From Hydrogenoanaerobacterium saccharovorans (GTDB lineage: Bacteria > Bacillota > Clostridia > Oscillospirales > Ruminococcaceae), in assembly GCF_016901815.1 (NCBI RefSeq), contig NZ_JACSNR010000001.1:248001-312000 (forward strand): 64,000 bases of DNA, read 5' to 3'. The notes below the pieces were generated by a model. The model searched no databases, had not been told where the DNA came from, and saw only the letters and a list, made by a program, of their open reading frames with translations. Shown in pieces: positions 1 to 64,000 of this stretch. The position numbers and the translations under genes were made by a program. The first letter of the stretch is position 1. Each line of letters starts with the position of its first letter.

Positions 1-1161
1 GGCATTTGCCATCTGACTGGCGAGGAACCGCTCCCAGATGAGCTTGTAGAGCTTGTACTGGTCGGCAGAGAGGCTGTCCTTGACCTTGTCCGGGCTCATT
101 TCGATCATGGTGGGACGGATGGCCTCATGTCCATCCTGGGCATTGGATTTGGACTTATACACCCGCTTGGACGGCGGCAGGTACTGGGTGCCGAACTTTT
201 CGCCGATGTACTTGGCAGCGTCTGCCTGGGCCTCGTCCGAGATACGCAGCGAGTCGGTACGCATGTAGGTAATAAGACCCACAGCGCCCATGCCCGCTAC
301 CTCCACGCCTTCGTAGAGCTCCTGGGCTGCCTTCATGGTGCGGCGGGCCTGGAAGCCCAGCTTGCGGGAGGCCTCCTGCTGGAGGGTCGAGGTGGAGAAG
401 GGCGGTGCCGGGCTCTTTCTGCGGATGCCCTTCTTCACCGCTCCAACGGTGAAGGCTTCCCCTTCCAGCTCTGCCAGGATGCGGTCGGTCTCCTCCTGGT
501 TGGCAAGCTCCATCTTGCCCTCGGGGGTGCCGTAGAACTTGGCGGCAAAGGGGCTGCGGCTGCCCGAAGCCAGCAGCTTGGCATCGATGGTCCAGTACTC
601 CTCCGAAACGAACTTGCGGATCTCCTCTTCCCGGTCGCAGATCAGGCGGACAGTCACCGACTGCACCCGTCCGGCGGAGAGACCCCGGCGCACTTTTTTC
701 CACAGGAACGGGGACAGCTTATAGCCCACGATCCGGTCAAGGATACGACGGGCCTGCTGGGCGTTCACCAGGTCAATGTTGATGGTGCGGGGGTGTTCCA
801 TACCATTTTTCACACCGCTCTTGGTGATCTCATTGAAGGTCACACGGTTCTGATCGTTGAGATCCAGCCCCAGGATATAGGCCAGATGCCAGGAGATGGC
901 TTCGCCTTCCCGGTCCGGGTCGGTTGCCAGATAGACCTTGTCGCTCTTTTTCGCCTGCTTCTTCAGCGACGAGATAAGCTCCTTCTTGTCCTTCATTTCA
1001 ATGTAGTCCGGTTTGAAGCCGTGTTCGATGTCCACGCCGATCTTGCTCTTGGGCAGGTCGCGGATGTGTCCCATGGACGCCACCACTTCATAACCGGAAC
1101 CGAGATATTTCTTGATCGTTTTGGCCTTTGCGGGGCTCTCCACAATCACCAGATTTGACAT
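1..1161 (-). CDS. topA: DNA topoisomerase I (3' end cut by window)
   Basis: Type IA topoisomerase that relaxes negative supercoils by transient single-strand cleavage. The reading frame is open to base 1, so the C-terminal part, including any zinc fingers, lies outside. The N-terminus begins SNLVIVESPAKAKTI, the TOPRIM start with its metal-binding Glu, and LATDPDREGEAI supplies the second TOPRIM acidic motif. The active-site tyrosine sits in GLITYMRTDS at about residue 299. The start is the ATG at 1161. The gene lies 86 bases downstream of dprA on the same strand, the usual dprA-topA order in Firmicutes. Confidence 0.97.
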   Translation of the reverse strand, partial: MSNLVIVESPAKAKTIKKYLGSGYEVVASMGHIRDLPKSKIGVDIEHGFKPDYIEMKDKKELISSLKKQAKKSDKVYLATDPDREGEAISWHLAYILGLDLNDQNRVTFNEITKSGVKNGMEHPRTINIDLVNAQQARRILDRIVGYKLSPFLWKKVRRGLSAGRVQSVTVRLICDREEEIRKFVSEEYWTIDAKLLASGSRSPFAAKFYGTPEGKMELANQEETDRILAELEGEAFTVGAVKKGIRRKSPAPPFSTSTLQQEASRKLGFQARRTMKAAQELYEGVEVAGMGAVGLITYMRTDSLRISDEAQADAAKYIGEKFGTQYLPPSKRVYKSKSNAQDGHEAIRPTMIEMSPDKVKDSLSADQYKLYKLIWERFLASQMANA

Positions 1162-1247
1162 ATCGTTTCCACTCCTTTATCGGACGGTTCCCGAATGAAA
1201 AGAACCGTCTGCCAAACGGCCCGAAGGCCGGAACATTTCATATAGAA

Positions 1248-2459
1248 TCAGAGTGCCGTATAGCCCAGCGGGCCATGGCTCTCGATCAGTCCGTAGATCT
1301 CCAGCTCACTGAGCGAGGAGAGGATCTCCCCTGCCGGACGCCCGGTCTGGACTGCCAGCTGGGCGGCTGTGACCGGCTGGGAACCGATCTGCCCGAGCAG
1401 GTCCGCCTGGCTGCGGCTGAGATAGTCGGGAACGGGCCGGCGCCGGGGCGGATCAGGACAGACTGCCGGATCTGCCGGCAGACCGGACCGCTGTCCCGCT
1501 GGTTTGCGCTGGGGACGGGGACGGCTCCCGGAGCGCAACCGCACCGGGTCGGGTGTGACCTGACTGGGAACGCTCCTGCCCCAGCTGGGCACCGAGGCAT
1601 ACTCCTCCAGAATATCCCCGGCACAGGTCACCGGTTTGGCGCCCTGGAGCAGCAGCTTGTTGGTGCCCCGGGAGAGGGCTTCGTCGATGCGTCCCGGCAC
1701 GGCGAACACATCCCGCCCCTGGCTGAGGGCATGCCCGGCAGTGATGAGCGAACCGCTGTACTCGTCCGCCCGCGCCACCAGCACACCCCGGGACAGTCCC
1801 GAGATGATGCGGTTGCGCATGGGGAAGTTTCCCGGGCGGGCCGGCTCTCCCACCGGATATTCGGTGAGGACAGCGCCCTTTTCTGTCATCAGTTCCCGAA
1901 GGGGACGGGTGCCCTTGGGGTAATCGAGTTCGATACCACAGCCCAAAACGCCGATTGTGACGCCCTCGGCTTTGATAGCGGCCCGATGTGCCGCCTGATC
2001 GATCCCCATGGCAAGCCCGCTGACAATGCTCACCCCGGCTGCCGCCAGCTCCTCCGAAAGCCGGGAAGCTACGGTCAGGCCATATTCATCGCTGTGCCGG
2101 GAACCCACCACCGCAATGGCAGGCCGCTCCTCCAGCCCCGCCAGGCTTCCCCGCAGGAACAGGGCGGACGGCGGTGCATAGATATGCCGCAGACAGTCGG
2201 GATATTCGTCGTCCCCGGGGGTGAGCACCCGGCAGCCCTCCCGCAGCGCCTCGTCATACTGGCGCTGGGCGGCATCGGTGTCATGGCACAGCACCCGGGC
2301 GATCCGTTCCCGGGTGAGCAGGGCGGTCTGCCGCAGTTCCTGCTCCGACGCCTCAAAAACTGCCTTTGCCGAGCCGTAGAACTCCAGCATTTCATGGGAA
2401 AGCCGGGTTCCCCGCCCGAACAGCCCAGCAAACCACAGCCAATAAACAGCCTGATCCAT
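1248..2459 (-). CDS. dprA: DNA-processing protein DprA (Smf)
   Basis: About 403 residues. DprA binds incoming single-stranded DNA and loads RecA during transformation. The Rossmann-like core is visible: VVGSRHSDEYG, then SGLAMGIDQAAH and NRIISGLSRG. A C-terminal winged-helix-like stretch (PVTAAQLAVQTGRP, LSELEIYGLI) matches the family. I chose the ATG at 2459 because GGGAGG lies just upstream. A longer frame upstream reaches into the methylase gene and has no better ribosome site. It is followed by topA. Confidence 0.95.
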   Translation of the reverse strand: MDQAVYWLWFAGLFGRGTRLSHEMLEFYGSAKAVFEASEQELRQTALLTRERIARVLCHDTDAAQRQYDEALREGCRVLTPGDDEYPDCLRHIYAPPSALFLRGSLAGLEERPAIAVVGSRHSDEYGLTVASRLSEELAAAGVSIVSGLAMGIDQAAHRAAIKAEGVTIGVLGCGIELDYPKGTRPLRELMTEKGAVLTEYPVGEPARPGNFPMRNRIISGLSRGVLVARADEYSGSLITAGHALSQGRDVFAVPGRIDEALSRGTNKLLLQGAKPVTCAGDILEEYASVPSWGRSVPSQVTPDPVRLRSGSRPRPQRKPAGQRSGLPADPAVCPDPPRRRPVPDYLSRSQADLLGQIGSQPVTAAQLAVQTGRPAGEILSSLSELEIYGLIESHGPLGYTAL

Positions 2460-2494
2460 AGGATTCCCTCCCAACTCCCAAAGAAATCGTCCTG

Positions 2495-3298
2495 TTATCC
2501 CCGGCGGCGCATTTCCCACAGGAAAATGCTGGCAGCCACCGAGGCATTGAGGCTCTCGGACCGGGCCGAGATGGGGATAAACACTGTTTTTCCACAGGCT
2601 TCGATCATTTCGGTGGAAAGACCGGAGCCCTCATTGCCGATGACCACCGCCACGCCGTCCCGGTCGAGCCGGGCTTCATCGCTGGTCATGGCAGAGCGGT
2701 CCAGGGCAGCTGCCAGGGTGTCGATGCCCTTTTCCCGCATGGAGCGGATCAGCTCAGGCAGATCCCGGCTCACCAGAACCGGCTGGCGGAACACGCCGCC
2801 CATGGCAGCCCGCAGCACCTTGGGGCTGTACAGGTCGGGGCAGTCGTCCGAGAGGATCAGCCCGTCACAGCCGAAGGCCAGGGCTGAACGCAGCACAGCG
2901 CCGATGTTGCCCGGGTCCTGGAGCGAGCTGAGCACCAGATAGCGTCCCTGGGGCGACAGGCTCTCCGCAGTGAGGGAGGGCTCGGGGATACGGCAGAGGG
3001 CAAAGACCCCCTGGGTATGCTGGGACGCCGCCAGCTTTTCCGCCACCGGACGGGTGATGCGCACCTCACTGCCGCAGGCTGCCTGGGCCGGGGCGAGATA
3101 GGGTGCATATTTTTCGGCGGCTTCATCGGTGCGGTAGAGCGCCTCAATGCCGATGCCGGCAAGGGCTGCTTCCTCCACGAGTTTAGCCGATTCCACGACA
3201 AAAAGACCGCTCAGGCTCCTCTCCTTTTTCTGGCTGGAGAGCCTGACCAGTTCCTTGATCCGGGGATTCTGTGAAGATGTGATTTCCTGCACGGTCAC
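2495..3298 (-). CDS. TrmH/SpoU-family rRNA 2'-O-methyltransferase
   Basis: About 267 residues of the SPOUT superfamily, which transfers a methyl group from SAM to ribose 2'-OH in rRNA or tRNA. An N-terminal substrate-binding part (SSQNPRIKELVRLSSQKKER) precedes the SPOUT motifs: DPGNIGAVLRSA (motif 1), VVIGNEGSGLS (motif 2) and IPISARSESLNASVAASI (motif 3, the SAM knot). The likely start is GTG at 3298 or the in-frame GTG at 3292, both behind GGGAGAAAAGGA. The exact nucleotide modified cannot be read from the sequence. The gene has its own promoter and precedes dprA-topA. Confidence 0.93.
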   Translation of the reverse strand: MTVQEITSSQNPRIKELVRLSSQKKERSLSGLFVVESAKLVEEAALAGIGIEALYRTDEAAEKYAPYLAPAQAACGSEVRITRPVAEKLAASQHTQGVFALCRIPEPSLTAESLSPQGRYLVLSSLQDPGNIGAVLRSALAFGCDGLILSDDCPDLYSPKVLRAAMGGVFRQPVLVSRDLPELIRSMREKGIDTLAAALDRSAMTSDEARLDRDGVAVVIGNEGSGLSTEMIEACGKTVFIPISARSESLNASVAASIFLWEMRRRG

Positions 3299-3343
3299 CG
3301 TTCCTTTTCTCCCGGCAGAACCGGGGGCTTTGTTCAATTTCCT

Positions 3344-3373
3344 ATTGTATGCCCAGAGTGTGCCTCTTGTCAA
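3344..3373 (-). promoter_or_regulatory. SigA-type promoter of the rRNA methylase gene
   Basis: Minus-strand -35 TTGACA (3368-3373) and -10 TACAAT (3344-3349) with an 18-base spacer, about 45 bases ahead of the chosen start codon. Confidence 0.75.
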
Positions 3374-3405
3374 TCCGCCGGACTGATTCCGGCAGTGTTT
3401 CCGGG

Positions 3406-3444
3406 TATCAAAAAACGCCCGCTTTCTGTGAAAAACGGGCGTTT
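3406..3444 (-). terminator. Rho-independent terminator of infC-rpmI-rplT
   Basis: On the minus strand the stem AACGCCCG / CGGGCGTT is followed by a run of six T, immediately after rplT. Confidence 0.85.
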
Positions 3445-3456
3445 CTGTGCGAAAAA

Positions 3457-3810
3457 TTAGAGAGCAGCCTTAGCCTTCTCTACCAGAGCGGTGAAAGCGG
3501 CAGCATCGTTGATAGCCAGCTCAGAGAGCATCTTGCGGTTCAGGGTGATGCCAGCCTTCTTCAGACCGTTCATAAAGGTGGAGTAGTTCACACCGTTCAT
3601 GCGGCAGGCAGCCGAAATACGGGTGATCCACAGAGAGCGGAAGTTTCTCTTCTTCTGCTTTCTGCCGATGTAAGCATACTGACCGGACTTCATCACGGCC
3701 TGCTTCGCCATCTTAAATCTCTTGCTCTTTGCGCCGAAGTAGCCCTTGGCGAGCTTCAGAGTCTTCTTTCTTCTTTTGCGGGTCATAACCGCGCCCTTGA
3801 TACGAGCCAT
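3457..3810 (-). CDS. rplT: 50S ribosomal protein L20
   Basis: 117 residues, the normal L20 length, beginning [16 protein letters not shown] and very basic at the N-terminus, as expected for the 23S rRNA-binding tail. L20 nucleates large-subunit assembly and in Firmicutes also represses its own operon by binding the leader mRNA. It is the last gene of infC-rpmI-rplT and is followed by a strong terminator. Confidence 0.98.
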
Positions 3811-3874
3811 TTCCTATACCTCCAAGAGTTTATACAATAAAGTAGTGATCCGATTTTTTCAGCAAGCGGTCGGC

Positions 3875-4072
3875 TTACTTGTAAGGCATCAGCAGTCTGA
3901 GAGCCTTCAGGTTGGTGCCATGTACATAGGCAGCCTTTCTCAGCAGTCTCTTACGCTTGGTGCTCTTCTTGTTCAGAATATGTCTTCTGAAAGCCTGAGC
4001 TCTCTTGATCTTGCCCTTCTTGGTCATCTTGAAGCGCTTCTTGGCTCCGCTGTGTGTCTTAAGCTTCGGCAT
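3875..4072 (-). CDS. rpmI: 50S ribosomal protein L35
   Basis: 65 residues, highly basic, with the L35 start [15 protein letters not shown] and the [15 protein letters not shown] segment. It sits between infC and rplT in the universal Firmicutes order, with short spacers on both sides. Confidence 0.98.
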
Positions 4073-4094
4073 AATAATGAATCCTCCCTAAATT

Positions 4095-4607
4095 TTACTT
4101 ACCATTCTTTGCGGTAACAAACATGGTCATGCTGCGGCCTTCCAGCTTCGGCTGCTTTTCCACCGTGCCGTATCCGGCTACGCTTTCGGTAAAACGCTGC
4201 ATGATGGTGGTACCCAGTTCCGGGTGGGCCATTTCACGACCGCGGAAACGGATCGAAACCTTGACCTTGTCGCCGCCCTCCAGGAACTTGATGGCCTGCT
4301 TTACCTTTGTATTGAAGTCGTTGACATCAATATTCAGCGAAAGACGGATCTCCTTGATATCAATGGTTTTCTGATTCTTTCTGGCTTCCTTTTCGCGCTT
4401 GGACTGCTCGAACCGGTACTTGCCATAGTCGATGATGCGGCACACAGGCGGAGTGGCCTGGGGCGCAATCTTCACCAGATCCAGATTCTTTTCCAGAGCG
4501 ATCTTGTAGGCGTCCCGGGCGGACATAATGCCCAGCTGGCTGCCATCGGTATCGATCACTCGTACTTCCTTGTCGCGGATTTCTTCATTGATCGGCAAAT
4601 CCTTAAT
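4095..4607 (-). CDS. infC: Translation initiation factor IF-3 (ATT start)
   Basis: IF-3 prevents premature subunit joining and checks start-codon fidelity. Typical motifs are INEEIRDKEVRVID, PPVCRIIDYGKYRFEQ, and the C-terminal FRGREMAHPELG. No ATG or GTG exists near the N-terminus. GGAGG at about 4617-4621 lies nine bases from an in-frame ATT at 4605-4607. The first in-frame alternative, TTG at 4598, is about 18 bases away. An ATT start gives 170 residues beginning (M)KDLPINEE. Non-canonical AUU starts are known in infC, where IF-3 discriminates against its own start. The choice here is inferred from spacing. Confidence 0.95.
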   Translation of the reverse strand: MKDLPINEEIRDKEVRVIDTDGSQLGIMSARDAYKIALEKNLDLVKIAPQATPPVCRIIDYGKYRFEQSKREKEARKNQKTIDIKEIRLSLNIDVNDFNTKVKQAIKFLEGGDKVKVSIRFRGREMAHPELGTTIMQRFTESVAGYGTVEKQPKLEGRSMTMFVTAKNGK

Positions 4608-4621
4608 GCTAACGCACCTCC

Positions 4622-4786
4622 ATTAGACTGAATAAAAAGATAAAGCGCAGGCAGTATTCCGCCCACGCTCTGATAAACACACATCACAAAACGATCTCCC
4701 TTGGGAAACCGTCCATGAACCCGTATCTACCATGTGCTGCTTGATCGCGCACCGGTGAAAGCGAACTACCGCTCTACTTGATTTAC
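4622..4786 (-). promoter_or_regulatory. L20-type leader with attenuator upstream of infC
   Basis: About 165 transcribed bases separate the promoter from infC. Near the 3' end the minus strand forms AGCGTGGGC / GCCTGCGCT (4644-4669, nine pairs with two wobbles), followed by TTATCTTTTT, an intrinsic terminator placed before the gene. Firmicutes infC-rpmI-rplT operons commonly carry an L20-binding leader that controls exactly such an attenuator. I did not verify the L20-binding pseudoknot by alignment, so the family name is inferred from position and architecture. Confidence 0.65.
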
Positions 4787-4792
4787 CAGAAC

Positions 4793-4821
4793 AGTATACC
4801 AGCTCCCCACCGGAATGTCAA
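4793..4821 (-). promoter_or_regulatory. Consensus SigA promoter of infC operon
   Basis: Minus strand TTGACA (4816-4821), a 17-base spacer and TATACT (4793-4798). It starts only about 30 bases past the stop codon of the HNH gene. Confidence 0.88.
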
Positions 4822-4850
4822 GCACTTCTATATAATTTGTAGTTTATTTC

Positions 4851-5648
4851 TTACTCTAGCTCATCACTTTTTCCCAGATTACAATCTTCGCACAATGTTC
4901 GCAAATTTGATGGTATCGTTCTTCCACCCTTTGAAACAGGGATAATATGATCAACATGTAATTTAACTCCATCTTGAGCTGTACGCCCACAAATTTGACA
5001 ACGAAATCCATCTCTTTTCAAAATCGAATACCTTAACTTGTCTGTCATGAGAGCTCTTTCCCTACTACGACGTGCCATCTCGGTTTGAGAATTAGCATCT
5101 ATCTGTTTAAGTTCCTCATATCGCTCTAACACCTTATTCAAGGCATACTCTTTCCTTTTAGAGTAACTATTTCGTCCCTTAGGACTTCTGTAATTAGCTA
5201 CACAAGTTACACTACCAGTTAAAATTGGCTTCTTCATCAACTCGCAAAACAGTTTTTCTTCTATAATTTTATATTTTTTATATCCAATATGGATTTTCTT
5301 AGATTCCTCAGGTGTAATAGTTGACTCTAGTTCAGCGGTTTTTTGCTGATAATCTTGATATATCTGTTGATTTTTCAGTACATTCGAAGCTGAATTATAT
5401 AATTGCTCATCTTTCCGTACAGCGTCGTCATAGAGAGTGTTCAAATCAAATCTATCAAACTTCGGCTTTGTTGATAGATTTACATCATAAAAAAATTCAC
5501 TGCGAAAGCCGTCAAGAAACTCTGTTTGTTCATTCAATTCTAACAATTTTTTTATACGCTCACTTGATTCCTTTACGGTATTTTCTTGCCATACATGAAA
5601 AATCATCCATATTCCTAATAAAATTAAAGCAACCAGAATAATTTCCAT
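4851..5648 (-). CDS. Membrane-anchored HNH endonuclease, AT-rich
   Basis: About 265 residues. Residues 1-21 form one hydrophobic helix (MEIILVALILLGIWMIF), followed by a long charged, probably helical or coiled region. A C-terminal HNH nuclease spans about 212-265: CQICG and CEDCN zinc-knuckle pairs flank HVDHIIP, and an Asn occurs in SNLRTLC. The start is the ATG at 5648, behind AGAGAGG; a TTG eight codons earlier is a weaker choice. Base composition is strikingly AT-rich beside GC-rich neighbours, suggesting recent acquisition. It follows addA by 45 bases on the same strand and could be read through from addBA. The target is unknown; a defence or recombination role is only a guess. Confidence 0.8.
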   Translation of the reverse strand: MEIILVALILLGIWMIFHVWQENTVKESSERIKKLLELNEQTEFLDGFRSEFFYDVNLSTKPKFDRFDLNTLYDDAVRKDEQLYNSASNVLKNQQIYQDYQQKTAELESTITPEESKKIHIGYKKYKIIEEKLFCELMKKPILTGSVTCVANYRSPKGRNSYSKRKEYALNKVLERYEELKQIDANSQTEMARRSRERALMTDKLRYSILKRDGFRCQICGRTAQDGVKLHVDHIIPVSKGGRTIPSNLRTLCEDCNLGKSDELE

Positions 5649-5693
5649 AAATATAATAACCTCTCTGCCCAACTAAAGTTGTATATTTATATA

Positions 5694-8600
5694 TTAAAAC
5701 GGCACTTCGATTGTCCGGCCCAGGGCAAAGGAGTAGAGCAGGCATTCCTTCACCGGGCGACCCAGTGCCCGCCCGATGAGCCGTCCATAGAGCCCCAGCT
5801 GCACCCGGTAACGCTCCCGGAGCGCCTCCTCGGAAAAGACCCGGTCGGTCTTGTAGTCCACGATGACGATGCCGTCCTCCTCTTCAAAGATGCAGTCGGC
5901 TACGCCCTGGACGGTGGTGCGGTTCTCCCCCAGCCCGGCATCGGCCAGACCGGCGAGCTCCTCCTCGCCGATCACCGCCAGGAAACGGTACTCCCGCCAC
6001 ACCTGCCGGGCCCCGGCAATGCGCTGGTAGAGCGGCGATTCAAAGAAGGTGCGGATGCGGTCGGTTTCGATGGCAGCGCCCTGTTCCTCGGTGAGGAATC
6101 GGTCCTCCATCAGACGCTCCAGCTCGGCATCGGCGTCCCGTGCCGCCGCCGGATAGCTGCAGAACTGCATATAGGTGTGCATGGCGCTGCCCTTTTCCGC
6201 CGGAGTGAGCCCCTGTTTATAAAGGTAGGCCGGACGTGCGGCAAACCGGGGCTTCTCCACCTCGCCCACCTCCTCTGCCAGATGGGAGATGGCAAACTTG
6301 GAGGAGAGCTCGGTGGCGTCCTGCCAGGGATACTGCCAGTCCATCTCCTGCCGGAGCTCCTCGGTGAGCGCCGGGTCAGGCGGGGGCAGTTCCTCCTCCG
6401 GGGCAGCCTCTGCCGTCCGGCATTCCGCCTCCAGCCCGGTGAAGATCCGGAAGTGTCCCGGACAGGAGGCCGGGAATTCCTCTTCGCAGTCCGCCAGCTC
6501 CCGGAGAGCAGTGCCGTCCGGGTGGTGAAGCAGCGCCATGACGATCCAGTCCAGATAGGTGCTGCCGCCCCGCACTGCCGCAGCCGGCAGCCGTCCGTCC
6601 TCGAGGTCGGTGACCTCCTTGGCACAGAATTTGTCCTGGGTGGTGGAAACGGTCCCCACCAGGATCAGCCGCTCCCGTGCCCGGGTGAGCGCCACATAGA
6701 GCATCCGCAGTTCCTCGCTGCACAGCTCAGCACCCAGCTTCCGTCGCAGGGCAGCTAAGGGCAGGGTATCGTATTCCAGCCGGCGCTGCTGATCCCGGAG
6801 CCGGCAGGCAAAGCCCAGCTTGCCATGGAGCAGCGCCGGAGCCGAGAGATCCTGCCGGTTGAAGGTCTTGCCGCAGTCCGCCAGGATCACCACCGGGAAT
6901 TCCAGTCCCTTGGACTTGTGGATGCTCATGACGGTGACGGTATTCTCCCCGGCGGACACCACGGTGCCCTTGTCCAGATCCGCCCCGGATTCCACCAGCC
7001 GGTCAATGAGCCGCAGGAAGGCGGACAGCCCCGAATAGCCCCGCTCCTCATAGCCAGCGGCATACTCCGGAAGCAGCCGCAGATTCTGCAGGCGCTGACG
7101 CCCGTTTTCCATGGCCCGGGCCACCGACTCAAAGCCGGTGAGGTCATAGAGCTCGGTGATGAGCCGGCTCACGGGGATTCCCGCCGACCTCGCCCGGAGG
7201 TGCTGCACCAGCCGGAGGAAGTCCGCGGATTTTGCGTTCTCCTGGGCGTGCAGCACCAGACAGGCATAGAGCGAGCGGTCCCGGCCCTTCAGCCGGATCT
7301 CCGCCAGTTCATCGGGGGTGAAGGCCGCCAGCGGCGAGAGCATGGCAGCAGCCAGGTCGATGTCCAGCAGGGGGTTGTCCACCGCCCGGAGCAGCGACAG
7401 CACCGCCGAGATCTCCCGGCTGTACAGATAGCCGCCGCCGCTTTCCCCGATGCCGCTGATGCCCCGCTTTTCCAGCGCCTGGAGATAGACCCCGGCCTTG
7501 TCCTTCACCGACCGCAGCAGGATACAGATATCCGCCGGACGCACCGGGCGCATCACCCCGTGATCCGACACCTGGTACCCGCTATGGATCATCTCTTCAA
7601 TGAGGCCGGCAATGTATTCGGCCTCCTGTTCCCGGGCGGAATCCTCGCCCTTCTGCTTCTGCACCAGATGCACCTCGCACCCGCAGCCCTCCGCCGGAGG
7701 ATAGACTGCCCCGGCCTGGAGCTGTTCGCCGTCCCGGTAGTCCATCTCCCCCACTGTCCGGCTCATGGTCTGCTCAAAGAGGAAGTTGATCCCCTCGGTG
7801 ACCTCCTGCCGGCTGCGGAAATTCTTATTGAGCGAAATTGCCGCCGGCTGATCCGCCTCCACAGGCCAGGGAGCAAACTGCTCCTTCTTTTCCAAGAAGA
7901 TCGCCGGGTCGGCCTGCCGGAACCGGTAGATGCTCTGCTTGACATCGCCCACCATAAAGAGGTTCCGTCCGTTGTCCGACACCGCCCGAAAGATGCGGTC
8001 CTGTACGGCGTTGGTATCCTGGTACTCGTCCACGAACACCTGCCGGAACTGCCGGGAGAGCTCCTCTGCCAGCCGGGTGGGATGCTCCTCCCCCTCCGGG
8101 CTGCGCTCGATGAGCAGCCGGATCGCCAGATGCTCCAGGTCAGAGAAGTCCAGGGCATTCTTGGCCCGTTTGCGCTCGGCATACCGGCGGTCCAGTTCCG
8201 ACGCCATGGCAAAGAGCTTTTCCACCATGGGCAGCAGCGCCCGGCGGTCGGACTGGAACTGTTCCTCGGTGCAGAGGAATACCTCGTCCCGCAGGTCTTC
8301 CAGCAGCTCCTTGGCCTGATCCCGCAGAGCAGTCACCCGGGCCTTTTTCCACTCGTCCTCATAGCCCCGCAGAGCCGAAAACCGTCCGTCAATGTGCTGT
8401 GCCGCCTGATAGGCGCCGTCCCAGTCCCCGGCGGTGAGGCAGTCCAGAATCCCTTTTGCCGCCGCATACAGGGTGGCTACATAGCTGCCGTAGGCCTTCT
8501 GGATCTTCTCGTCGCCGTCCAGCAGGTCCCGGGCTTCCTCCATGGCTTCCAGCGCCTGTCTGGCCCCCGAAAGAGCATCGGCAATGAGCAGCTTTCCCCA

Positions 8601-9230
8601 GTCGGTTTCACCGATGGGAGCCTCGCTGCGGTAGCGCTCCAGTGCCTGTTCCAGCCAGGCCTCATAGAACGGATGCGCCCGCACAAAATCGTAGAGCCGC
8701 AGCAGGGTATCGGTCACCCGGCGGTCGCTGCGCTCCTCCGAGAGCAGCTCCACCAGCGAGAGAAAACTCTCCTCCCCGGCGGCATATTCCTCCTCGAGGA
8801 TCTCTCCGGCGGCTTCGGTGCGCCAGACCTCCAGCTCCTTTTCATCGGCAATGCGGAAGCCGCTCTGAATATCCAGCAGCTGGAAGTTCTCCTTCACGAC
8901 GCGCTGGCAGAAGGCGTGCACCGTGCTGATGTCCGCCTTTTCCAGCAGAATGAGCTGCCGGGCTACCGAACTGTCCTCGGGGTGTTCCCGCTGCACGGCC
9001 CGGAGTTTGACCGCGATGCGCTCCCGCATCTCCTCCGCGGCTGCCCGGGTAAAGGTGACGATGAGCATCCGGTCGGCATCCACCGGGTCCACCGGGTCAA
9101 AGATGCGCTGCACCACCCGTTCGGTGAGCACCGCTGTCTTGCCGCTGCCCGCTCCCGCCGACACCAGAATGCCCGGGTTCCGGGCTGTGATCGCCGCCAG
9201 CTGTTCTTCGGTCCAGGTCACATCTGCCAT
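5694..9230 (-). CDS. addA: ATP-dependent helicase/nuclease subunit A
   Basis: 1178 residues, the usual AddA size. AddAB resects double-strand breaks to Chi-like sites and loads RecA, replacing RecBCD in Firmicutes. A UvrD-type helicase has Walker A SAGAGSGKT (residues 24-32), VDEYQDTN as Walker B, and later motifs including ENTVTVMSIHKSKGLEFPV. A C-terminal RecB-type nuclease carries VIVDYKTDR near residue 1125. The ATG at 9230 follows AAGGAGG and lies inside the end of addB (13-base overlap), indicating translational coupling. Confidence 0.97.
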   Translation of the reverse strand: MADVTWTEEQLAAITARNPGILVSAGAGSGKTAVLTERVVQRIFDPVDPVDADRMLIVTFTRAAAEEMRERIAVKLRAVQREHPEDSSVARQLILLEKADISTVHAFCQRVVKENFQLLDIQSGFRIADEKELEVWRTEAAGEILEEEYAAGEESFLSLVELLSEERSDRRVTDTLLRLYDFVRAHPFYEAWLEQALERYRSEAPIGETDWGKLLIADALSGARQALEAMEEARDLLDGDEKIQKAYGSYVATLYAAAKGILDCLTAGDWDGAYQAAQHIDGRFSALRGYEDEWKKARVTALRDQAKELLEDLRDEVFLCTEEQFQSDRRALLPMVEKLFAMASELDRRYAERKRAKNALDFSDLEHLAIRLLIERSPEGEEHPTRLAEELSRQFRQVFVDEYQDTNAVQDRIFRAVSDNGRNLFMVGDVKQSIYRFRQADPAIFLEKKEQFAPWPVEADQPAAISLNKNFRSRQEVTEGINFLFEQTMSRTVGEMDYRDGEQLQAGAVYPPAEGCGCEVHLVQKQKGEDSAREQEAEYIAGLIEEMIHSGYQVSDHGVMRPVRPADICILLRSVKDKAGVYLQALEKRGISGIGESGGGYLYSREISAVLSLLRAVDNPLLDIDLAAAMLSPLAAFTPDELAEIRLKGRDRSLYACLVLHAQENAKSADFLRLVQHLRARSAGIPVSRLITELYDLTGFESVARAMENGRQRLQNLRLLPEYAAGYEERGYSGLSAFLRLIDRLVESGADLDKGTVVSAGENTVTVMSIHKSKGLEFPVVILADCGKTFNRQDLSAPALLHGKLGFACRLRDQQRRLEYDTLPLAALRRKLGAELCSEELRMLYVALTRARERLILVGTVSTTQDKFCAKEVTDLEDGRLPAAAVRGGSTYLDWIVMALLHHPDGTALRELADCEEEFPASCPGHFRIFTGLEAECRTAEAAPEEELPPPDPALTEELRQEMDWQYPWQDATELSSKFAISHLAEEVGEVEKPRFAARPAYLYKQGLTPAEKGSAMHTYMQFCSYPAAARDADAELERLMEDRFLTEEQGAAIETDRIRTFFESPLYQRIAGARQVWREYRFLAVIGEEELAGLADAGLGENRTTVQGVADCIFEEEDGIVIVDYKTDRVFSEEALRERYRVQLGLYGRLIGRALGRPVKECLLYSFALGRTIEVPF

Positions 9231-12200
9231 GCCAGCTGTCCTCCTTCCAGTTGCTCATAAATCTCCGCTTTTTCCAACTTGACCACCGGGCGGTCAGGCC
9301 ATTCCGCCTCCCGTCCGCACACAGACCGGTAGTCGCAGTATTCACAGGGCAGGCGTCCGTTCCGGTTCGCCGGCACTGCCCCGATTTTTCCCTCATGCAG
9401 CAGCTCTGCCATCCGCACCACATTGCCGGCGATCTGCCGGCGCAGCAGTCCGAGCTGTTCCTCGGTGATCACCGAGCTTGCCGCTGTATAGCTGCCGTCC
9501 TTTTTGAGGCTCACCGGGATATACCGCCCGGCGGTGCCCAGTTCCATGGCCTCGATGACCTCGGGATTGTCCAGCACCATACCGCTCATGCAGTAGCTCT
9601 TGCGCTGATCCTCGGCAATGCTCTCGGCGCTGGCGTCCCGGCGGTCCCGGGTAAAATGCCCGCTGCCCGGCATATACAAAACACCTGCTTCCCCCGGACT
9701 GGGAAGATCGGCCACGCCGTTTTCCCCCAGGGTGAACAGATAGAGCAGCATCTGCATATTGAGCCCCTGCACCACTTCCGAAAGATCAAATTTCTTGCCG
9801 CCGGTCTTGTAGTCGATGACCCGGATATAGTCCCGGTCGCTGCCGTGATAGCAGTCCACCCGGTCCACCTTGCCCTCCACCCGGACCTCATCGCCCGAGG
9901 CAGTGCCAAGGCGCAGCGGGCGGGTGCCCTCCTGTTCCCCGATGGGGTACTCGAACCGCAGGGGCCGGAACTCGCTCTGACAGAGCTCCTGGGCCAGCAT
10001 CCGCACCAGCCGGAAGATCTGATCCACCATGCGCCCGTAGAGGTAGAAGAACCGCTTGGGCAGGGCGTCCCGGTCCTGGGTGCGGGCGGAGAGGGAGCCG
10101 TCGGCAATGGAGCGGATCTCCCGGCGCAGGGCGCTGTCCTCCAGATCCCGGAGCTGTTCCGGGGTATAGCGCCGGAGCAGTTCCTCCAGCGCCAGGTGGA
10201 TCACATTGCCCAGCTCCAGCGGGCTGAGCTCCGCCCGGCTCCGGGGGGTGAGCCCCAGGCCGTACCGGCAGAAATAGGCATAGGGACAGCCATAGAACTT
10301 CTCCAGCCTGGTGGCGGAGAGGGTCATATCCCCGCCGAACAGCCGCCGGGCCAGTCCCAGATCCGAAAGCGCCGCCCGGTAGCTGTATGCGGCATCGGCG
10401 TGTTCCTCCAGCGAGAAGCCGCTGTCCAGCGCCGCCCGCAGAGCGCTGCGGTACTCCGGAGACCCGGAACCCGCCGCCAGCTGCTCCATGGCAACCGACC
10501 GGTTCACCGCCCCGGAGAGGCCGAGCTGTTCCGGTGTGCGGGGAGCAGCTCCGGTGAGTGTCTGTGCCTCGGTGACGATCACCGACGGCGTATTGCTGCT
10601 GCCGTCCAGACCGGCGGCAGGCCAGCTGATCCACAGCCGTTCTGACGGCACTGTCACCGCGAAGTAGGCGTAGAATTTTTCCCGCACGGCCTGTACCCGG
10701 GCGGTCTGGGAGAGCTGCAGCCCCGCCGAAATGAGCTGGGCACGCTCGTTTTCCCCGAAGAGCCCCACACTGCCGCAGGCTGCCGGGAATACCCCGGCGG
10801 ACGCGCCGATGACATAGGCGCTGCGGATGCCAGTGGGACGGATGCGGTCGGCTGTGCCGACAATGACCTGATCCAGCGTCTGGGGGATCTCCCCGATGCG
10901 GATGGCAGCGGCGCCGCTGTCAAAGAGGCTTGCCAGCACCCGCAGCGGCAGCCGCCGGGGTCCGATCGCCGCCGCCAGGGTGTCCAGCAGGTTCATCAGC
11001 TCCTCCCAGACCCGGTCCTGTTCTTCCAGCTGCCGCAGACGTTCCTCCTCCGGTTCGGCGGCACGGCAGAGGGCCTCGATATGGTCTGCCGCCCCGATGC
11101 TCTCCAGCAGGTGATAGACCGCTGTGGAAAATCCCGGGCCATCTGCTTCCCGCAGCTCCCGGCGGAACCGCTCCAGCGGCAGGATCACCCGGCTGCGCAC
11201 CCCATTGATGCGCTCCAGACGGGCGGTATCCTCGGGCGAAAACTCCGCCTGGAAGCCCCCCGGATGGTTCTCAAAGGGCTTCTGCCAGTCCCTGCGGCCC
11301 ACATTCCACACATAGCAGTAGTTTTCCAGCTCGGCGGCAGCTTCGGGGTCGATGCCCACGGCTGCTGCCTTGGCAAACCGCAGGATATTCCCCGCAGTAA
11401 ATCCCTCGGCGGCACAGTCCAGTGCCGCCCGCACTGCCGATACCGCTGGGGTATCCGCCGCCCCCTGGGGCAGGTCGGCAAAGAAGGGGATACCATACTT
11501 TCCGAAGGTGCGCTCCAGCGCGATGCGATAGGGCGCAAGATCCCGGCAGATCACCGCGATCTCCTTGTAGCGCAGTCCCCGCCGGCGCACGTCCTCACAG
11601 ATGGAAGCCGCCACCGCCGCAATCTCCTCATAGGGGTCGGCGGCCCGGACCAGGGTGACCCCCTCCCCGGACGGCTCACCCCCGGCAGTGGGACGCAGGA
11701 AGTACTGCTCCACCCGCCGGAGTCCCTCGCTCTGGAACCGCAGCGGCTCTCCCATGAGGATGGGCTCTGCCACCGGCACAGCGCTGTCCCCGGCCATCTG
11801 CACCAGCCGGGCAGCACTCTCCTTCGAGGCGGAAAAGACGCCCAGCCCCTGGTCGGGATCGTCCAGCCCGTCACAGGTAAAGGCGGCGGTCACATCCGAT
11901 GCCCCCGCCAGCATAGCGCCGAGCATCTGATATTCCGCCTCCATAAAGGCGGTAAAGGAGTCGATGAATACGCTCACCCCGCCGAAGAATTCCCGGGGAC
12001 TGAGCATCTGCACCGCCCGGATCAGGTCGTCCTCGCCGTCCAGATAACTGCGGTCGATGAGCGCCTGATAGGCGGCATAGATCGAAGCAATGTCGCCGAT
12101 CTTCTCGGTCAGGGAGGGATTTCCGGGCAGGGCAAGACCGAACAGACGGTCAGGTGTGACGCCTGCCGCCTTGAGTTCGCCGATCTCACCGATCATGTCC

Positions 12201-12550
12201 TCGATGAAGCCGGGCTTGTCCGCCTGGGCCGCATAGACCTCCAGTCCGCTGCCCATCTCCTGGAGGGTTACCCCCATGAGGATGCGCCGGGCTGTATCGT
12301 CCAGCGCCCGTCCCGCCAGACCGCCGTAATACCGGAATACATTGTCACACAGACGTCCGAAGCCCAGCACCTCCACCCGGGAGGAGAGCTCCGGTCCCAG
12401 ACGGAGATAGAGTTCCCGTTCGTTTTCAAAGGAGAACTGTTCCGGCACCAGCAGAATGGCCTGTCCGCCGGCTTCTGCCACCTGTCCGATCCGCCGGTAG
12501 AGTTCGGTGGTCTTGCCGCTTCCGGCCCGGCCTAAAATGAGCTGCAGCAT
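9218..12550 (-). CDS. addB: ATP-dependent helicase/nuclease subunit B
   Basis: 1110 residues. It begins MLQLILGRAGSGKTTEL, the AddB Walker A at residues 7-15. The C-terminal nuclease motif reads VIDYKTGG. The four cysteines of the AddB iron-sulfur cluster are visible: one in YGCPYAYFC, with its partners in CEYCDYRSVC near the C-terminus. AddB is the partner subunit in end resection. GGAGGGACACC precedes the ATG. It is first in the addB-addA pair, the conserved order. Confidence 0.97.
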   Translation of the reverse strand: MLQLILGRAGSGKTTELYRRIGQVAEAGGQAILLVPEQFSFENERELYLRLGPELSSRVEVLGFGRLCDNVFRYYGGLAGRALDDTARRILMGVTLQEMGSGLEVYAAQADKPGFIEDMIGEIGELKAAGVTPDRLFGLALPGNPSLTEKIGDIASIYAAYQALIDRSYLDGEDDLIRAVQMLSPREFFGGVSVFIDSFTAFMEAEYQMLGAMLAGASDVTAAFTCDGLDDPDQGLGVFSASKESAARLVQMAGDSAVPVAEPILMGEPLRFQSEGLRRVEQYFLRPTAGGEPSGEGVTLVRAADPYEEIAAVAASICEDVRRRGLRYKEIAVICRDLAPYRIALERTFGKYGIPFFADLPQGAADTPAVSAVRAALDCAAEGFTAGNILRFAKAAAVGIDPEAAAELENYCYVWNVGRRDWQKPFENHPGGFQAEFSPEDTARLERINGVRSRVILPLERFRRELREADGPGFSTAVYHLLESIGAADHIEALCRAAEPEEERLRQLEEQDRVWEELMNLLDTLAAAIGPRRLPLRVLASLFDSGAAAIRIGEIPQTLDQVIVGTADRIRPTGIRSAYVIGASAGVFPAACGSVGLFGENERAQLISAGLQLSQTARVQAVREKFYAYFAVTVPSERLWISWPAAGLDGSSNTPSVIVTEAQTLTGAAPRTPEQLGLSGAVNRSVAMEQLAAGSGSPEYRSALRAALDSGFSLEEHADAAYSYRAALSDLGLARRLFGGDMTLSATRLEKFYGCPYAYFCRYGLGLTPRSRAELSPLELGNVIHLALEELLRRYTPEQLRDLEDSALRREIRSIADGSLSARTQDRDALPKRFFYLYGRMVDQIFRLVRMLAQELCQSEFRPLRFEYPIGEQEGTRPLRLGTASGDEVRVEGKVDRVDCYHGSDRDYIRVIDYKTGGKKFDLSEVVQGLNMQMLLYLFTLGENGVADLPSPGEAGVLYMPGSGHFTRDRRDASAESIAEDQRKSYCMSGMVLDNPEVIEAMELGTAGRYIPVSLKKDGSYTAASSVITEEQLGLLRRQIAGNVVRMAELLHEGKIGAVPANRNGRLPCEYCDYRSVCGREAEWPDRPVVKLEKAEIYEQLEGGQLAWQM

Positions 12551-12623
12551 GGTGTCCCTCCTGACTGCGTAAAAAGATGATCTGCCTTCATTTTAACACA
12601 ATCCCTCCCGGATAGAAACAAAG

Positions 12624-12658
12624 AAAAAAGCCTCCGTCCCATAGATGGGACAGAGGCT
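12624..12658 (-). terminator. Terminator of the ECF S-component gene
   Basis: Minus-strand stem GCCTCTGTCCCAT / ATGGGACGGAGGC with a four-base loop, followed by six T. Confidence 0.88.
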
Positions 12659-12681
12659 CCGGGGAAAGATCAGAGGGAAGG

Positions 12682-13305
12682 TCAGGCTGCGATGGCAGCA
12701 GTGCCGCGGTGTACCACCGGATAGAGCACCCGGCAGAGAGCGGTGGACACCAGGAAGCTGACCACTGTTTCAAAGACTGCATTGATGCCCACGAACAGCA
12801 CCACGAAGGTCAGGGGATTGGCGGCGCCCATGGTGGCAGCCATGCCCTGGATAAACTCGGTGTTCCAGAAGAACAGCACGATGCAGCTCATGAAGAACAG
12901 GGTATTGAACACCGGGCCAAGCAGACCGCCCACTGCATAGGAGATGGGGCGGAGCTTTTCCGAGCGATGCAGACGCTCAAACACCAGGCCGGTGAGACCG
13001 CCAGCCAGCACCCGGGCCACCACACAGGTGATGAAGGTGCCGATGGGGTTAATCGCCAGCAAAGTGACACCGAACTGGCTGGAACCAAAGCAGGTGGCAA
13101 AGCTGGTCAGGCCAAAGACGCCGCCGAGGATGGCGCCGTCTGCCGGGCCCAGGAGCATGGCACCCAGGGTCACCGGAATGATGATGAGGGTGATCTCCAG
13201 TGCAAAGACACGGATATAGCCCAGCGGGGTGTAGTTGAGCAGCAAAATCAGCGCCGAAAACAGCGCAAGCCGGCTCAGACGGACCGTTTTCTGATTCAGA
13301 TTCAT
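12682..13305 (-). CDS. ECF transporter S component (substrate unknown)
   Basis: 207 residues with about six hydrophobic segments. ITLIIIPVTLGAMLLGP and ADGAILGGVFGLTSF resemble the membrane substrate-binding subunits of energy-coupling-factor vitamin transporters. S components work with a shared EcfAA'T module, which is not in this window, so substrate capture here depends on genes elsewhere. No vitamin gene is adjacent, so the substrate cannot be assigned. The ATG at 13305 follows AAGGAG. A structured leader of about 170 bases precedes it. Confidence 0.85.
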   Translation of the reverse strand: MNLNQKTVRLSRLALFSALILLLNYTPLGYIRVFALEITLIIIPVTLGAMLLGPADGAILGGVFGLTSFATCFGSSQFGVTLLAINPIGTFITCVVARVLAGGLTGLVFERLHRSEKLRPISYAVGGLLGPVFNTLFFMSCIVLFFWNTEFIQGMAATMGAANPLTFVVLFVGINAVFETVVSFLVSTALCRVLYPVVHRGTAAIAA

Positions 13306-13485
13306 TTGTCAGGATCTCCTTACTGCCGTTCCGCCTTGATACGGATACAGCGTAATCAAAATAGTTTGGCTCCTCCGGACAGACCGGCTGTGTGATGGAT
13401 TTTCGGATGCAGGTCTGCCCCCGGACAGATCCCGCTCCAACAGATCATTCAGCCTGCTGCACAGATTCACAGCCCTAATCTTATA
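13306..13485 (-). promoter_or_regulatory. Structured 5' leader of the ECF gene, candidate riboswitch
   Basis: A -10-like TATAAG (13480-13485) places the transcript start near 13473. Right there begins GGGCTGTG, which pairs with CACAGCC (13386-13392), closing a domain of about 90 bases. Inside, GGAT/ATCC encloses CTGTC..GGCAG-like pairing. A further CCGT..ACGG stem sits just ahead of AAGGAG. I see no signature of TPP, FMN, cobalamin, THF or preQ1 riboswitches. Regulation is inferred from structure and from the habit of S-component genes being riboswitch-controlled. Confidence 0.4.
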
Positions 13486-13559
13486 CCAAATGACGAAATT
13501 CCGCAAGCGGTTCCATGGAAATTATACCGGAATTTTACACTTCTCCCCTGCCGCCCTGC

Positions 13560-14291
13560 TTAAATGGTCAGGGCAAACTGGCTGAACCGCCAGCCATTTT
13601 CTGTATGGGTCAGCACGATCTCATACTTCCGCTGGGTGATCTCCCCTTCCTGCACCAGTTCCCCAGCTTCGTTTTCCACATAGTCCTGATAGGTGCCGAT
13701 GACATAGAACCGGATCTCGTCCTCAGTCTGGGAGATCAGCTCAAAGGTATCCGGCCCCAGATAGGTGATATTGCTGCCCCGGGCGCCGTCCGAAAAGGCC
13801 AGCTGCCCCTGATAATCAGCAAAGTGAACATAGCGGTATGTTGTTCCATCTCCCAATACATTGATATTGATGTTGAGCGCTTCCAGATAATCGGGTGTAA
13901 ACAGCCCCAGCATGGCGGTTTCAAAGTCGTTCCAGGTGGTGATGGAACCATCGCCCACAAAGAAGCGTCCTTCTTCGTTCCCCTCTATCGTCACCGGTGT
14001 CCACTCGGTGGCGCCGAAGCCAGTCGCAACAAGGGTAAACTCCGCATAAGCCGTACGGGCTTTCCGGTAGAGGGTCTGCTGTTCTTCTGTGAGGAAATCG
14101 GGCACTTCGCAGTTCGACTCTGCCACCAGTTCCAGAGCGGCGGCAGTCTCCGGGTCCACCGGGTCCTCCTGCAGCTGGGTCTGGGAAGAAGACGGCTCCG
14201 AACTGCTGTCCGAAGAGGAATTCTCCCCGGTACAGCCGGTCACGGAAAAGGCCAGCAGGATACAGCAGAGCAGAAGAATCCATCGTTTCAT
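13560..14291 (-). CDS. Putative lipoprotein
   Basis: About 243 residues. A type II signal peptide ends in the lipobox VTGC, followed by a low-complexity Ser-rich linker (SSSDSSSEPSSS) and a globular domain ending in HTENGWRFSQF. That ending resembles small extracytoplasmic beta-rich domains reporting on a preceding assay-like fold, but I cannot name a family. The ATG at 14291 has GAGG eight bases upstream. No partner gene is evident; the CDF exporter follows upstream on the same strand. Confidence 0.8.
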   Translation of the reverse strand: MKRWILLLCCILLAFSVTGCTGENSSSDSSSEPSSSQTQLQEDPVDPETAAALELVAESNCEVPDFLTEEQQTLYRKARTAYAEFTLVATGFGATEWTPVTIEGNEEGRFFVGDGSITTWNDFETAMLGLFTPDYLEALNININVLGDGTTYRYVHFADYQGQLAFSDGARGSNITYLGPDTFELISQTEDEIRFYVIGTYQDYVENEAGELVQEGEITQRKYEIVLTHTENGWRFSQFALTI

Positions 14292-14457
14292 ACAAAACAC
14301 CTCATTTCATGATCTGCCGGAAGCATCCGGCAGAGGGGTCCCTTTTTCTTCAGTGTAGCACCTGCCGGTTCCCCAAACAAGGCGTAAAATGTAAAAGCGG
14401 TATGTGGAAAACCACATACCGCCTGTGCTGCCCCGGAGGGCAGAAAATGAGCTTATC

Positions 14458-15363
14458 CTACATGCAGGGTTCCGGAACCGGCTGAGGAGTAAAGGGGTTG
14501 ACATGCACCATGCAGTGCTTGACCTTGGGGAATTCCTCTTCGATGCAGTCGTGTACCCGGTCCGCAACGGTGTGAGCCTCTGCCAGAGTGGAATCCGCAT
14601 CGGCAGCGATGTCGATCTCCACATAAATGCGGTCGCCGAACAGCCGGGTCTGGAGCCGGTCGATCCCCAGAACACCCTCCTGCTCCAGCGCGGCAGTACG
14701 CATCCGGGCTTCCACCTCAGCAGGGCAGGCACGGTCGATCATCTTGGAGATGGCGTCCTGGAAGATATCCCAGGCAGCCTTGAGGATAAACAGGCAGATT
14801 ACCACGCTGGCAACCGGGTCCAGCACCGGCATGCCCAGACGGGCGCCCAGTACACCGGCAAAGCTGCCGATGGAGGAAAGGGCATCCGAACGATGGTGCC
14901 AGGCATCTGCCATCAGAGCCGAGGATTCGATCTTTTTGGCGGCGGCCCGGGTATACCAGTACATGCCCTCCTTGGACACAATGGATACCACAGCGGCGAT
15001 CAGCGCGAGCTGTCCGGGGACAACCAGTTCCCCGGCGTCACCGAAGATCTTCTGGATGCCGGCCCAGCCGATTCCGGCGCCGGTGGCAGCCAGCATCACC
15101 GAGAGCAGGATCGCTGCCACACATTCAAACCGTTCATGTCCGAAGGGGTGTTCCTGATCCGATTCCTGACCGGATAGCTTGACTCCGGCAATGACCACAA
15201 AGGTGCTCATCACATCCGAGCCGGAATGGATGGCATCGGAGATCATGGCGCCGGAGTGAGCCAGAACGCCCGCTGCCAGCTTGAAAATGGTCAGGGCCAG
15301 GTTTCCGAGAATAGTCACCACCGAGACCCGCATTGCCAGTGCTTCTTTTTGATTTCTGTCCAT
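14458..15363 (-). CDS. Cation diffusion facilitator metal exporter
   Basis: About 301 residues: six-TM CDF transporter that exports divalent metals by proton antiport. Metal-site motifs are SDAIHSGSD in TM2 and ADAWHHRSDALSS in TM5. The cytoplasmic C-terminal domain (residues 210-295) contains the metal-sensing ferredoxin-like fold with HTVADRVHD. DAWHHRSDA fits the Zn/Fe/Mn range but metal choice is not certain. The ATG at 15363 follows GGAGGG. A longer upstream frame lacks a ribosome site. An upstream hairpin with a T-tract (about 15436-15475) could be an attenuator. Confidence 0.93.
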   Translation of the reverse strand: MDRNQKEALAMRVSVVTILGNLALTIFKLAAGVLAHSGAMISDAIHSGSDVMSTFVVIAGVKLSGQESDQEHPFGHERFECVAAILLSVMLAATGAGIGWAGIQKIFGDAGELVVPGQLALIAAVVSIVSKEGMYWYTRAAAKKIESSALMADAWHHRSDALSSIGSFAGVLGARLGMPVLDPVASVVICLFILKAAWDIFQDAISKMIDRACPAEVEARMRTAALEQEGVLGIDRLQTRLFGDRIYVEIDIAADADSTLAEAHTVADRVHDCIEEEFPKVKHCMVHVNPFTPQPVPEPCM

Positions 15364-15672
15364 AAATGTACCCTCCTGAATGGGAAAGATAGCTCTTATG
15401 GCACTCATCATCACAACAGTTTGTAAGTCCCGGGTATAAAAAAATACACCCGTGGAACATACTTCCTGTCCCACAGATGTACGAAATAAGTCAGTTCATC
15501 TGCTGCCGCCTGAGCGGCCCGGCTCCCAGAGCTTTTCCATACGAAAAGACTCACGGCCTGTTCAGTTTGTACTGTAGTTTCCCCCGGTATTCCGGAAGTC
15601 CGATGCAGCGCAAAGAGAATATAGGTATTATACCATACGCAAAAGCAGGTGTCAATGTTCCTCCAGCGGAGA

Positions 15673-15713
15673 CAAAAAACAGCCGTCCGACAGATTTTCT
15701 GCCGGACGGCTGT
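15673..15713 (-). terminator. Terminator of the isoprenyl transferase gene
   Basis: Minus-strand stem ACAGCCGTCCG / CGGACGGCTGT with a run of six T after it, 30 bases past the stop codon. Confidence 0.88.
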
Positions 15714-15743
15714 GAGCTGGTCTTGGGGAAAATGCCGCGGCGG

Positions 15744-16388
15744 TCAGCCGCCCAGGGTAATATCCTGCTTCTGGTACCAGGCCAGCGCCTGATGGAAATC
15801 CTCGGGCTGGAAATCGGGCCAGAGCCGATCCACCACATAGAAATCCGCATAGACCGACTGCACCGGCAGGAATCCGGACAGCCGGCGCATGCCGCCCCAG
15901 CGGATCACAAGATCCACCCGGGACACATCATGGGAATGCAGTTCCCTGTAAATCTGCTTCCGGTCGCTTCCGGGACGGTCCAGACCGGCAAGATCCCATT
16001 CCCAGCCATAGTTCACCAGGAAATTCACCCGGATGCCGCCGCCATTCAGATCTGCACGGGCTCCGGTATAGGGCAGCAGCTCTTTGGGGAACACTGCCGC
16101 CTCGGTATTCCCGATCACCAGCAGCGAAACCGGCTCGGCTGCGATCAGCTTCACAGCCTCCACACAGGCGGCGGAAAATGCCCGGACCTGTTCCTGAGGC
16201 CGGCCGCAGTTATCGGTGGTAAATCCATAGTATGTGATCTCCTCCACTCCGGCCTGACGGGCAAGCCGCAGCAGTTCCAGTCCCGGGGTCAGCCCGTGGA
16301 CATAGCCGTCCTTTTTCTCCAGCCCCGCCTGACTGGCCCAGCGACGGTTCCCATCCGGTATAATCCCGATATGCTTGGGGATTCGCAT
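15744..16388 (-). CDS. Cis-prenyltransferase (UppS-like), divergent
   Basis: 214 residues, shorter than typical UppS (about 240-250). The family condenses isopentenyl diphosphate to make undecaprenyl-type lipid carriers. The catalytic Asp is in IIPDGNRRWA, and the C-terminal DRLWPDFQPEDFHQALAWYQ block is clear. The usual TGGEhR segment, whose Glu helps bind Mg2+ and the homoallylic substrate, reads WGGMRR here. This departure suggests a paralog with altered chain length or activity, with the housekeeping uppS elsewhere. The ATG at 16388 follows AAGGAAGG. Confidence 0.88.
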   Translation of the reverse strand: MRIPKHIGIIPDGNRRWASQAGLEKKDGYVHGLTPGLELLRLARQAGVEEITYYGFTTDNCGRPQEQVRAFSAACVEAVKLIAAEPVSLLVIGNTEAAVFPKELLPYTGARADLNGGGIRVNFLVNYGWEWDLAGLDRPGSDRKQIYRELHSHDVSRVDLVIRWGGMRRLSGFLPVQSVYADFYVVDRLWPDFQPEDFHQALAWYQKQDITLGG

Positions 16389-16504
16389 AGCATCACCTTC
16401 CTTCGTTTGGAGGAAGTATTGCCCCGCCGGTCAGCCCCTATACAGTCCCGGCAGCCCGGAAACAGCCGCCCCGGAGAAAATCGCATCAGAACCGCTCCCG
16501 TGCA

Positions 16505-16544
16505 GAAAAAAAGCCTGGAACACAGAACTGTGTCCAGACTCAGC
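16505..16544 (-). terminator. Second copy of a tRNA-type terminator
   Basis: Minus-strand stem built on GTCTGGACACAG / CTGTGTTCCAGGC followed by a run of seven T. Its arms match the terminator 97 bases upstream. Confidence 0.8.
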
Positions 16545-16601
16545 CGGATCATAGGCGCCGGCGATTCCGGTTCTTGCGTCTCGTAACGCTTATGGAAGCA
16601 A

Positions 16602-16640
16602 ACAAAAAGAGCCTGGAACGCACATCCGCATCCAGACTCA
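16602..16640 (-). terminator. Terminator of tRNA-Pro
   Basis: Minus-strand stem GAGTCTGGA / TCCAGGCTC followed by TTTTTGTTT, starting 6 bases after the tRNA CCA end. Confidence 0.82.
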
Positions 16641-16646
16641 GTGTGG

Positions 16647-16723
16647 TGGTCGGAGTAGCGGGACTCGAACCCGCGGCCTCTTGGTCCCGAACCAAGCACG
16701 CTACCAAACTGCGCTATACCCCG
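16647..16723 (-). tRNA. tRNA-Pro (anticodon CGG)
   Basis: 77 bases on the minus strand. The acceptor stem CGGGGTA / TACTCCG is followed by A and an encoded CCA. The anticodon arm CTTGG-TTCGGGA-CCAAG gives CGG, and the T arm GCGGG-TTCGAAT-CCCGC is canonical. CGG reads CCG proline codons, fitting a GC-rich genome. Confidence 0.96.
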
Positions 16724-16806
16724 ACAACGCAAGAAATATTTTACCGTATCCGGCGTGAATTGTCAAGAGCGGATTTGGAAAATCCCGCCGGATCGCTGTA
16801 AAATTT

Positions 16807-17229
16807 TCAAACGGCCTGCTGATCTTCGGTTTCTTCTGTCAGACGCACCTGCTGTGCTGCCAGACAATCCGCACAGATTCCGCTGAGCAGCAGCTGACGG
16901 TCATTGACCAGAAAACCGGTGGTGCGCATAACATTCCGGTCCAGCTCCGAGATCAGGTCGTCCTCCAGATCCAGAACCTTGCCGCACCGGGTACAGAGCA
17001 GATGGGCATGGGGATCAGTACGGATATCGAACCGGTCTCCGCTGGCCGGTGTGGCAATCCGCCGCAGGACACCCTGCTCCACCAGCTGATTGAGGTTCCG
17101 GTATACAGTACCCAGGCTGATGTTGGGCTGTTCCTTTTTCACGCAGTTGTAGACCATCTCCGCTGTGGGGTGGTCCAGTTTTTCATTCAAGGAGTTGAGG
17201 ATGCTCTCCCTCTGACGGGAGTATTTCAT
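16807..17229 (-). CDS. Fur-family metal/peroxide regulator
   Basis: 140 residues. An N-terminal winged helix contains TVYRNLNQLVEQGVL. The dimerisation and metal-binding half includes DPHAHLLCTRCGKV and GICADC, i.e. two CxxC pairs forming a structural zinc site and a His/Asp sensing site. The overall shape is closest to PerR-type proteins, but Fur versus PerR versus Zur cannot be decided by eye. AGGTGATCGACT precedes the ATG. The leader (17232-17285) is rich in AT inverted repeats such as TTATAATC, plausible autoregulatory sites. Confidence 0.92.
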   Translation of the reverse strand: MKYSRQRESILNSLNEKLDHPTAEMVYNCVKKEQPNISLGTVYRNLNQLVEQGVLRRIATPASGDRFDIRTDPHAHLLCTRCGKVLDLEDDLISELDRNVMRTTGFLVNDRQLLLSGICADCLAAQQVRLTEETEDQQAV

Positions 17230-17324
17230 AGTCGATCACCTAAAAACAATTATAGTTATGATTCTTATTATTGATTATAATACTATATCCCAGGCGAAAA
17301 GTCAATTCCCACTTTGTGCGGATG

Positions 17325-17363
17325 CAAAAAAACGGACAGACCGGAATCTATCCAGTCTGTCCG
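17325..17363 (-). terminator. Terminator of pduL-like gene
   Basis: Minus-strand stem CGGACAGACTGG / CCGGTCTGTCCG followed by seven T, downstream of the PduL gene. Confidence 0.88.
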
Positions 17364-17389
17364 CTTTCAGTTCGGATCAGAAATTGATC

Positions 17390-17965
17390 TTACTTTACGA
17401 TCTCGCCGTAAACTTCGCCCTTGCAGTTGGCAGCATTGGCCTCATCGGTATCGATGTGAACAACAGTTGCATAGTTGGGGCTTACACGAACTACTACATC
17501 ACCAAAGATCAGGTTTCTCTCCTGAGTGTCAACCTTCAGGCTTACAACTTCGCCGTTGGTTACGCCCAGCTCAGCAGCATCCTCGGGAGTGGTGTGGATA
17601 TGACGCATGGCAACGATCACGCCCTCAGTCAGCTCCACTTCGCCGCAGGGACCTACCAGCTTGCAGCCAGCAGAACCTTCCAGCACACCGGACTCACGGA
17701 TCGGAGCATCAATACCGATGGAACGGGCATCGGTCATGGACAGCTCTACCTGGGTCTGCTTTCTGGTGGGGCCCAGAACCGATACTCTTGCCAGAGTCTT
17801 CTTGGGGCCTACAACATCAACTCTCTCTTCGCAGGCGAACTGACCGGGCTGAGAGAGGTCCTTCTTCTTATGCAGAACGGCATCTGCACCGAACAGTACC
17901 TTCAGGTGCTCATCAGTCAGATGGACATGTCTTGCGCTGGTTTCAACAAGAATCTTCTTTGCCAT
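17390..17965 (-). CDS. PduL-type phosphate acyltransferase
   Basis: 191 residues. PduL exchanges CoA and phosphate on acetyl or propionyl groups. The two zinc-binding His clusters are clear: SARHVHLT near residue 13 and MRHIHTTPEDA near 120. PduL is best known inside bacterial microcompartments. No shell protein or encapsulation peptide is seen here (the N-terminus begins directly with MAKKILVETS). It probably acts as a cytosolic phosphotransacetylase for ATP formation from acetyl-CoA. A good promoter lies about 75 bases upstream and a terminator follows, so it is monocistronic. Confidence 0.93.
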   Translation of the reverse strand: MAKKILVETSARHVHLTDEHLKVLFGADAVLHKKKDLSQPGQFACEERVDVVGPKKTLARVSVLGPTRKQTQVELSMTDARSIGIDAPIRESGVLEGSAGCKLVGPCGEVELTEGVIVAMRHIHTTPEDAAELGVTNGEVVSLKVDTQERNLIFGDVVVRVSPNYATVVHIDTDEANAANCKGEVYGEIVK

Positions 17966-18038
17966 AATACGATTTCCTCCATTTCAAAAACCACGGCAAT
18001 TCCTGTCGCGGTGATCCTTAATTTCTCGGAACACCCCT

Positions 18039-18067
18039 ATTATACAACATCTCGCACAGCCCGACAA
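18039..18067 (-). promoter_or_regulatory. Promoter of the pduL-like gene
   Basis: Minus strand TTGTCG (18062-18067), a 17-base spacer and TATAAT (18039-18044). Confidence 0.75.
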
Positions 18068-18125
18068 GTCAATCCGAAAATCCTGCCGGTGATTTTACAA
18101 AAAATATACATCCGCTTCCAATGGA

Positions 18126-18707
18126 TCAGAGAATCTGTGCGTTTTGTTCCTCTGCGATGATCTCTGCCAGCTTGCGCAGATCCTCTTCCATCATCGGTTT
18201 GTAGGAGGGATTGCGCAGCAGAGCTGCCGGATGGAAGGTTGCCATTACAAGGCGTCCATCCCTCTCCCGGATCTCGCCATGCTGTCTTGTCACCCGGAAA
18301 CTGGGGTCAAACAGCTGCTGAGCGGCGATCCGTCCCACACACAGAATGATCTTCGGGTCAATGAGCTCCAGGATCTTGTCCAGCCAGGGACGGCAGGCCA
18401 GGCATTCCTCCGGCATCGGGTCACGGTTCTCCGGCGGACGGCACTTCACAATATTGGTGATGAACACATTCCGGTTCCGGGAAAGTCCCACCTGTTCCAG
18501 CATCTGGTCCAGAAGCTGTCCGCTGCGTCCCACAAAGGGCTTGCCCTGTTCGTCCTCATTGCGGCCGGGGCCCTCCCCTACGATCACAATCCGGGAATTG
18601 GGAACTCCTGCCCCCAATACCGCCTGGGTCCGTCCCTCACACAATCCGCAGTTCCGGCACTGCTGCAGATCCTCCTGCATCTGCCGGAGTATGGCTGTCC
18701 GTGACAT
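18126..18707 (-). CDS. Family 4 uracil-DNA glycosylase
   Basis: About 193 residues. It removes uracil from DNA by base excision. The N-terminal CRNCGLC and two further cysteines (VKCRPPENR and ECLAC) match the 4Fe-4S cluster of family 4 enzymes. The uracil pocket motif is GEGPGRNEDEQGKPFVG, and the C-terminal catalytic loop reads HPAALLRNP. I chose the ATG at 18707 because GGAGG lies nearby; the longer upstream frame lacks one. Confidence 0.94.
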   Translation of the reverse strand: MSRTAILRQMQEDLQQCRNCGLCEGRTQAVLGAGVPNSRIVIVGEGPGRNEDEQGKPFVGRSGQLLDQMLEQVGLSRNRNVFITNIVKCRPPENRDPMPEECLACRPWLDKILELIDPKIILCVGRIAAQQLFDPSFRVTRQHGEIRERDGRLVMATFHPAALLRNPSYKPMMEEDLRKLAEIIAEEQNAQIL

Positions 18708-18861
18708 AACCTGCCTCCTTATCAAAACGATGGATTCTGCAGACCAGTATAGCATATCCCGACAGGAAAAGTCGATGGATTTCCCGAAAAAAGCCCGCTT
18801 CGGGTGACAGACCGGCGGGGTTTGGAATAGGATGGAACATCATCGGAAAAGGAGGATACCA

Positions 18862-19914
18862 ATGGAATACAAACTGGAGTGCCCGGGATTTTTCCTGCGC
18901 ACTGAAACCTGTACCGGTCCGGTGAACCGGTTTGATGCCGCTGCCCTGGCGCCGGAGCGGCAGACCCTCGCGCTGGAGGGACTGCCGATGGCGGCATCCG
19001 TCCGGCTGCTGGGCCTTCTGGCAGACCAGCTGACCTGGATGGAAGTCCGGTTTCAGCCAGTCTTTTCGCCGGATTTCCCCGGAGAACCCGAAGCCCTGCT
19101 GATCGGGCCTCTGCTGATCCTGCCGGGAACACTGCTCACCGACCCCGATGCCCGGCTGGCAGCCTGCCACCTGCCGCTGGCGCATCCCTGCCCCAGCCGG
19201 GAAGCCCTGGAACAGACAGCCCTGCTGCGCTCCCACCGGGAACGGCTGCTCCGGCAGGGACGGCTCTATCTGCTCACCGGCGCCGCTGCCCGGGAGGAAT
19301 GCCGCCAGGCGGTCTGCCCCGATGCGGACCCCCGCAAGATCCGCCGCCTGGGGGAACGGCTCATTGCCCAGGAGTTTGCCCGGGGCGAAAGCGGCACCGT
19401 CCGGGAGGGGTGGCTCACCGCAGTGGGCGCCGCCGGACAGCAGATCGCCGCCGCCTTCCCCGCAGACTGGCGCATCCTGCGGCTGGAGGACCCCTACGGC
19501 GCCTTTGCCCCTGAGCTGCTCAGCCAGCTCTCGGCTGCCGCCCGGGAATACCGTCAGGAGCAGCTGATCTGCCGCTGTCTGTTGGCGTCGGACGGCACCA
19601 TCGAGCACCTGTTCCTGCCGGCGCTCCGGCTGGGATTCGTGACCTCCAACCACTTCCACACCTTCCCGGATGACCCCCAGCGGGTCATCAATGCCCGCCG
19701 GTTTGTGAGTGCCGGGACACTCCGCCGGGAAAAGGCTCTTCTTCTCGACCGCAAGCGCCTGCAGCGCCAGAGCCTGACCGGGGCAGCCCGCAGTCTGGCG
19801 GAAGCCGGTTCCCTCAGCCGGGAGATGGACACTCTGCTGCTGGGCGACCCCGGCGATCTGTCCGGGGATCTGGCCCGGGTACTGGCAGAGCTGGAGCAGT
19901 CCGGGGTCTTGTAA
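18862..19914 (+). CDS. Protein of unknown function
   Basis: 350 residues, with no recognised catalytic motif. The ATG at 18862 has GGAGG six bases upstream. It is Leu/Ala/Arg-rich and soluble, with no signal peptide or membrane segment. Two stretches, TGPVNRFDA near the start and a segment reading HLFLPALRLGFVTSNHFHTF, distantly recall the two-lobed predicted ATPases of sporulating Clostridia (PRK06851-like). However, the P-loop (GxxGxGKS) expected there is absent, so any relation would be to a degenerate form. A weak promoter for the downstream esterase overlaps its stop codon. Confidence 0.7.
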   Translation: MEYKLECPGFFLRTETCTGPVNRFDAAALAPERQTLALEGLPMAASVRLLGLLADQLTWMEVRFQPVFSPDFPGEPEALLIGPLLILPGTLLTDPDARLAACHLPLAHPCPSREALEQTALLRSHRERLLRQGRLYLLTGAAAREECRQAVCPDADPRKIRRLGERLIAQEFARGESGTVREGWLTAVGAAGQQIAAAFPADWRILRLEDPYGAFAPELLSQLSAAAREYRQEQLICRCLLASDGTIEHLFLPALRLGFVTSNHFHTFPDDPQRVINARRFVSAGTLRREKALLLDRKRLQRQSLTGAARSLAEAGSLSREMDTLLLGDPGDLSGDLARVLAELEQSGVL

Positions 19915-19959
19915 AAAAGCGCCTCCCTGTGCTACAATCAGGCCAGAGAGGTGATACCG

Positions 19960-20700
19960 ATGCGGGGAAGCATACAGAAACTGACACTGGCAGGACAGGA
20001 GATCTCCCTCTACCTGCCGCCCAAGGCACTGCGCAATACGCCCTGCCGCCTGCTGCTGGCAGCGGATGGGGAGCTGCTCTTTGAGATCCTCACCCAGCTG
20101 GCGAATACGCTGGAAGCCCGGATGGCAGAGGAGAACCGGGGTCTGATCCTGGTGGGGCTGCACAGCGAAAACCGGGACGCCGACTACACCCCCTGGCCTG
20201 CGCCGGGGTTTGACGCGGACTATCCCGATTTCCCCGGCAAGGCCGGAGAATATCTTCAGTGGATCGACCGGGAGCTGCTGCCGGCGCTCCGGGCGGAGTG
20301 GCCCATCTCCGACCAGCCCGGCGATGTGGGAATCCTCGGGTTCTCCCTGGGCGGGCTGCTGGCCTCCTATGCGCCCTATGTGTCCCCCAGCTTCGGCTAT
20401 GCCATGAGTCTGTCCGGCTCCAACTGGTACGAAGGGCTGATCCCCTTCTTCCGGGAACATGACCCCCTCACCGACTGCCGGTTCTTCCTGTCCTACGGAC
20501 GGGCCGAGGGTGCGGGGAAGTTCTCGATGCAGAAGGACGCCGCCGAATGTGCCGAAGCAGCCGCCGCTGCCCTGCGCAGCCGCCTGGGGGACGACCATGT
20601 GACGGTGACCAGCGACAGCGGACGCCACACCACCAAACGGGTGGCCCGGTACACAGCGGCGCTGGCCTGGTTCCAGCTCTATGGGAAACTCCCGGAATAG
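19960..20700 (+). CDS. Alpha/beta-hydrolase, esterase D/Fes-like
   Basis: 246 residues. The nucleophile elbow GFSLGG carries the catalytic Ser near residue 128. The fold resembles the Fes/esterase D group: an early strand SLYLPP, then GLILVGLHSENRD, and a late DSGRHT segment supplying the His. There is no signal peptide, so it is cytoplasmic. Whether it acts on siderophore esters, acyl glycerols or sugars is unknown; no siderophore genes are nearby. I chose the ATG at 19960, nine bases after AGAGAGG, over the GTG at 19951. Confidence 0.82.
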   Translation: MRGSIQKLTLAGQEISLYLPPKALRNTPCRLLLAADGELLFEILTQLANTLEARMAEENRGLILVGLHSENRDADYTPWPAPGFDADYPDFPGKAGEYLQWIDRELLPALRAEWPISDQPGDVGILGFSLGGLLASYAPYVSPSFGYAMSLSGSNWYEGLIPFFREHDPLTDCRFFLSYGRAEGAGKFSMQKDAAECAEAAAAALRSRLGDDHVTVTSDSGRHTTKRVARYTAALAWFQLYGKLPE

Positions 20701-21030
20701 CAATCTGACCTGTCCCGGCTGGGATGGAACTCCCAAATCAGCCGGGACAGTTTCCGGCCCAATTCATATACAGATGGGATAATTCCGACAGATTATTCCA
20801 TTTTGTGCTGTATTTCAGATTCCAATCTGAAATATCGAACATATTTATACAGATTGTTATTCAAAAACCGTCCTGATTCTGCCGGAACCAGCCGTTCCAT
20901 GGCCCCCCGCCGGGTGACGATTCAGCCCCCAGCGACAGAAGCTTTCGGGGCTGGATCACCATGGCAAGCCCTGCACCTTTACACCAGAACGGCGGTTTTC
21001 AAGGGAAATCCCAGCCACCCAGACAGACGC
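20701..21030. other. Intergenic stretch without a gene
   Basis: CTGTCCCGGCTG / CAGCCGGGACAG (20710-20752) is a long hairpin just after the esterase and may end its transcript, though only TTT follows. A short perfect hairpin TTTCAGATT / AATCTGAAA lies at 20813-20832. No coding frame looks real. Confidence 0.5.
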
Positions 21031-21068
21031 AAAAACAGCCCGGATCATCTGCCGGGCTGTTTTTTTGC
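21031..21068 (-). terminator. Terminator downstream of spoIVA, usable from both sides
   Basis: Stem ACAGCCCGG / CCGGGCTGT has five or more T on either strand, between the plus-strand esterase region and minus-strand spoIVA. Confidence 0.88.
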
Positions 21069-21097
21069 GGGAAATCCCGCTACAAATTGTATTATTG

Positions 21098-22576
21098 TTA
21101 CAGGATTATACAGATCAGGCCGCTGCAGCCCTCGTTGATGATCCGTTCGATAGTCTCCTGCAGCTTGATGCGGGCGTCGCCGGGCATCCGGCTGAGCTTG
21201 TTGTGCAGCCCCTCGTTGACCAGCTCATGCAGGCTCTTGCCGAAGATGTTTGACTGCCAGATCTTCTCAGGCGAGTCCTCGAACTCCTTGAGCAGGTACA
21301 TGACCAGATCCTCCGACTGCTTTTCGCTGCCCACGATGGGGGCCACCTCGGTGGTGATGTCCGCCCGCATCAGGTGGATGGACGGCGCCGAGGCACGCAG
21401 CCGCACGCCGTACCGTCCGCCCTGCTTGACGATCTCCGGTTCGTCCAGGGTCAGCTCGTCAATGGACGGCATGACAATGCCATAGCCGGTGGCGTTGACC
21501 TGATCGATGGCGTCCTTGATCTTATCATACTCCCGTTTGGCTGCCGCCAGCTCGGTGATGGACTGCATCAGTTCCTCTTCGTTTTCAATCTCCAGCCCGG
21601 AGGTCTCCCCCAGTACCTTATAGAAGAGGCCCTCGTCGATGTTCATGCGGATGCGGGCGGCGCCCTCCCCGGGCAGGACCTCCTTCACCGACGCATCGGT
21701 GACATACTCCGCCTCACAGAGCCGCTGGGCACAGCCGGCAGCGTCCCGGATATGGGTGATGCCCCTGGCTGCCTCGGTGACGCTGTCGAAGAGGCTCCGG
21801 CGCAGCCAGTGGTCCGCAGGCAGTGAGAGAATCCACCGGGGCATCTGCACGGCGATCTCCCGCACCGGGAACTGGTACAGCACCTCGGTGAGCACCCGGA
21901 CAATGTCCTCCCGCCCGAGATCCAGGCAGGACAGCGCCAGCACCGGTACGCCGTACTCCTCCTCCATCTCCTGCTGCACCTTCTGGGCCTGTTCGCTCTG
22001 GGGGTCCATGCAGTTGAGCAGCACTACAAAGGGCTTGTGGATCTCCTGCAGTTCCCGGATCACCCGCTCCTCCGCCTCCCGGTATTCCTCCCGGGGAATA
22101 TCGCTGATGCTGCCGTCGGTGGTCACCACCAGGCCGATGGTGGAATGCTCATTGATGACCTTGCGGGTGCCGATCTCCGCCGCCATATTGAAGGGGATCT
22201 CGGACGGGAACCAGGGGGTCATCACCATGCGGGGCGCTTCGTTTTCCACATAGCCGATGGAACTGGGGACAATATAGCCCACACAGTCGATCATCCGCAC
22301 CCGGAAGGCTGAGCCGTCCTCCAGCGCCACCTCCACTGCCTCCTCGGGAATGAACTTGGGCTCGGTGGTCATGATGGTGCGTCCCGCCGCCGACTGGGGC
22401 AGCTCATCCACCGCCCGTTCCCGCCGGGCTTCGTTCTGGATGTTGGGGATCACAAGGTTCTCCATGAATTTCTTGATAAAGGTGGACTTGCCGGTGCGCA
22501 CCGGTCCCACCACGCCAATATAAATATCTCCGCCGGTCCGTTCGGCAATATCCTGATAGATGGTCTGATGTTCCAA
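21098..22576 (-). CDS. spoIVA: Stage IV sporulation protein A (spore coat ATPase)
   Basis: 492 residues, full length. SpoIVA is a cytoskeletal ATPase that polymerises on the forespore surface as the coat basement layer, recruited by SpoVM. The N-terminus carries Walker A GPVRTGKST (24-32); VRMIDCVGYIVP is the G3-like segment and VLLNCMDPQ the G4-like segment. It ends GLICIIL, as the family does. The frame starts at TTG (22576), nine bases after GGGGAG. The SPOCS/LysM gene lies 22 bases upstream and a spoVM-like micro-gene is 1.7 kb away. Confidence 0.98.
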   Translation of the reverse strand: MEHQTIYQDIAERTGGDIYIGVVGPVRTGKSTFIKKFMENLVIPNIQNEARRERAVDELPQSAAGRTIMTTEPKFIPEEAVEVALEDGSAFRVRMIDCVGYIVPSSIGYVENEAPRMVMTPWFPSEIPFNMAAEIGTRKVINEHSTIGLVVTTDGSISDIPREEYREAEERVIRELQEIHKPFVVLLNCMDPQSEQAQKVQQEMEEEYGVPVLALSCLDLGREDIVRVLTEVLYQFPVREIAVQMPRWILSLPADHWLRRSLFDSVTEAARGITHIRDAAGCAQRLCEAEYVTDASVKEVLPGEGAARIRMNIDEGLFYKVLGETSGLEIENEEELMQSITELAAAKREYDKIKDAIDQVNATGYGIVMPSIDELTLDEPEIVKQGGRYGVRLRASAPSIHLMRADITTEVAPIVGSEKQSEDLVMYLLKEFEDSPEKIWQSNIFGKSLHELVNEGLHNKLSRMPGDARIKLQETIERIINEGCSGLICIIL

Positions 22577-22598
22577 AATCTCTTCTCCCCTTTCCCGG

Positions 22599-24119
22599 TT
22601 ATCGTACCGCGGGGATCAGCAGCATGCCTTCCCCTGCAGCGCCGTCATCGGTCAGGCCGTTCTCTTCCAGAATGGCTGCCGGCGCCGTGCTGTACCGCTT
22701 GGCGATCTCCCAGACCTGCTCCCCGGGCTCCGGGAAGTAGAGGGTCAGGCAGCCTGCGCCCCGCTGTTTGACCGGTTTCTGTTCCTGTACTGCCGCTTCG
22801 GTGATGAGCCGGGCTGTCTCCTGCAGCGCCATAGCCGCATCTGCCTTCACCTGGGCCCGGACATTCAGTCCGCCGGCAGTCCGGGAGCTGTCCTGCAGCT
22901 CCACCCGGAAGTCCGCAAGCTGCTCGCCCACAGTGCCGTCCACCGGGATCTCCTCGCTGAAGTCCGCCAGATGCTCAAAGTACTCCGGTTCCCCGCCGGT
23001 CTGCACCAGACCGGCGAACCGTACCCGCCCGGTCAGACGCAGACTTCCCTCGCCGCCGGCGGCACTCTGCTCCGCCAGTTCCGCCCAGAGATCCATCACC
23101 TCGCCCGACCCCTCGGGCAGCGGGATCTCCGCCTCAATGGGAATGTTCCGGTGCACCGGCTCCACTCCCCGCAGCAGCTGGAAGGGACGGGTCTCCTGGG
23201 TGGTTTCATAACAGGTGGAGAAGCAGTCGGTCATAAAGCTGTCGGTTTCATTGACCATCGCCCAGATCCAGGCGGTCAGGCTCAGTTCCACACTGGCCAT
23301 GGGCTGCTCATCCGCCGCCACCGAACTGAGCTTGGCATCGGTCCAGTCCACGGTGAAGCTCACCGAACAGATGGCGTTCTCATCGGCGCCTTCGGCGTCC
23401 AGGATCTCGCTCACCGGGATCTCCAGTTCCTCCCGGTAGAGTGTCCCGTCCGGCCCGATGAGCACCAGCTCGGTTACAGCGTCCGCCTTGGCTACCAGCT
23501 TGCCGCCCACTGCCTTGAAGGTGGTGTCCCCCACACGGGAGGACGCCCGGAGCAGGGCAGCATCCGAGGGAATCCCGTCCGACAGGCGCTCTTCGCCCCG
23601 GGCGGTGAGGCTGCGGGTACTGCACCGCAGCAGCTGTCCGCAGCAGAGAGGACGGCACCGGCACTGCATTCCGCTGCCCTCGGCCCAGTGCAGAGCCTGG
23701 GTCTCACTGGGCGCGGTGACACGGCAGTGCAGCGCCACAGCCCCCCGGATCTCCAGCCTGCCCGAATTCACAGCCCGGCAGCTGAAATATCCCGGATAGG
23801 ACTGCACCGCGATCTGCGGTTTCTGCGGGGCCCGGCGCAGCTCCACTGCCTTGGTATAGGGGAGCTTGACCATGACCGACGCAGGACGGCCCTCTTCCGA
23901 CTTATAGAATACCCGGCAGAGCGCTACACCGTCCACGATCAGTCTTTCCCCGCTCACCACTGCCTGATCCACTGAAGTTTCCACACAGCAGCGCAGAATC
24001 CGGCTGATCCGGGGATAGTAATCCGCCAGCAGCATATCGCTCTCCACTGCCTGTTCGGTATTTATATCAAGGATCGTTTCGTTGACAGTGATCGGTTTGC
24101 GTTCCAGAGAAAGCTCCAT
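22599..24119 (-). CDS. SPOCS-domain (DUF3794) protein with C-terminal LysM
   Basis: 506 residues. Two or more DUF3794/SPOCS repeats are visible, e.g. DQAVVSGERLIVDGVALCRVFYKSEEG near residue 50-80 and a later copy. A C-terminal LysM begins near 460 (PEPGEQVWEIAKRYSTAP...ILEENGLTDDG). This matches the SpoVID/SafA-like coat-assembly proteins of Clostridia. The LysM may bind peptidoglycan at the spore surface. No signal peptide. The ATG at 24119 follows AAAGGG. It ends 22 bases before spoIVA, so the two are likely co-transcribed. Confidence 0.92.
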   Translation of the reverse strand: MELSLERKPITVNETILDINTEQAVESDMLLADYYPRISRILRCCVETSVDQAVVSGERLIVDGVALCRVFYKSEEGRPASVMVKLPYTKAVELRRAPQKPQIAVQSYPGYFSCRAVNSGRLEIRGAVALHCRVTAPSETQALHWAEGSGMQCRCRPLCCGQLLRCSTRSLTARGEERLSDGIPSDAALLRASSRVGDTTFKAVGGKLVAKADAVTELVLIGPDGTLYREELEIPVSEILDAEGADENAICSVSFTVDWTDAKLSSVAADEQPMASVELSLTAWIWAMVNETDSFMTDCFSTCYETTQETRPFQLLRGVEPVHRNIPIEAEIPLPEGSGEVMDLWAELAEQSAAGGEGSLRLTGRVRFAGLVQTGGEPEYFEHLADFSEEIPVDGTVGEQLADFRVELQDSSRTAGGLNVRAQVKADAAMALQETARLITEAAVQEQKPVKQRGAGCLTLYFPEPGEQVWEIAKRYSTAPAAILEENGLTDDGAAGEGMLLIPAVR

Positions 24120-24192
24120 AATAACACCCTTTCCTTACCAGTTTACTGCTTCACTTATATTCAACGGACAGCCGGTTTAGCACCGGATACGG

Positions 24193-24220
24193 CAAAAAAG
24201 CTCCTCCAGTGGGGAGGAGC
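24193..24220 (-). terminator. Terminator after the spoVM-like gene
   Basis: Minus-strand stem GCTCCTCC / GGAGGAGC with six T after it. Confidence 0.85.
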
Positions 24221-24250
24221 TTTGGGAGGAGGCAATGCCGACAGGGGAGT

Positions 24251-24337
24251 TCAGCGGGCACTGTCCGACCGGACGCCCAGCAGTACCCGCAGGATTGCGC
24301 TCAGGAATCTGGGGCTGCGGTAAACCATGATTTTCAC
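24251..24337 (-). CDS. spoVM: SpoVM-like amphipathic sporulation peptide
   Basis: A 28-codon frame starting GTG, with GAGG eight bases upstream, encodes a cationic amphipathic peptide with the central run YRSPRFLSAILRVLLGVR. Bacillus SpoVM is 26 residues with the pattern PKFLxxIxRxxLG. The Pro, Phe-Leu, Ile, Arg and Leu-Gly positions align here. SpoVM senses forespore membrane curvature and anchors SpoIVA, whose gene is nearby. It is bracketed by its own terminator and a small membrane-protein gene 19 bases upstream. It is short enough to be missed by standard gene calling. Confidence 0.8.
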   Translation of the reverse strand: MKIMVYRSPRFLSAILRVLLGVRSDSAR

Positions 24338-24356
24338 TGTTATCACCTCGATTGCA

Positions 24357-24524
24357 TTATCGTTTCACCAGACCGATGACCACCACGCCGATCAGGAACA
24401 GGCACAAAAAGACCAGAATGACATTGTATGTACAGAGCAGTCCCAGCACCACACCGGCTGCAAAAGCCAGCGCCGCTGCGGTAAAGCACCGTGCCAGATC
24501 CCCGCCGGAGCCACGGCAGCCCAT
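24357..24524 (-). CDS. Small two-helix membrane protein upstream of spoVM
   Basis: 55 residues from the ATG at 24524 (or 57 from the ATG at 24530). The ribosome site GGGGGA favours 24524 by spacing. A short Cys/Gly/Ser-rich head MGCRGSGGDLARC is followed by two hydrophobic helices, FTAAALAFAAGVVLGLL and VILVFLCLFLIGVVVIGLV, and ends in KR. The reading frame ends 19 bases before the spoVM-like start, so the pair is probably one transcript. The function is unknown; a spore-membrane role is suggested only by location. Confidence 0.65.
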   Translation of the reverse strand: MGCRGSGGDLARCFTAAALAFAAGVVLGLLCTYNVILVFLCLFLIGVVVIGLVKR

Positions 24525-24589
24525 GGTCATTCCCCCTTTCTGTGCGTTCTACCCCATTATACGCAGCAGGTCGGGGAAGTGTTACCATG

Positions 24590-24630
24590 TAAAATACGCC
24601 GGCTCCGGGAGAAATCCCGAAACCGGCGTA
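24590..24630 (-). terminator. Terminator of the apbE operon
   Basis: Minus-strand stem TACGCCGG..CGGGA / TCCCG..CCGGCGTA followed by TTTT, directly after the small membrane-protein gene at 24644. Confidence 0.8.
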
Positions 24631-24643
24631 TGAAAAGCCAGAT

Positions 24644-25006
24644 TTACATAAACCGCAGATAGCGGATCAGCAGATAGTTTGTCTGGGTGAAATAGTAGAG
24701 AAAATTCAGCGCTATGAGTGCGAGGCTCACGCCGAAGTCCCGGAAATCCCGGCGGTACAGGGTGTAAAAGACCACACCCAGTGCCAATACTGCCCCGAGA
24801 ATGCCGGTCATGGACGGCACATCGGGAATGGGATTGACCACATACAGGCAGTAGGAGTGGAACAGCCGGGCGAACAGGATGCCCATATCCATATTCCGGG
24901 TCAGGAAGCCCAGCAGGAAGAGCAGTGCCGGCAGCACCACATAGAGGTAGACCAGCCACTGCCACATTTTCTTCAGTTCAAAGGGTTTCTTCTCGCTCAC
25001 AGCCAA
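24644..25006 (-). CDS. Small membrane protein downstream of ApbE
   Basis: 120 residues with four predicted helices: WLVYLYVVLPALLFLLGFL, ILFARLFHSYCLYVV, MTGILGAVLALGVVFYTLY and VSLALIALNFLYYF. It begins one base after the apbE stop region, so the two are co-transcribed. No family recognised. The linkage to a flavin transferase suggests it could assist an extracytoplasmic flavoprotein, but nothing in the sequence shows this. Confidence 0.75.
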   Translation of the reverse strand: MAVSEKKPFELKKMWQWLVYLYVVLPALLFLLGFLTRNMDMGILFARLFHSYCLYVVNPIPDVPSMTGILGAVLALGVVFYTLYRRDFRDFGVSLALIALNFLYYFTQTNYLLIRYLRFM

Positions 25007-25007
25007 C

Positions 25008-26129
25008 TTACTCCTTTCCAGATTCCTCTTGTGCCGACGGCGGTACCGAAGTGGCGCCGCCCCGCTCCTTGAGCAGCGGGATCAGTCCGTCGGTACAGGT
25101 CACAGTGCCGTCGGTTTCGATCCACATCACCTCTGCGCCATGCTGTTCCGCCAGCGCCTTTCCCTCCTCCATGGGAAGGATAAACAGTGCTGTGGAGAGC
25201 ATATCCGCCAGGCCCGAATCCTCACAGACAATGGTCACCGAGCTGAACCGGTCAGCGGGCATCAGGGTTTCGCCGTCAATGATATGATGCACCTTGACGC
25301 CGTCCACCACATAATAGCGCTGGTAGTCGCCGCTGGTCACCACCGAGATGTTGTTGGCAATCACCGAGTCCACATAATCCCCCGACTCCATCGAGGCGGA
25401 CGGGTCCTGGATGCCGATGACCCAGGCGGTCTTGCTGCCGTCTGCCGGGGCGTCCATCACCCGGACATTGCCGCCGCTGCTCATGGCAAAGGAGGTAAAT
25501 CCATCGGCATAGAGCTTCCGGGCGATCTGTTCAGTGGCATAGCCCTTGGCAACCGCGCCCAGATCCAGCGAGGCCTCGGGGTCAGTGAGATAGACTGTCC
25601 CCGCCTCCCGGTCAATGACCAGGCTGTTGATGTCGGTGTGCTGGGCAGCTGCTTCCAGTTCCTCCATGGGCGGCAGTTCACCGTTCTCGGTGCCGATGTA
25701 CCGCTCCCGGTACTCATGCCAGATCTCCAGCACCGATCCCATGCAGACATTCACCGCTCCCTGGGACTGCTCCTCCCATTCCACACACTGCTCCAGCAGG
25801 TCGATGAGCGGCTCGTCCACCTTGACCGGAGCAATGCCGGCATTGTCATTGATGGTCTTGACATTGTTCATGCCTTCATAGCTGTTGTAGCGGTCAAAGA
25901 GCTGATTATAATAGAGAAGCAGTTCATGCATCTCTTCGGAATAGCGGTCGAAATCCTCACCGGTATGGGTATAGCCCACATTCTGCACAATGGTATCAAA
26001 GGTATCCATATACGAGATCCGGTAACGGCTCCATTCCGGCTCCGGTTCTGAGCCGGCAATACATCCGGTGAGCAGCAGGATGGAAGCCAGTGCCGCAGCT
26101 GTAAATTCTCGGACGGTCTTGAAAGTCAT
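25008..26129 (-). CDS. apbE: FAD:protein FMN transferase (ApbE), lipoprotein
   Basis: 373 residues. ApbE covalently attaches FMN to Thr of extracytoplasmic flavoproteins. A lipobox LLTGC places it outside the membrane. Family motifs include YMDTFDTIV near 45, LDLGAVAKGYATEQI near 190, SSGGNVRV, and the Mg2+/FAD segment VTSGDYQRYYVVDG with HHIIDGET. A consensus promoter lies 70 bases upstream. It leads a two-gene operon and is divergent from a lipoprotein gene. Confidence 0.95.
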   Translation of the reverse strand: MTFKTVREFTAAALASILLLTGCIAGSEPEPEWSRYRISYMDTFDTIVQNVGYTHTGEDFDRYSEEMHELLLYYNQLFDRYNSYEGMNNVKTINDNAGIAPVKVDEPLIDLLEQCVEWEEQSQGAVNVCMGSVLEIWHEYRERYIGTENGELPPMEELEAAAQHTDINSLVIDREAGTVYLTDPEASLDLGAVAKGYATEQIARKLYADGFTSFAMSSGGNVRVMDAPADGSKTAWVIGIQDPSASMESGDYVDSVIANNISVVTSGDYQRYYVVDGVKVHHIIDGETLMPADRFSSVTIVCEDSGLADMLSTALFILPMEEGKALAEQHGAEVMWIETDGTVTCTDGLIPLLKERGGATSVPPSAQEESGKE

Positions 26130-26199
26130 CAGATCACAGTTCCTTTATTATAGCAGTATTTGTCCGGCTGTCCGGAGAGGACAAGCAGACTTATAAATA

Positions 26200-26228
26200 A
26201 TTATACCGCAGACTGTCACGACTTTCAA
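26200..26228 (-). promoter_or_regulatory. Promoter of apbE operon
   Basis: Minus strand TTGAAA (26223-26228), 17-base spacer, TATAAT (26200-26205). Confidence 0.78.
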
Positions 26229-26356
26229 AAGAAAAATTACGCGGAAACTGTATTTTTTTGCTTTGAAATACATAGCAAAACTGCTATTTTTTCGTGATAT
26301 TTTTATTGCAATAATGACAAAAAATTGTCCAAGTCATACAGCAAAGCCAAATTTGC

Positions 26357-26385
26357 TTGATTTTAGGACACACTTTCGTTATAAT
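26357..26385 (+). promoter_or_regulatory. Promoter of the abundant lipoprotein gene
   Basis: Plus strand TTGATT (26357-26362), 17-base spacer, TATAAT (26380-26385). A small hairpin GGCATC / GATGCC follows at about 26399-26417 in the leader. The rest of 26229-26356 is AT-rich with no gene. Confidence 0.78.
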
Positions 26386-26457
26386 TTATACAGTTGATGG
26401 CATCTTGTTGGATGCCATGGAATGAAATTAGCTTTATGCTAAGGGAGGATTTTTATA

Positions 26458-26988
26458 ATGAAGAAGATTGTTGCTATCACTCTGGCTCTGCTGGTTCTGG
26501 CTGGCTGCTCCTCTGAGACCTACACCTCTGGTCTGGGTATGGTAAACTCCATCGGCAGCTCCAAGTCCGCTACTGAAGAGGCCGCCGGTCTGGCTCAGGC
26601 TGACGTTACCGCAGCTTCTGTAATGCTGGACTCCAAGGGCACCATCGTAGGCATTTCCTTCGATGTTGTTCAGACCAAGGTTAACTTCGATGCTACCGGT
26701 ACTATCACTACCGACCTGGCTACCGAGTTCAAGACCAAGAAGGAACTCAAGGAAGACTACAACATGAAGCCCGCTTCCCCCATCGGCAAGGAGTGGTATG
26801 AGCAGATCGACGCTCTGGAGAAGTATGCTCTGGGCAAGGCTGCTGCTGACTTCGTAGCTACCCCCACCAAGGCTAAGGACGAGCACCACACTGCTGTTCC
26901 GGATGTAGAAGACCTGGCTTCTTCCTGCACCATGGACATCGGCGACTTCCTGGCTGCCGCTGAGAAGGCTGTTGCCAACGCCAAGTAA
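26458..26988 (+). CDS. Lipoprotein, probably highly expressed
   Basis: 176 residues. A signal peptide ends in the lipobox VLAGC. The rest repeats a motif set seen in secreted proteins of Clostridia: TSGLGMVNSIGSSKSATEEA, LDSKGTIVGISFDVVQTK, NMKPASPIGKEWYEQIDALE. I recognise the look but not a named family. Codon choice is sharply restricted (ctg for Leu, gct for Ala, aag for Lys, gta/gtt for Val), unlike its neighbours, pointing to high expression. GGGAGGA precedes the ATG. It is divergent from apbE. No ApbE acceptor motif (D/SGA(S/T)) is present, so it is not an obvious FMN substrate. Confidence 0.85.
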   Translation: MKKIVAITLALLVLAGCSSETYTSGLGMVNSIGSSKSATEEAAGLAQADVTAASVMLDSKGTIVGISFDVVQTKVNFDATGTITTDLATEFKTKKELKEDYNMKPASPIGKEWYEQIDALEKYALGKAAADFVATPTKAKDEHHTAVPDVEDLASSCTMDIGDFLAAAEKAVANAK

Positions 26989-27004
26989 GTTTTCTTACGA
27001 TTTC

Positions 27005-27037
27005 AAAAAAGCACCGGATCACTCCGGTGCTTTTTTA
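27005..27037 (+). terminator. Terminator of the lipoprotein gene
   Basis: Stem AGCACCGGA / TCCGGTGCT followed by six T. Confidence 0.9.
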
Positions 27038-27072
27038 TATCCGGGAATTCCCTGACCCCCGGCCCCAACCAT

Positions 27073-27114
27073 AAAAAACCCCTCTGTCCCGCTATGGAAC
27101 AGAGGGGCTTTTTT
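27073..27114 (-). terminator. Terminator of the ABC operon, bidirectional
   Basis: Stem CCCCTCTGTCCC / GGAACAGAGGGG with T runs on both strands, facing the end of the substrate-binding gene. Confidence 0.88.
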
Positions 27115-27147
27115 CTCAGTGGCTTTGCTTCATTGCCGGACTCCGCT

Positions 27148-28161
27148 TTATGCTTCTTCCGCAGTCACCCGTTCCGCGAACTCGGTGTTCACCAGATCGT
27201 CATAGGCGACCCGTTCCTCCAGCTGACCGGCCTGCTGCATGATGTCCTGGAGCTTTTCAAACCCCGGACGGCTCATCACCGGTGTGTGGGCCCAGGCATC
27301 AATGGCCTTGTAGTTCTCCACCACCGAAACCAGCACTTCCAGGTCGGTATCGGCAAAGTAGGGCTGCAGCACTTCCGCCACCTCTTCGGCAGAGTGCTCC
27401 TCCACCCACTTCTGTCCCCGGTACACAGCCCGGGTAAAGCCCTCAAAGAGTTCGGGGTCCTCCTCGATCTTACTGCCGGCTGCAAAGTAGGCTGTAAACG
27501 GCACTTCGCCGCTGGCCTCGCCCACCGATGCCAGGATATAGCCCTGGCCCTGCATCTCCATGGCAGAAGCTGTGGGTTCAAAGATGGTGACATAGTCGCC
27601 GGTGCCTGCCGCAAAGGCCGATGCCATCAGCGAAAAGTCCACGCTGTCGTCAAACAGCACATCTTCCCCGGGGGTGAGCCCGTGTTCCCGCACCACATAT
27701 TCCAAGGTCATATAGGGAACGCCGCCCTTCCGGCCCGGCAGCAGATGGCTGCCCTTGAGATCCTCCCACTGGAAGTCCTCATCGGGCTCCCGACCCACCA
27801 GGAAAGAGCCGTCCCGCTGGGTGAGCTGGGCAAAGACCTGGGGATAATCCTCCCGGCCCTCGCCCATCACATAAATGGCAGCCTCCGGCCCGGCCAGACC
27901 GATGTCCACACTGCCGGACAGCACCGCCGCCATCACCTTGTCAGCTCCCTGGCCCACAGTGAGCTCCACCGAGAGCCCCTCCTCCGCAAAGAAGCCCTGG
28001 CTCATTGCCACATACTGCGGCGCGTAAAAGACCGAATGGGTCACTTCACAGACATCGATGGTGCGCAGGCCATCGGCTTCCTCCTGGGAGGTACAACCGC
28101 TCAGGGAGACCATCATCAGCACAGCCAGCATGGCTGCCAGCACACGAACACACTTCTTCAA
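27148..28161 (-). CDS. ABC transporter substrate-binding lipoprotein, NMT1/SsuA type
   Basis: 337 residues with a lipobox SLSGC. The mature part begins TIDVCEVTHSVFYAPQYVAMSQGFF and has GLSVELTVGQGADKVMAAVLSGSVDIGLAGPEA, the NMT1/THI5-like periplasmic-binding fold used for thiamine precursors, sulfonates or nitriles. The ligand is undecided. The frame starts at a TTG with AGGAGC nine bases upstream. It is the last gene of ATPase-permease-binding protein, all minus strand. Confidence 0.9.
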   Translation of the reverse strand: MKKCVRVLAAMLAVLMMVSLSGCTSQEEADGLRTIDVCEVTHSVFYAPQYVAMSQGFFAEEGLSVELTVGQGADKVMAAVLSGSVDIGLAGPEAAIYVMGEGREDYPQVFAQLTQRDGSFLVGREPDEDFQWEDLKGSHLLPGRKGGVPYMTLEYVVREHGLTPGEDVLFDDSVDFSLMASAFAAGTGDYVTIFEPTASAMEMQGQGYILASVGEASGEVPFTAYFAAGSKIEEDPELFEGFTRAVYRGQKWVEEHSAEEVAEVLQPYFADTDLEVLVSVVENYKAIDAWAHTPVMSRPGFEKLQDIMQQAGQLEERVAYDDLVNTEFAERVTAEEA

Positions 28162-28197
28162 ACTCCATCAGCTCCTGTCATACAATACAAAATTCAG

Positions 28198-29043
28198 TCA
28201 GCGTCTGCGCCCCCGCAGAACCCGGTTCTCCACCAGGGTGATGCAGCGGTACATACCCACTGCCATCAGCGCCAGAATGATCACACCGGTCATCACCAGA
28301 TCCAGCTGGAACACCTGCCCGCCATAGACAATGAGGTACCCCAGTCCCGCCTTGGACACCAGGAATTCCCCGGCGATGACTCCCACCAGCGAAAGCCCGA
28401 TATTGATCTTCAGAGAGTTGAAGAGCACCGGGATATTGGCAGGGAATACAATCTTCCGGAAGATCTGCTGACGGCTGGCCCCGAAGGTTTCTGCCATGCG
28501 GATCAGTTCCGGGTCGGTGGAACGGAAGCCTTCCAGCATTTCCAGTACAGTAACGATCATGGAGATTGCCACAGCCATCACAATGATCGCCTCTGTACCG
28601 GCGCCCACCCAGATGATGATCACCGGGCCGAGGGCAATTTTGGGAAGGGAATTGAGGACCACCAGATAGGGTTCCAGGATTTTGGAAACCAGTTCCGACT
28701 GCCAGAGCAGGATCGCCAGCAGCAAGCCTCCGAACGCACCGATGACAAACCCGGTGAGGGTCTCATAGAGTGTAACGGAAAAATGCATGAGGATCTGATT
28801 GTCTGCCAGGGAGAAGAGGGTATCCAGAATCCGGGAGGGACTGCTCATGATAAAGCTGTCGATCCAGCCCAGCCGGGCAGCAATTTCCCACAGCAGCAGA
28901 AGTCCCACCAGGACGCCTGCCCGCCAGAGGGTGATCTCCTGTTTCTGCCGCCGGACCTGCCGCAGATAGGCTCTGCGCTCCGCCGAGAGCTCTGCGCCGG
29001 CGGTCGTATTGCCGCCCGGAGGTGTGCATTTGTGGTTCATCAC
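28198..29043 (-). CDS. ABC transporter permease, SsuC/TauC type
   Basis: About 281 residues with six membrane helices. The coupling loop EAA-like motif is RMAETFGASRQQIFRKIVFP (residues 180-200). The N-terminus is a long soluble basic tail (RAYLRQVRRQKQEITLW). Start by GTG 29043 or ATG 29040, overlapping the ATPase stop. It forms the membrane channel of the NMT1-type importer. Confidence 0.93.
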   Translation of the reverse strand: MMNHKCTPPGGNTTAGAELSAERRAYLRQVRRQKQEITLWRAGVLVGLLLLWEIAARLGWIDSFIMSSPSRILDTLFSLADNQILMHFSVTLYETLTGFVIGAFGGLLLAILLWQSELVSKILEPYLVVLNSLPKIALGPVIIIWVGAGTEAIIVMAVAISMIVTVLEMLEGFRSTDPELIRMAETFGASRQQIFRKIVFPANIPVLFNSLKINIGLSLVGVIAGEFLVSKAGLGYLIVYGGQVFQLDLVMTGVIILALMAVGMYRCITLVENRVLRGRRR

Positions 29044-29798
29044 GATTCACGCAGCTCCTTCCATATCTCGTTGGAGTATTCATTGAACCGGATATCGTCC
29101 CGACGCTCCAATGGAGTGAGATCCCCGAGTTCAATGGTATGGATCTGTTTGATCCGGGCCGGACGCCCGCTGAGGACTACCACCCGGTCCGACATACTGA
29201 CGCTTTCCGGAATATCATGGGTCACCATGACCATGGTCTGCCCTTCCCGGCGCAGGATCGAGTAGATATCATCGGTCACAGTCAGGCGGGTCTGATAATC
29301 CAGTGCAGAAAATGCCTCATCCAGAAGGAAAATTTCCGGCTTGACTGCCAGGGTACGGATCAGTGCCACCCTTTGCCGCATTCCTCCGGAAAGCTGGGAA
29401 GGATATCGGTCCCGGAAATCCCAAAGACCATAGGTCCTTAATAATCCCCTGGCATATTCTATGTTTTCAGGGGTCAGACGGTTCCGGATCTCCAGACCCA
29501 GCAGGATATTTTTATATATGGTACGCCATTCCAGCAGATTGTCTTTCTGCAGCATGTAGCCGATTTTTCCGCCAGGGCCGGTGATGGGTTCTCCATCCAG
29601 CAGCACCTTCCCCTCCGACGGACGCTTGAGCCCTGCCATAATGGTAAGCAAGGTGCTTTTTCCACAGCCGCTGGGCCCCACAATGCTGACAAATTCCCCC
29701 TGGGAAACAGTCAGACTGATATTCTCAGCAGCAGTGAGTTCCCCATCCGGCGACTGATACCGGGCTGTGACATTCTGCATGGTGAGAAGTTCCCGCAT
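29040..29798 (-). CDS. ABC transporter ATP-binding protein, SsuB/TauB type
   Basis: 252 residues from the ATG at 29798, eight bases behind GAGG. Walker A GPSGCGKST, Q-loop LQKDNLL, signature LSGGMRQRVAL, Walker B IFLLDEAFSALD and switch VTHD are all present in order. It powers the importer encoded next to it. No TPP riboswitch was found in the 140 bases upstream, which argues against routine thiamine control. Confidence 0.95.
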   Translation of the reverse strand: MRELLTMQNVTARYQSPDGELTAAENISLTVSQGEFVSIVGPSGCGKSTLLTIMAGLKRPSEGKVLLDGEPITGPGGKIGYMLQKDNLLEWRTIYKNILLGLEIRNRLTPENIEYARGLLRTYGLWDFRDRYPSQLSGGMRQRVALIRTLAVKPEIFLLDEAFSALDYQTRLTVTDDIYSILRREGQTMVMVTHDIPESVSMSDRVVVLSGRPARIKQIHTIELGDLTPLERRDDIRFNEYSNEIWKELRES

Positions 29799-29880
29799 TC
29801 TCATCACCTCACTGATTTGTAGTAAATTTGCAGAAAAGTTCCTGCACAGTCCATTATATGGCTGGAATTTCAAAAGGTGA

Positions 29881-29922
29881 GAAAAACGCCCCCCACAGTC
29901 CCATGGGAACTGTGAGAGGCGT
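29881..29922 (-). terminator. Terminator of galE
   Basis: Minus-strand stem ACGCCTCTCACAGTTCCC / GGGACTGTGGGGGGCGT followed by TTTT. Confidence 0.85.
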
Positions 29923-29939
29923 TTGAAGAAACTCCCGAT

Positions 29940-30929
29940 TTACTTGTCATCAAAGCCATTGGGATGGTCCCGGTGCCACTTCCAGGCCGAGGCCAGAATG
30001 GTATGGGCATCGCTGTGCTGCGGTACCCAGCCCAGCACTTCCCGGGCCTTGCGGTTGGAGGCGATGAGCACCGCCGGATCGCCGGCCCGCCGGGGCGCCA
30101 GCTTCACCGGGAAGTCCACACCGGTCACCTCCCGGGCGGCTTCCACAATCTCCCGCACCGAAAGTCCGTGCTCACTGCCCAGGTTGAAGATCTCGCTCTT
30201 ACCGCCCCGGAGCAGGTATTCCAGTGCCAGCCGGTGAGCCGAAGCCAGATCGCTGGTGTGAATGTAATCCCGGATGCAGGTGCCGTCCGGAGTGGGATAG
30301 TCGGTGCCGAAGATGGAAACGCTCTCCCGCTTGCCCTGTGCCGCCTGGAGCACCAGCGGGATCAGATGGGTTTCGGGGGTATGATCCTCACCGATGAGTC
30401 CGCCCGGAGAGGCGCCCGCGGCATTGAAGTACCGCAGGGATACATATTCCAGGCCATAGGCGGTATGGCACCAGTGCATCAGCCGCTCCATGGCCAGTTT
30501 GGTCTCCCCGTAGGTGTTGGTGGGGGACTTGGGACTGTCCTCCACAATGGGAGTGATCTCCGGCTCCCCATAAACTGCCGCCGAACTGGAAAAGACGATC
30601 TTCTTCACATCATGGCGCTCCATGGCACGCAGCAGTGCCACAGTGGCACAGAGGTTGTTTTCATAGTAGAGCAGCGGGTCCTTCATGCTCTCCCCCACCT
30701 GGCTGGCTGCCGCAAAGTGCAGCACCGCCTCAATGGAATGCTCCGCAAAGACCTGGTCCATAAACGCCGGATCGGAAATATCCCCCACATAGAGGGGTGT
30801 ATCCCCTACCGCAGCCCGGTGGCCCCGGGTGAGGTTATCCACAACGATGCAGTCAAACCCGGCCTGACGCAGTCCCTCCAGACAGTGGCTGCCCACATAT
30901 CCGGCGCCGCCGCATACCAGAATTGCCAT
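29940..30929 (-). CDS. galE: UDP-glucose 4-epimerase
   Basis: 329 residues, normal GalE length. It interconverts UDP-glucose and UDP-galactose with bound NAD. The NAD motif GGAGYVGSH lies at 6-14. Catalytic SSAAVYG and YGETK (YxxxK) follow near 120-150, and the sugar-nucleotide part has SLRYFNAAGASP and the C-terminal GWVPQHSD. I chose ATG 30929, preceded by AAGGAG; the longer frame upstream lacks support. Own promoter and terminator. Confidence 0.96.
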   Translation of the reverse strand: MAILVCGGAGYVGSHCLEGLRQAGFDCIVVDNLTRGHRAAVGDTPLYVGDISDPAFMDQVFAEHSIEAVLHFAAASQVGESMKDPLLYYENNLCATVALLRAMERHDVKKIVFSSSAAVYGEPEITPIVEDSPKSPTNTYGETKLAMERLMHWCHTAYGLEYVSLRYFNAAGASPGGLIGEDHTPETHLIPLVLQAAQGKRESVSIFGTDYPTPDGTCIRDYIHTSDLASAHRLALEYLLRGGKSEIFNLGSEHGLSVREIVEAAREVTGVDFPVKLAPRRAGDPAVLIASNRKAREVLGWVPQHSDAHTILASAWKWHRDHPNGFDDK

Positions 30930-30968
30930 CTTTTTCAGCTCCTTCTTATTCGACAGATTTCTTCCTTT

Positions 30969-30997
30969 AGTATAGCGGGTTCTGCCAGCCGCTTCAA
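30969..30997 (-). promoter_or_regulatory. Promoter of galE
   Basis: Minus strand TTGAAG (30992-30997), 17-base spacer, TATACT (30969-30974). Confidence 0.8.
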
Positions 30998-31023
30998 GGG
31001 AATTTGTGAAAATCCCGCAAAAT

Positions 31024-31060
31024 GAAAAAACTCCCCCGCACATCAGAATGCGGGGGAGTT
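31024..31060 (-). terminator. Terminator of the LRR protein gene
   Basis: Minus-strand stem AACTCCCCCGCA / TGCGGGGGAGTT followed by TTTTTTC. Confidence 0.9.
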
Positions 31061-31097
31061 TTGAACAGATCTGTCTGTTACAAACAGTCAGAACCGG

Positions 31098-32873
31098 TTA
31101 CCGTCCGGTGCTGGGGTTTTCCTTGTCGCCGGTGGAGGAGGAAGTCTCGTCCTCGGCGCCGTCAGCAGTCAGCAGCTCCGATTCAATGTCCTCAAAATCA
31201 TACCAGATCTTGTGAACAGTACCGATCTCCAGACCGTTGATGGTATAGGTCACACCGTTCTTGCGAACCTTCAGAGTGATGTCCTCACCCTTCAGCGCAC
31301 GGGCCACACTGGCCGGGAAGTAAGGCAGGCCAGTGGCGTTGAACTCGATGGTTTCGCCTTCCTTGCCATCCTCGATGAGCTTGGCAATCTTGTCCTTGAG
31401 CTCGTCCCACTTCTCGTTGCCGTAGTAGTCGGAGTATTCACGGCTGGTGCTGGGTGTGGGATCAGGGTTGGGTGTGGGGGTTGTGGGCTTTGTGCCAAAA
31501 CGGATAGCCGCACGGAATGTATCACGAGCTCCCTCAAGTACAGAAACGGCACTTGTAATATCCCCCGAGTCATCGGCTTTTGCCAGAGCATCCTTAGCAG
31601 TCTGAATTGCAGCTTCAAAGGTGCTGTAATCGCTTGCGGTAACCCACTGCTTGCCGGATTCCACAGCGTCTGCGCTCTCAGCCTGCTCTACACTTGCAAG
31701 CAGTGCTTCAGCTGCCTTAATGGCTTCAGTCAGAGGAGCCGAATCATAATCAGCTGTACCATCTTTTCTCTGGCCTTCAAAAGTGGACTTAGCGTCATTC
31801 AGAGTAGTAACTGCCTGTTCTACTTCTTCCTTGGAGGCATCTTCCTTATCTACAACAGCCTGTGCAGCGTTGATTGCATCAGTGAATGTTTCAATATTAG
31901 CAGCAGTTGCCCATTTATTTGATGTGGCTACATCTGCTCCATTCTCGCTGGCAACAGTGGCATCCAGAAGAGCCTGCGCATTGGCAATAGCAGCCTTCAG
32001 AGCAGTCTTGTCCACAGTTTCAGAAGAAGGTGTACCGAATACACTGTTCTTCCAATCAGCGTTATCCTTGATGGAAGCAGGCAGTTTGCTTTCCAGACTA
32101 TCAATATTGGAGAACGAGTTGCCCTGCAGATTGAGGTTTTCCAGCTTGCTGAAACTGCTCAGGTCTGTGAGAACGCTGATCAGGTTGTCGCTGAGATCGA
32201 GAGTTTCCAGACTGGTCAGACCAGAAATCTTGCTCATATCCTCAATGTTGTTGCCGCTGGCCTTCAGGCTGGTCAGTCCAGTGGGCAGGCCGGCAAGATC
32301 GCGTACCTTTGTATTGGACACATCCAGGGTCTTCAGGCTGGACAGGCCAGACAGCTTGGACAGATCTGCGAGAGAGGCATTATCCGACAGATCCAGGGTC
32401 TCCAGGCTTGTGAGACTGGGCAGAGCCGACAGGTCCTGAATATTGTTGCCGGACAGATCCAGGGTCTTCAGGCTTGTGAGACTGGACAGAGCCGACAGGT
32501 CCTGAATATTGTTGCCAGACAGTGTCAGGCTGGTCAGGCTGGTCAGACCGGACAGGAAGCTCAGATCCTGTACCTGGCTGTCAGTTACAGTCAGGGACGT
32601 CAGACCGGTGCAGTTCTCCAGGCCCTTCAGTGCGCCCAGGCTCAGGCTGTCAATGGTCAGGGTTTCGATAGCAGCGGCTTCGCCCTCTGTCAGCTTTCCA
32701 TCATCGTTCGAATCTCCGGCTTCCAGCATAGCGTTATAGAGCTTGCTCTCCCATACATCGCCATCCGGATAGCCCTTGGTAATTTCGTCTTCCGGTGCTG
32801 CAAATGCTACCGAGGCCGTCGAAACACTCATCATGGCAGCAAGCAGCAGAGCTATTAGCTTTTTGTTGTTCAT
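31098..32873 (-). CDS. Secreted leucine-rich-repeat protein with FIVAR-like domains
   Basis: About 591 residues. A signal peptide ends at ASVAFA-A. An EF-hand/dockerin-like loop DSNDDGKLTEGEA lies near 50. Six to seven 22-residue LRRs of the SDLSALSSLTSLKTLDLSGN type follow (about 75-235). Two FIVAR-like helical domains come next (each with W.TA and LxxAIxxAxxxxxx patterns, about 285-360 and 380-470), then a Pro/Thr linker and a beta domain. It ends NPSTGR, like a truncated NPxTG sorting signal with no hydrophobic tail. ATG 32873 follows GGAGAG. It is probably a surface or secreted adhesin. Its promoter contains a G10 tract. Confidence 0.9.
   Translation of the reverse strand: MNNKKLIALLLAAMMSVSTASVAFAAPEDEITKGYPDGDVWESKLYNAMLEAGDSNDDGKLTEGEAAAIETLTIDSLSLGALKGLENCTGLTSLTVTDSQVQDLSFLSGLTSLTSLTLSGNNIQDLSALSSLTSLKTLDLSGNNIQDLSALPSLTSLETLDLSDNASLADLSKLSGLSSLKTLDVSNTKVRDLAGLPTGLTSLKASGNNIEDMSKISGLTSLETLDLSDNLISVLTDLSSFSKLENLNLQGNSFSNIDSLESKLPASIKDNADWKNSVFGTPSSETVDKTALKAAIANAQALLDATVASENGADVATSNKWATAANIETFTDAINAAQAVVDKEDASKEEVEQAVTTLNDAKSTFEGQRKDGTADYDSAPLTEAIKAAEALLASVEQAESADAVESGKQWVTASDYSTFEAAIQTAKDALAKADDSGDITSAVSVLEGARDTFRAAIRFGTKPTTPTPNPDPTPSTSREYSDYYGNEKWDELKDKIAKLIEDGKEGETIEFNATGLPYFPASVARALKGEDITLKVRKNGVTYTINGLEIGTVHKIWYDFEDIESELLTADGAEDETSSSTGDKENPSTGR
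32140..32600 (-). repeat. 66-bp tandem repeats encoding LRR units
   Basis: Successive units of 66 bases encode 22-residue LRRs. Two units around 32425 and 32491 are almost base-identical (GACAGGTCCTGAATATTG repeats exactly 66 bases apart), so copy number could change by recombination or slippage without a frameshift. Confidence 0.85.
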
Positions 32874-32944
32874 TTCATTCTCTCCTTTACAATTTTTCGC
32901 ATGCAAGTCTGCATCTCCAACCTGCAAACCTGTATACAGTACCG

Positions 32945-32975
32945 ATTATACCCCCCCCCCGGATTTACGCGTCAA
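32945..32975 (-). promoter_or_regulatory. LRR-gene promoter with a G10 homopolymer in its spacer
   Basis: Minus strand: TTGACG (32970-32975), a spacer CGTAAATCC plus exactly ten G (19 bases, 32951-32969), then consensus TATAAT (32945-32950). The -10 sits directly on the homopolymer. The start codon is about 72 bases further. Length change of the G tract would change -35/-10 spacing. Confidence 0.8.
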
Positions 32976-33244
32976 TGTGGGGATTTGAAATTCTACATCC
33001 TTTGCCTGCAAATTCAGTATTTTGAATGAATTGCGCAAATTATAATTCTATTTTTTTAGTTGTTTATCCAATATATAACATATTATTATGTTCTTCATTT
33101 TTCTCTGTCACTTATACACAAAGCATGAAAATTCTGTGAAATCCATCCGGGTTCTGTGGTAAATCGCCCATATCTGTGCTATACTCAAGGTATGGAAAAC
33201 AGGTTCACACACCACCCCTGAAATGATCAAAAAAGGAGGATATT

Positions 33245-33913
33245 ATGAGGGAAATCAGTGTATTTGATGTGGTTGGTCCCAACATGATCGGACCTTCCAG
33301 TTCACACACCGCCGGTGCCCTGCGTATTGCGCTGATGGCTGGAAAGATCTCCAAAGGCAAGCCGAAAAAGGTAAAGTTTATCCTGTATGGCTCCTTTGCC
33401 ATGACCTATAAGGGCCACGGTACCGACAAGGCCCTGCTGGCTGGTATTCTGGGCATGAATACCGAGGATTACCGCATCCGGGATTCCTTCCGTCTGGCGG
33501 ATGAAGCAGGGATTGAATATGAATTTGTCCCCTGTACTGAAAACAAGGGATACCATCCCAATACCGTAGAAGTGGTCATCACCAATGAGGAAGGCGTTAC
33601 CACTTCCATTCTGGGTGTTTCCATCGGCGGCGGCAATGTCAAGCTCAAGCAGATCAATGGCGCCGACATCAGCCTGTCCGGCAATCTCACCACCCTGTTT
33701 GTACAGCAGTATGACCGTCCGGGTGTTGTGGCACATATCTCCAAGTGTCTGAACGATCACAATGTCAATATTGCGTTCATGAAGCTCTACCGCGACAATA
33801 AGGGTGAAAATGCCTATACCATCATCGAAACCGATGAAAAACTTGATGAGCGTCTGGTAGACGAGATCCAGGCAAATCCCAATATCAAAAGTGCCATTGT
33901 CATTGAACTGTAA
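33245..33913 (+). CDS. sdaAB: L-serine dehydratase, beta subunit (Fe-S type)
   Basis: 222 residues. With SdaAA it deaminates serine to pyruvate and ammonia using a 4Fe-4S cluster. It starts REISVFDVVGPNMIGPSSSHTAGA, the family signature, and ends in an ACT-like domain (about 145-222, YDRPGVVAHISKCLNDHNVNIA) that usually binds serine or other ligands. GGAGGA precedes the ATG. A -10 TATACT lies at 33180-33185 with a weak -35. The alpha subunit follows 14 bases later. Confidence 0.97.
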   Translation: MREISVFDVVGPNMIGPSSSHTAGALRIALMAGKISKGKPKKVKFILYGSFAMTYKGHGTDKALLAGILGMNTEDYRIRDSFRLADEAGIEYEFVPCTENKGYHPNTVEVVITNEEGVTTSILGVSIGGGNVKLKQINGADISLSGNLTTLFVQQYDRPGVVAHISKCLNDHNVNIAFMKLYRDNKGENAYTIIETDEKLDERLVDEIQANPNIKSAIVIEL

Positions 33914-33927
33914 GGAGGGGTATTACT

Positions 33928-34803
33928 ATGGATTTTTCGTCTGCAGCAGAACTGCTTAAAATCTGTCAGGCCAGCGGGATTCCGATCTCCCAGGCCATGA
34001 TCGACCGGGAAACCCTCTATCTGGGTGCCGATACTGTAACCACCTATTCCCGGATGGAACATTCCTATGAAATTATGAAGAATGCGGTCCACAGTGCCGT
34101 CACCGAAGATATCCGCTCCATTGGCGGACTCATCGGCGGTGAAGCCAAGAAGATGGACGCCTATCGTGCCAGCACTGAAAAGCCGCTCTGCGGTTCGGTG
34201 ATCTCCAAGGCCATCGGCTATGCCATGGGCGTGCTGGAAGTCAACGCCTCCATGGGTCTCATTGTCGCCGCTCCCACTGCCGGCAGCTCCGGTGTCATTC
34301 CCGGCGTCTTTGTGGCGCTCCAGGAGGAGTATGGCTTCACCGATGACCAGATGGTCCGTGCCCTGTTCAATGCCGGCGCCATCGGCTACCTCATCACCCG
34401 CAACGCCACCGTTGCTGGCGCTGAGGGCGGATGCCAGGCTGAAGTGGGTGCTGCCAGCGCCATGGCTGCCTCTGCCGCTGTGGAACTCATGGGCGGTACA
34501 CCCGAACAGTGCATGAGCGCTGCCGGCACTGCCATCACCAACATTCTCGGCCTGGTCTGCGACCCCATTGCCGGACTGGTGGAAGCCCCCTGTCAGAAGC
34601 GGAATGCCATGGGTGCTTCCAACGCCATTGTGGCGGCTCAGATCACTCTGGCTGGCGTGGGCAACCTGCTCCCGCTGGATGAGGTCATCGATGTGATGTA
34701 CTCGGTAGGCCGGAGCATTCCCTTTGAGCTGCGGGAAACTGCTCTGGGCGGTGTGGCTGGTTCTCCCACCGGCTGCCGTCTTTCCAAGCAGATCTTCGGC
34801 TGA
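33928..34803 (+). CDS. sdaAA: L-serine dehydratase, alpha subunit (Fe-S type)
   Basis: 291 residues. Catalytic subunit with the cysteines that hold the oxygen-sensitive 4Fe-4S cluster: GGCQAEVGAASAMAA, CDPIAGLVEAPCQKRN. GEAKKMDAYR and PTAGSSGVIPGV are also conserved. GGAGGGG precedes the ATG. It is translated from the same message as sdaAB and closed by a terminator at 34820. Confidence 0.97.
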   Translation: MDFSSAAELLKICQASGIPISQAMIDRETLYLGADTVTTYSRMEHSYEIMKNAVHSAVTEDIRSIGGLIGGEAKKMDAYRASTEKPLCGSVISKAIGYAMGVLEVNASMGLIVAAPTAGSSGVIPGVFVALQEEYGFTDDQMVRALFNAGAIGYLITRNATVAGAEGGCQAEVGAASAMAASAAVELMGGTPEQCMSAAGTAITNILGLVCDPIAGLVEAPCQKRNAMGASNAIVAAQITLAGVGNLLPLDEVIDVMYSVGRSIPFELRETALGGVAGSPTGCRLSKQIFG

Positions 34804-34819
34804 TCCGCACAGAACCGCA

Positions 34820-34857
34820 AAAAAGGGAAAGGACTGTTTCCTTTCCCTTTTTATTTT
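34820..34857 (+). terminator. Terminator of sdaAB-sdaAA
   Basis: Stem AAAAGGGAAAGG / CCTTTCCCTTTT followed by TATTTTT. Confidence 0.85.
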
Positions 34858-34877
34858 TCCAAGAACGGAGGATTGCC

Positions 34878-35738
34878 ATGTTTGACCCCTTTGGCGCCAT
34901 TGAAACACTCCGGTCCCTGGCAGAATCGGACAGCCAGATCCGGGCCGCGGCGGTATCCGGATCGCTCACCGATCCCCAGAGTACACCGGACCTCTTTTCC
35001 GACTGTGATGCGGTCTTTTTCGTCCGGGATCTGGAACGGGCAAAACAGACTGACTATCCCGCCCTGCTGGCACCCCGGTTCGGCGGACTGGTAATCTGCC
35101 AGTGTCCCGATGCTATGGGTGCGGAAGCGGGTTCGGCTCCCTGGTTTACCTGGCTGATGCAGTTCGAAGAAACCCGCATCGACCTGCGTCTGCTCCCAGT
35201 GGAGCGGGCTGGCTGGTACAATGCCATGGAACCGGGGCTCACCCCCTTTCTGGACAAGGACGGCCTGTTTGACGGGTTGGAACCCACCGGACACAGTCTG
35301 TTTTCCCTGCACCGCCCAACCAGCCGGGAGTTTGCCGACTGCTGCAATGAACTGCTCTGGACCAGCCTCTATGTGGTCAAAGGCCTCTGCCGGGGTCAAC
35401 TGGAATATGCCGTCTGGCACATGAATCACTGTGTCCTGCCTGAGCTGGTGCGGATGGTTTCCTTTGACCGTGGCTTTGACTCGGATTATGCTGTTTCCCT
35501 GGGGGCCGGCAACAAGTACCTCCCCCGGCTCCTGCTGCCCGGAGAGCTTGCCCGGTGGCACAGTCTGTACGACCTCTCCGGCCCCGAAAGCTGTGCCGGT
35601 GCCCTGATGCTCAGCCTGGGACTGTTCCGCCGGCACTGCACCTCTGCCGCCGGAAAGCTGGGGTATCCCATGCCAGCGGAACTGGACCGGGTCGAACAGC
35701 GCTGCCGCCGTCTGCTGACCGAATACCGGCTGTTCTGA
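34878..35738 (+). CDS. ANT(6)-like nucleotidyltransferase
   Basis: 286 residues, similar in length to aminoglycoside 6-adenylyltransferases. The nucleotidyltransferase core reads VSGSLTDP..DLFSDCDAVFFV, carrying the G-S and D-x-D metal residues near 26-47. MQFEETRIDLRLLP supplies the third acidic residue. The helical half includes CCNELLWTSLYVVKGL and LRMVSF-like segments seen in AadE. It is a divergent, chromosomal member; a resistance function is not established. GGAGG precedes the ATG. Confidence 0.87.
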   Translation: MFDPFGAIETLRSLAESDSQIRAAAVSGSLTDPQSTPDLFSDCDAVFFVRDLERAKQTDYPALLAPRFGGLVICQCPDAMGAEAGSAPWFTWLMQFEETRIDLRLLPVERAGWYNAMEPGLTPFLDKDGLFDGLEPTGHSLFSLHRPTSREFADCCNELLWTSLYVVKGLCRGQLEYAVWHMNHCVLPELVRMVSFDRGFDSDYAVSLGAGNKYLPRLLLPGELARWHSLYDLSGPESCAGALMLSLGLFRRHCTSAAGKLGYPMPAELDRVEQRCRRLLTEYRLF

Positions 35739-35750
35739 GCCGCTGAAAAG

Positions 35751-35831
35751 AAACACACCTCCTGTCTAAACAGCGCCTTGCCGGGCCATATTATCGGCAA
35801 AGGACTGCTCTGACAAGAGGTGTGTTTTATT
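35751..35831 (+). promoter_or_regulatory. Long hairpin overlapping a ribosome-binding site
   Basis: AAACACACCTC (35751-35761) pairs with GAGGTGTGTTT (35817-35827), an 11-bp perfect stem enclosing CCTTGCCG / CGGCAAAGG. The 3' arm contains the Shine-Dalgarno GAGG for the next gene. TTTTATTTT follows, so it could be a terminator or a translation-control hairpin. Confidence 0.5.
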
Positions 35832-36347
35832 TTGTACAATGTCATTATCTGCTGCGACAGTGCTTCCAGTCTGTACGACCGGCTGTGCGCTGTCCGGCAC
35901 TATTTTGAAGCCCCGGTCTTTGGCGGAGAGGAGCGTCCGCTCAATCTGCTGGAAACCGGTCGGGTCTCCCAGATCTCCGCACAGGCCCCGATTCTGATCC
36001 TGCCCAAGGCTCTCCATGAGCCGGTCATCGGGTCCGGAGCGGTATTCGCAGTCATCGCCAATTCGGACTTCTTCCAGGCTGAGGAGCTCCGCCGCCAGTT
36101 TCCCGGAGCCCAGATCCTCACCTGCGGAATGCATCAGCAGGACGCCCTGACCTTTTCGAGCTTTGACGGCGAACAGGCGGTCATCAGCTTACAGGCGGCA
36201 CTGGTTACTCTGGGCGGGCGGGAACTCCTGCCGCAGGAATTTCCGCTCTTCCGCCGGGAGGACACCAAGCGCTTTGATCTGCTGGCCTGTGCCGCCCTGC
36301 TGCTCCTCTGCGGGAAGAGCAGCCAGCTGCCAGGGATCACATTGTAG
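35832..36347 (+). CDS. Conserved protein of unknown function
   Basis: About 171 residues from TTG 35832, the only start with a well-spaced AAGAGG; a GTG at 35820 lies inside the ribosome site. Short strands and helices alternate (NVIICCD, APILILPK, AVFAVIANSDF, AQILTCGM). The middle TCGMHQQDALTFSSFDGEQAVISLQ resembles a Clostridia family whose role I cannot name. Cys-rich N-terminus. It follows the ANT(6)-like gene in the same direction through a long hairpin. It ends 6 bases before the convergent MATE gene. Confidence 0.65.
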   Translation: MYNVIICCDSASSLYDRLCAVRHYFEAPVFGGEERPLNLLETGRVSQISAQAPILILPKALHEPVIGSGAVFAVIANSDFFQAEELRRQFPGAQILTCGMHQQDALTFSSFDGEQAVISLQAALVTLGGRELLPQEFPLFRREDTKRFDLLACAALLLLCGKSSQLPGITL

Positions 36348-36353
36348 GGAGAA

Positions 36354-37709
36354 TCACTGGGCAGCCGCAGCCTGTTCCTCCTGGGACAGCTGATGCAGAT
36401 ACCGCACGGCATAGATTGCCAGCGGAATCAGAGCGCCGACCCAGGCCAGCGGGCTGGCAACACACACAGCCACAAATCCGAAGCTGCCGGTAAAGGCCAG
36501 TGCCACCGCGGTACGCATGGTCAGTTCCATCACGCCGCCGAAGGTGGTGATACCGCCCTGACCCAGTCCCTGCAGAGCGCTGCGCAGCATGACCATCACT
36601 GCCAGGATCGCATAGAGCGAACCGTTGATCATCAGGTAAGTGTTGGCAAGATCGATAACCTGAGTCTCACCGGCGCCCACAAAGAGGGCAACCAGGTTCT
36701 TGCCGAACAGGACGATCACAGCACCGATCGCAATGCTGAACCCGCCCGAGAGCAGGCCGCACTTGAGGATACCCTCCTTGATGCGGTGAATCTTGCCGGC
36801 GCCATAGTTCTGGGCGGCGAAGGTGGAGATGCCCACGCCAAAGGAAAGGGCCGGCTGGATCGCCATGTTATCGATCTTCTGGGAGGCAGTGAAGGCTGCT
36901 ACATAGACCGAGCCCAGGCCGTTGAGGGCAAACTGGACGGCGATCTGACCCAGGGCGATAACCGACATCTGGAAGCCCATGGGCAGGGACAGTGCCAGAG
37001 CATGGGAGACCGAATCCCAGGTGAGTTTCCAGTCCGAGCCATGCAGATGCATCTGCGGGAACCGCCGGAGCATATACACCAGGCAGGCCACACCCGAGAG
37101 AAGCTGGGCGGCGATGGTGGCATAAGCGGCGCCTTCCACATTCATGCCCACATTGAGGATCAGGAAGTAATCCAGGAAGATATTGATGATGCAGGCCACC
37201 ACCAGAAAGACCAGCGGGGTACGGCTGTCCCCCAGGGCACGGGAGATATTGGATACATAGTTAAAAAGCATGGTGGTACCGGTACCGGCAAAGATTACGA
37301 TGAGGTAATCATAGGCCTGTTCCAGAATCTCTACGGGAGTGTTCATGGCAACCAGAATGGTGCGGGTAAAGGCACAGCTGACAACGGTGAGGATCACAGT
37401 GGCAGCCAGGGAGAGCAGCGCACCGCAGGCAATGCCCCGGCGCACGCCTTCCTCATCGCCGGCGCCATAACGCTGGGCCACACGGATGGAAAGTCCGGAG
37501 GTAAAGCCCTGTGCAAAGCCAATAATCAGGAAGGTGATACTGCCGGTACAGCCGACGGCAGCCAGGGCATCCACACCGATGGTACGGCCCACGATAAAGG
37601 TATCTGCCATGCTGTAAAACTGCTGAAAAATGTTTCCGATCAGCAGCGGCAGTGTAAAGAGGATCAAAAGCTGTACAATGTTCCCGGAAGTCATGGAACG
37701 CTGTTTCAT
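36354..37709 (-). CDS. MATE-family multidrug/toxin exporter
   Basis: About 451 residues and twelve predicted membrane helices, the MATE size. Typical are MADTFIVGRTIGVDALAAVGCTGS in TM1-2, RVAQRYGAGDEEGVRRG and QNYGAGKIHRIKEG, the two pseudo-symmetric family marks. It exports cationic compounds using Na+ or H+. ATG 37709 with GGAGGG upstream. No adjacent regulator. Confidence 0.94.
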   Translation of the reverse strand: MKQRSMTSGNIVQLLILFTLPLLIGNIFQQFYSMADTFIVGRTIGVDALAAVGCTGSITFLIIGFAQGFTSGLSIRVAQRYGAGDEEGVRRGIACGALLSLAATVILTVVSCAFTRTILVAMNTPVEILEQAYDYLIVIFAGTGTTMLFNYVSNISRALGDSRTPLVFLVVACIINIFLDYFLILNVGMNVEGAAYATIAAQLLSGVACLVYMLRRFPQMHLHGSDWKLTWDSVSHALALSLPMGFQMSVIALGQIAVQFALNGLGSVYVAAFTASQKIDNMAIQPALSFGVGISTFAAQNYGAGKIHRIKEGILKCGLLSGGFSIAIGAVIVLFGKNLVALFVGAGETQVIDLANTYLMINGSLYAILAVMVMLRSALQGLGQGGITTFGGVMELTMRTAVALAFTGSFGFVAVCVASPLAWVGALIPLAIYAVRYLHQLSQEEQAAAAQ

Positions 37710-37891
37710 AGAAGTAAGTCCCTCCGATTCTACCAAAAACTCAGGCAATTTCGCTAAAAAATACCGATCATTTTTAGGCTGTTTTCTTATTTACGAAGTA
37801 TTATTATATTAAAATCCAATGGATAGTCAAGAGCTTTTTTGAACATTCTGCCAACTTTAACATGACTGAAAGTTGTATGTTACAAACCAAC

Positions 37892-37929
37892 AAAAAACCG
37901 GCGCGTCTGCCCATTGCAGCGCACCGGTT
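37892..37929 (-). terminator. Terminator of the SASP gene
   Basis: Minus-strand stem AACCGGTGCG / CGCGCCGGTT followed by six T. Confidence 0.82.
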
Positions 37930-38020
37930 CTCTGCTGTTGAAGCACCCTGCTTACTGGCTCTTCGGTCAGCTGTCAGTCAGGGGACTTTTAGCTATTTCG
38001 GCTTTGTATCCCGGATCGGG

Positions 38021-38206
38021 TTACTTCATGCCCTTCTCGTAGGACTCGATCATCTTCTTGACCATCTGGCCGCCGACACTGCCGGCTTCCTTGGAGGTCA
38101 GGTGACCGTTATAGCCATCCTTCAGGTTTACGCCAACCTCGTTGGCAGCTTCCATCTTGAACTTGTTGAGAGCTTCCTTAGCCTCCGGTACTACGGGACC
38201 TGTCAT
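38021..38206 (-). CDS. Alpha/beta-type small acid-soluble spore protein
   Basis: 61 residues from ATG 38206. It contains the two family signatures: EALNKFKMEAANEVGV with the germination protease (GPR) cleavage site K/E-x-A, and NGHLTSKEAGSVGGQMVKKMI. It coats and protects spore DNA. AAGGAG lies 11 bases upstream. It should be transcribed by SigG in the forespore; a candidate upstream region (TTTGAAC with CATAACA about 15 bases later, near 38315-38350) is weak. Confidence 0.93.
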   Translation of the reverse strand: MTGPVVPEAKEALNKFKMEAANEVGVNLKDGYNGHLTSKEAGSVGGQMVKKMIESYEKGMK

Positions 38207-38718
38207 AGTTACATACACTCCTTATTCTTTCTTATCGTTCCGGTACAGCTGCCGCGGACCGTGTTGTCCGCAGAACCTGTATTCCGGTGGAATCAGCGTC
38301 GCTCGCTGTTTCCTGTATTGTTATGTGCAGTCCCGCCCGGTTCAAACATGGAATATTCTGGTTGATTCATCATCTGGGATAAAGAAGCAATTGTCCATTG
38401 TGGAGATACATCGCTTCGCTCATGCAAAGCAGAAAAGCATATATTTTCTGCGCTGTCCCCCTCCCCATCCGGCTCTTTTTTCAGAGGGTTCCGGCACTCG
38501 GTTCATCAAATTGCCAATAATCTGAGAACTATTTCTGTTACAGCCTGTTTTCCGCTTCAACCTATGGTTTTTAGCTTAAATCAGGATTGTTATAAATTTG
38601 TCCAAAACAGCGTTTTTCCCCGAAAATCTTGCGGTTTGTGTTCAAATTTTGTTCAAATTATATATTGATAATAATTTGACAAAACACTATGTTTAGAGCC
38701 GAAAGAGAGGTAAGAAAA
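38207..38718. other. Gene-free interval before the permease
   Basis: About 510 bases, GC-rich at its start, AT-rich from 38500. It holds the presumed SASP promoter and the permease promoter region. GTTCAAATT is repeated directly at about 38640 and 38651, next to TATATTGATAAT, a possible regulator site. No coding frame is convincing. Confidence 0.5.
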
Positions 38719-40131
38719 ATGTCTTCCACTGACAAGAAACAAAACGGGCTGCAGAAAAGCCTGGCACTGATCTTTGTCTACACAGTAGCGACAGGTTCCA
38801 TTTTCACCTATGTCAGCTACTGGGATTCGGTGTTCTTCAGCTACTGCGGTCCCGGCACATTCCTGGCATTCGCCCTCATGACTCTGGCGATCCTGCCCAT
38901 TGCTCTGGTTTACAGTGAGATCTCCCCGCTGTTCCACACCGCCGGTGGTGAACTGATCTACAACACCGTCGGATTCAACCGCCATGTGGGATTCCTGGCA
39001 TCCTGGCTCATTATGGCTGCCTGGATCTCGGTTCCCCCCGCTGTTGTCATGGCGATTGTCACCTTTATCAGCCGTACCTTTGGTCTGGGGCTCACCTTCG
39101 GGCATACCATGATCATCGGCATCATCATTCTGGTGGCTGTCTTCCTGATGAGCATGCAGGATATTCAGTTCCTGGTCAAGGCTCAGGCAGTCTGCCTGTT
39201 CGCCAACATCACCACTACCCTGCTCACCGGCGTACTGCTGCTCTTCTCAGGCCATTGGAGCTTTGCCAATGTCGCCAACCTGTTCCAGACCAATCTGGAG
39301 CCCTCCGCCGGCATTCCCGGATGGATCATCGGTATGGCGCTGCTCATCACCCCCTTCTTTGGCTTTGAAACAGTGCCCCAGATGGTCGAGGAAGGCGACT
39401 TCCCCACCTCCAATACCAAGAAGGCCATCTGTGGTTCGGTTCTCACCTGCGGTACGATTTATGTATTCTTCTTCTTCTGCGTGGCTGGCCTGGATTCCTT
39501 CCAGACCCTGCTCTCGGGCGATGCCCAGAACGGTTTTATGACCATCACTGCCATGCAGAACCTGCTGGGCTGGAAGATCTGGCCCCTGATCTATGGCTGT
39601 GTTTCTATCCTCATGGGTATGACCGCTTCGATCTTTGGCTTCTGGATGTCCACTGCCCGGATGCTCTACTCCATGGGCAAGAAGAACTTCCTGCCGGAGA
39701 TCTTCACCAAGGTCAACTCCCATCAGCAGCCCATCCTGCCCAACCTCTTCCTGCTGGGCATCAGCCTGACCTTTATCCTGATGCAGAACGCCACTACCTT
39801 TATGAATGACTTCTTCAACCTCATGTCCTTTGGCTGCGCCTGTGCATACGCCCTCACCATGGTTTCGGCAGTGCGCATCCACCGCAAGCACCCCGAATGG
39901 TACAAGGACAACAAGAATGTTGTCAAGGGCGGCGATTTCACCCGGATTCTGGCTATGGTTATCATGCTGTCCATCGCCTTCTTCTGCACCCTGGGTCAGG
40001 GCCGTGGTTCCTGGATCTCCTTCGGCGTTTATATGGGCGTCGGCGTTGTGATCTGGCTGTGGATGGTCGCAATCCGCTGGAAAAAGTCGGGCGTTATCAT
40101 CGAAACTCCCGATGGAGAACAGCAGTTCTGA
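38719..40131 (+). CDS. Amino-acid permease, APC superfamily
   Basis: 470 residues from ATG 38719 (AGAGAGG eight bases upstream). Twelve helices begin SLALIFVYTVATGSIFTYVSYW, replacing the usual GxGxG of TM1 with GSIFTYV. The EGDFPT segment after TM6 (VPQMVEEGDFPTSNTKKA) resembles amine/GABA/glutamate antiporter-like branches. The substrate cannot be told. A transcriptionally linked SDR enzyme follows 100 bases downstream with a possible own -10 (ATACAAT). Confidence 0.88.
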   Translation: MSSTDKKQNGLQKSLALIFVYTVATGSIFTYVSYWDSVFFSYCGPGTFLAFALMTLAILPIALVYSEISPLFHTAGGELIYNTVGFNRHVGFLASWLIMAAWISVPPAVVMAIVTFISRTFGLGLTFGHTMIIGIIILVAVFLMSMQDIQFLVKAQAVCLFANITTTLLTGVLLLFSGHWSFANVANLFQTNLEPSAGIPGWIIGMALLITPFFGFETVPQMVEEGDFPTSNTKKAICGSVLTCGTIYVFFFFCVAGLDSFQTLLSGDAQNGFMTITAMQNLLGWKIWPLIYGCVSILMGMTASIFGFWMSTARMLYSMGKKNFLPEIFTKVNSHQQPILPNLFLLGISLTFILMQNATTFMNDFFNLMSFGCACAYALTMVSAVRIHRKHPEWYKDNKNVVKGGDFTRILAMVIMLSIAFFCTLGQGRGSWISFGVYMGVGVVIWLWMVAIRWKKSGVIIETPDGEQQF

Positions 40132-40232
40132 GTTTATGATTCCCTCCGGGGATAAAAGTATGATACAATATTAGAAACGGGACCGGAGCGTCTTGATAAT
40201 CCGGCCCGGAATAAGACAAGGAGTCGATTAAA

Positions 40233-41030
40233 ATGGCTAAGTTGGAAGGAAAAGTCGCACTGATCACCGGTGCTGCCGTGGGTCTGGGCGAAGGCATTGC
40301 AGAAGTGTATGCCAAGTATGGCGCCAAGATGTGCATGGTAGACCTCTCCCCCGAAGTGGAGAAGACCGCTGACCGTCTGCGCAAGGAATATGGCGCTGAC
40401 ATCATCACCTATGTGGGCAATGTGGCTGACAAGGCTCAGATGAAGGAAGCCGCTGCCAAGACTGCGGAAAAGTTCGGCGAAATCAGCGTGTGCTGCTGCA
40501 ACGCTGGTGTCTGCCGTCTGGCTCCCTTCGAGGAGTTCACCGATGAGATGCGGGACTTCCACATTGATGTCAACATCAAGGGCGTCTGGAACACCTGCCA
40601 GGCTGTAATCCCCTACATGCTCCAGCAGGGCGGCGGCAATATTGTAATTGCCTCCTCGGTAACCGGCGACATCGTTGCCGATGCCGGTGAAGCAGCCTAC
40701 GCCATGACCAAGGCCGCACTGGTTGGTCTGACCAAGTGCCTGGCTGTGGAATACGCCACCCGGAATATCCGTGTGAACTGCACCCAGCTCGGCTACGCCA
40801 GAACCCCCATGGTAGAGAAGATGGCTGTGGAATCCAACCCCGAAGATCCCGAGAGCGCAATCCGGGATATTGCGGTTGGCGTTCCCATGAAGCGTCTGGC
40901 CAAGCCCACCGAGGTCGGCGAGCTGTTTGCCTTCCTGGGCAGCGATGAATCCAGCTACCTCACCGGTTCCCAGATCGTCATCGATGGCGGCAGCACCCTG
41001 CCTGAGACCATGAGCATCGGTACCAACTGA
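40233..41030 (+). CDS. SDR-family oxidoreductase, UcpA-like
   Basis: 265 residues. Classical short-chain dehydrogenase with NAD(P) motif TGAAVGLGEG (residues 13-22), CNAGVC, catalytic Ser in IASSVTG, YxxxK in YAMTK and the C-terminal IVIDGGSTLP. The Asp in MVDLS after strand 2 suggests NAD(H) preference. It oxidises or reduces an unidentified alcohol/ketone. AAGGAGTCG precedes the ATG. Terminated at 41050. Confidence 0.93.
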   Translation: MAKLEGKVALITGAAVGLGEGIAEVYAKYGAKMCMVDLSPEVEKTADRLRKEYGADIITYVGNVADKAQMKEAAAKTAEKFGEISVCCCNAGVCRLAPFEEFTDEMRDFHIDVNIKGVWNTCQAVIPYMLQQGGGNIVIASSVTGDIVADAGEAAYAMTKAALVGLTKCLAVEYATRNIRVNCTQLGYARTPMVEKMAVESNPEDPESAIRDIAVGVPMKRLAKPTEVGELFAFLGSDESSYLTGSQIVIDGGSTLPETMSIGTN

Positions 41031-41049
41031 GTTTCTCACAATCCCCGAT

Positions 41050-41089
41050 AAAAAACACCCCCGGAAGCAGAAATCCGGGGGTGTTTTTG
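41050..41089 (+). terminator. Terminator of the SDR gene
   Basis: Stem ACACCCCCGGA / TCCGGGGGTGT with T runs on both strands. Confidence 0.9.
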
Positions 41090-41090
41090 T

Positions 41091-41700
41091 TCTGTCTGAA
41101 AACAGCGGCAGACGGCTGTGAAACTCCGCTGCCAGCTGTGCTGGGGATCTGCCGCTCCAGATGCTCCGTCGCCCTGACCGCTGCCTGCCGCTCTGATACG
41201 CAAACGCACAAGCCAACTTCTGAGAATGGGCGCTCATACATGGAATCGGTGCTTGATCCCCGCAGTCCGGTTTACAACGGGAAGAAACCAGAAACCGGAA
41301 GTGTCCGGCACAGGTCGACCTGTGCCACTCCCCAGAGCATTCCAGACAGGGCAAAGCTGCGATCCAGGCCGGCGCACACTGTGCGCCGGGTATGAGCCGG
41401 TACGCAATGGAAAGCTCTCTCCTGCATACAAGATCTGTGCAGCGCCAGCACAAGTGCAGGAAGAAGTGCTGCGCGCAACCCGCATGGAGAAGCTCAGAGC
41501 GGCGCTTTGTCAGCTGCGACCGGGAGCAGAGGACCTGGGCTTCTCCATCAGGCGGCGCCCTGAAACCGAAGCACACGCCCTCCACCGGACACTGTCCGGC
41601 AGCATATCACAATGCCGTCCGGGACAAAGTGCGGCGCCCTGTCTGCCGTCCGGAGCTGTCTGGCTTCCGGGATTGTGCTGTATCCGCCTGCCCCCGGCAT
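41091..41700. other. Hairpin-dense, gene-free region: candidate structured RNA
   Basis: About 610 bases between two bidirectional terminators with no convincing frame. Strong pairings seen: a 20-base palindrome GGCACAGGTC / GACCTGTGCC (41307-41326), CCGGCGCAC / GTGCGCCGG (41369-41389), nested CCTGCA..TGTGC / GCACA..TGCAGG (41431-41460), a ten-pair stem ATGGAGAAGC / GCTTCTCCAT enclosing 45 bases (41484-41548), CCGGAC / GTCCGG (41585-41599) and TGTCC-GGCA / TGCC-GGACA beyond it. GGCGCCCTG occurs twice. Strand and function unknown; a decayed gene is the other option. Confidence 0.4.
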
Positions 41701-41702
41701 AA

Positions 41703-41739
41703 TAAAAAGGACTCCCGAAAAACGGGAGTCCTTTTTTAC
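41703..41739 (-). terminator. Terminator of the atp operon
   Basis: Stem GGACTCCCG / CGGGAGTCC with T runs on both strands, just after atpC. Confidence 0.9.
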
Positions 41740-41754
41740 AGGCTGATGAAAGCC

Positions 41755-42186
41755 TTACTTTTTATTGGCGACATAGTCGGGACGCTTCTTGGCAACCCGA
41801 CGGCGGATGCGTGCCTTCTGCAGCACATATTTCGCCAGTTCCTTTTCCTCAGGGGTCTTGGCTTCTGCTACCTTTGCACGGGCAGCTTCCTTTTCCGCCT
41901 TGGCCTGATCGGGGTCGATCTCCTCGGCCCACTCACAGGAGCTCACCAGAATCCGGACCAGATCGCTGCTCACATGGACAAAGCCTTCCGATGCTGCTGC
42001 GTAACGGGTCTGACCATTCTCGGTATGGATCTTGATCTCACCGGTCTCGATGGCAGCTACATAGGGAGAATGTCCCTTGAGAATGCCCACATCGCCTTCG
42101 GTGGAACGGAATACACAGTTATCCACCAGGCCTTCAAATTTTCTGCCCATGGGGGTAACGATCTCCAGTTGGTAGAGAGCGGCCAT
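41755..42186 (-). CDS. atpC: ATP synthase epsilon subunit
   Basis: 143 residues. The N-terminal beta sandwich (TPMGRKFEGLVD, FRSTEGDVGILKGHSPYVAAI) and C-terminal helical pair with AKAEKEAARAKVAEAK are intact. It couples rotor and regulates ATPase activity. Last gene of the operon; three bases after atpD. Confidence 0.96.
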   Translation of the reverse strand: MAALYQLEIVTPMGRKFEGLVDNCVFRSTEGDVGILKGHSPYVAAIETGEIKIHTENGQTRYAAASEGFVHVSSDLVRILVSSCEWAEEIDPDQAKAEKEAARAKVAEAKTPEEKELAKYVLQKARIRRRVAKKRPDYVANKK

Positions 42187-42189
42187 ACG

Positions 42190-43602
<1,413 letters not shown>

Positions 43603-43644
43603 TTACTATTTCTATCATTCGTGTGAAAAACCTTGTTTCCCTTA

Positions 43645-44517
43645 TTACCGAAGCGCTTCGAATCCGGAGGAAATCTCGGTGATCTCCTGGGTGATGGCTC
43701 CCTGACGGGCCCGGTTGTATGCCAGGCTCAGCGAGCTGATCATCTCTTCGGCATTGTCGCTGGCAGCTTCCATGGCGGTACGCCGGGCTGCCTGTTCCGA
43801 TGCGAAGGATTCCGAGATGGCGCCAAAGATCATGCCGCCCACAAACTGGGGCACGATCCGGGCCATGACATCCCCGATGGACGGATCAAATTCTGCTGCG
43901 CCAAAGGTATCTGCCGGGCTGTGGCCTTCCAGTTCCTCCGCTGTAAAGGACAGCGGCAGGATCTTGCGGCAGGCCGGCACCTGGGACAGCATCGAAGCGA
44001 ATTCAGTATACACCAGCACCACTTCATCTGCTTCACCGCTGCGGAACAGATCGGTGAGCAGGCGGGCCAGCTCAAAGCTGCGCTCCAGATCAATGGATTC
44101 CACAGCCGCGTACTCCTGGAATACCCGGGTTTCATAGGCACGGCGGCTGAAATAATCCACCGCACGCTTGCCCACCGGGATTACCAGGGCAGTTTCGGGG
44201 TCCATCTGGCTCTCTGCAAAGCGCAGGATATTCACATTGTAGCCGCCGGCCAACCCACGGTCACCGGCAATTACTACATAGGCCTTGCGCCGGACTTCCC
44301 GGGGACGGGTATACAGATTGGTCTTGTCTGTATTGCCGGCTGCCATGGCACAAATGGTTTCGTAGAGGGTATTAAAATAAGGTCTGGCAGTTTCCACACG
44401 TTCTTTTGCACGACGCAGTTTGGAAGATGCTACCAGCTGCATCGCCTTTGTGATCTGCATGGTGCTTTCCACACTCTTGATGCGCCGCTTGACATCTCTC
44501 ATACCGGCTCCTGCCAT
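43645..44517 (-). CDS. atpG: ATP synthase gamma subunit
   Basis: 290 residues. The two coiled-coil termini of the rotor shaft are seen: RDVKRRIKSVESTMQITKAMQLVASSKL at the start and ISSLSLAYNRARQGAITQEITEIS at the end. GGAGGAG precedes the ATG. Confidence 0.97.
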   Translation of the reverse strand: MAGAGMRDVKRRIKSVESTMQITKAMQLVASSKLRRAKERVETARPYFNTLYETICAMAAGNTDKTNLYTRPREVRRKAYVVIAGDRGLAGGYNVNILRFAESQMDPETALVIPVGKRAVDYFSRRAYETRVFQEYAAVESIDLERSFELARLLTDLFRSGEADEVVLVYTEFASMLSQVPACRKILPLSFTAEELEGHSPADTFGAAEFDPSIGDVMARIVPQFVGGMIFGAISESFASEQAARRTAMEAASDNAEEMISSLSLAYNRARQGAITQEITEISSGFEALR

Positions 44518-44542
44518 GTTCTCTCCTCCTCTGCCAAACGAT

Positions 44543-46075
<1,533 letters not shown>

Positions 46076-46138
46076 TTATACTAACGCTAAAACAACAATT
46101 CTTCTTATCCAAAGGTCTGTACCGGCAGGAAAAAGCCT

Positions 46139-46681
46139 TTAGAATATAGCCGATTCAATCGACTTCCTGAGGTTTTCCAGACGCCGGCGTACCGAGCTGT
46201 CAAACTGTTCCCCGTTCATCTGCAGACGGATGCCGCTGATGAGGGCAGGGTCCACTTCACAGGTCAGTTCCACCTGCTTGCCGGTTACAGCGGCGAGCTT
46301 GTCCCGCAGACGATTGGTGAGTTCTTCACTCATCGGTACAGCGGTGACAGCAGCGGCACAGATGATTCCCTTGTATTCCCGATACAGCTCTATAAACTTT
46401 TCCAGCGAATCCTGCAGGGCGCCAAAACGGCTTTTATCCACCAGCAGGTGCAGATAGTTGAGGGTGAGCGGCTGGAGATTCCCATCAAAAATGGTGTCCA
46501 GCAGCCGGGATCGCTCCTCTTTGGCTACCGAGGGGGCATTCATCACTTTCAGGAAATCCTCATTTTCACCGAGCACACCCCGGAGCAGGCAGACATCGTC
46601 ATACAGGCTGTCCAGGCAGTTTTCATCCCGGCCGGCCTCAAAAAAGGCCTCGCCGTAACGGTTACCGATCAGGCTTGACAT
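46139..46681 (-). CDS. atpH: ATP synthase delta subunit
   Basis: 180 residues: N-terminal helical domain with NRYGEAFFEAG and C-terminal VELTCEVDPALISGIRLQMNGEQFDSSVRRRLENL. It links F1 to the b stalk. Starts four bases after atpF ends. Confidence 0.95.
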   Translation of the reverse strand: MSSLIGNRYGEAFFEAGRDENCLDSLYDDVCLLRGVLGENEDFLKVMNAPSVAKEERSRLLDTIFDGNLQPLTLNYLHLLVDKSRFGALQDSLEKFIELYREYKGIICAAAVTAVPMSEELTNRLRDKLAAVTGKQVELTCEVDPALISGIRLQMNGEQFDSSVRRRLENLRKSIESAIF

Positions 46682-46684
46682 GAC

Positions 46685-47200
46685 TTATTCACCTACTCTG
46701 TCTATGAACTGGGCAATGAGTTTCTCATGGTCGGCAGGAGTGATCTCCTTTTCTACCACCTTTTCCGCGATCAGGATCGCGATATCCGAAATCTCATCCT
46801 TGATCTCGTTGACGGCCTTCTTCTTTTCGCTGACGATGTCCGCTTCAGCCTTTTCACGCAGAACAGCAGCTTCAGCACGGGCTTCTGCCAGAATGGCATC
46901 GGCCTGATCCTGGGCGCTCCTGCGGGCATCTGTTACAATGCGCTGTGCTTCGTCCCGGGCACCTGCTATGCTTTCGCTGTATACATTTTTCAGGCGTTCT
47001 GCTTCTGCCATTGCTGTGTCGGCATCGGCATACATCTTGTCAACTTCAGTCTGTCGGGCATCGATGAATTCCTTTACCTTTACAAAGAGAATCTTCTTGA
47101 GGATCAGGAAGAGGATAAGAGTGTTGAGCAGCTGCGCTACGACCTGCCAGTCCAGACTGATGAACGGCTGGTTGCCCAGCGACAAAAACAAATGACTCAC
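46685..47200 (-). CDS. atpF: ATP synthase b subunit
   Basis: 171 residues with a GTG start behind AAGGAGG. One membrane helix (LLNTLILFLILKKILF) and a long charged helix for the peripheral stalk. Confidence 0.96.
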   Translation of the reverse strand: MSHLFLSLGNQPFISLDWQVVAQLLNTLILFLILKKILFVKVKEFIDARQTEVDKMYADADTAMAEAERLKNVYSESIAGARDEAQRIVTDARRSAQDQADAILAEARAEAAVLREKAEADIVSEKKKAVNEIKDEISDIAILIAEKVVEKEITPADHEKLIAQFIDRVGE

Positions 47201-47245
47201 TGTTATATCCTCCTTACAGTATGCAGTTGGTTCTGAGCTTTGGAA

Positions 47246-47530
<285 letters not shown>

Positions 47531-47600
47531 TTATATCATTATTAAAAATACGCAAATACGCAAAGGTTTTGCGGTATTTTGACGAAGGTGTGTTCATGCA

Positions 47601-48308
47601 TCAATCCATAGCCATGGATACAAATACCATGGTCAGCATACTGATGATGAAAGCTTGCATGCAACCTGTAAACAGATCAAAGTAGATGGACAGCACCGCA
47701 GGAAGACCCACAGCGAACACCGGGAAAGATGTGATCGAGCCGAATACCAGGTTGGATACCCAGGTAAGAGCCTGATACAACAGGGAAGTTACCACAATAC
47801 CTGAGGCCATGTTTCCGAACAGACGGAGTGCCAGCGCAATGGGAGTGGAAAACTCACCCACAATGTTGAGCGGCAGTACCACCGGCACCGGTTCCGCAAA
47901 GCCTTTGATACGGTTTTTCAGACCATTCGCCTTGATCGAGAATACCTGTACCAGCCCGAAGAAGATAATTGCAAAGGCTGCTGTGGTATTCAGATCGGCT
48001 GTCGGTGAACGGAAAGTGAGCAATCCCATCAGGTTGGCACACAGTGTAAACAGGAACAGGGTTCCGATATAGGGAGTAAAGTAGAGCCTGTCCTCCCCCA
48101 TGGTATCGCCTACCAACTGGTACAGCATCCTGACGACTGTCTCCACGACCGCCTGCTTTTTACTGATGTGCTGCTTCTTCATGTCATGTGTCAGCCACAG
48201 GGACAGCACAATCAGAAATGCCATGACGATCCAGGAGTTCACCAGCGTCTCCGTCACCGGCAGTCCGCCGAACAACGGAATGTAGAACAGTATTTCAGGA
48301 CCATTCAA
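47601..48308 (-). CDS. atpB: ATP synthase a subunit
   Basis: 235 residues. The stator arginine lies in ALALRLFGNMASG. The LLTFRSPTADLNTTAAFA segment is typical. Its ATG overlaps the end of atpI by four bases. It forms the ion half-channels against the c ring. Confidence 0.97.
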   Translation of the reverse strand: MNGPEILFYIPLFGGLPVTETLVNSWIVMAFLIVLSLWLTHDMKKQHISKKQAVVETVVRMLYQLVGDTMGEDRLYFTPYIGTLFLFTLCANLMGLLTFRSPTADLNTTAAFAIIFFGLVQVFSIKANGLKNRIKGFAEPVPVVLPLNIVGEFSTPIALALRLFGNMASGIVVTSLLYQALTWVSNLVFGSITSFPVFAVGLPAVLSIYFDLFTGCMQAFIISMLTMVFVSMAMD

Positions 48309-48688
48309 TTTTTATTTCCTCCTTTCCCCAAAAAGATATATCCCACAGTCAGTGATATCTTCACAAAGAACAGTGGAAATACCACACTGATTGGATCAAA
48401 CCAGGAAATTACCAGACCGGCTGCCAGCACCAGAGCCAGCATAAGCATCCGGGAAAAATAGCTGGATGCCATTTTCCGGCGGGCCTGATCGGGAGGAAGC
48501 TGAACCGCTTCTTCCGCTGCTATGCCTGTCAGCACAAAATTTGCCGCGGCTGCACTGTTGCCCAGCGCCATGCCCAGCAGCACCGGGACCAGATCCCGTC
48601 CCAGCAGGAGCAATCCGCCCAATAACAGCAGATTGCAAACCAGGAGTTCCCAGCGCAGGCGTCGGAGTTCCTCCAGCGCTATCTCCAT
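48305..48688 (-). CDS. atpI: ATP synthase accessory protein AtpI
   Basis: 127 residues with four hydrophobic helices (LLVCNLLLLGGLLLLG, VLLGMALGNSAAAANFVL, MLMLALVLAAGLVISW, VVFPLFFVKISLTVGYIF) and the AtpI-type layout. It assists c-ring assembly. TGATG-type overlap with the gene before it and ATGA with atpB. Confidence 0.88.
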   Translation of the reverse strand: MEIALEELRRLRWELLVCNLLLLGGLLLLGRDLVPVLLGMALGNSAAAANFVLTGIAAEEAVQLPPDQARRKMASSYFSRMLMLALVLAAGLVISWFDPISVVFPLFFVKISLTVGYIFLGKGGNKN

Positions 48689-48948
48689 CAGAGGCCACCC
48701 TCCTTATAATCGCGTTCTTCCTCTTCCGCCTGCCGAAGCATGTAGCGGAAGAACTGGGTAAAGGCCGAAACGATGGAGGCCAGAGCCAACAGGACTGCAA
48801 TCAGAAGCACCCAGCTGCCCAGACCGAACCGGTCCATCAGCCACCGCGCCCCAAAAAAGCAAAGGATCGGCGGCAAAACCAGTGATAGTCCGAATTGGGT
48901 CACCAGCGGCAGATTGCGCGCCAGAGCCCGAAGGGTTTTTCTGTCCAA
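48688..48948 (-). CDS. AtpZ/AtpI-like small membrane protein, first atp gene
   Basis: 86 residues with two helices (TQFGLSLVLPPILCFFGARWLMDRFGLGSW and a second one in LLIAVLLALASIVSAF), the AtpZ pattern of a small protein leading Firmicutes atp operons and proposed to move Mg2+ or aid c-ring insertion. A terminal charged tail RQAEEEERDYKEGG follows. Confidence 0.82.
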   Translation of the reverse strand: MDRKTLRALARNLPLVTQFGLSLVLPPILCFFGARWLMDRFGLGSWVLLIAVLLALASIVSAFTQFFRYMLRQAEEEERDYKEGGL

Positions 48949-48992
48949 ATCCCATCCTCCCGCAGTAAAAGCAACAAACTTGTGTTTTTCAT

Positions 48993-49021
48993 ATTATACT
49001 AAATGACTAAAAATATTGCAA
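48993..49021 (-). promoter_or_regulatory. Promoter of the atp operon
   Basis: Minus strand TTGCAA (49016-49021), 17-base spacer, TATAAT (48993-48998). The remaining AT-rich sequence up to 49337 shows no gene and no clear terminator for the FkbM gene. Confidence 0.82.
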
Positions 49022-49337
49022 CATCGTTTCGGTTACAAATCAAAGCACGCTTTGATCTCCCAAAGCGCTGAAAAATCCGGAATTTTGGAAGTTTTTCGCT
49101 GTGCCATCGGCTTTTATATTCATTTTTTCAACAAAAAATTCCCGCAAACGGCTTAGTTAGTTATATATTTAACGAAAATTTGCAGCTTCCAGAATTTTAC
49201 CCTGCATTTTGTTTTTTGACTTGTCCATTTGCCTTCAAAAAATTTTATCACAATTTCGTAAGAACTTCTTCTTTATTCTGTGAATGTTTGTAAATTTTTG
49301 TGAAGTATTACAATCCATTTATGAACGACTGTTGCCC

Positions 49338-50402
49338 TTATACGGCGTACAGTATAATCTCCCAGGCCGGGACATACTTGTGCCGGCGCAGATACAGCCG
49401 GTAATCCGGACCAAGCTCCCGCACCAGCAGCGGCAGTTCCCACAGATCCCCAGTGCGGTGATAGGCCGCTACGCTCAGCTGGGGTTTCCAGCGGGCAATG
49501 GTCTCCCGGCAGCCCAGCAGAGTTTCCCGTTCCACGCCTTCCACATCCATTTTAATATAGTCGGCACGATTGCCCTGAAGTAAAGCGTCCACCGAAGTCA
49601 GCTCCACCGGACGCAGCTTTTTACCGCTCTCCGCCAGCGCCGAATTGCGTCCGCCCCGGGCCGAGAAGGTCAGCTCCCCTTCCCCGCTGTAACTGCCCTT
49701 GGGCACCATCGTCGTCCGGGGCAGTTCCCCGGCGGCTGCCTGGAGCTTCCGGAAGTTCTTGGGGTCGGGCTCCAGTGCCCAGATCCAGCCGTAGTCCGGA
49801 CAGTGCCGGATAAACTCCTCCACCGTGTCTCCGTCATAGGCGCCCAGGTCCACATAGACACTCCCGGGGCCCGGCGTCAGAATGCTGCCGAAGTCCTCCT
49901 CCCGGCTGCCCATGTGCCGGTAGAGATACTCCAGCTTGCCGCTGAGCTTGTAGGCCAGCAGATCGGCATAGATCTGCCGGGACTCGTCATCAGCCAGCAG
50001 CCCATAGACCTGCTCAAACTCGGCCTGATGCTCCCGGAAGTATTCCGGCGTGAACAGGTCGCTGCCGAACACCGGAATATCCGGGGCATAGGTTTCATGG
50101 CGGCGGGACAGTTCCGCGATGCGCTCCAGCATGGAATCATAATCCACCCCGAAGCAGAGCAGCACAATGAAATCCCCCAGCCGCTCCTCGATCTGCGCGA
50201 GGCTCTCCACCGGGTAGCCCTCGAAGCTGTGTCCCCGGACAAATTCATCGCTGGCAAAGATACCGGCGATGGGAATGCCATACTGCCGGCACACAGCCAG
50301 GATCTTCAGGGCGCCGTCTCCCATGCCGTAGAGCACCACCGGCTTCTCTGCGCAGCGCAGATACTCCCACAGCGGCTGCGATTCGTTGATAACCAGATTC
50401 AA
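49338..50402 (-). CDS. FkbM-family methyltransferase
   Basis: About 354 residues from TTG 50402, nine bases behind AGGAG; an ATG at 50426 lacks a ribosome site. The N-terminal part (VVLYGMGDGALKILAVCRQYGIPIAGIFASDEF) looks like a second Rossmann-like or sugar-binding domain. The C-terminal half is the FkbM core: VYVDLGAYDGDTVEEFI (SAM motif I), EPDPKNFRKLQ and YIKMDVEGVERETLLG. FkbM enzymes O-methylate sugars or polyketides; a cell-surface sugar target is a guess. Confidence 0.88.
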   Translation of the reverse strand: MNLVINESQPLWEYLRCAEKPVVLYGMGDGALKILAVCRQYGIPIAGIFASDEFVRGHSFEGYPVESLAQIEERLGDFIVLLCFGVDYDSMLERIAELSRRHETYAPDIPVFGSDLFTPEYFREHQAEFEQVYGLLADDESRQIYADLLAYKLSGKLEYLYRHMGSREEDFGSILTPGPGSVYVDLGAYDGDTVEEFIRHCPDYGWIWALEPDPKNFRKLQAAAGELPRTTMVPKGSYSGEGELTFSARGGRNSALAESGKKLRPVELTSVDALLQGNRADYIKMDVEGVERETLLGCRETIARWKPQLSVAAYHRTGDLWELPLLVRELGPDYRLYLRRHKYVPAWEIILYAV

Positions 50403-50426
50403 CTCCCATTCTCCTCTCTGCTGCAT

Positions 50427-50462
50427 GAAAAAAGGCAATAGCCCAAAACCGGGATATTGCCT
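50427..50462 (-). terminator. Terminator of sufC-sufB
   Basis: Minus-strand stem GGCAATA / TATTGCC followed by six T. Confidence 0.85.
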
Positions 50463-50477
50463 TTGCGTGGTTCTGTA

Positions 50478-51404
50478 TTACTTGAGGAAGCCGTTGATGA
50501 TCTGTTCCTCTGCCTGCTTTTCAGTCAGGCCCAGGGTCATCAGCTTGATGAGCTGTTCACCGGCGATCTTGCCGATGGCTGCCTCGTGGATCAGACGGGC
50601 ATCCACATCATTGGCGATGATCTCGGGGATTGCCGATACCACACCGTTATCCATGATGATGCCGTCGCACTCGGAATGACCATAGCACTCGGTATCGCCC
50701 CGCATATAGGAGCGGAATACCTGCTTGGAATTATCCCGGGCTACCGAACGGGATACCAGATGACAGCTGCTGTCCTTGCCGGACATGATGACATCAAAGC
50801 TGGTTTCCGCAGTCTGGTCGCCGTGGGTCATGATCTTTTCGGTGATCACCAGCTTGGCGCCGTCCTTGAGTTCTGCCTTGCTCACCCGCTTGGTGGAGTC
50901 CACGCCCTTGATCTGGACGGTGTTCATCTCCATGGTGCTGCCCTCTTCTGCAAAGACCTCGGTCTCGGGATTGATGATCCGCTTGCCGGAACCATCGCCC
51001 TCACCATAGTGCTTTTCCAGATACAGCACCTTGGAGTTCTTTGCCAGGAAGAAGCGGTGGATACCATTGTGATGGGAATCCTCGCAGTCGCAGTTGTGTA
51101 CGCCGCAGCCCGCTACAATGGTGACATCGGCGTCTTCCCCGATATAGAAGTCGTTGTAGACCAGATCGTCCACACCGCCATGGGTGATGACTGCCGGAAT
51201 GTATACGGTTTCACCCTTGGTGCCGGGCTTGACCATAATATCAATGCCAGGCTTGTCCGTCTTGGTGATAATTTCGATATTCTCAGAGTTCTGACGGGCT
51301 GTACCGCAGCCGTCCGCCCGGATATTGTAGGCGCCGACTGCCGGCAGGTCGCTGATATCCGATACCTTGCCCACCAGATCCATAATCAGATCATAGCTGT
51401 TCAT
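50478..51404 (-). CDS. sufB: SufB/SufD-type Fe-S scaffold protein
   Basis: 308 residues, shorter than classical SufB (about 470). Beta-helix core with GVDDLVYNDFYIGEDADVTIVAGCGVHNC, SYMRGDTECYGHSECDGI and C-terminal NDVDARLIHEAAIGKIAGEQLIKLMTLGL, the SufB/D hallmark. With SufC it makes the minimal two-gene iron-sulfur assembly complex found in anaerobes (SufBC/SMS type). No SufS, SufU or SufD lie here. Overlaps sufC by four bases. Confidence 0.92.
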   Translation of the reverse strand: MNSYDLIMDLVGKVSDISDLPAVGAYNIRADGCGTARQNSENIEIITKTDKPGIDIMVKPGTKGETVYIPAVITHGGVDDLVYNDFYIGEDADVTIVAGCGVHNCDCEDSHHNGIHRFFLAKNSKVLYLEKHYGEGDGSGKRIINPETEVFAEEGSTMEMNTVQIKGVDSTKRVSKAELKDGAKLVITEKIMTHGDQTAETSFDVIMSGKDSSCHLVSRSVARDNSKQVFRSYMRGDTECYGHSECDGIIMDNGVVSAIPEIIANDVDARLIHEAAIGKIAGEQLIKLMTLGLTEKQAEEQIINGFLK

Positions 51405-52129
51405 CTGCAGTTCCCTCCTTTGCAGCAGCCGCAGGGTACTGCGGTCTCCTCACTCAGCAGCAGCGGATAGATCTCGTCCCGGCTGCCCTTGTTTGCCACC
51501 CGGCCATCGGCGATGATCACGATCTCATCGGCAATATTGAGGATACGCTCCTGATGGGAGATAATCATGATCGAGCCGTTGTTCTGCTCATGCAGGTGTT
51601 CGAACACCGCGATGAGGTTCTTGAAGCTCCACAGGTCGATACCGGCTTCCGGCTCATCGAAGATGGAAAGACGGGATTCTCTTGCCAGGGCGATGGCGAT
51701 CTCAATACGCTTGAGCTCACCGCCCGAGAAGGTGGCATCCACTTCACGCTCCACATAGCTGGCGCCATGCAGTCCCACCTGGGTGAGATAGCCGCAGGCC
51801 TCCCGCACCGAGAGATCCTTGCCCGAAGCCAGCGAGAGCAGATCCCGGACTGTAATGCCCTTGAAGCGCACCGGCTGCTGGAATGCAAAACTGATGCCGA
51901 TATTGGCACGGTTGGTGATGTCCAGCCCGGTAATATCCTGGCCATCCAGCAGGATCTGTCCGGAAGTGGGGGTCACGATACCGGCAATGAGCTTGGCGAG
52001 GGTGGATTTACCGCCGCCATTGGGGCCAGTGATGACCATGAATTCATTATCCCGGACTGTGAGATCGATATGCTTGAGGATCTCCTTGCCGTCCGGCAGT
52101 GTATAACATATATCTTTGAGTTCCAGCAC
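51401..52129 (-). CDS. sufC: Fe-S assembly ATPase SufC
   Basis: 242 residues from GTG 52129 behind GGAGG. Walker A GPNGGGKST, signature FSGGELKR, Walker B IFDEPEAGID and ISHQER are complete. ATP hydrolysis drives scaffold conformational change. It is the first gene of the pair, behind a consensus promoter and a palindromic operator. Confidence 0.95.
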   Translation of the reverse strand: MLELKDICYTLPDGKEILKHIDLTVRDNEFMVITGPNGGGKSTLAKLIAGIVTPTSGQILLDGQDITGLDITNRANIGISFAFQQPVRFKGITVRDLLSLASGKDLSVREACGYLTQVGLHGASYVEREVDATFSGGELKRIEIAIALARESRLSIFDEPEAGIDLWSFKNLIAVFEHLHEQNNGSIMIISHQERILNIADEIVIIADGRVANKGSRDEIYPLLLSEETAVPCGCCKGGNCR

Positions 52130-52180
52130 GCGGAACACCTCCTGAATCGGATATGATTCTTGCACTTGGTTGGTTGGCTT

Positions 52181-52211
52181 TGGTATACCAATGCGGTATA
52201 CATTTACCAAA
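52181..52211 (-). promoter_or_regulatory. Palindromic operator downstream of the suf promoter
   Basis: TTTGGTAAATGTATACCGC and its partner GGTATACC form an inverted repeat ATACC-GCATT-GGTAT, just after the -10. It resembles Rrf2/IscR-class sites and a GTATAC motif recurs at the Rrf2 gene (62565-62630). Confidence 0.5.
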
Positions 52212-52215
52212 TCAA

Positions 52216-52244
52216 ATTATAGCAATCTCTTCCTGCTCTGTCAA
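52216..52244 (-). promoter_or_regulatory. Consensus promoter of sufCB
   Basis: Minus strand TTGACA (52239-52244), 17-base spacer, TATAAT (52216-52221): a perfect SigA consensus. Confidence 0.9.
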
Positions 52245-52369
52245 GTAGCAATTTAGCCAATAGAAAAAACTTTGGCAGAACCAGCATGGAATATGCGTTT
52301 TCCCTTCCAGCTCCAGGCAGGCGCCGCCTGTGGAAATGGCGGAATCGGTCGAAAAGCGCCGGTGCGCTC

Positions 52370-52398
52370 TTGCGCTGGAATAAAACAGAGCATATAAT
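52370..52398 (+). promoter_or_regulatory. Promoter of the traX-like gene
   Basis: Plus strand TTGCGC (52370-52375), 17-base spacer, TATAAT (52393-52398). Confidence 0.72.
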
Positions 52399-52453
52399 AA
52401 AGGTATAGTCCCGGATCTGTGCTTTTTGCGGCAGACCGCGAAGGAGGCGGAAG

Positions 52454-53080
52454 ATGACCGGATTTCAGCTCAAACTGCTGGCGATGCTGGCCATGACTGC
52501 CGACCATATCGGTGCTGTATTTTTCCCGGAGATCCCGCTGCTGCGCTGGATCGGACGGCTGGCGATGCCGGTGCTGTGCTTCTTCATCGGAGAAGGGCTC
52601 CGTCACACCCGCAGTCCCCGGCGGTACCTGCTGCGTCTGACCGGGTTTGCGCTGCTTTCGGAGCTGCCCTTTGACCTGGCCTTTTATGGCGGGATCGAAT
52701 GGGGGCACCAGAATGTATATTTCACACTGGCACTGGGACTTCTGGCACTGTGGGCAATTCAGAGCCGGGGCATGGAGGGTTGGCTCCTGGCACTGACAGC
52801 GGCACTGGCTGCTGAACTGCTCGGCTGTGACTATGGAATGTACGGGGTACTGCTGATCCTGCTGCTGGATCGGTTCCACAGTGCCCGTTCCGAACAGCTG
52901 GCTGGGGCAGCTCTGCTCAATCTGGCGTTTTTCGGCCTGCAGACCCAGACCCTGTCCTTGATCGCATTGCCCTTGCTGTGGCTATATAACGGCAAACGGG
53001 GCCGGGACGACCGGCGGCTTTTTTATCTGTACTATCCCGCGCATCTGTGCGTATTGGGGATACTGCGGTTTGTATTGTAA
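52454..53080 (+). CDS. TraX-family membrane protein
   Basis: 208 residues. The family pattern KLLAMLAMTADHIGAVFFP...LRWIGRLAMPVLCFFIGEGLRHTRSPRRYLLRL is intact and helices fill the rest. TraX acetylates F-pilin in E. coli, but chromosomal Firmicutes copies have no pilin partner and their substrate is unknown. GGAGG precedes the ATG. A zinc-ribbon membrane protein follows. Confidence 0.85.
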   Translation: MTGFQLKLLAMLAMTADHIGAVFFPEIPLLRWIGRLAMPVLCFFIGEGLRHTRSPRRYLLRLTGFALLSELPFDLAFYGGIEWGHQNVYFTLALGLLALWAIQSRGMEGWLLALTAALAAELLGCDYGMYGVLLILLLDRFHSARSEQLAGAALLNLAFFGLQTQTLSLIALPLLWLYNGKRGRDDRRLFYLYYPAHLCVLGILRFVL

Positions 53081-53102
53081 GAATTAGAGGAGGCGTATGA
53101 GT

Positions 53103-54137
53103 ATGGCCAGACAAATGATTACCTGTGAATCCTGCGGGAAACGGTATGACTATCTGAAAAGTGAGGCCTGCCCCAACTGCGGTGCATTCAACTATATCAA
53201 GGGCGCCCATCAGCACATCTGCGGAGCCGAGGATGTGGAGCGGATCATTGAGATGAAATCCGCTGAGCATGATGATTCCCAGGAAGTTGTCCGTCCGGAT
53301 ACCAGCATTGACCGGGGTCTGCAGCAGAAATATGCCCGGGCCAGACAGAGGCTGGACCGGCTGGAAACCACCGAAGATGTGTTCAAATCCGCATTCGGCG
53401 GTGATTTCGGCACCAAGAAATTCTCCCGTAAAGCCAAGACCAACAAATCCAATGCCGGCTGTCTGAAGCCGCTGGTTATTTTCATCTTCATCATTGTATT
53501 CTTCAACCTGATTGCTCCGCTCATCTTTGCGCTGATCAGCAACACATTTGAAAGCAGCAATTATGAGGATTATGATGTCTCGTACAGCGAAGCGCCTGCA
53601 TCGGAATACGAAACAACATACAACAGCGGTGTGCCCGGCTACACCTACACCCTCAATGACCTGACCTTCGCCATGGGCGGTTCTGCCATTGTGGACACCG
53701 GCGATACACTGGAGCCGGATTACGCGGTGGTTGCCGTGAAGATGGATGCCTCCTGTGGCCTTCCCTCCGACGAATACGCTACCATGAACTTCACCACCTA
53801 TCTCACCGACAGCGACTACTACACCTACTATCCCGCGATGGATATGACCTCCTATGACAATGAAGAGCTGGTCAACCTCCTCTTCCCGGACTCCTATTAT
53901 TACTTCCTGCAGGACTTCGAGATCGCCTACATGGATGGTCAGGAGAGTGTGAGCGGTTATATTCCCTACCTGGTGGAGAAGGAATACCTGGATGATCTCT
54001 CCTATGTGATCCAGTTCGACTACTATGACCGGGAGAACGGCAGCTATGAATCCGTCTGCTACACCTTCCCGCTGAGCGAAGGCCAGACCATCACCACCGA
54101 TGAGGTCATCGCCTCCTATTACAACAGCGCCTATTGA
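53103..54137 (+). CDS. Zinc-ribbon membrane protein of unknown function
   Basis: 344 residues from ATG 53103. An N-terminal zinc ribbon has CESCGKRYDYLKSEACPNC (CxxC..CxxC). One membrane helix (LVIFIFIIVFFNLIAPLIFALI, about 120-142) separates it from a large extracytoplasmic C-terminal domain rich in Tyr, Asp and Glu (SDSDYYTYYPA..). The zinc ribbon is cytoplasmic if the N-terminus is inside. Similar layouts occur in many Clostridia. I know no function. GGAGG lies nine bases upstream. Confidence 0.78.
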   Translation: MARQMITCESCGKRYDYLKSEACPNCGAFNYIKGAHQHICGAEDVERIIEMKSAEHDDSQEVVRPDTSIDRGLQQKYARARQRLDRLETTEDVFKSAFGGDFGTKKFSRKAKTNKSNAGCLKPLVIFIFIIVFFNLIAPLIFALISNTFESSNYEDYDVSYSEAPASEYETTYNSGVPGYTYTLNDLTFAMGGSAIVDTGDTLEPDYAVVAVKMDASCGLPSDEYATMNFTTYLTDSDYYTYYPAMDMTSYDNEELVNLLFPDSYYYFLQDFEIAYMDGQESVSGYIPYLVEKEYLDDLSYVIQFDYYDRENGSYESVCYTFPLSEGQTITTDEVIASYYNSAY

Positions 54138-54149
54138 TCTACACTCTGA

Positions 54150-54186
54150 CAGCCCCCTCTCCTGTGAGATGGGGGTTGTTTTTTTG
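54150..54186 (+). terminator. Terminator of the zinc-ribbon gene
   Basis: Stem CAGCCCCC / GGGGGTTG with a run of seven T. Confidence 0.8.
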
Positions 54187-54497
54187 CTCTTTTCACGGTT
54201 TTCTGTGCAGTTCTCCACCATCTGCTGTTTTCAGACTTCCAGATCCACGTTGCCCTGCCGCTTTCTCCCGCCTGCCAGTCCGCTGCCTCTCCCCGCTGTA
54301 TCCGTCTGACTTCACTATCTTTTGTATGGCACTGCCCTTGCCGCCTATGACAGTCCAGAAAATCCACTGCGGAGGAAGAAATCAGCCGTTTTGCATGTCG
54401 CTGGAACAGAGGATTTTCAATCCTTTTTAAAACGCTGTACGGGGAGGACGAAGCAGTGCACCAAACCGGATACCTGCTTTGCTCCCTTTAGGGCAAA
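54187..54497. other. Gene-free stretch
   Basis: GC-moderate sequence between two terminators. No frame, tRNA or repeat found. Confidence 0.5.
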
Positions 54498-54531
54498 CGA
54501 AAAAGACCAGCTTTTCAGCCGGTCTTTTTCG
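54498..54531 (-). terminator. Terminator of the YjiH/YjiG-M20 operon
   Basis: Stem AAAAAGACC.GC / GC.GGTCTTTTT usable on both strands. Confidence 0.8.
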
Positions 54532-54561
54532 TTCATGCACGGAGGATGGATTATTGTCGTA

Positions 54562-55056
54562 TCACATCAGGCCCATTGCGGTGAGAATCAGCCGCATCAG
54601 GATCATGCCCAGAGCCGCGTCAAACAGCGGGATCAGGAACATGAGCAGTGTGTACTTCTTATTGGTTTCGGTTACCAGTACGATACGGGCATAGTGACCA
54701 ACCAGAGTACCCATCAGCATCGAGGGCATTACACAGATGGTCGCCTGTGCCGCTGTGATCACACCGGTCTGATAGAGGTTGAAGGCTGTGGCAGCACCTG
54801 CTGCTTTGGCAAAGAACGCACTGATCAGAACGGTAATCGCCTCACCGGGCAGTCCGAAGACGCCCATGATCGGTCCGCAGATATTGCCCAGTACATCCAT
54901 AACGCCTGTTACATTGAAGACCTGTACCAGTACATAGCCCAGAACCATCGCAGGCATAATGGTGTTGATGGCGATTCCCCAGCCCTTTTTCGCACCGGAG
55001 AGAAATGTTTCAATCATACCGACCTTTGCCGGCTTCTTAGAAGTTTCCGCACTCAT
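54562..55056 (-). CDS. YjiG-type nucleoside-recognition membrane protein
   Basis: 164 residues, about five helices with a Gate-domain-like signature (LVQVFNVTGVMDVLGNICGPIMGVFGLP, AFFAKAAGAATAFNLY). YjiG works with YjiH as a heteromeric transporter. It overlaps the YjiH gene by four bases. Downstream end of the M20-YjiH-YjiG operon. Confidence 0.85.
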   Translation of the reverse strand: MSAETSKKPAKVGMIETFLSGAKKGWGIAINTIMPAMVLGYVLVQVFNVTGVMDVLGNICGPIMGVFGLPGEAITVLISAFFAKAAGAATAFNLYQTGVITAAQATICVMPSMLMGTLVGHYARIVLVTETNKKYTLLMFLIPLFDAALGMILMRLILTAMGLM

Positions 55057-55724
55057 TTTGCTACCTCCGCATTCTTCTTTTTACCACGCATCACGATCAG
55101 GCGGACAATATTCGCGCCTACCAGCTTGCAGAAGATCACCAGCAGGATCATCGGACCCATAGCCATTACTGCGATGGGCAGTACAGCTGCCTGGGTGGAG
55201 ATCATATTGCCGATGGGTGCGGAGCCGGGATACATGAACGATACAAAAATAGTTCTCTCATCATCGGTGATCTGGCCGTTGTCATAGAGCTCCTTGGTCA
55301 GTACAGCAGCGATATCCGAACCGTTCAGGGAGTTTACAAAAGCCAGACCACAGCTGCCGGGCAGGCCCAGCAGAGGCCGCAGGATGGGGGTGAACACCTT
55401 CTGGAAGGCTTCCATAACGCCCATTTTGCTGAACACTTCGATCAGACCCATACTGAAGATACATCCGGGTGCCAGCGAAAGGGCAAACATGAAACCATCC
55501 CGGGCGCCGGCGCCGCCGCTGCCCATGAAGTTGGCTCCGGTATCCCCGATGGTACCGAAGGAACCGATCAGGGTATTGAGGTCCAGAACCCGCAGGAACT
55601 GCAGCGGACCTTCCATATTAGCGAAGAAACCGGAGAACATACAGAGCATGATCACCAGTGCCAGCCAGCCCTGCGGACTGACTTTGATCTTTTCTTTTTC
55701 ATTCTGTACTGTTTCCACAGCCAT
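55053..55724 (-). CDS. YjiH-type nucleoside-recognition membrane protein
   Basis: 223 residues from ATG 55724 behind GGGGGAG. It has the paired gate-domain signature (GDTGANFMGSGGAGARDGFMFALSLAPGCIF and NSLNGSDIAAVLTKELYD). Together with YjiG it likely transports an organic solute. The neighbouring M20 hydrolase suggests the solute is an amide or peptide-like compound; this is inference. Confidence 0.85.
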   Translation of the reverse strand: MAVETVQNEKEKIKVSPQGWLALVIMLCMFSGFFANMEGPLQFLRVLDLNTLIGSFGTIGDTGANFMGSGGAGARDGFMFALSLAPGCIFSMGLIEVFSKMGVMEAFQKVFTPILRPLLGLPGSCGLAFVNSLNGSDIAAVLTKELYDNGQITDDERTIFVSFMYPGSAPIGNMISTQAAVLPIAVMAMGPMILLVIFCKLVGANIVRLIVMRGKKKNAEVAK

Positions 55725-55740
55725 GACTCTACTCCCCCTC

Positions 55741-56907
55741 TTACTTCTTGAACTGATCCAGTGCTGCCACAACCATGCACCACAGTTCGGTACGCTCATA
55801 CATGGATTCTACCACTGCATATTCACGGTCGGTGTGGTTCCACTCGCCGCGGACACCGCAGCTGCACAGAACCGGTACGCCCATCATAGCGATGTTGCCG
55901 GCATCCGAACCGCCGCCCAGGACGATACCGCCCACAGCAGGATAGCCTTCCTTTTCACAGACAGTGTTGATGAAGTCCAGCAGCTCATGGTTTTCCTTGG
56001 TGTCTTCGAAGCCGCCGCCGGGCTCGCCGATGGTGAAGTCAATGCTGGTGCCATCCACATCGGGAGTCTGGAAGATGCGGGTCAGCTCATTCTTGACACG
56101 CTCTGCCTCAGCAAGATACAGGAAGCGTCCGCTGAAGTCCAGGGAAACCGCATCCGGAATGGCATTGGGTACGGTACCGCCCTTGATGACAGCCGGGTTC
56201 ATGTTGGTACCCTTTTCCATGTCGTTGCAGTTCTGGATCGCCAGAATCTTGTATGCTGCCTCTACCAGGGCATTGCGTCCGGCGGTGTAGTTGTTGCCCG
56301 AGTGAGCACTTACGCCATGGACATCCAGATGCCCCCACATAGCCCACTTGCGTCCGGTGCAGAGATCATTGTTCACCGGACCGGTTTCCATGTTGAAGCC
56401 AGCGATACAGCCATCCGCCCACTTCTGGAACTGCTCACAGGCATAGGCATGGAACTTTCCGGCTTCCTCATCGCCGCAGAAGCAGATGCGGATGGGACGA
56501 TCCTTGTAGCCGGCTGCTTCCAGAGCCTTGATGACATACAGGGTGATGATGATACCGCCCTTCATATCCAGAACGCCAGGGCCATAGGCCTTGCCATCCT
56601 CAATGCGGAAGGGGTTGGGGCCGAAGGTGTTGGGATCAAACACGGTATCAAAGTGACCGGTAAAGATTACCGGAGTACCGGGACGGTCCGCGCCGATCAC
56701 ACCGGCAACTACCGGGGGAACTTCGTCACGGACACGGTAAACCTGACAGTCTACACCTGCCTGCTGGAACTTTTCGCACAGCCAGTCAGCAATGGTATGC
56801 ATAGCGTCGGGCTGACGGCAGCTGCCTTCCATGTTCACCAGGTCACGCCAGTCGTCGATAATATTCTGTCGGTTCTGTGCAATGAATTCCTGAATCTGCT
56901 TTTTCAT
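55741..56907 (-). CDS. M20-family metallohydrolase (first paralog)
   Basis: 388 residues from ATG 56907 (GAGGAGG upstream). Zn residues: HFDTVF (His, Asp), LDMKGG (bridging Asp), GDEEAG (catalytic Glu pair), NMETG and the C-terminal HTDRE His. M20 enzymes of the glutamate-carboxypeptidase branch remove amino acids from amide or peptide bonds. Translated together with the transporter pair, 17 bases apart. Closest kin is the second paralog in this window. Confidence 0.92.
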   Translation of the reverse strand: MKKQIQEFIAQNRQNIIDDWRDLVNMEGSCRQPDAMHTIADWLCEKFQQAGVDCQVYRVRDEVPPVVAGVIGADRPGTPVIFTGHFDTVFDPNTFGPNPFRIEDGKAYGPGVLDMKGGIIITLYVIKALEAAGYKDRPIRICFCGDEEAGKFHAYACEQFQKWADGCIAGFNMETGPVNNDLCTGRKWAMWGHLDVHGVSAHSGNNYTAGRNALVEAAYKILAIQNCNDMEKGTNMNPAVIKGGTVPNAIPDAVSLDFSGRFLYLAEAERVKNELTRIFQTPDVDGTSIDFTIGEPGGGFEDTKENHELLDFINTVCEKEGYPAVGGIVLGGGSDAGNIAMMGVPVLCSCGVRGEWNHTDREYAVVESMYERTELWCMVVAALDQFKK

Positions 56908-57131
56908 CTTGATCCTCCTCATTTTGTCTGTGTTTTGGAAAGCGCTTTAGCAGTTTATCACAAGTTTTCGCCCAAAAATTTAGATAAAATGTTGCTGAAA
57001 CTGTTGGAAAAACTGTTAAAATTGCTTCGATTTGACTAAACTATATCGCTCCGGACACTCTTTCTCTGTAACATTTGCTACTGAGAAAAAGCCGCCTTCC
57101 CGTAAGATGGCGGTAGGAGGAGTTGAGCGTT

Positions 57132-57817
57132 ATGGAACAATACAAATGCTATACTGCAGACTATGCCCCCTATTTCACCGCAGACATCAATGGCTGGAAA
57201 CCCATCATTCAGACCCAGTCGCCACGGCATTACAAGCGGGGCAGCATCATCTGCCAGCACTATGGCGAGGACCAGAATGTCATCCTGATCCAGACTGGTC
57301 TGGTGAGCATGTCCTTCCTGCATGAAAGCGGCATTGAGCGCATCCATTTCCTGGGCAGCACCGGGTATGTCTTTGGATTCCGGAGCTGTCTTTCCGGGCG
57401 TCCCTATGGCGGAGCACTCACTGCCATCACCGATGTTTCTGCATACAAAATTCCATCGGAGGTTGTATCCCGTGAGATGCAGAAAAATGAGGAATTCTTC
57501 CGGTTTGCCATGTTCGGCGAGTACGAACGGGGAATGGTCTATTCCCGCAAGCTGGAGTTCCTGGCACTGCCCACCAACATCAAGAAGGTGGCAGCCCTGC
57601 TGCTGAGCATGGCCTACCGCACCGGACATTTCCGGGATGGCGGCACCATCATACCCATTCGCATGACCCACGAACTCATCGCCAAATCATCTACTCGGAC
57701 CGGGTGAGCGTATCCCGGGCAGTATCCGAACTGGAAAAACGCGGGCTGATCCGCCTGCGAAACAGCGAATACTGTATCCTGGATTTCGTAGGACTCACCG
57801 ATATTGTGGAGGAATAA
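57132..57817 (+). pseudogene. Crp/Fnr-family regulator, frameshifted
   Basis: The N-terminal cyclic-nucleotide-like domain (residues 1-185) reads VILIQTGLVSMSFLHESG, FLGSTGYVFGFRSC. At 57690 the frame breaks inside the HTH: after THELIA the sequence becomes KSSTRTG and stops at 57707. One base later the correct frame continues IYSDRVSVSRAVSELEKRGLIRLRNSEYCILDF and ends at 57817. One missing base therefore inactivates the DNA-binding domain, unless it is a sequencing error. It lies between the two M20 operons, divergent from the first, and would be their natural activator or repressor. Confidence 0.8.
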
Positions 57818-57824
57818 CCAGACA

Positions 57825-57866
57825 GAAAAAAGCCGGATGACTCTGGTCGGGTCATCCGGCTTTTTA
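57825..57866 (-). terminator. Bidirectional terminator
   Basis: Stem AGCCGGATGAC / GTCATCCGGCT with T runs on both strands, ending the regulator and the second M20 gene. Confidence 0.88.
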
Positions 57867-57876
57867 TATTCTGTCC

Positions 57877-59055
57877 TTATTCTGCGGAGAAACCGTTCAT
57901 AGCCAGCACAACCGCTGCCCAGAGCTTGGGACGCTCGAACATCGACTCCACCAGGGCATATTCCCGGTCGGTGTGGTTCCACTCGCCGCGGACGCCGCAG
58001 CTGCACAGGATCGGCACGCCCATTTCGGCGATGTAGCCGGCATCCGAGCCGCCGCCCAGCACCACTTCGCCCACTGCGGGCCAGCCGTTTTCCTGGCTGA
58101 CGCTGTCCACGAACCGGCGCAGCCGCTTGCCCTCTTCGGTGACCTCCAGGCCGCCCCGGGCTGCACTGAGAGTGTACTCGCTGTGGGTACCCTCTATGGT
58201 GCTCTCGCCAAACAGCTTTGCAAGGCCCTCCTTGACCCGCTCCACCTCTGCCAGGGTGGGGAACCGTCCGCTGAAGTCCAGCTCACAGCTGTCCGGGATG
58301 GCATTCATCACAGTGCCGCCCCTGACAATCGCCGGGTTCATGTGGGTGCCCTTTTCCAGGTCGTTGAGCGCCTGGATGCCGATCACCTTGTAAGCTGCCT
58401 CCAGGATGGCGTTGCGTCCGGCGAGGTAGTTGTTGCCCGAGTGGGCGCTCACGCCGTGGATCACAGCCTTGCCTGCCATCAGATACTTCCGTCCTACACA
58501 CAGGCTGTTGTCCACCGGCGCTGTTTCCATATTGAAGCCGGCGCAGCAGCCTTCGCCCCAGCGGCGGAACTGCGCAATCGCCGGATCGTGGAAGTCGCCG
58601 CCCTCCTCATCGCTGCAGAAGCAGACCCGGATGGGACGCTCGTCATAGCCGGCGGCTTCCAGTGCCTTGATGGTCCACAAGGCGATGATGATGCCGCCCT
58701 TCATGTCCAGGACGCCGGGGCCATAGGCCTTGTCCCCTTCGATGCGGAAGGGATTTTCCCCGAAGGTGCCGGGGTTGAATACAGTGTCAAAATGTCCGGC
58801 GAAGATCACCGGCTTGCCCGGACGTCCGGTGCCGATCTCACCCGCTACCACCGGCGGAATCTCCGGCGCTGCACTGTAAACCGCACAGTCCACCCCGGCT
58901 TCCCGGAAGCGTCCGCAGAGGTATTCCGCCTCGGCGTGCATGGCGTCGGGCTGCCGCAGACTGCCCTCATGGTTCACCAATGCCTTCCAGTCATCCAGGA
59001 TCTCCTGATGATGCTCGTCAATATACCGGAATACCGCCTCTTTTCTCTGGTCCAT
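57877..59055 (-). CDS. M20-family metallohydrolase (second paralog)
   Basis: 392 residues, very similar in every motif to the first paralog (HFDTVF, LDMKGG, SDEEGG, NMETA, HTDRE), apparently a tandem duplication with the regulator and transporter between. Differences in the acidic pair and nearby loops may reflect substrate change. GAGGAGG precedes the ATG. No transporter follows it. Confidence 0.92.
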   Translation of the reverse strand: MDQRKEAVFRYIDEHHQEILDDWKALVNHEGSLRQPDAMHAEAEYLCGRFREAGVDCAVYSAAPEIPPVVAGEIGTGRPGKPVIFAGHFDTVFNPGTFGENPFRIEGDKAYGPGVLDMKGGIIIALWTIKALEAAGYDERPIRVCFCSDEEGGDFHDPAIAQFRRWGEGCCAGFNMETAPVDNSLCVGRKYLMAGKAVIHGVSAHSGNNYLAGRNAILEAAYKVIGIQALNDLEKGTHMNPAIVRGGTVMNAIPDSCELDFSGRFPTLAEVERVKEGLAKLFGESTIEGTHSEYTLSAARGGLEVTEEGKRLRRFVDSVSQENGWPAVGEVVLGGGSDAGYIAEMGVPILCSCGVRGEWNHTDREYALVESMFERPKLWAAVVLAMNGFSAE

Positions 59056-59125
59056 GTTGATTCCTCCTCAGTTTTTATAGAGCAAAGGCCGGAGGATTTA
59101 CCCCCGGCCCTGTCTGGAACGATTG

Positions 59126-59704
59126 TTATTCGGCCAGCGGCTGGAAGCCAAGTTCCGCATTGATGGTGCGCAGTGCCAGGATGCAGTGTTCCATCACCTG
59201 ATCCAGCTCCATGCCCATCATCTCAGCGCCGCCGCAGATCAGGTCACGATCCACCTTGGCAGCAAAAGCCTTATCCTTGAACTTTTTCTTCACCGACTTC
59301 ACTTCCAGGTCGAGCAGGCTCTTGCTGGGACGCATCAGAGCCACCGCGGTGATGAACCCGGTGAGTTCGTCCACGGTGTAGATCACCTTTTCCATCTGCT
59401 TTTCCGGCTTGACATCGGTGCAGAGACCATAGCCGTGGGACAGAACCGCACGGATAAAGTCCTCATCAAAGCCAGCTTCCCGGAGATAGCCGGGAGTGTA
59501 CTGACAGTGCTCCTCGGGGTGCTCCTCATAGTCGAGGTCATGGAGCAGGCCAACCATGCCCCAGTATTCCACATCTTCGCCATAGAACTCAGCAAAGTGA
59601 CGCATTGCGGCCTCAACCGAGATTGCATGGTGGATCAGCGACTGTGTATGGGTGTGTGTCTTGAGAAGTTCCAGCGCTGCTGCGCGGTCCATGGGAAGTG
59701 CCAT
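59126..59704 (-). CDS. HD-domain protein, HDIG-like phosphohydrolase
   Basis: 192 residues. HHAISVEAAMRHF and GLLHDLDYEEHPEEH supply the His and HD metal residues, with SHGYGLC and DELTGFITA completing the HD core. Such small proteins are annotated as hydrolases of nucleotides; activity is unproved. GGAGG precedes ATG 59704. A promoter (59789-59817) lies upstream. Convergent hairpin GGCCGG / CCGGCC follows. Confidence 0.85.
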   Translation of the reverse strand: MALPMDRAAALELLKTHTHTQSLIHHAISVEAAMRHFAEFYGEDVEYWGMVGLLHDLDYEEHPEEHCQYTPGYLREAGFDEDFIRAVLSHGYGLCTDVKPEKQMEKVIYTVDELTGFITAVALMRPSKSLLDLEVKSVKKKFKDKAFAAKVDRDLICGGAEMMGMELDQVMEHCILALRTINAELGFQPLAE

Positions 59705-59788
59705 TGTAATCAATCCTCCGATTTTTACTGAAAATCCCCCGTTCCGAACGGGGAGCCGAAGCTGCCGGTTTTTCCGGCTTTTATTGTA

Positions 59789-59817
59789 AGTGTATCACCG
59801 GTTCCCGGGAAATGCAA
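59789..59817 (-). promoter_or_regulatory. Promoter of the HD gene
   Basis: Minus strand TTGCAT (59812-59817), 17-base spacer, TACACT (59789-59794). Confidence 0.65.
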
Positions 59818-59819
59818 GG

Positions 59820-61796
59820 TCAGGGACGGAGATTTGCCTCCTTGATGGTACCGCTCCGGTAGGCTGCCAGCAGCTGCTTGAGGCCGTCGATCTGGGTCTG
59901 CAGCTCCCGTCCGATGTCCGAATCCGCCACCTTCTGGGGCTCGGGCAGCGACTCGAGGATCTCGGTCTTGGAGAGAATATCATCGTCCCGGGTGACACAA
60001 TCCTCCCGGCTCTTGAACGGCTCATGGGAGATGAGCTTGAGGCCATGGGCGTTGTAAACCAGCGTATAGCCGGCAATGCCGGTGGTTTTCTGGTAGGCAC
60101 GGCTGAAGCCGCCGTCGATAATGAGCATCTTGCCGCCGCCATGGATGGGACTTTCGCCGTCCTTGATCTTCACCGGCATGTGTCCGTTGATGATGTGGGC
60201 ATGCTCCCCTTCCAGACCGAATTCCCGCAGGATGCGGTCACATACAGCCGGGTCGGCGGTGTGGCGGTAATAGGCGTTTTTCGGCTCAGTGTGGGCGGAT
60301 TTGTCCTCAATGAGGCAGCGCTCAAAGGTGGTCATGCGGTCACGCCCGAACAGCGGGGACTTTTTGCCGCACCACATGTACCACATCAGGTCCACTGCCT
60401 TTCGCTCATCCTCCCCGCCCTTTTTGCGGTTGACCCAGGCGAACCGGGACTTCTGGTCAAGAATGTCCATCAGGTCCCGTCCGGCATACATTTTTCCGTC
60501 AATCACCAGTTCCGCAAAGCTGCCGTCCTCGTTCATGGGCAGACAGCCGTGGTAGAGCAGGTTTTCATTGAAGCACAGGTACATCGATCCCACCCGGTAG
60601 AGGAATTCCATATGTTCCTGGAGGCGGGGCGAATGAGCAAAGGAAGTTCGCAGCTCGCTGACAATCTCCTGCTCCTCATCGGTGAGGCGGTAGGGATCGT
60701 TCTTATCCACAGTGGGGAAGTCGCAGTCCTCCAGGGCATAGGTCACGCCGCCGATGGTAATGGAACGGTTCTGGTAGTCGATCTTATCCAGCAGCAGCCG
60801 GTCCTCCATACAGAAAGACGGATTGCGCATAATGGCCTGCCCCTCCAGCTTGAACTGGATCATCAGCACGGCCTTGTAGAGCCGGGCAATGCTGTCGGTG
60901 CCCGAGATCTCCCGGTCCATGGCGGAGATCACCTTGGGGGCGAAGCAGCCGCCGTCGGCATAGGTTTTCTGGGCAAAGTTGGTGAGGTGGCGCAGGCTGA
61001 TGCCATAACCACGCTCGAGCATCTCCATATTGGAGTACTTGACGCTGATGCCCAGGATATTGAAGATGCACGCCTCACTGCCGCAGGCGGCGCCCATCCA
61101 GAGCATATCATGGTTGCCCCACTGGATATCCACGCTGTGGTGATGCATGAGCATATCCATGATGTGGTCGGGCCGGGGGCCACGGTCAAACACATCGCCG
61201 ATGATGTGCAGACGGTCCACTGCCAGCCGCTTGATCACACCGGCAATGGCAGTGATGAAGGCATCCGCCCGGTTGATCTCGATGATGGAGGTGATAATGC
61301 GGTTGTAGTAGTTCTCCTTGTTCTTCACGCCGGGATCGGTGTTGAGCAGCTCATCGATGATGTAGGCAAAGTCCGCCGGCAGCGCCTTACGGACCTTGGA
61401 ACGGGTGTATTTGGAGGCCACCACCCGGCAGATCTCCGAAAGACGCCGCAGGGTTACCCGGTACCAGTCGCCCAGATCGCCGGTCATGTGTGCCTTGATG
61501 TATTCCAGCTTGTGCTCGGGGTAGTAGATGAGGGTTGCCAGTTCCGCCCGTTCCCCGGCGGTGAGGGTATCGCCATAGACGGCGTCAATCTTATCCCGGA
61601 CAACGCCGGAACAGTTATTGAGGATATGGGCAAAGGCCTCGTCCTCGCCGTGGATGTCGCTCATGAAATGCTCGGTGCCCTTGGGCAGCGCCAGAATGGC
61701 CTCCAGGTTGATCAGCTCGGTGCTGACCTCCTGGACGGTGCGGAATTTCTGGGAGAGCAGCCGCAGGTACCGGTCACTGTAATCAAAATGTTCCAT
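59820..61796 (-). CDS. fbp: Fructose-1,6-bisphosphatase, class III
   Basis: 658 residues, the size of Firmicutes FBPase III. It dephosphorylates fructose-1,6-bisphosphate in gluconeogenesis. Metallophosphatase motifs: SDIHGEDEAF, GDVFDRGPRPDHIMD, QWGNHDMLWMGA, and a late GHMPVKIKDGE. ATG 61796 with GGGGG 14 bases upstream. Preceded by a leader with hairpins. Confidence 0.96.
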   Translation of the reverse strand: MEHFDYSDRYLRLLSQKFRTVQEVSTELINLEAILALPKGTEHFMSDIHGEDEAFAHILNNCSGVVRDKIDAVYGDTLTAGERAELATLIYYPEHKLEYIKAHMTGDLGDWYRVTLRRLSEICRVVASKYTRSKVRKALPADFAYIIDELLNTDPGVKNKENYYNRIITSIIEINRADAFITAIAGVIKRLAVDRLHIIGDVFDRGPRPDHIMDMLMHHHSVDIQWGNHDMLWMGAACGSEACIFNILGISVKYSNMEMLERGYGISLRHLTNFAQKTYADGGCFAPKVISAMDREISGTDSIARLYKAVLMIQFKLEGQAIMRNPSFCMEDRLLLDKIDYQNRSITIGGVTYALEDCDFPTVDKNDPYRLTDEEQEIVSELRTSFAHSPRLQEHMEFLYRVGSMYLCFNENLLYHGCLPMNEDGSFAELVIDGKMYAGRDLMDILDQKSRFAWVNRKKGGEDERKAVDLMWYMWCGKKSPLFGRDRMTTFERCLIEDKSAHTEPKNAYYRHTADPAVCDRILREFGLEGEHAHIINGHMPVKIKDGESPIHGGGKMLIIDGGFSRAYQKTTGIAGYTLVYNAHGLKLISHEPFKSREDCVTRDDDILSKTEILESLPEPQKVADSDIGRELQTQIDGLKQLLAAYRSGTIKEANLRP

Positions 61797-62066
61797 TGCT
61801 GTGGAAAATGCCCCCTTTTCAGATGCGATGCGCCGTCTTTTCCAAAAGACGGCAGGATAACAAAAGAAACCCTGTCCGGCCCGGGAACATGCCGTCCCCT
61901 CCCGGACAGTATCAGATCATACACATGTCGGTTTTCAAAACCGGTGAGGACATTATAGCACATCAACGGGCGAAAGTCTTTGGCTTTTTGTAAACAATGC
62001 CGGATTTTTCCTATTCTGGATGCTGTTTTTTCTCCAGAGGGAGGGGTCACACACTCTCTCCGCATA
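61797..62066 (-). promoter_or_regulatory. Promoter and leader region of fbp
   Basis: On the minus strand TATAAT (about 61952-61957) gives a leader of roughly 145 bases holding three hairpins: CGGTTTT / AAAACCG, a nested stem starting CTGTCCGG / CCGGACAG, and GCCGTCTTTT / AAAAGACGGC. The -35 is poor. No known riboswitch motif was recognised. Confidence 0.45.
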
Positions 62067-62104
62067 GAAAAACAGACGGCAGGACTTCAGGTTCTGCCGT
62101 CTGT
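62066..62104 (-). terminator. Terminator of the Rrf2 gene
   Basis: Minus-strand stem ACAGACGGCAG / CTGCCGTCTGT with TTTT after it. Confidence 0.88.
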
Positions 62105-62136
62105 GATCGGTTGGATTGATGGCGCAGTGCGCTTTT

Positions 62137-62565
62137 TTATTGCGGGGTTTCCCCGTGTTTTACCAGGTCGGAGAACTTCACAGCGGTGAGCTTCTCCTTG
62201 ACCTCCTCCGAAATCTCCCCATAGATACCACGGAACACACAGTTACAGTCCCCATCGCCGCAGCAGTTCTGACCGCAGTCATAGTCCTGACGCAGACAGC
62301 GGCTCAGGGCAAAGGGACCTTCCACTGTTTCGATCACATCATTGAGGGTGATCTCCTCCAGCGGACGGGCAATCTCATAGCCGCCCTGGGTTCCCTTATA
62401 GGACTTGATAATGCCGGCTGAAACCAGTTTGCGCAGGATTTTCAGGGAAAAACGCAGCGTCACACCCGTTTCATCCGAAATGCTTTTGGCGTCCATACGC
62501 TGACCGTTCTTAGCCAGACAGTGGACGATGCGCACGGCGTAATCCGCCTCCAAGGTGATATGCAT
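62137..62565 (-). CDS. Rrf2-family regulator, IscR-like cysteine cluster
   Basis: 142 residues. Winged helix (MHITLEADYAVRIVHCLAKNGQRMDAKSISDETGVTLRFSLKILRKL) and wing GGYEIARP. The cluster loop has many cysteines (SRCLRQDYDCGQNCCGDGDCNC), enough for a 2Fe-2S or 4Fe-4S site as in IscR/NsrR. Upstream, GTATAC repeats at 62583-62630 bracket the promoter and resemble the suf operator. ATG 62565 follows GGGAGGATC. Confidence 0.92.
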   Translation of the reverse strand: MHITLEADYAVRIVHCLAKNGQRMDAKSISDETGVTLRFSLKILRKLVSAGIIKSYKGTQGGYEIARPLEEITLNDVIETVEGPFALSRCLRQDYDCGQNCCGDGDCNCVFRGIYGEISEEVKEKLTAVKFSDLVKHGETPQ

Positions 62566-62663
62566 TCTGATCCTCCCAGACAAAAAGTATACTATAATAG
62601 TGCGTTATTCTGTACCCAGTATACGCTTCCGGGCCGGATTTGTCAAGAAAGATCCGGTTAAAA

Positions 62664-63758
62664 TCAGTCCAGGAAATCCTTGAGCTTCTTGGAACGGCTG
62701 GGGTGACGCAGCTTACGCAGAGCCTTGGCCTCGATCTGACGGATACGCTCCCGGGTTACATTGAATTCCTTGCCCACTTCCTCCAGGGTACGGCTGCGGC
62801 CGTCCTCCAGACCAAAGCGCAGACGCAGAACCTTTTCCTCCCTGGGAGTCAGGGTCTTGAGCACTTCGCCCAGCTGCTCCTTGAGCAGGGTATGGCTGGC
62901 TGCATCAGCCGGAGCCGGGGCGTCATCATCGGGGATAAAGTCGCCCAGATGGCTGTCCTCCTCCTCACCGATGGGGGTCTCCAGCGATACCGGCTCCTGA
63001 GCCACCCGCATGATCTCACGCACCTTGTCCACCGGCATATCCAGGGCAGCGGCAATCTCTTCTGCCGTCGGATCGTGTCCGTTCTGGTGCAGGAGCTGGC
63101 TGCTCACCTTCTTGACCTTGTTGATGGTCTCCACCATGTGTACCGGGATACGGATGGTACGGGCCTGGTCCGCAATGGCACGGGTGATGGCCTGCCGGAT
63201 CCACCAGGTGGCATAGGTGGAGAACTTGAAGCCCTTGGTGTGGTCGAACTTCTCCACGGCCTTGATCAGGCCCAGGTTGCCCTCCTGGATCAGATCCAGG
63301 AACTGCATACCACGGCCCACATACCGCTTGGCAATGCTGACGACCAGACGCAGGTTGGCCTCTGCCAGACGCTTCTTGGCGTAGGCATCGCCCTCTGCCA
63401 TACGCTGGGCCAGTTCCACTTCCTCATCCGGGGAGAGCAGCGGCACCCGTCCGATCTCCTTCAGGTAGACCTTTACCGGGTCATCGATGTTGACGCCGTC
63501 CACAAAGGAGAGGTCCAGGGCATCTTCGCTGTCCTCGCCTTCCAGATCCAGCTTATCCAGATCGTCATCCAGGGAAGCGCCTTCTTCTACGATCTCGATG
63601 TTCTGGCCTTCCAGCATGCTGTACAGCTTGTCGACCTGTTCCACATCGTAATCCAGTTCTTCCAGCGCATCGGTGATGTCCTTGGTGGACAGCTTACCCT
63701 TGGCCTTGCCGCTTTCGATCAGCGAACTGATCACATTCTTCTTATCGGTCGATGCCAT
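62664..63758 (-). CDS. rpoD: Primary sigma factor (Sigma-70/SigA)
   Basis: 364 residues from ATG 63758 (AAGGAG ten bases upstream). Region 1.1 (charged acidic head), region 1.2/2 with [69 protein letters not shown], region 3 and region 4.2 [38 protein letters not shown]. Housekeeping sigma. Located 15 bases after dnaG, the classic pair. Confidence 0.98.
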
Positions 63759-63773
63759 GCACAACCACTCCTT

Positions 63774-64000
63774 TTATCCTCTTTTATTTTCTGCGATCTT
63801 TTTGATATAGTCATCGAGCTTGTCCGGAGACATCTGCGATACTTCCTCACTGCTCTTCTTCATCCGGCTGGACTGGATGCGGCGGATGTAATCCTCCACC
63901 TGTTCCCGGTCAAACCGGAGGCTGTCGTTGTCGGCAATGAGCCAGGAGAGCCGGGTCATCAGCGCCTCGTCCAATACCTCGGAAAAGGCGGTGAGGGACA
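63774..64000 (-). CDS. dnaG: DNA primase (C-terminal part, runs off window)
   Basis: About 75 residues of the C-terminal helicase-binding region are visible, ending KLDDYIKKIAENKRG. Identity follows from position directly before rpoD (macromolecular synthesis operon); the catalytic motifs lie outside. Confidence 0.78.
   Translation of the reverse strand, partial: SLTAFSEVLDEALMTRLSWLIADNDSLRFDREQVEDYIRRIQSSRMKKSSEEVSQMSPDKLDDYIKKIAENKRG

Follow-up and report, generated by a model that had tools for sequence, protein, structure and literature searches.

Poly-G runs in the promoters of other bacteria lead to random up and down switching of surface proteins, and in the Vlp system of Mycoplasma hyorhinis the promoter tract is poly-A. 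In gut Firmicutes, phase variation is known mainly through DNA inversions. The spacing between the -35 and -10 hexamers is optimal at 17 in sigma-70-type promoters, spacings of 16 and 18 are weaker, and those of 15 or 19 are poor. The porA gene of Neisseria meningitidis carries a poly-G tract between -35 and -10, for which 17 bp is taken as optimal according to the account given in PMC7864442, which cites the original work; van der Ende 1995, on porA, appears in the reference list of PMC5084427. Likewise, tp0126 of Treponema pallidum (OmpW-like) has its tract between -35 and -10 with an optimum of 17, and for porA, T. pallidum tp0126, tprE/G/J and tprL transcription was shown to depend on the length of the poly-G tract, which in tprL comprises 7-11 G in vivo (PMC7864442). 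The Vlp system is among those that PMC11868660 cites. Slippage of the sortase-pilus G tracts of Bifidobacterium breve was shown by maximum depth sequencing, and the authors only mention other G tracts that are located in promoter spacers (PMC9187656). Searches of a literature collection with few subscription papers returned no account of promoters with a poly-G spacer in Clostridia.

The G10 promoter and the LRR gene

The window, i.e., the whole 64,000-nt stretch of DNA that was analysed, carries a promoter of this type on its minus strand at positions 32975-32945. The -35 hexamer TTGACG (32970-32975) is followed by a 19-base spacer (32951-32969), composed of CGTAAATCC (32969-32961) and the G10 tract GGGGGGGGGG (32960-32951), and by the -10 hexamer TATAAT (32945-32950), which the tract abuts directly. 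The plus strand reads attata (32945-32950), C10 (32951-32960), ggatttacg (32961-32969) and cgtcaa (32970-32975). The arrangement put forward in the original prediction (TTGACG, a spacer of nine bases plus ten G, and TATAAT) was thus exact on direct reading. The ATG of the LRR gene lies 71 nt downstream of the -10, and the ribosome binding site region AAAGGAGAG (32880-32889, minus strand) is a good match.

The gene (31098-32873, minus strand) encodes a secreted LRR protein of 591 aa, recognized by its signal peptide and domain matches, that starts with MNNKKLIALLL and ends with NPSTGR. Its domains are LRR_4 (E 8.2e-29), LRR_8, a FIVAR-like segment and a C-terminal family B domain (31101-31430, minus strand; alignment A1) that recurs at three further loci of the genome, two with poly-G promoters ahead of them. 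The product had been predicted to be a surface LRR/FIVAR adhesin. The LRR assignment and secretion via the signal peptide were borne out, and the FIVAR label was not, the match (26.2 bits) being below the Pfam cut-off (29.2). Surface location and adhesin function are at most what we infer, given that no membrane tail follows the C-terminal NPSTGR and that the FIVAR score falls short of that cut-off. An intrinsic terminator (31027-31062, minus strand; 15-bp stem, 6-nt loop and T run) is placed right after the LRR stop, and therefore the transcription unit is probably monocistronic. In the other two species of the genus the LRR gene is absent from this place and galE directly adjoins sdaAB, so that the tract of the window has no orthologue for comparison.

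In the AT-rich DNA upstream of the poly-G promoter a candidate second, fixed promoter, TAAACA-16-TATAAT, was found by consensus match (33039-33066, minus strand). The G10 tract could vary and still matter little for the LRR gene if this upstream promoter (33066-33039) or readthrough drove its transcription. This reading gains something from the 10/12 match on the same strand and from TTGACG being poor with a spacer of 19 as assembled, but such matches are frequent in AT-rich DNA, and the exact placement of G tracts relative to -35 and -10 throughout the genus (see below) argues that the poly-G promoter works. We consider it very unlikely.

Poly-G promoters in the genus and beyond

The next longest G run within the window comprises 6 residues, and the 3 G8 positions observed (~8 are expected from dinucleotide shuffles) are all inside the G10 tract. 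Taken alone, a single G10 in a window of 57% G+C could be due to chance, and homopolymer counts are error-prone; the authors of the B. breve work caution that long G tracts can be miscounted from Illumina data (PMC9187656). Against chance or an assembly artefact stands the genome-wide picture. The 17 overlapping G8 positions of the window's genome form six tracts of at least G8 (G9-G11), and 6/6 are found between TTGAC and TATAAT, abutting TATAAT. With a TATAAT frequency in the window of ~2.9e-4 per position, the chance that all six tracts are followed by this hexamer is of the order of 1e-22, with the TTGAC requirement still uncounted. Furthermore, the design recurs in three independently assembled genomes, and a reversed-pattern control gave 0 matches in 299 family genomes, the three of the genus included, so that this explanation hardly deserves credence.

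The genus sample consisted of three species of the chicken-associated gut genus Candidatus Avimicrobium, represented by the window's genome, G001 and G002. Poly-G promoters were found in 3/3 genomes and amount to 26, with tracts of G7-G11 in assemblies whose counts of long G tracts may err by one or more; the number is 20 when only TATAAT is allowed and reaches 26 once other -10 hexamers, mainly TATACT, are admitted. Nine belong to the window's genome, six with at least G8 and three with G7. The spacer was of 16 bases in 10 cases, which is the mode, and of 11 (1), 14 (2), 15 (5), 17 (5), 18 (2) and 19 (1) bases in the others, so that 25/26 fall between 14 and 19. Among the genus promoters, the spacer bases outside the G tract (4-9 nt) showed no clear compensating trend with tract length. 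As in the window, the tract abuts the -10 in the other promoters with at least G8, and most -35 prefixes are conserved (TTGACAAARTGC). The share of the G tracts of the genus that lie in such promoter spacers is 23/34 for at least G8, 21/24 for at least G9 and 9/9 for at least G10. The remaining tracts of at least G8, all in G001 and G002, are without this promoter anatomy; some G8-G9 tracts of these two genomes (L149, L152, L153 and L154) are placed in TATAC-Gn-TATA or GTACC-Gn-TAT contexts and are possibly other contingency loci.

Signal-peptide genes from two paralogous families, with the signal peptides judged by eye from the N-terminus, stand behind 22/26 promoters. The rest precede two orthologous amino-acid transporters or lie near contig ends (two promoters), one of the latter, in G001, overlapping a family B match. 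Members of family B carry the same C-terminal domain as the LRR protein of the window, DYYGNEKW...NGLEIG... (alignment A1), and those of family A the signature ...YANIDFITF...YIYADEDAFIYEV... (alignment A2). The slippage-prone promoter spacer proposed originally is therefore strongly supported by comparison, with 26 like-designed promoters in three species, nearly all of them ahead of genes for secreted proteins. The feature had been taken for an oddity of the LRR gene, and is instead the general pattern in a repertoire of paralogous secreted proteins.

The C-termini of these proteins share a further trait. In all of the 16 secreted proteins checked, NP[D/S/N]TGR or IPDTGR immediately precedes the TAA codon; in the family B protein of L004 a stop comes before this point. 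The sorting-like NP[D/S/N]TG, to which one R is added before the stop, has no hydrophobic tail and is strictly conserved (e.g., 31101-31118 in the window). Sortase anchoring of the LPXTG/NPXTG type was considered and rejected, the 16 proteins having neither a hydrophobic segment nor a positive tail after the motif.

Beyond the genus the pattern is sparse, as it was detected in 14/296 family genomes and, in a phylum-wide sample, in 7/398 other genomes with one control match. Poly-G spacer promoters outside the genus (L068, L070, L072, L039, L043 and L044) often precede genes that by eye look like those of lipoproteins or solute-binding proteins, which suggests a convergent use. In Streptococcus azizii (L075, NZ_MSPR01000005.1), TTGACAAAATGCC-G8-TATAAT is located ~370 nt upstream of a CpsB-like gene, whose product we take to resemble the capsule phosphatase CpsB. 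A phage origin of the promoter pattern was discarded, since only two matches were found in 2.9 million viral contigs.

Tract length differences and fixed-spacer siblings

Natural controls are provided by related promoters that differ in the tract. In G001, the promoter and leader of the loci L030 and L031 differ by 2 substitutions over ~130 nt, yet L030 has G8 and a spacer of 15, and L031 has G10 and a spacer of 17. Shortly past the ATG the two coding regions are no longer alike, and to judge from this sequence pattern the promoter cassette may have been shared or exchanged between the paralogues. Among the transporter orthologues of the three species, one promoter has G7 and a spacer of 11 bp, another G9 and 16 bp, and the third has no tract and a fixed TTGACA-18-TATAAT. 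These differences among near-identical cassettes and among orthologues add to the support for a slippage-prone spacer. L156 and L159 are 98.6% alike and both have G9, and therefore cassettes need not differ in tract length.

Of the approximately 12 family A members encoded in the window's genome, five are directly behind poly-G promoters, two just behind such genes and the rest behind fixed promoters. The promoter of one paralogue, L062, reads TTGACA-AGTGGGCCCTGGCAGGC-TATAAT, with 17 bases, no G tract and a similar upstream repeat motif. Many family A promoters have a conserved direct repeat resembling AATTACARAAANATTACA, which lies upstream of the -35 at a constant distance and was located at L002, L003, L005, L025, L026, L029-L031, L033, L034, L035, L036, L151, L156 and L159, with L062 having the similar form. 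This repeat is possibly a common regulator site or an UP element.

These data bear on whether the tract is a static promoter element, that is, a fixed structural feature (stiff G-tract DNA, the site of a regulator or a spacer kept weak) under which promoter strength would be constant and the length differences would be neutral drift. The invariable abutting of the -10, the conservation of most -35 prefixes and the direct repeat upstream of many family A promoters, which indicates that a regulator may act there, would all fit such an element. However, a range of G7-G11 and of spacers from 14 to 19 among paralogues is not what a constant element leads one to expect, nor is G8 vs G10 in otherwise near-identical cassettes; some paralogues with fixed spacers, including the normal 17-base one, retain a similar upstream repeat, and long G runs are hypermutable elsewhere (PMC9187656, PMC7864442). 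A static element is thus unlikely, though it is the alternative to which we would give most weight.

A proposed slippage switch and its described relatives

The explanation that we favour with considerable confidence for the G10 tract is slipped-strand phase variation through promoter spacer length. The tract would be a contingency element in the core promoter of the secreted LRR protein, and the gain or loss of G residues during replication would alter the -35/-10 distance, which is 19 as assembled and would become 18 or 17 after the loss of one or two G. Transcription would then shift between low and high. Since its spacer is of 19 bases, the window promoter is presumably in a low state as assembled, and its output should rise once one or two G are lost. 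With each element placed before its own gene, slippage within a population could yield secreted or surface proteins in combinations that vary stochastically, and on these host or phage may exert selection.

At the scale of the genus, we lean towards the view that these little-studied gut Clostridia have placed a whole repertoire of secreted proteins under poly-G switches that act independently, through the spread of a cassette of promoter and leader (the upstream direct repeat, TTGACA, the G tract and TATAAT or TATACT), so that clones would display random on/off combinations of surface proteins and some siblings would be locked by a fixed 17-base spacer. If true, bet-hedging by slippage, as in Neisseria and Treponema, is also at work on the surfaces of animal gut commensals, and bulk assemblies conceal the on/off states of these secreted proteins. 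The G counts at fixed sites can be read directly from existing metagenomic reads.

The closest described systems resemble this one in different respects. With porA it shares a G homopolymer in the core-promoter spacer of a surface protein gene, but porA is one gene of a Gram-negative pathogen, and here about nine promoters per genome precede secreted-protein genes in a commensal of the Gram-positive-lineage Clostridia. In T. pallidum, too, several paralogous or surface genes (tp0126 and tprE/G/J/L) have poly-G promoters, and the in vivo range of 7-11 G of tprL resembles that of the genus; however, organism and proteins are unrelated, and tprL transcription begins at the fourth base past its tract, whereas in the present promoters a clear TATAAT or TATACT follows the tract immediately. 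In the Vlp system, also a multigene family, every gene has a separate promoter homopolymer and surface variation is combinatorial, but its tracts are poly-A instead of poly-G, its products are lipoproteins and its host belongs to the Mollicutes. B. breve offers a Gram-positive gut commensal with G-tract slippage for surface structures, although its tract is within the coding sequence and acts by frameshift. The class of mechanism is thus already known, and what appears to be new is its genus-wide, multi-gene scale and its host among the gut Clostridia.
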